Of a stretch of DNA of 10,016 bases, positions 1 to 10,016 are shown one piece after another. Within the stretch, counting starts at the first letter, position 1, and each line of letters begins with the position of its first letter. Below the pieces are notes generated by a model, which was not told the DNA's origin, ran no database searches, and was given only the letters and a program-made list of their open reading frames with translations. The stretch lies in the NCBI GenBank assembly GCA_943328885.2, contig CALQBT020000057.1:1-10016 (forward strand), written 5' to 3'. The DNA comes from Bordetella parapertussis (GTDB lineage Bacteria; Pseudomonadota; Gammaproteobacteria; Burkholderiales; Burkholderiaceae_C). The position numbers were made by a program, and so were the translations under genes.

Positions 1-76
1 ACTGCCCTTGGCCGGCACCAACAAGGTCGACCGCAAGGCGTTGATCGAAGCCGCGGCCAGCCAGTTCCGGCGTTGA
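1..76 (+). CDS. AMP-forming acyl-CoA synthetase, C-terminal end only (partial)
   Basis: The reading frame beginning at base 2 gives 24 residues and a TGA at 74-76. The tail starts LPLAGTNKVDRKALIEAA, which matches the C-terminal lid of AMP-binding acyl-CoA synthetases, where a P-x-T/A-G-T-x-K-V/I motif carries the lysine needed for adenylate formation. The family activates a carboxylic acid with ATP and CoA. The gene continues off the left edge, so the substrate class cannot be judged. It ends 36 bases before the ATG of the next gene on the same strand, which fits co-transcription with the dehydrogenase and importer. Identification rests on a very short piece. Confidence 0.6.
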   Translation, partial: LPLAGTNKVDRKALIEAAASQFRR

Positions 77-112
77 CCGGCCGCATTGTCCACTTCAAGT
101 TTCGCAAAAACC

Positions 113-1120
113 ATGCAAGCTCAAGTCATTCGAGGCCACGGACAAATCGACGACATCGTCTTCGAGACCCATTGGCCTCAGCCTATTGCGCGCTCGGGCG
201 AGGTCGTGCTCAAGGTCAAGGCCTGCTCACTCAATTACCACGACCTGTTCACGCTGCGCGGTATGCCAGGCATCAAGCTGCAAATGCCCTTGATCATGGG
301 CATCGATGTGTCTGGCGACGTGGCCGAAATCGGCCCCGACGTCAGCGGCTGGGACATTGGGGCTCGGGTGATGGTCGACCCGATCCACCGCAAGCTCGGC
401 AAGCTGCTGGGAGAGGCCATGGACGGTGGCCTCGCTGAGTATGTTCGCGTCGATGCCTCTCAACTGATTCCGCTGCCTGCCGACGTGTCGTATGAGCAGG
501 CGGCAGCCCTGCCCGTCGCGTACGGCACCGCCTACCGCATGATGCTTGCGCGCGGCAAGATCAAAGAGGGCGAGAAGGTGCTGATCCTCGGCGCTTCCGG
601 CGGCGTGGGTACCTGCTGCGTGCAACTGGCCAAGCTGGCCGGCGCTCATGTGATCGTCGCGGCCTCCAGCGACGAAAAACTCGAGCGGCTGAAAGCGCTC
701 GGCGCAGACGAAGGCATCAACTACAAGACAGATGACTTCATGAAGGAGATCTTCAAGCGCCACGGCAAACCGACCTTCTTCGGCGGCAGCACAGGCATCG
801 ACGTGGTCGTGAACTTCACGGGCGGCGACACCTGGGTGCCCTCGCTGCGCTGCCTGCGCAACGATGGCCGCCTGCTGACTTGCGGGGCCACCGCGGGCTT
901 CGACCCCAAGGAAGACATTCGCTACATTTGGACCTTCGAGTTGAACATCATCGGGTCGAATGGCTGGGGGCCTCCCGACCTGACAGATCTGCTCGATCTG
1001 GTGCGCAGCGGCAAACTCAAACCCGTGATCGACCAGACGCTGCCACTCAAGGAAGCACGCACGGCCTTCCGACGCTTGGATGAACGCGCCGTGTTCGGCA
1101 AGGTCATCGTCGCACCCTGA
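113..1120 (+). CDS. Zinc-independent medium-chain dehydrogenase / quinone oxidoreductase-like protein
   Basis: This is a 335-residue medium-chain dehydrogenase/reductase that should transfer hydride between NAD(P)H and an alcohol, enone or quinone-type substrate in the cytoplasm. Residues about 25-125 form the GroES-like domain. The nucleotide-binding motif GASGGVG is at 160-166 in the Rossmann domain, followed by a helix QLAKLAG. The usual catalytic zinc ligands are absent: the first Cys position reads SLNYHDL (39-45) and the GHE position reads GID (63-65). No four-cysteine structural zinc lobe is seen, so it belongs with the zinc-free quinone-oxidoreductase side of the family. An in-frame TTG at 86 would add nine residues, but the ATG at 113 gives the usual family N-terminus; neither has a clear ribosome site. 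Its stop overlaps an upstream in-frame ATG of the next gene. Context suggests a catabolic step on an acyl-CoA or related intermediate (inference). Confidence 0.85.
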   Translation: MQAQVIRGHGQIDDIVFETHWPQPIARSGEVVLKVKACSLNYHDLFTLRGMPGIKLQMPLIMGIDVSGDVAEIGPDVSGWDIGARVMVDPIHRKLGKLLGEAMDGGLAEYVRVDASQLIPLPADVSYEQAAALPVAYGTAYRMMLARGKIKEGEKVLILGASGGVGTCCVQLAKLAGAHVIVAASSDEKLERLKALGADEGINYKTDDFMKEIFKRHGKPTFFGGSTGIDVVVNFTGGDTWVPSLRCLRNDGRLLTCGATAGFDPKEDIRYIWTFELNIIGSNGWGPPDLTDLLDLVRSGKLKPVIDQTLPLKEARTAFRRLDERAVFGKVIVAP

Positions 1121-1145
1121 TGGTGTTCGCCCCTTCACCCTTCGC

Positions 1146-1149
1146 GGAG
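1146..1149 (+). promoter_or_regulatory. Ribosome binding site deciding the start of the binding-protein gene
   Basis: GGAG lies six bases before the ATG at 1156. It favours this start over the in-frame ATG at 1120 that overlaps the previous stop. Starting at 1156 also gives a clean secretion signal directly from the first residue. Confidence 0.65.
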
Positions 1150-1155
1150 TCATTC

Positions 1156-2277
1156 ATGAAGAAATTCATTCTTTCAACGGCCTTGGCCGCCATCGCCTTC
1201 TGCCTCAGCAGCACGCCTGCCATGGCGCAGACCAAAGAGGTCAAGTTCGGTTGCTATGTGCCGCTGACCGGTCAACTGGCGATCTTCGGCAAGAGCATGC
1301 AATCGGGCTTTGAGATGGCCATCGACGAGTTCCAAAAGTCTCCAAAGTCCAATGGCATCAAGTTCACGATTCAGTGCGAAGACGACCAAGGGCGCGCGGA
1401 CGACGGCATCAACATCGCGCGAAAGTTGGTCGAAGACAAATCACTGATGGCCGTGATCGGCAGCTGGTCGTCCACCGTGACACTGGCAGCAGGCCCCATC
1501 TACAACCAGGCCAAAATGGTCAACATCACGCCGGTTTCCTCGCATCCAGACGTCACCAAGGTTGGCCCCTATATGTTCCGCCAAAGCCTGGTGCAAAGCC
1601 AGGAAGGCGCGTTCAACGGCGACACCTTGTGGAAGCTGGGTGCCCGCAAGATCGCCATCATCGGCATCCCGAACGACTACGGCATTGCCAACACCTCGCT
1701 GACCAAACGCGGGTTCGAGGCCAAAGGTGGCAAGGTAGTTTTCGAAGAACTGGTTCGGCCTGACGCCCAGGATTTTCGCCAAACGCTGCAGAAAGCGGTG
1801 CGCGAGAACCCCGATTGGATCTACATCGGTGCCTTCGCACCGCAGACCGCGCTGATGCTCAAGCAACTGCGCCAAATGGGCATCAAGACACCGACCTATG
1901 TCTGCGCCGCAGACGACACGCCCGATCTCGCCCGCTTGGCCGGCGCCGATGCGATCGAGGGCGTGCATGTCACGGTGCAAACCAACCCGGCGCTCGGGCC
2001 TGAGCTGGCAGATTTCTACAAGCGTTACAACGCGCGCTACAACCGCCTGCCCGACCCCTTCGCATCGAACTCGTACAACACAGCGATGATGATGATGACC
2101 GTCGCCGCCGGGCAGTTCCCGAACGTCGACCGTGAATCGCTGCGCAAAGGGCTTGACGACATGCGCAGCTTTGACGGCATCTTCGGCAAGATCAAATACG
2201 ATCCGGCCGCACGCGAATGGGAATTCAAGCTGATGCACGGTGTGCTGCAAGGCGGCAGCACCAAGATCGTCGATTGA
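1156..2277 (+). CDS. Branched-chain amino acid (HAAT) family ABC transporter periplasmic binding protein
   Basis: The 373-residue product is a LivK-like periplasmic binding protein that captures a solute and hands it to the LivHMGF complex encoded next. Residues 1-24 form a Sec signal peptide: MKK, a hydrophobic stretch, then AMA before Gln25. The mature protein opens with KEVKFGCYVPLTGQLAIFGK, the typical first strand and ligand loop of the type I Leu/Ile/Val-binding fold. The inter-lobe stretches VIGSWSSTVTLAA and NITPVSSHPDVT match places where the family binds the ligand carboxylate and amino groups. Length is normal. HAAT binding proteins linked to acyl-CoA ligases often take aromatic or dicarboxylic acids rather than amino acids, and the neighbours here hint at this, but the ligand is not determined. 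Confidence 0.9.
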   Translation: MKKFILSTALAAIAFCLSSTPAMAQTKEVKFGCYVPLTGQLAIFGKSMQSGFEMAIDEFQKSPKSNGIKFTIQCEDDQGRADDGINIARKLVEDKSLMAVIGSWSSTVTLAAGPIYNQAKMVNITPVSSHPDVTKVGPYMFRQSLVQSQEGAFNGDTLWKLGARKIAIIGIPNDYGIANTSLTKRGFEAKGGKVVFEELVRPDAQDFRQTLQKAVRENPDWIYIGAFAPQTALMLKQLRQMGIKTPTYVCAADDTPDLARLAGADAIEGVHVTVQTNPALGPELADFYKRYNARYNRLPDPFASNSYNTAMMMMTVAAGQFPNVDRESLRKGLDDMRSFDGIFGKIKYDPAAREWEFKLMHGVLQGGSTKIVD

Positions 2278-2289
2278 GTTTCGCAAGCC

Positions 2290-3201
2290 GTGGTTTTTGA
2301 CGCGTTTGTGCTCGGCCAGCTCGCCATCGGCGCGAGCGTGGGCATGACCTATTCGATTGTGGCGATCGGGCTGACCCTGATCTACCGCGTGCTGTCTGCG
2401 GCGAACTTCGCGCACGGCGAGGTCTACACGATCGGCGCGTTCGCAACGCTGATTGGCGCGACGACCTTGAAGCTACCGCTGTGGGCGATTGCCCCCTTGG
2501 TGCTGTGCGTTGGGATGCTGTTCGGCTGGGCCATCGAACGCGCCGCGTTCAGGCCATTTCGAAAATTCACAGACGAGGCCTCGTTGAAGTCGCGCGCGGT
2601 GCGCGAAGCCACGCTGCTGTCTTCGTTTGCGCTGGGATTGATCGTGCGGGAATTTCTCGACCAGATCTACCATGGCGAATGGCTGGCCATTCCGCAGGAA
2701 TTTCTGTTGAACCAACCCGTGGATTTCGGCGACATCCATTTGTCCATCGGTGAAGTGCTGATCGCCGTGGTGTCGCTGGCCATGTTGGTGGCCTTGCAGG
2801 TCTTGCTCTACCGCACCCGCATCGGCATCGCCATTCGCGCGGTGTCTTCCAATCTGGTGGGGGCGCAGTTCTCGGGCATCGACATCAACCGGGTGATTGT
2901 TGCGGTCTTCATCGTCGGCTCCTTGCTGGGCACCGTGGCGGGCATGGTCGTCTCGCTCGCCTATGGCAACGTGCAGTCGTTCATGGGGCTGACGGTGGTG
3001 ATCAAAGCCTTTGTCGCGATGGTCATCGGTGGCCTCACCAGCTTGCCCGGCGCCGTCATTGCCGGCATTCTGATCGGCCTGGCGGAAGCCACGGCGGGCA
3101 TTTTCTTGCCCAGCGCGTGGACCGAGATGGTGGCCTATGCCATGCTCCTTCTGACCTTGCTGCTGCTGCCGCAAGGGCTGTTCGGTCAACGGCGAAGCTG
3201 A
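2290..3201 (+). CDS. livH: LivH-like ABC transporter permease
   Basis: This is a 303-residue inner-membrane permease, one of the two channel subunits of the HAAT importer. The signature NFAHGE at 39-44, after a first helix with TYSIVAIGLTLIYRVL, is the hallmark of LivH proteins (usually NFAHGD or NFAQGE). Further hydrophobic segments follow through to the end, and IGGLTSLPGAVIAGILIGL near the C-terminus matches the conserved family region. The start is GTG at 2290, 13 bases after the previous stop, with no strong ribosome site. The next in-frame ATG at 2344 would remove half of the first helix, so GTG is preferred. Its stop is directly adjacent to the ATG of the next permease gene, implying coupled translation. 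Confidence 0.9.
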   Translation: MVFDAFVLGQLAIGASVGMTYSIVAIGLTLIYRVLSAANFAHGEVYTIGAFATLIGATTLKLPLWAIAPLVLCVGMLFGWAIERAAFRPFRKFTDEASLKSRAVREATLLSSFALGLIVREFLDQIYHGEWLAIPQEFLLNQPVDFGDIHLSIGEVLIAVVSLAMLVALQVLLYRTRIGIAIRAVSSNLVGAQFSGIDINRVIVAVFIVGSLLGTVAGMVVSLAYGNVQSFMGLTVVIKAFVAMVIGGLTSLPGAVIAGILIGLAEATAGIFLPSAWTEMVAYAMLLLTLLLLPQGLFGQRRS

Positions 3202-4191
3202 ATGAAGCACTTCAGAATTTCCATTCGGCTGGCGTTCGCAGTGCTGCTGCTCGCGGTCGTTCCCGCGCTGCTGGCCTGGGCTGGTAGCCCCTATGTGGCG
3301 CGCCTGGCGCAGCTGGTGCTGATCACCGTGGTGCTCAGCGGCGCGCTCAACATGCTCACCGGCACGGCCGGGCTGCTGGCGCTCGACACCGTGGTGTTCT
3401 ACGGTCTGGGCGCTTACACGGCGGCGATCCTGTCGGTGAACCACGGCACCTCGTTTCTGGTGGATTTGGCGGCCGCCGTGGGAATCACCACCACGATCGG
3501 CATCATCTTTGGCTTCGCACTGGTGCGCCTGACCAGCATCTTTTTCGCAGTGGCCACGATGGCGCTCGCCATCTCGTTTCACACCACCGTGCTGAACTGG
3601 GGCGACCTGACCCGCGGGCCCATGGGCTACCGCGGCATACCGCCCGTCCAGCTGTTCGGCCACACGCTGGGGCATTGGCTTGAGTCGTACTACCTCACGG
3701 CCATTTTCTGCCTGATCGCGCTGTTCATCTTTCACCGCGTGATGCACTCGTTCTACGGCAACGCCGTGCGCGCGGTGCGCGAAGACGAGGAGTGCGCCCG
3801 CTCTCTGGGTCTGCAGACCCGCTGGCTGCGCGTGCAGGTCTATGCGCTGCATGCAGCCATCATGGGTGCCGCCGGGGCGCTCTATGCACACACCAACCAG
3901 TTCATAGGCCCTGACAACTTCGTGCTGCTGGAGTCCGCCCTGGTGCTGACGGGCATCATCGTGGGCGGCATCGGCAGCCTGCCTGGTGCAGTGATCGGTG
4001 GCCTCGTGATGGTGTTGCTGCCCGAGGCGCTGCGCGAAATCGGCAATCTGCGTGCCTTCGCATTTGGCCTGATGCTGTTCTTGTCGATTCTGTTCCTGTC
4101 GCGCGGTCTGTTCAGCGAAGTGCGTGCGCTGGCGCTGTTTCGGCGAGACATGCCGCGCAGTCCCTGGTCGCGCCGGGGGCCGCTGCCGTGA
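3202..4191 (+). CDS. livM: LivM-like ABC transporter permease
   Basis: This is a 329-residue partner permease of the LivH-like subunit. The segment GTAGLLALDTVVFYGLGAYTAA (about 54-75 of the protein) corresponds to the GYAGLLSLGHAAFFGIGAY region of LivM. The stretch TRGPMGYRGIP (137-147) matches the conserved GGPNGI region. The cytoplasmic coupling loop that contacts the ATPases is visible at about 187-215 (AVREDEECARSLG). About eight or more hydrophobic segments are present. The last 20 residues are rich in Arg and Pro and poorly conserved in the family. The ATG follows the previous stop with no gap, and the gene ends in a GTGA overlap with the ATPase gene. Confidence 0.9.
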   Translation: MKHFRISIRLAFAVLLLAVVPALLAWAGSPYVARLAQLVLITVVLSGALNMLTGTAGLLALDTVVFYGLGAYTAAILSVNHGTSFLVDLAAAVGITTTIGIIFGFALVRLTSIFFAVATMALAISFHTTVLNWGDLTRGPMGYRGIPPVQLFGHTLGHWLESYYLTAIFCLIALFIFHRVMHSFYGNAVRAVREDEECARSLGLQTRWLRVQVYALHAAIMGAAGALYAHTNQFIGPDNFVLLESALVLTGIIVGGIGSLPGAVIGGLVMVLLPEALREIGNLRAFAFGLMLFLSILFLSRGLFSEVRALALFRRDMPRSPWSRRGPLP

Positions 4192-4982
4192 AAACACCTT
4201 CTGCGAGCAGTTCCGGCATTGCCACGCCTTTGCTGCAAGTGCACGGCCTGGCCAAGCATTTTCAGGGCTTGCGCGCTGTCGATGATGTCAGTTTCGACGT
4301 GCAGCGCGGCGAGCTGGTGGGACTGATCGGTCCCAACGGGGCTGGCAAGAGCACGCTGTTCAACTGCGTCGCTGGCGCACTGGCCCGCACGGCGGGCGAG
4401 GTCTTGTTCGAAGGACAGCGCATCGCCGGGCTCGACCCGGTGCGCATTGCGCGCCTGGGCATCGCGCGCACCTACCAGAACCTGCGCATCTTCCCTGACA
4501 TCACGGTCTTCGACAACGTCTGTGCGGGCGCGATCGGTCGAATCGGCATCTCTTTGCTCGGCGCCCTCTTGCCTGCACTGGGCCGCAAGCGGGACGAGGC
4601 CATTGCCGAAGCGACCTTGTCGGCGCTGACGCGCTTCGGTCTGCTCGAATTCGCCGACCAACCCGCAGGCAACCTGGCTTATGGCCAGAAGAAACTGCTG
4701 GAAATTGCCCGCGCCCTCACCTTGCAGCCCAAGCTGCTGCTGCTGGACGAGCCTGCGGCCGGCCTGAACAACACCGAAACCACTGAGCTCGCCACCTTGT
4801 TGCGCAGCTTGCGAGACGCCGGCCTGACCATCTTGCTGGTGGAACACGACATGCCGATGGTGATGCGCATCTGCGACCGCATCGTCGTGCTCGACAGCGG
4901 GCGCAAGATCGCCGAAGGCGCGCCGGCCGCCATCCGCGCCGACGCAGCCGTGCGCGCCGCTTACCTGGGAGACGAAGCGTGA
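4188..4982 (+). CDS. livG: LivG-like ABC transporter ATP-binding protein
   Basis: This is a 264-residue cytoplasmic ATPase that powers the HAAT importer together with the LivF-like subunit. All nucleotide-binding motifs are intact: Walker A GPNGAGKST at 48-56, Q-loop glutamine in TYQNLRIF near 97, a family-type signature NLAYGQKKLLEIARAL from 162, Walker B LLLLDEP at 183-189 with the following AAGLN, and the switch histidine in LLVEHD at 220. The YGQ form of the signature instead of LSGGQ is normal for LivG. Translation starts at a GTG that overlaps the previous TGA, so it is probably coupled to the permease. The first 14 residues precede the conserved fold and are unremarkable. Confidence 0.92.
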   Translation: MKTPSASSSGIATPLLQVHGLAKHFQGLRAVDDVSFDVQRGELVGLIGPNGAGKSTLFNCVAGALARTAGEVLFEGQRIAGLDPVRIARLGIARTYQNLRIFPDITVFDNVCAGAIGRIGISLLGALLPALGRKRDEAIAEATLSALTRFGLLEFADQPAGNLAYGQKKLLEIARALTLQPKLLLLDEPAAGLNNTETTELATLLRSLRDAGLTILLVEHDMPMVMRICDRIVVLDSGRKIAEGAPAAIRADAAVRAAYLGDEA

Positions 4983-5686
4983 ACGTGCTCCTGGTGCAGT
5001 CCTTGAGCGTCCAACTCGGCGGGCGAGCGATTCTCCACAAGGTGTCGATCCAGGTCCCCGAGGGCGGGCTCGTCACGATTCTTGGGCGCAACGGCGTGGG
5101 CAAGACCACGCTGCTGCGCACGATCTCCGGCCTGTACCGGCCGAGCGAAGGGCGCATCCTGTTGGGCGAAGCGTCCATCGCAGGCCTGTCCACGCATCAG
5201 ATCGTTCGTGCCGGCGTGGCGCAAACCCCAGAAGGCCGGCAGTTGTTCGGCGACATGAGTGTGATCGAGAACCTGCGTGCAGGCGCATTGACGCTGTCGC
5301 GGGCGCAATTCGATGAGAAGCTGGCTTATGTCAGTCAGCTGTTCCCGATCGTCGAGCAGCGCCGGCAACAAAGCGCGGGCTCCTTGTCAGGCGGCGAGCA
5401 GCAAATGGTGTGCATTGCGCGGGCGTTGATGGGTTCGCCCCGCTTGTTGCTGCTCGACGAGCCCTCGCTCGGCCTGGCACCTAAGATCGTGACGCGAATT
5501 TTCGAGTTGATTGCCTCGATCCGCGCCTCTGGCGTCGCGGTGCTGCTGGTCGAGCAGAACGCGCGCCTGGCGCTGCGCACCGCCGACTATGCCTACATCC
5601 TGGACCAAGGCCGGGTTGCACTGGAAGGCCCCGCCCGCGATCTGGTCGACGATGAGCGCGTGGCCTCGGCCTATCTTGGCGCTTGA
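4979..5686 (+). CDS. livF: LivF-like ABC transporter ATP-binding protein
   Basis: This is a 235-residue second ATPase of the importer. Motifs in order: Walker A GRNGVGKTT at 36-44, the LivF-specific PEGRQLF at 84-90, signature LSGGEQQM at 136-143, Walker B LLLLDEP at 156-162 followed by SLGLAP, and LLVEQNA at 189-195. In LivF the histidine of the switch region is replaced by glutamine, as here, so this is not a defect. The GTG start overlaps the LivG-like stop as GTGA, and a GGGAG at 4967-4971 sits seven bases upstream as a ribosome site. It is the last transporter gene; a 48-base gap separates it from the next oxidoreductase. Confidence 0.92.
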   Translation: MNVLLVQSLSVQLGGRAILHKVSIQVPEGGLVTILGRNGVGKTTLLRTISGLYRPSEGRILLGEASIAGLSTHQIVRAGVAQTPEGRQLFGDMSVIENLRAGALTLSRAQFDEKLAYVSQLFPIVEQRRQQSAGSLSGGEQQMVCIARALMGSPRLLLLDEPSLGLAPKIVTRIFELIASIRASGVAVLLVEQNARLALRTADYAYILDQGRVALEGPARDLVDDERVASAYLGA

Positions 5687-5722
5687 TCCAGCGCTGACGT
5701 CAAGCACCCATGGTTTCCACCC

Positions 5723-5729
5723 AAAGGAG
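5723..5729 (+). promoter_or_regulatory. Strong ribosome binding site of the SDR gene
   Basis: AAAGGAG lies five bases before the ATG at 5735 and fixes that start. The same seven bases at the same spacing precede the selenoprotein start at 6614. Confidence 0.75.
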
Positions 5730-5734
5730 CAGCA

Positions 5735-6496
5735 ATGTACGGACTTGAAGGAAAAATCGCCGTGGTGACCGGCGCCAGCCGGGGCATCGGCAAACAAACA
5801 GCGCTGCGACTGGCGGCCGCTGGCGCGACCGTGGTGGTGCACTACCGCAACCGCCAGTCTTCAGCAGATGAGGTGGTGCAGCAGATTGAAGCCCAAGGCG
5901 GGACGGCTTTCACCATCCAAGCAGACTTCTCTGAGGCCGCTGGCCCGCGCACTTTCTACCAGCGCCTGGACCCCGAGTTGCAGCAGCGCTTCGGCTCGAA
6001 CCAGTTCGATATTCTGGTCAACAACGCCGGTGCAGGCACGCGAACCGTGATCGAGGAGGTGAGCGAAGAAGAGTTGGATGAGACGCTGCAGGTCGATCTG
6101 AAGTCGCCGTTCTTTCTCATCAAACACGCGTCTTCGCGCCTTCGCAACAACGGGCGCATCGTCAACGTGTCGTCGATGGGAACGCGCGTCGCCTACCCAG
6201 AGATGGCGGCCTATGCGGCAGCCAAAGCCGGACTGGAGGCGCTGACCTTGATGTTGGCCCCGCATTTCGGGCCGCGCGGCATCACCATCAACGCCGTCCT
6301 GCCGGGTGCAACGGCCACCGACATGAACCCGGGCGCCACCGACCCGGTGCGCAGCCTGGAGATTGCGCAGACCATCGCGCTGCGGCGCGTGGGCCAGCCC
6401 GAGGACATCGCTGACGTCATTGTTTTTCTGGCGGGCGAAGGCGGGCGCTGGATCACGGGCCAGCGCATCGACACCAGCGGCGGTCAGCGGATCTGA
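5735..6496 (+). CDS. Short-chain dehydrogenase/reductase (SDR) family oxidoreductase
   Basis: This is a 253-residue classical SDR of normal length. It has the cofactor motif TGASRGIG at 12-19, NNAG at 96-99, catalytic Ser147 in NVSS, and Tyr160 and Lys164 in YAAAK. The region after it (LPGATATDM) matches the usual PG motif. Such enzymes interconvert an alcohol and a ketone with NAD(P)H in the cytoplasm; Arg16 and the stretch HYRNR (36-40) after strand two lean towards NADP(H), which is an inference. Relatives are often annotated as 3-oxoacyl-ACP reductases (FabG-like), but genes placed beside acyl-CoA ligases frequently act on CoA-bound intermediates. It follows the transporter by 48 bases on the same strand and is probably the last gene of the catabolic operon. 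Confidence 0.9.
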   Translation: MYGLEGKIAVVTGASRGIGKQTALRLAAAGATVVVHYRNRQSSADEVVQQIEAQGGTAFTIQADFSEAAGPRTFYQRLDPELQQRFGSNQFDILVNNAGAGTRTVIEEVSEEELDETLQVDLKSPFFLIKHASSRLRNNGRIVNVSSMGTRVAYPEMAAYAAAKAGLEALTLMLAPHFGPRGITINAVLPGATATDMNPGATDPVRSLEIAQTIALRRVGQPEDIADVIVFLAGEGGRWITGQRIDTSGGQRI

Positions 6497-6502
6497 CCCG
6501 GC

Positions 6503-6516
6503 GCGCCAGATGGCGC
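6503..6516. promoter_or_regulatory. Short perfect palindrome after the SDR gene
   Basis: GCGCCA-GA-TGGCGC is a 6+2+6 inverted repeat starting six bases after the SDR stop codon. It could be an operator or a weak hairpin at the operon end; no T-tract follows. A TAAAAT at 6523-6528 could be a -10 box for the next gene, but no matching -35 sequence is visible at 16-18 bases. Confidence 0.3.
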
Positions 6517-6601
6517 TGATCCTAAAATCCACGCGCCTGCGGCATCGGTAGCTTGGATTTGGATGCCCGACTCTTTCAACGCCGCATTCGCGCGGCCACT
6601 C

Positions 6602-6608
6602 AAAGGAG
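6602..6608 (+). promoter_or_regulatory. Ribosome binding site deciding a GTG start for the selenoprotein
   Basis: AAAGGAG is five bases before GTG 6614, in the same frame as an upstream ATG at 6563 that lacks such a site. This makes 6614 the better start. Confidence 0.7.
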
Positions 6609-6613
6609 ATCAA

Positions 6614-7708
6614 GTGATCACCGTTCTCAATGAACAACGCGAAACGCGTCCAGCCCATGCGCTGGCAGAAGGCGACTCGCTGTGGCTGGACCGCAGCGAG
6701 ATCGAGGCTGCGACGGGCTGGAGCTGGACGCCCGAAGGCCTGTGCCAGGGTGACCTGTGCACGCCCTTGCCGCGCCACAGCGCCAAGCCGATGGTGCGTG
6801 GCGACCAGCTCGACATCGCTGCGCTCTGGCAACACATGGGCCATCCGGTCGAACACGATTCGGCGGGCCAGACCTGGGTGCTGGGAACAGCTGCTGCAGC
6901 GCGAGCACAAGCGCTGTCCACGCTCGAGGCGCCTGACTTCGAATTGCCCGACCTTGAGGGCCGCACGCATCGACTCTCAGACTACCGCGGCAAAAAGGTC
7001 TTGCTGGCGACCTGGGCCTCTTGGTGAGGGTGTAGAGCCGACCTGTCCGTGTGGCAGGTACTGTTCGACGAACTCAAGTCGCAAGGCTTCGTGATCCTGG
7101 CGGTGGCCACCGACCAGGCAGAGCCGGCGCGGCCCTGGATCGAGGCCGCCAAGCCAAGCTATCCCTGCCTGATCGACCGTGACCATCACGTTGCCGACCT
7201 CTATGGCCTGGTCAACGTGCCGCAGGCGGTGTGGATCGACGAGCAAGGCCACATCGTGCGTCCGCCAGAGACCGCTGGCTCCACCGATGGCTTTCGGGGC
7301 ATGGACCGCAAGACCTTCACGCTGTCCGAGGCGATCATCGCCGAGCGCGAACGCATCAAGTCGCTGTACCTCGATGCGGTCCGTGACTGGGTCGCCAAAG
7401 GCGCGAAGAGCAAACACGTGCTCTCGCCGCAGGCTGCGCAGGCAAGAGTGAAGGCTGCCGATCCGGCAATCGGGCGGGCGCATGCGCTGTTCCGTCTCGG
7501 CCAGCACCTGTTGCGCGAGGGCCAGGCCGACGAAGCGGCGCAGCGCTTCGCCCAAGCCATCGAACTGCATCCAGACTCCTGGAACGTCTGGCGCCAGACC
7601 GCGCAGAAAGACGCTCGCGGACTGGCTGCCGGCCCCGCGTTCTGGGCTCGCGTCGATGCGCTAGGCCATCGACCGTACTACCTGCCGATCGAGATGGCAG
7701 GCGTTTGA
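6614..7708 (+). CDS. Selenocysteine-containing redoxin (Sec-Gly-Cys thioredoxin-fold protein) with TPR-like tail; TGA 7025-7027 read as Sec
   Basis: Reading the single in-frame TGA at 7025-7027 as selenocysteine gives one 364-residue protein. Residues 1-90 form an N-terminal domain with C44 and C49 in GLCQGDLC. A redoxin/TlpA-like thioredoxin fold begins near 105 (APDFELPDLEGRTHRLSDYR). The active site reads LLATWASW-Sec138-Gly-Cys140-Arg, with Sec exactly at the first catalytic Cys position. A cis-proline (NVPQAVWID, Pro203) and the usual strands follow. Residues about 288-330 (GRAHALFRLGQHLLREGQAD onward) look like a TPR repeat. Sequence after the TGA continues the fold in the same frame with no gap, and a SECIS-like hairpin lies just behind it. 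No signal peptide is visible, so a cytoplasmic thiol or peroxide reductase role is likely (inference). Function needs selA, selB and selC elsewhere in the genome. Alternative: a nonsense mutation in a Cys gene, less likely given position and hairpin. Confidence 0.85.
7028..7060 (+). promoter_or_regulatory. Bacterial SECIS element (selenocysteine insertion hairpin)
   Basis: Behind the TGA the mRNA can form ACCUG (7041-7045) with CAGGU (7055-7059), a single bulged U (7046), CC (7047-7048) with GG (7053-7054), and a four-base loop GUGU (7049-7052). The bulged U just below a two-pair upper stem, and a loop that begins with G, are the features SelB recognises in the E. coli fdhF SECIS. Twenty-one bases separate the TGA from the loop, against 17 in fdhF by my count. 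The element lies within the coding frame (GCRADLSVWQV), as bacterial SECIS elements do. Confidence 0.8.
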
Positions 7709-7710
7709 GC

Positions 7711-7727
7711 CTGGTAGGGCCTGCCAG
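7711..7727 (+). terminator. Hairpin directly behind the selenoprotein stop
   Basis: Beginning three bases after the stop, CTGGTAG (7711-7717) can pair with CTGCCAG (7721-7727), including one G-U pair, around a three-base loop. There is no T-tract, so intrinsic termination is uncertain; it may protect the mRNA end. GGGCCTGCCAG (7717-7727) also has a perfect 11-base inverted copy at 7765-7775. Confidence 0.35.
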
Positions 7728-7775
7728 CCGCCTTCCGGCACGACCTGGCAAGCTCTGGCAGGCTCTGGCAGGCCC
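7717..7775. repeat. 11-base inverted repeat with tandem CTGGCAGGC copies
   Basis: GGGCCTGCCAG at 7717-7727 is mirrored perfectly by CTGGCAGGCCC at 7765-7775, 37 bases apart. The right arm is preceded by a direct copy, CTGGCAGGCT, at 7755-7764. GCCTGGTAGG occurs at both 7709-7718 and 7899-7908. These repeats make the region a candidate terminator, a recombination scar or a repetitive-element fragment. Confidence 0.5.
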
Positions 7776-7940
7776 GCAGATCGTCGAGAGGAGATCGCCC
7801 CGATGCCCTGGCTAGAGACGGGTTGGGGGCGTCACCGCGCGCCCAGGCGCAGGGGCCGAGTCGGGCCGCGATCAGGGGCTGGGACAGCCCGCCATCTGGC
7901 CTGGTAGGCCGCCTCGCTGGGCAGGTCTAGCCCACCGCGG
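7776..7940. other. Intergenic stretch without a supported gene
   Basis: No convincing coding sequence is seen. A ribosome-site-like AGAGGAGA (7787-7794) precedes ATG 7803, which opens a 34-codon frame to TAG 7905-7907. Its product is dominated by Arg, Gly and Trp and resembles nothing I recognise. The stretch may hold unrecognisable upstream remains of the beta-propeller pseudogene that follows. Confidence 0.4.
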
Positions 7941-8245
7941 GTGATCGACAAGGCGGTGGTGGTCAGCGATGGGCCAGGCACTGGCGATCAGCCCGACCGG
8001 GAAACTGGCGCTGGCAGCACTGCTGCGCGGCAACGCCGCTTCGAAGAGCGCGTGTTTCTGCCATCGCCATGGCAGCGTCGTCGCCAGGCGAATCGACGGC
8101 CAGAAAATGACCGCCACCCACGAGAAGCAGGTGCGCGGCGTGCCCGAGGGTGTGGTGTTCAGCCAGAGCGGTCGCCACGTCTATGTCGGCGACTTCATCG
8201 ATTGAAGAGCTCTCGATGCCACGGGTCGGCGGCAAGCGATGGGCT
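7941..8245 (+). pseudogene. Remnant of a YncE/YVTN-type beta-propeller protein gene
   Basis: Fragments of a beta-propeller protein occur in different frames. A frame from GTG 7941 reads VIDKAVVVSD. From 7969 a second frame reads GQALAISPTGKLALAALLRG, then HGSVVARRIDGQKM (from about 8077) and GVPEGVVFSQSGRHVYVGDF, typical blade sequences with the S-P-x-G-K and Y-V-G-x-F-I-D patterns. It ends at TGA 8203-8205, but a third frame at once continues the expected next blade as EELSMPRVGGKRW. At least two frameshifts are needed, and both the N-terminal blades and the protein end are missing. Intact relatives are periplasmic or secreted proteins of over 300 residues. There is no start with a ribosome site. 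It separates the selenoprotein from the DsrE/TusA-like genes and suggests local gene decay. Confidence 0.65.
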
Positions 8246-8301
8246 TCGATACCTCTGGGGCGCAGCACCAGGCGCCGATCGACTCGCGCTACAGTCTTGC
8301 G

Positions 8302-8700
8302 ATGTCGCCGATCGCCACCCCCCAGCCCTCTGATCCGCCCGAACCCGCCGCGCCGCGGCTGGTGATCCTGTGGGGCAGTTCGGCGTTGGATGCGGCCAGC
8401 GCTGGCGAACTCGCATTTCGCTACGCCGCAACCGCTGCCGCGATGGACATCGCGGTTGAGCTGCATGCGGTGAGCGCCGGCGCAGTTCAACACCTGGCCG
8501 AAGGCGCAACCGGTCAGGCTTTGCGGGACCGGATCCGCCAGGCCACTGAGGCAGGCGCCTGCGTCTATGTCTGCCCAGCGGCGCTCGCCGGGCAAGGCCT
8601 GGTGATGCAAGACCTGATCGAGCAGGTCTCGGGCGTGCGCGGCGCGGCGTCCTTGCTCGCTGCCGGTTTGGCGCCTGGCGCGCGGTTTCTGAACTTCTGA
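8302..8700 (+). CDS. DsrE-like family protein (first copy)
   Basis: The 132-residue product has a Pro-rich start (1-18), then LVILWGSSALDAASAGELAF, an alternating strand-helix pattern and a C-terminal GVRGAASLLA region like small DsrE/DsrF proteins. This family handles protein-bound sulfur (persulfide) or binds small ligands. Cys87 and Cys91 lie in GACVYVCPAAL; Cys91 lines up with Cys81 of the second DsrE-like protein at 9265, where a CxxC is found. The start at ATG 8302 is chosen because upstream sequence in this frame belongs to the decayed propeller gene. There is no ribosome site, and a TACAGT at 8290-8295 could be a -10 box for a near-leaderless transcript (weak). It is followed by 251 bases of structured non-coding sequence. 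Confidence 0.65.
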   Translation: MSPIATPQPSDPPEPAAPRLVILWGSSALDAASAGELAFRYAATAAAMDIAVELHAVSAGAVQHLAEGATGQALRDRIRQATEAGACVYVCPAALAGQGLVMQDLIEQVSGVRGAASLLAAGLAPGARFLNF

Positions 8701-8707
8701 CGCCCCC

Positions 8708-8743
8708 CGCGATGTGCGGTCACGGGCACATGCCACAATCGCG
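8708..8743 (+). terminator. Hairpin behind the first DsrE-like gene
   Basis: ATGTGC (8712-8717) pairs with GCACAT (8726-8731) around an eight-base loop, and CGCG at 8708-8711 can add pairs with CGCG at 8740-8743 across an internal loop. It starts seven bases past the stop codon. There is no T-tract, so it may be a terminator of another type or part of a larger structured leader for the next gene. Confidence 0.35.
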
Positions 8744-8752
8744 ACTCTTCTG

Positions 8753-8804
8753 AGCCTGCCACGCAGGATCTCAGGTCAGCGGTTCCGTGAGATCCGCGCA
8801 GGCT
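8753..8804 (+). promoter_or_regulatory. Long structured hairpin with competing pairings (possible leader RNA or attenuator)
   Basis: AGCCTGC (8753-8759) pairs with GCAGGCT (8798-8804). GC 8763-8764 pairs with GC 8796-8797. GGATCTCA (8766-8773) pairs perfectly with TGAGATCC (8788-8795) around a 14-base loop. That gives about 17 pairs with only small bulges. Two rival pairings exist: CCTGC 8755-8759 with GCAGG 8763-8767, and CTCAGGTC 8770-8777 with GACCTGAG 8830-8837. It lies 148 bases ahead of the TusA-like start. Nothing here identifies a known riboswitch class or tRNA. Confidence 0.45.
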
Positions 8805-8951
8805 TCAAGCGCCCCCGGCGCGCCTGGTCGACCTGAGTCGCTCGCGCCATCACGCCTCTAACGCCCTCGCTGAGCTCGCCGAAGACGCGGCCTGCTGCGC
8901 ATTGTTTCAACGTTCAATGGTCGCCCTGCCAGCGGCCAGTCTGTCATCCAC
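8805..8951. other. Non-coding stretch before the TusA-like gene
   Basis: No gene is supported. One frame stays open from about 8790 to TGA 8986-8988 and overlaps the TusA-like start, but its only ATG (8917) has no ribosome site. It may be the 5' untranslated region of the TusA-like gene, continuing from the hairpin at 8753-8804. Confidence 0.35.
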
Positions 8952-9173
8952 ATGCATCACGATCACGAATGGAATGCCGGCGACATGAGCTGCGGCGATC
9001 TGGTGCTGGCCTTGCGCCAGCGCATGCGCCAAGCACCGGGCCAGGTGCTCAAGCTCATCGCGCTAGACGCAGGCGCGCCGGCTGACCTGCCGGCCTGGTG
9101 CCGCATGACAGGCAATACGCTGTTGGCGCAGGACCCCGAGACCCACGCTTACTGGATTCGCGCCAAACCTTGA
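8952..9173 (+). CDS. TusA-like sulfur carrier protein with CGDL in place of CPxP
   Basis: The 73-residue product aligns along its length with TusA/SirA-type sulfur carriers, which hold persulfide sulfur on a conserved Cys and pass it between enzymes in the cytoplasm. The active-site position reads DMSCGDLVLALRQRM (11-25) with Cys14, where TusA has CPxPV. Both prolines are replaced (Gly15, Leu17) while the cysteine remains. Further matches are the GQVLKLIALDAGAPADLPAW stretch and WCRMTGNTLL with Cys50, equal to the D-x-x-x-x-D-I/L-P-x-F/W-C-x-x-x-G-H region of TusA. The start is ATG 8952, without a visible ribosome site. It has a His-rich beginning (MHHDHEW). It sits between two DsrE-like genes on the same strand. 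Confidence 0.8.
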   Translation: MHHDHEWNAGDMSCGDLVLALRQRMRQAPGQVLKLIALDAGAPADLPAWCRMTGNTLLAQDPETHAYWIRAKP

Positions 9174-9183
9174 TGTCCCCTTG

Positions 9184-9235
9184 GGCGCAGCCTGCGCCCT
9201 GATTGCCTGCCCATGGCGCAGCTTGCGCCTTGATT
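9184..9235. repeat. Two tandem copies of a palindromic motif
   Basis: GGCGCAGCCTGCGCC plus CTGATT (9184-9204) and GGCGCAGCTTGCGCC plus TTGATT (9215-9235) are near-identical 21-base units with a 31-base period. Each core is a hairpin of GGCGCA and TGCGCC around three bases. The block lies just after the TusA-like stop and 29 bases before the second DsrE-like start. It could act as paired operators, a double terminator or a small repetitive extragenic element. Confidence 0.6.
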
Positions 9236-9253
9236 CACCCCCACCACCCCTGT

Positions 9254-9258
9254 AGGAG
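9254..9258 (+). promoter_or_regulatory. Ribosome binding site of the second DsrE-like gene
   Basis: AGGAG is six bases before ATG 9265 and fixes the start. Confidence 0.7.
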
Positions 9259-9264
9259 CCCAGC

Positions 9265-9630
9265 ATGCCCGGAAAATACGTTATCAGCCTGACCCACGGT
9301 CTGGACAACACCGACAAAGCCACCGTGGCGTTCGTCGTCGCCAACGCCGCGGTCGCGTCTGACAAGGACACCGTCGTCTTTCTGTCGATCGAGGCCACCC
9401 GCTTGGCGCAGCATGGCGCTGCAGACGGTGTCCACGAAGAGGGCTTCGCGCCGCTGAAGGACTTGATGGAGAACTTCGCCAAGGCCGGCGGCCGGATTTT
9501 TGTCTGCTCGCCATGCTTCAAGAAGCGCAAGCTCGACGAGGACAAGCTGGTCGCAGGCGCGCTGATCGTCGGCGGCGCCAAGCTGGTCGAGTTCATGAGC
9601 GAAGGCGCTTGCCCGAGCATCAGCTACTGA
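9265..9630 (+). CDS. DsrE-like family protein (second copy) with CxxC
   Basis: The 121-residue product is a small cytoplasmic DsrE-type protein. It begins with a strand (KYVISLTHGLDNTDKATVAF) followed by a helix and DKDTVVFLSIEATRLA, the usual Rossmann-like order of the family. The motif FVCSPCFKKR carries Cys81 and Cys84, and GALIVGGAKLVEF leads to Cys116 near the C-terminus. In DsrE proteins a cysteine in this area carries persulfide sulfur, so a redox or sulfur-relay role with the TusA-like neighbour is plausible (inference). It starts at ATG 9265 behind AGGAG. It is followed after 14 bases by a periplasmic binding protein gene, so the two may share a transcript. Confidence 0.8.
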   Translation: MPGKYVISLTHGLDNTDKATVAFVVANAAVASDKDTVVFLSIEATRLAQHGAADGVHEEGFAPLKDLMENFAKAGGRIFVCSPCFKKRKLDEDKLVAGALIVGGAKLVEFMSEGACPSISY

Positions 9631-9644
9631 TCGGGACGCGATCC

Positions 9645-10016
9645 ATGCATGCCTCACGACGCAACATCCTGATCGGCACCGCCGGCCTGCTCAGCGTGGC
9701 TGCGCTGCGCCCGGTGATGGCGCAGAGCAAGAAACTGCGCTTTGGCGTCGGTCCGCTGCTGCCCAACCCCGAGGACACCAAGAAGGCCTACATGCCGGTG
9801 TTTGCCCACCTGGCCAAGCAGTTGGGCGCCGACTTCGAGCTCTTCGCCACCACCGACTGGGCCGGCATGGCCGTGGCGATGGCCTCGGGCAACCTGGACC
9901 TGGCGTGGATGGGCCCTTGGGGCTACATCATCGCCAACAACCAGACCGGCTGCCAGGCGGTGGCCACCGTCAAGTACGACGACAAGCCGATCTACCACGC
10001 GATCGTCATCGCCCGG
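9645..10016 (+). CDS. PhnD-like phosphate/phosphite/phosphonate-family ABC binding protein (partial, 3' end missing)
   Basis: The open frame gives the first 124 residues and runs off the window. Residues 1-26 are a signal peptide with SRRNIL (4-9), a twin-arginine (Tat)-like motif, a hydrophobic stretch and VMA before Gln27. The mature start KKLRFGVGPLLPNPEDTKKA, the later MPVFAHLAKQLGADFELF, and MASGNLDLAWMGPWGYI match PhnD-type periplasmic binding proteins, where the last segment lines the ligand cleft. The family binds phosphonates, phosphite or other small anions for an ABC importer. The ATG at 9645 has only a weak GGGA upstream at 9633-9636. It begins 14 bases after the DsrE-like stop, so it may be linked to sulfur chemistry, but permease and ATPase genes would lie outside the window and the ligand is unknown. 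Confidence 0.8.
   Translation, partial: MHASRRNILIGTAGLLSVAALRPVMAQSKKLRFGVGPLLPNPEDTKKAYMPVFAHLAKQLGADFELFATTDWAGMAVAMASGNLDLAWMGPWGYIIANNQTGCQAVATVKYDDKPIYHAIVIAR

What the first reader, a model, noticed from the sequence alone, without database searches (positions are those of the whole stretch)
6614..7708. Probable selenoprotein: redoxin with an in-frame TGA at the catalytic cysteine position
The frame is open from 6614 to 7708 apart from TGA 7025-7027. The TGA replaces the first Cys of a W-A-S-W-C motif, and the next codons (GCRADLSVW) continue the same fold in the same frame. A random nonsense mutation would rarely hit exactly this codon and leave the rest of the gene intact. Automatic calling would report two truncated genes.
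Basis: partly seen in the sequence, partly recalled or inferred. Interest (0 to 1): 0.92.

Follow-up and report, generated by a model that had tools for sequence, protein, structure and literature searches.

The report
Selenocysteine redoxin with UGC active site
This bacterial gene carries an in-frame UGA at the active-site position of a thioredoxin-like protein, and its relatives, a predicted RNA hairpin and the genome's selenocysteine genes indicate that the UGA is very likely read as selenocysteine; it belongs to a selenoprotein family already catalogued, so it is a real but not a new kind of find.

Summary
The frame 6614-7708 is open except for one TGA (7025-7027, residue 138 of 364) in WASW-U-GC. 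The host genome encodes tRNA-Sec (anticodon TCA), SelB and SelA side by side. Of 80 related loci, 74 have TGA and 6 have Cys at exactly this codon. Purifying selection is alike before and after the TGA (dN/dS 0.079 and 0.076 against a 94% relative). A hairpin 20 nt after the TGA fits the published bacterial SECIS model, and its place is shared by most relatives. selD was not found in this 62%-complete genome but is present in two same-genus genomes that carry the gene. The protein passes NCBIfam NF041054, 'ResA-like WAxxUGC motif-containing protein' (305.4 bits, cut-off 300), and 'UGC-containing' Prx-like selenoproteins were in print by 2008. So this is a new, probably mis-called member of a known selenoprotein family. 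Modest extras: an invariant second Cys pair (C44, C49), and Cys forms nested among Sec forms in the tree, which suggests repeated Sec-to-Cys change.

The parts
6604..6608 (+). Shine-Dalgarno-like AGGAG, 5 nt before the start codon
   Evidence: read directly from the sequence
6614..7708 (+). WAxxUGC redoxin gene: GTG start, 364 residues, stop TGA 7706-7708
   Evidence: NCBIfam NF041054 305.4 bits, cut-off 300
6614..6913 (+). N-terminal domain (residues 1-100), no Pfam match, predicted mixed alpha/beta
   Evidence: no Pfam family listed at E up to 5; model, pLDDT 84-98 per block of 10
6743..6760 (+). Conserved Cys44 and Cys49 (CX4C)
   Evidence: Cys in 55 of 55 aligned proteins at both positions
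6926..7258 (+). AhpC-TSA / ResA-like redoxin domain (residues 105-215)
   Evidence: Pfam PF00578 79.9 bits; Foldseek best hits are ResA structures
7025..7027 (+). TGA codon predicted to encode selenocysteine 138 in WASW-U-G-C
   Evidence: TGA in 74 of 80 related loci, Cys in 6
7031..7033 (+). Cys140, likely partner of Sec138
   Evidence: Cys in 55 of 55 aligned proteins
7041..7059 (+). Predicted bacterial SECIS hairpin, 7 bp, apical loop CGUGU at 7048-7052, 20 nt after the TGA
   Evidence: fits the published model, -8.3 kcal/mol; loop G at 7049 in 75 of 75 Sec sequences, window included
7478..7603 (+). Weak TPR-like helical repeat (residues 289-330)
   Evidence: TPR_14 22.4 bits on the whole protein (cut-off 23.5), 23.7 bits on the downstream half; helices in the model

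Best explanation
This gene encodes a 364-residue ResA-like redoxin that passes the NCBIfam WAxxUGC model, and its in-frame UGA (7025-7027) is very likely decoded as selenocysteine 138 by the host's predicted SelA, SelB and tRNA-Sec, guided by a predicted SECIS hairpin at 7041-7059. Inferred chemistry: the Sec138 selenolate attacks a disulfide or peroxide, probably in the cytoplasm, and is resolved by Cys140, two residues on, with the conserved Cys44/Cys49 pair a possible second relay. Shown here: the frame, the machinery genes (by profile match), the TGA/Cys pattern in relatives, purifying selection on both sides, and the shared hairpin position. Inferred: actual Sec insertion, catalytic role, substrate and location (no signal peptide is apparent by eye; no predictor was run).
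For: TGA at the same codon in 74 of 80 related loci, TGC/TGT in the other 6. Host tRNA-Sec 71.1 bits against a cut-off of 47, anticodon TCA; selB 367.5 and selA 573.4 bits, over cut-off, next to it on one contig. selD over cut-off in same-genus G013 and G006, which carry a 94% identical full copy and a 96% identical partial copy (residues 98-364), both with the same TGA. dN/dS 0.079 upstream and 0.076 downstream of the TGA against L054. SECIS model met; Val146 GTG and Pro145 CCC, which build the loop, have the 3rd and 4th highest synonymous-constraint scores of 141 columns. NF041054 305.4 bits, cut-off 300. selA over cut-off in 34 of 40 tested genomes with the Sec form.
Against: No selD over cut-off in the host genome (best 56.8 bits, cut-off 125), which is 61.65% complete. 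Single-sequence folding of the region is not better than shuffles (z -0.37, -1.00 and -0.54). Only 24 of 74 Sec relatives reach -7.5 kcal/mol by the bare-stem test, although most share the placement. Columns 266 and 202, outside the hairpin, score higher than the loop columns for synonymous constraint. selA is over cut-off in 5 of 6 genomes with the Cys form too, so selA alone does not separate the forms. NF041054 is passed by only 5.4 bits. No protein-level evidence.
Confidence: 0.95

Rival explanations
1. A nonsense mutation or sequencing error turned a Cys codon into TGA: a pseudogene or an artefact.
For: TGA differs from TGC/TGT by one base, and Cys forms exist. One of the 74 TGA relatives (L080) has a further internal stop.
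Against: The same TGA is in 74 of 80 loci on separately assembled contigs; the frame here is otherwise intact and dN/dS is about 0.08 on both sides; the Sec machinery genes are present.
Confidence: 0.01
2. UGA is a true stop and the two halves are separate functional proteins (154 and 219 aa).
For: Both halves are listed as ORFs, and databases hold 218-231 aa proteins that cover only the downstream half (18 of the 120 listed).
Against: The stop would cut one redoxin domain at its active site. The 4 such database proteins that I read start at MWQ or VWQ, in the region just after the UGA, and the mechanical GTG start 7049 lies inside the hairpin loop. The 6 Cys relatives are open through the whole match.
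Confidence: 0.02
3. UGA is read as another amino acid (Trp or near-cognate readthrough), not Sec.
For: Some readthrough of UGA is common (general knowledge).
Against: TGA also ends frames in this window, for instance the short-chain dehydrogenase frame at 6494-6496 and this gene at 7706-7708; the site is Cys in all 6 non-TGA relatives of the 80, and tRNA-Sec, selA and selB are present.
Confidence: 0.02

Closest known systems
NCBIfam NF041054 WAxxUGC_long, 'ResA-like WAxxUGC motif-containing protein'
   Same: Same length class, same WAxxUGC motif, match over profile positions 7-316 of 354 at 305.4 bits, over the cut-off of 300.
   Different: A marginal pass: of 6 family proteins scanned, 3 pass (this one, P0038 301.0, P0057 301.2) and 3 fall below (P0002 283.3, P0121 278.2, P0054 275.7). 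This copy lies in an incomplete genome of which no annotation was at hand.
UGC-containing Prx-like selenoprotein (PMC2398784, 46 Sec sequences) / 'UGC-containing TlpA disulfide reductase family protein' (PMC13188914 table)
   Same: AhpC-TSA or TlpA-type fold with a U-G-C motif; reported as more abundant in nonmarine samples (passages).
   Different: Whether those sequences have the same N-terminal domain and TPR-like tail was not checked.
ResA / TlpA thiol-disulfide oxidoreductases
   Same: Fold: best Foldseek hits are ResA (1su9, E 9.2e-12); best sequence hits in the PDB are thioredoxin-family and ResA proteins.
   Different: UGC instead of CxxC, an extra N-terminal domain with CX4C and a C-terminal helical part; scores far below the ResA model's cut-off (75.1 of 170 bits).

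Membership tests
NF041054 WAxxUGC_long | Score over the curated cut-off | tested here: met
   305.4 bits, cut-off 300
NF041054 WAxxUGC_long | W-A-x-x-U/C-G-C motif (from the model's name) | tested here: met
   WASW-TGA-GC; W134, S136, W137, C/U138, G139, C140 invariant in 55 aligned proteins, A135 in at least 90%
Bacterial selenoprotein | Host encodes tRNA-Sec, SelA, SelB | tested here: met
Bacterial selenoprotein | Host encodes SelD | tested here: inconclusive
   not over cut-off in the 61.65% complete host; present in two same-genus genomes with the gene
Bacterial selenoprotein | SECIS hairpin downstream of UGA (loop 3-9 nt, stem 4-16 bp, G in the first two loop positions, spacing 16-37 nt, -7.5 kcal/mol or lower) | tested here: met
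   5-nt loop CGUGU, 7 bp, spacing 20, -8.3 kcal/mol; model from PMC13188914. The same script passes 160 of 3314 window positions by chance.
Bacterial selenoprotein | Selenium in the protein | not testable with these tools
   needs 75Se labelling or mass spectrometry
ResA (NF002854) | Score over the curated cut-off | tested here: not met
   75.1 bits, cut-off 170
ResA (NF002854) | CxxC active site (recalled) | tested here: not met
   UGC: Cys140 is two, not three, residues after position 138
Selenoprotein peroxiredoxin (Prx, TxxU motif in the PMC13188914 table) | TxxU/TxxC motif | tested here: not met
   the three residues before U138 are A-S-W; the third before is Ala, not Thr

The most novel reading that the evidence does not exclude
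The long WAxxUGC redoxins are an ancestrally selenocysteine family that keeps reverting to cysteine, against the reported bacterial trend for thiol redoxins (Cys to Sec), and they work as a four-residue relay in which Sec138-Cys140 exchanges electrons with an invariant Cys44-Cys49 pair of a domain unknown to Pfam.
Probability: 0.35. Interest if true: 0.45.

Novelty: new member of a known kind. Interest (0 to 1): 0.3.

Why it matters
It corrects a gene that mechanical ORF calling splits in two and documents likely selenoprotein use in a lineage of Burkholderiales, with the machinery, hairpin and relatives in hand. The set of 74 Sec and 6 Cys genes also offers a thiol-redoxin family in which Sec-to-Cys change can be studied; two published accounts (PMC1794560, PMC13188914, passages) call that direction rare and mostly limited to formate dehydrogenase and SelD.

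Tried and rejected
Conserved gene neighbourhood: clustering of 675 flanking ORFs of the 80 loci gave a largest cluster of 9 loci with no member within 1.5 kb, and, in the 14 clusters printed, at most 4 loci sharing a near neighbour; tblastn of 11 window proteins at E 1e-6 found only low-identity hits of common families (dehydrogenases in 5 and 6 loci, transporter parts in 1 to 4 loci, 21-44% identity among those printed) and none for the DsrE, TusA and PhnD proteins or LivH. So no substrate hint. Formate dehydrogenase selenoprotein as another Sec user: no hit over cut-off and no stop inside any listed match in 5 genomes. Phage origin: a scan of viral contigs found no match. Rfam on the window gave only two hits, both below gathering scores. 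An outgroup tree of the redoxin domain (102 rows, 116 columns) did not resolve the root inside the family, so the direction of Sec/Cys change rests on nesting only. Pfam listed nothing for residues 1-100 at E up to 5. Bare folding z-scores are unremarkable.

Full report
What is there. The + strand frame 6614-7708 is open but for TGA 7025-7027 and gives 364 residues, the TGA being residue 138 in TWASW-U-GCRADLSVW. The ORF list cuts it into 154 aa (6563-7027) and 219 aa (7049-7708). Read through, Pfam AhpC-TSA spans residues 105-215 (79.9 bits, cut-off 26), and each half alone matches the complementary part of that model. Codon-position GC is alike on both sides (third position 0.745 and 0.792).

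Relatives at the codon. The genome-contig scan found 232 relatives and kept the best 80. At the aligned codon 74 of 80 have TGA, 5 TGC and 1 TGT (that call's tally of 77 TGA in 83 also counts the window's own copy L008 and L020/L021, which repeat L054/L055). One of the two scan patterns, WASWCGCR, can only favour Cys forms. Of the 74, 70 have no other stop in the match; L108, L112 and L126 have a TAG at the very end, likely the natural stop, and L080 has an internal TAG. In 60 relative genomes (own included) the gene is in 3 (G000, G006, G013); the other listed matches are redoxin-like and at most 63.2 bits. selA is over cut-off in 25 of those 60, including all 3.

Machinery. The host genome G000 (2.92 Mb, 467 contigs, 61.65% complete) has on contig C170 tRNA-Sec (1283-1374 -, 71.1 bits; ARAGORN anticodon tca), selB (1420-3315 -, 367.5 bits) and selA (3351-4703 -, 573.4 bits), so the order of transcription is selA-selB-selC. 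selD was not found over cut-off; the best match (56.8 bits) is an ORF that I read, from recall, as thiamine-monophosphate kinase. G013 (427.6 bits) and G006 (280.9 bits, partial) have selD and tRNA-Sec (71.0 and 69.2 bits). G013 contig C6 and the record of L054, MAG Burkholderiales bacterium Jr-14may18-272, share their length, 65,432 bases, so I take them as the same contig.

Co-occurrence. I gave the selA search 46 of the 80 loci (40 Sec, all 6 Cys): 34 of 40 Sec and 5 of 6 Cys genomes pass the cut-off. Of the 6 Sec genomes that do not, 3 (G065, G079, G083) have a tRNA-Sec of 68 bits or more and 3 MAGs (G069, G089, G096) have no clear one. Matches of 47-49 bits, one in G089 among them, pass the cut-off but I set them aside as likely tRNA-Ser, because a tRNA-Ser in the host scores 46. 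Of the 6 Cys genomes, 4 have a clear tRNA-Sec; Pseudorhodoferax sp. Leaf274 (G075) has neither selA nor a clear tRNA-Sec, and G099 has selA but no clear tRNA-Sec.

Selection. Against L054 the dN/dS is 0.079 over the 137 codons before and 0.076 over the 226 codons after the TGA; against the more distant L056 it is 0.254 and 0.232. A dead downstream half would not look so.

Hairpin. The review PMC13188914 (passages) gives the bacterial SECIS model: loop 3-9 nt, stem 4-16 bp, a G in the first two loop positions, 16-37 nt from UGA, -7.5 kcal/mol or lower. The window has a 5-nt loop CGUGU, 7 bp, 20 nt spacing, -8.3 kcal/mol. Passes in the same script: 160 of 3314 window positions, 3 of 148 other TGAs of the window, 96 of 1324 other codons of the relatives' genes, 24 of 74 Sec relatives, 1 of 6 Cys forms (with another hairpin). 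Leaving the energy aside, the best hairpin of the 74 lies at exactly 20 nt with a 5-nt loop in 66, at 21 nt with a 3-nt loop in 5 and elsewhere in 3; 3 of 6 Cys forms keep a weaker hairpin at 20 nt with a 5-nt loop (-4.0 to -7.0 kcal/mol). In 75 Sec sequences, window included, the loop G is 75 of 75; stem changes at positions 19 and 22, counted from the T of TGA, are C or U in all but one sequence, opposite a position that is G in all but one at 33 and in all at 30, so the pair is mostly kept; and Pro145 CCC (46 of 54, 20.5 expected) and Val146 GTG (67 of 72, 35.3 expected) are strongly preferred. These z-scores (7.33, 7.80) rank 4th and 3rd of 141 columns; columns 266 (10.56) and 202 (7.97) are higher and unexplained, and relatedness inflates all of them (mean 2.1). 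Much of the stem is also fixed by the protein (W147, Q148), so covariation cannot be strong. Bare folding z-scores are -0.37, -1.00 and -0.54.

Protein. AlphaFold2 on 55 sequences gives mean pLDDT 95.3, pTM 0.92. Foldseek's best PDB hits are ResA (1su9, E 9.2e-12); the 50 rows shown of 684 with E up to 0.001 are nearly all thioredoxin-fold or peroxiredoxin proteins by title, over 114-176 columns; the ranges were not printed, so that they lie on the redoxin domain is my inference. Cys44, Cys49, position 138 and Cys140 are Cys in 55 of 55 rows, Cys185 in 45 of 55 (the tools write U as C, so U and C cannot be told apart there). The N-terminal 100 residues match no Pfam family. A weak TPR match lies at 289-330. 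I could not measure distances in the model.

Known or new. NCBIfam NF041054 'ResA-like WAxxUGC motif-containing protein' is passed at 305.4 bits (cut-off 300). The GOS survey (PMC2398784; passages) lists Prx-like (UGC-containing), 46 Sec sequences, more abundant in nonmarine samples; the reviews PMC9312934 and PMC13188914 (passages) list UGC-containing families. So the kind is known and this is one more member.

Evolution. In a tree of 76 proteins (8 of the 83 rows left out as duplicates or fragments, the window added) the 6 Cys rows need four changes: Myxococcaceae (3 rows) and Pseudorhodoferax in a 17-row, 13-Sec clade (100/100), a Dehalococcoidia row in a 15-row, 14-Sec clade (100/99), and a gammaproteobacterial row on a long branch at an unresolved fork. 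A reversal in the Variovorax row (L069) would trade one loss for a gain, and an outgroup tree left the root open. At least two Sec-to-Cys changes are the simplest reading. Papers PMC1794560 (passages) and PMC13188914 (passage) describe that direction as rare and mostly in formate dehydrogenase and SelD. My literature searches were only, so I claim no priority.

Noticed in passing
L025, - strand, 1744-1746 and 1120-1122: In another genome of the same order (G040, selA present) two neighbouring frames carry TGA at redoxin active sites: WASW-TGA-TTC (a UxxC pattern) and FTNA-TGA (a TxxU peroxiredoxin pattern), likely two further selenoproteins of known kinds.
   Followed up: partly
protein search: 18 of the 120 listed homologs are 218-231 aa long and cover only the downstream half; the 4 that I read (P0040, P0055, P0094, P0105) start at MWQ or VWQ just after the UGA region, so automatic calling probably split their genes too.
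   Followed up: partly
window 8239-9630: Two DsrE-like genes and a TusA-like gene lie just downstream, a sulfur-relay-like set beside a selenoprotein gene; tblastn found none of them in the held flanks of the 80 related loci.
   Followed up: partly
window 7709-8238: No clear gene; the ORF 7969-8205 resembles an NHL/beta-propeller repeat only weakly (E 0.092) and may be a remnant.
   Followed up: partly
family alignment, residues 266 and 202: Ser266 AGC (53 of 58, 17.1 expected) and Val202 GTG (69 of 75, 36.0 expected) show synonymous bias above the SECIS loop columns, unexplained.
   Followed up: no
L130, L131, L132: Records titled MAG Klebsiella pneumoniae carry this gene and group with gammaproteobacterial or Myxococcota-labelled MAG forms in the trees; the organism label is probably wrong.
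   Followed up: no
window 1120-5686: A branched-chain amino acid ABC transporter set (periplasmic binding protein, two permeases, two ATPases) precedes a short-chain dehydrogenase gene and this gene.
   Followed up: no
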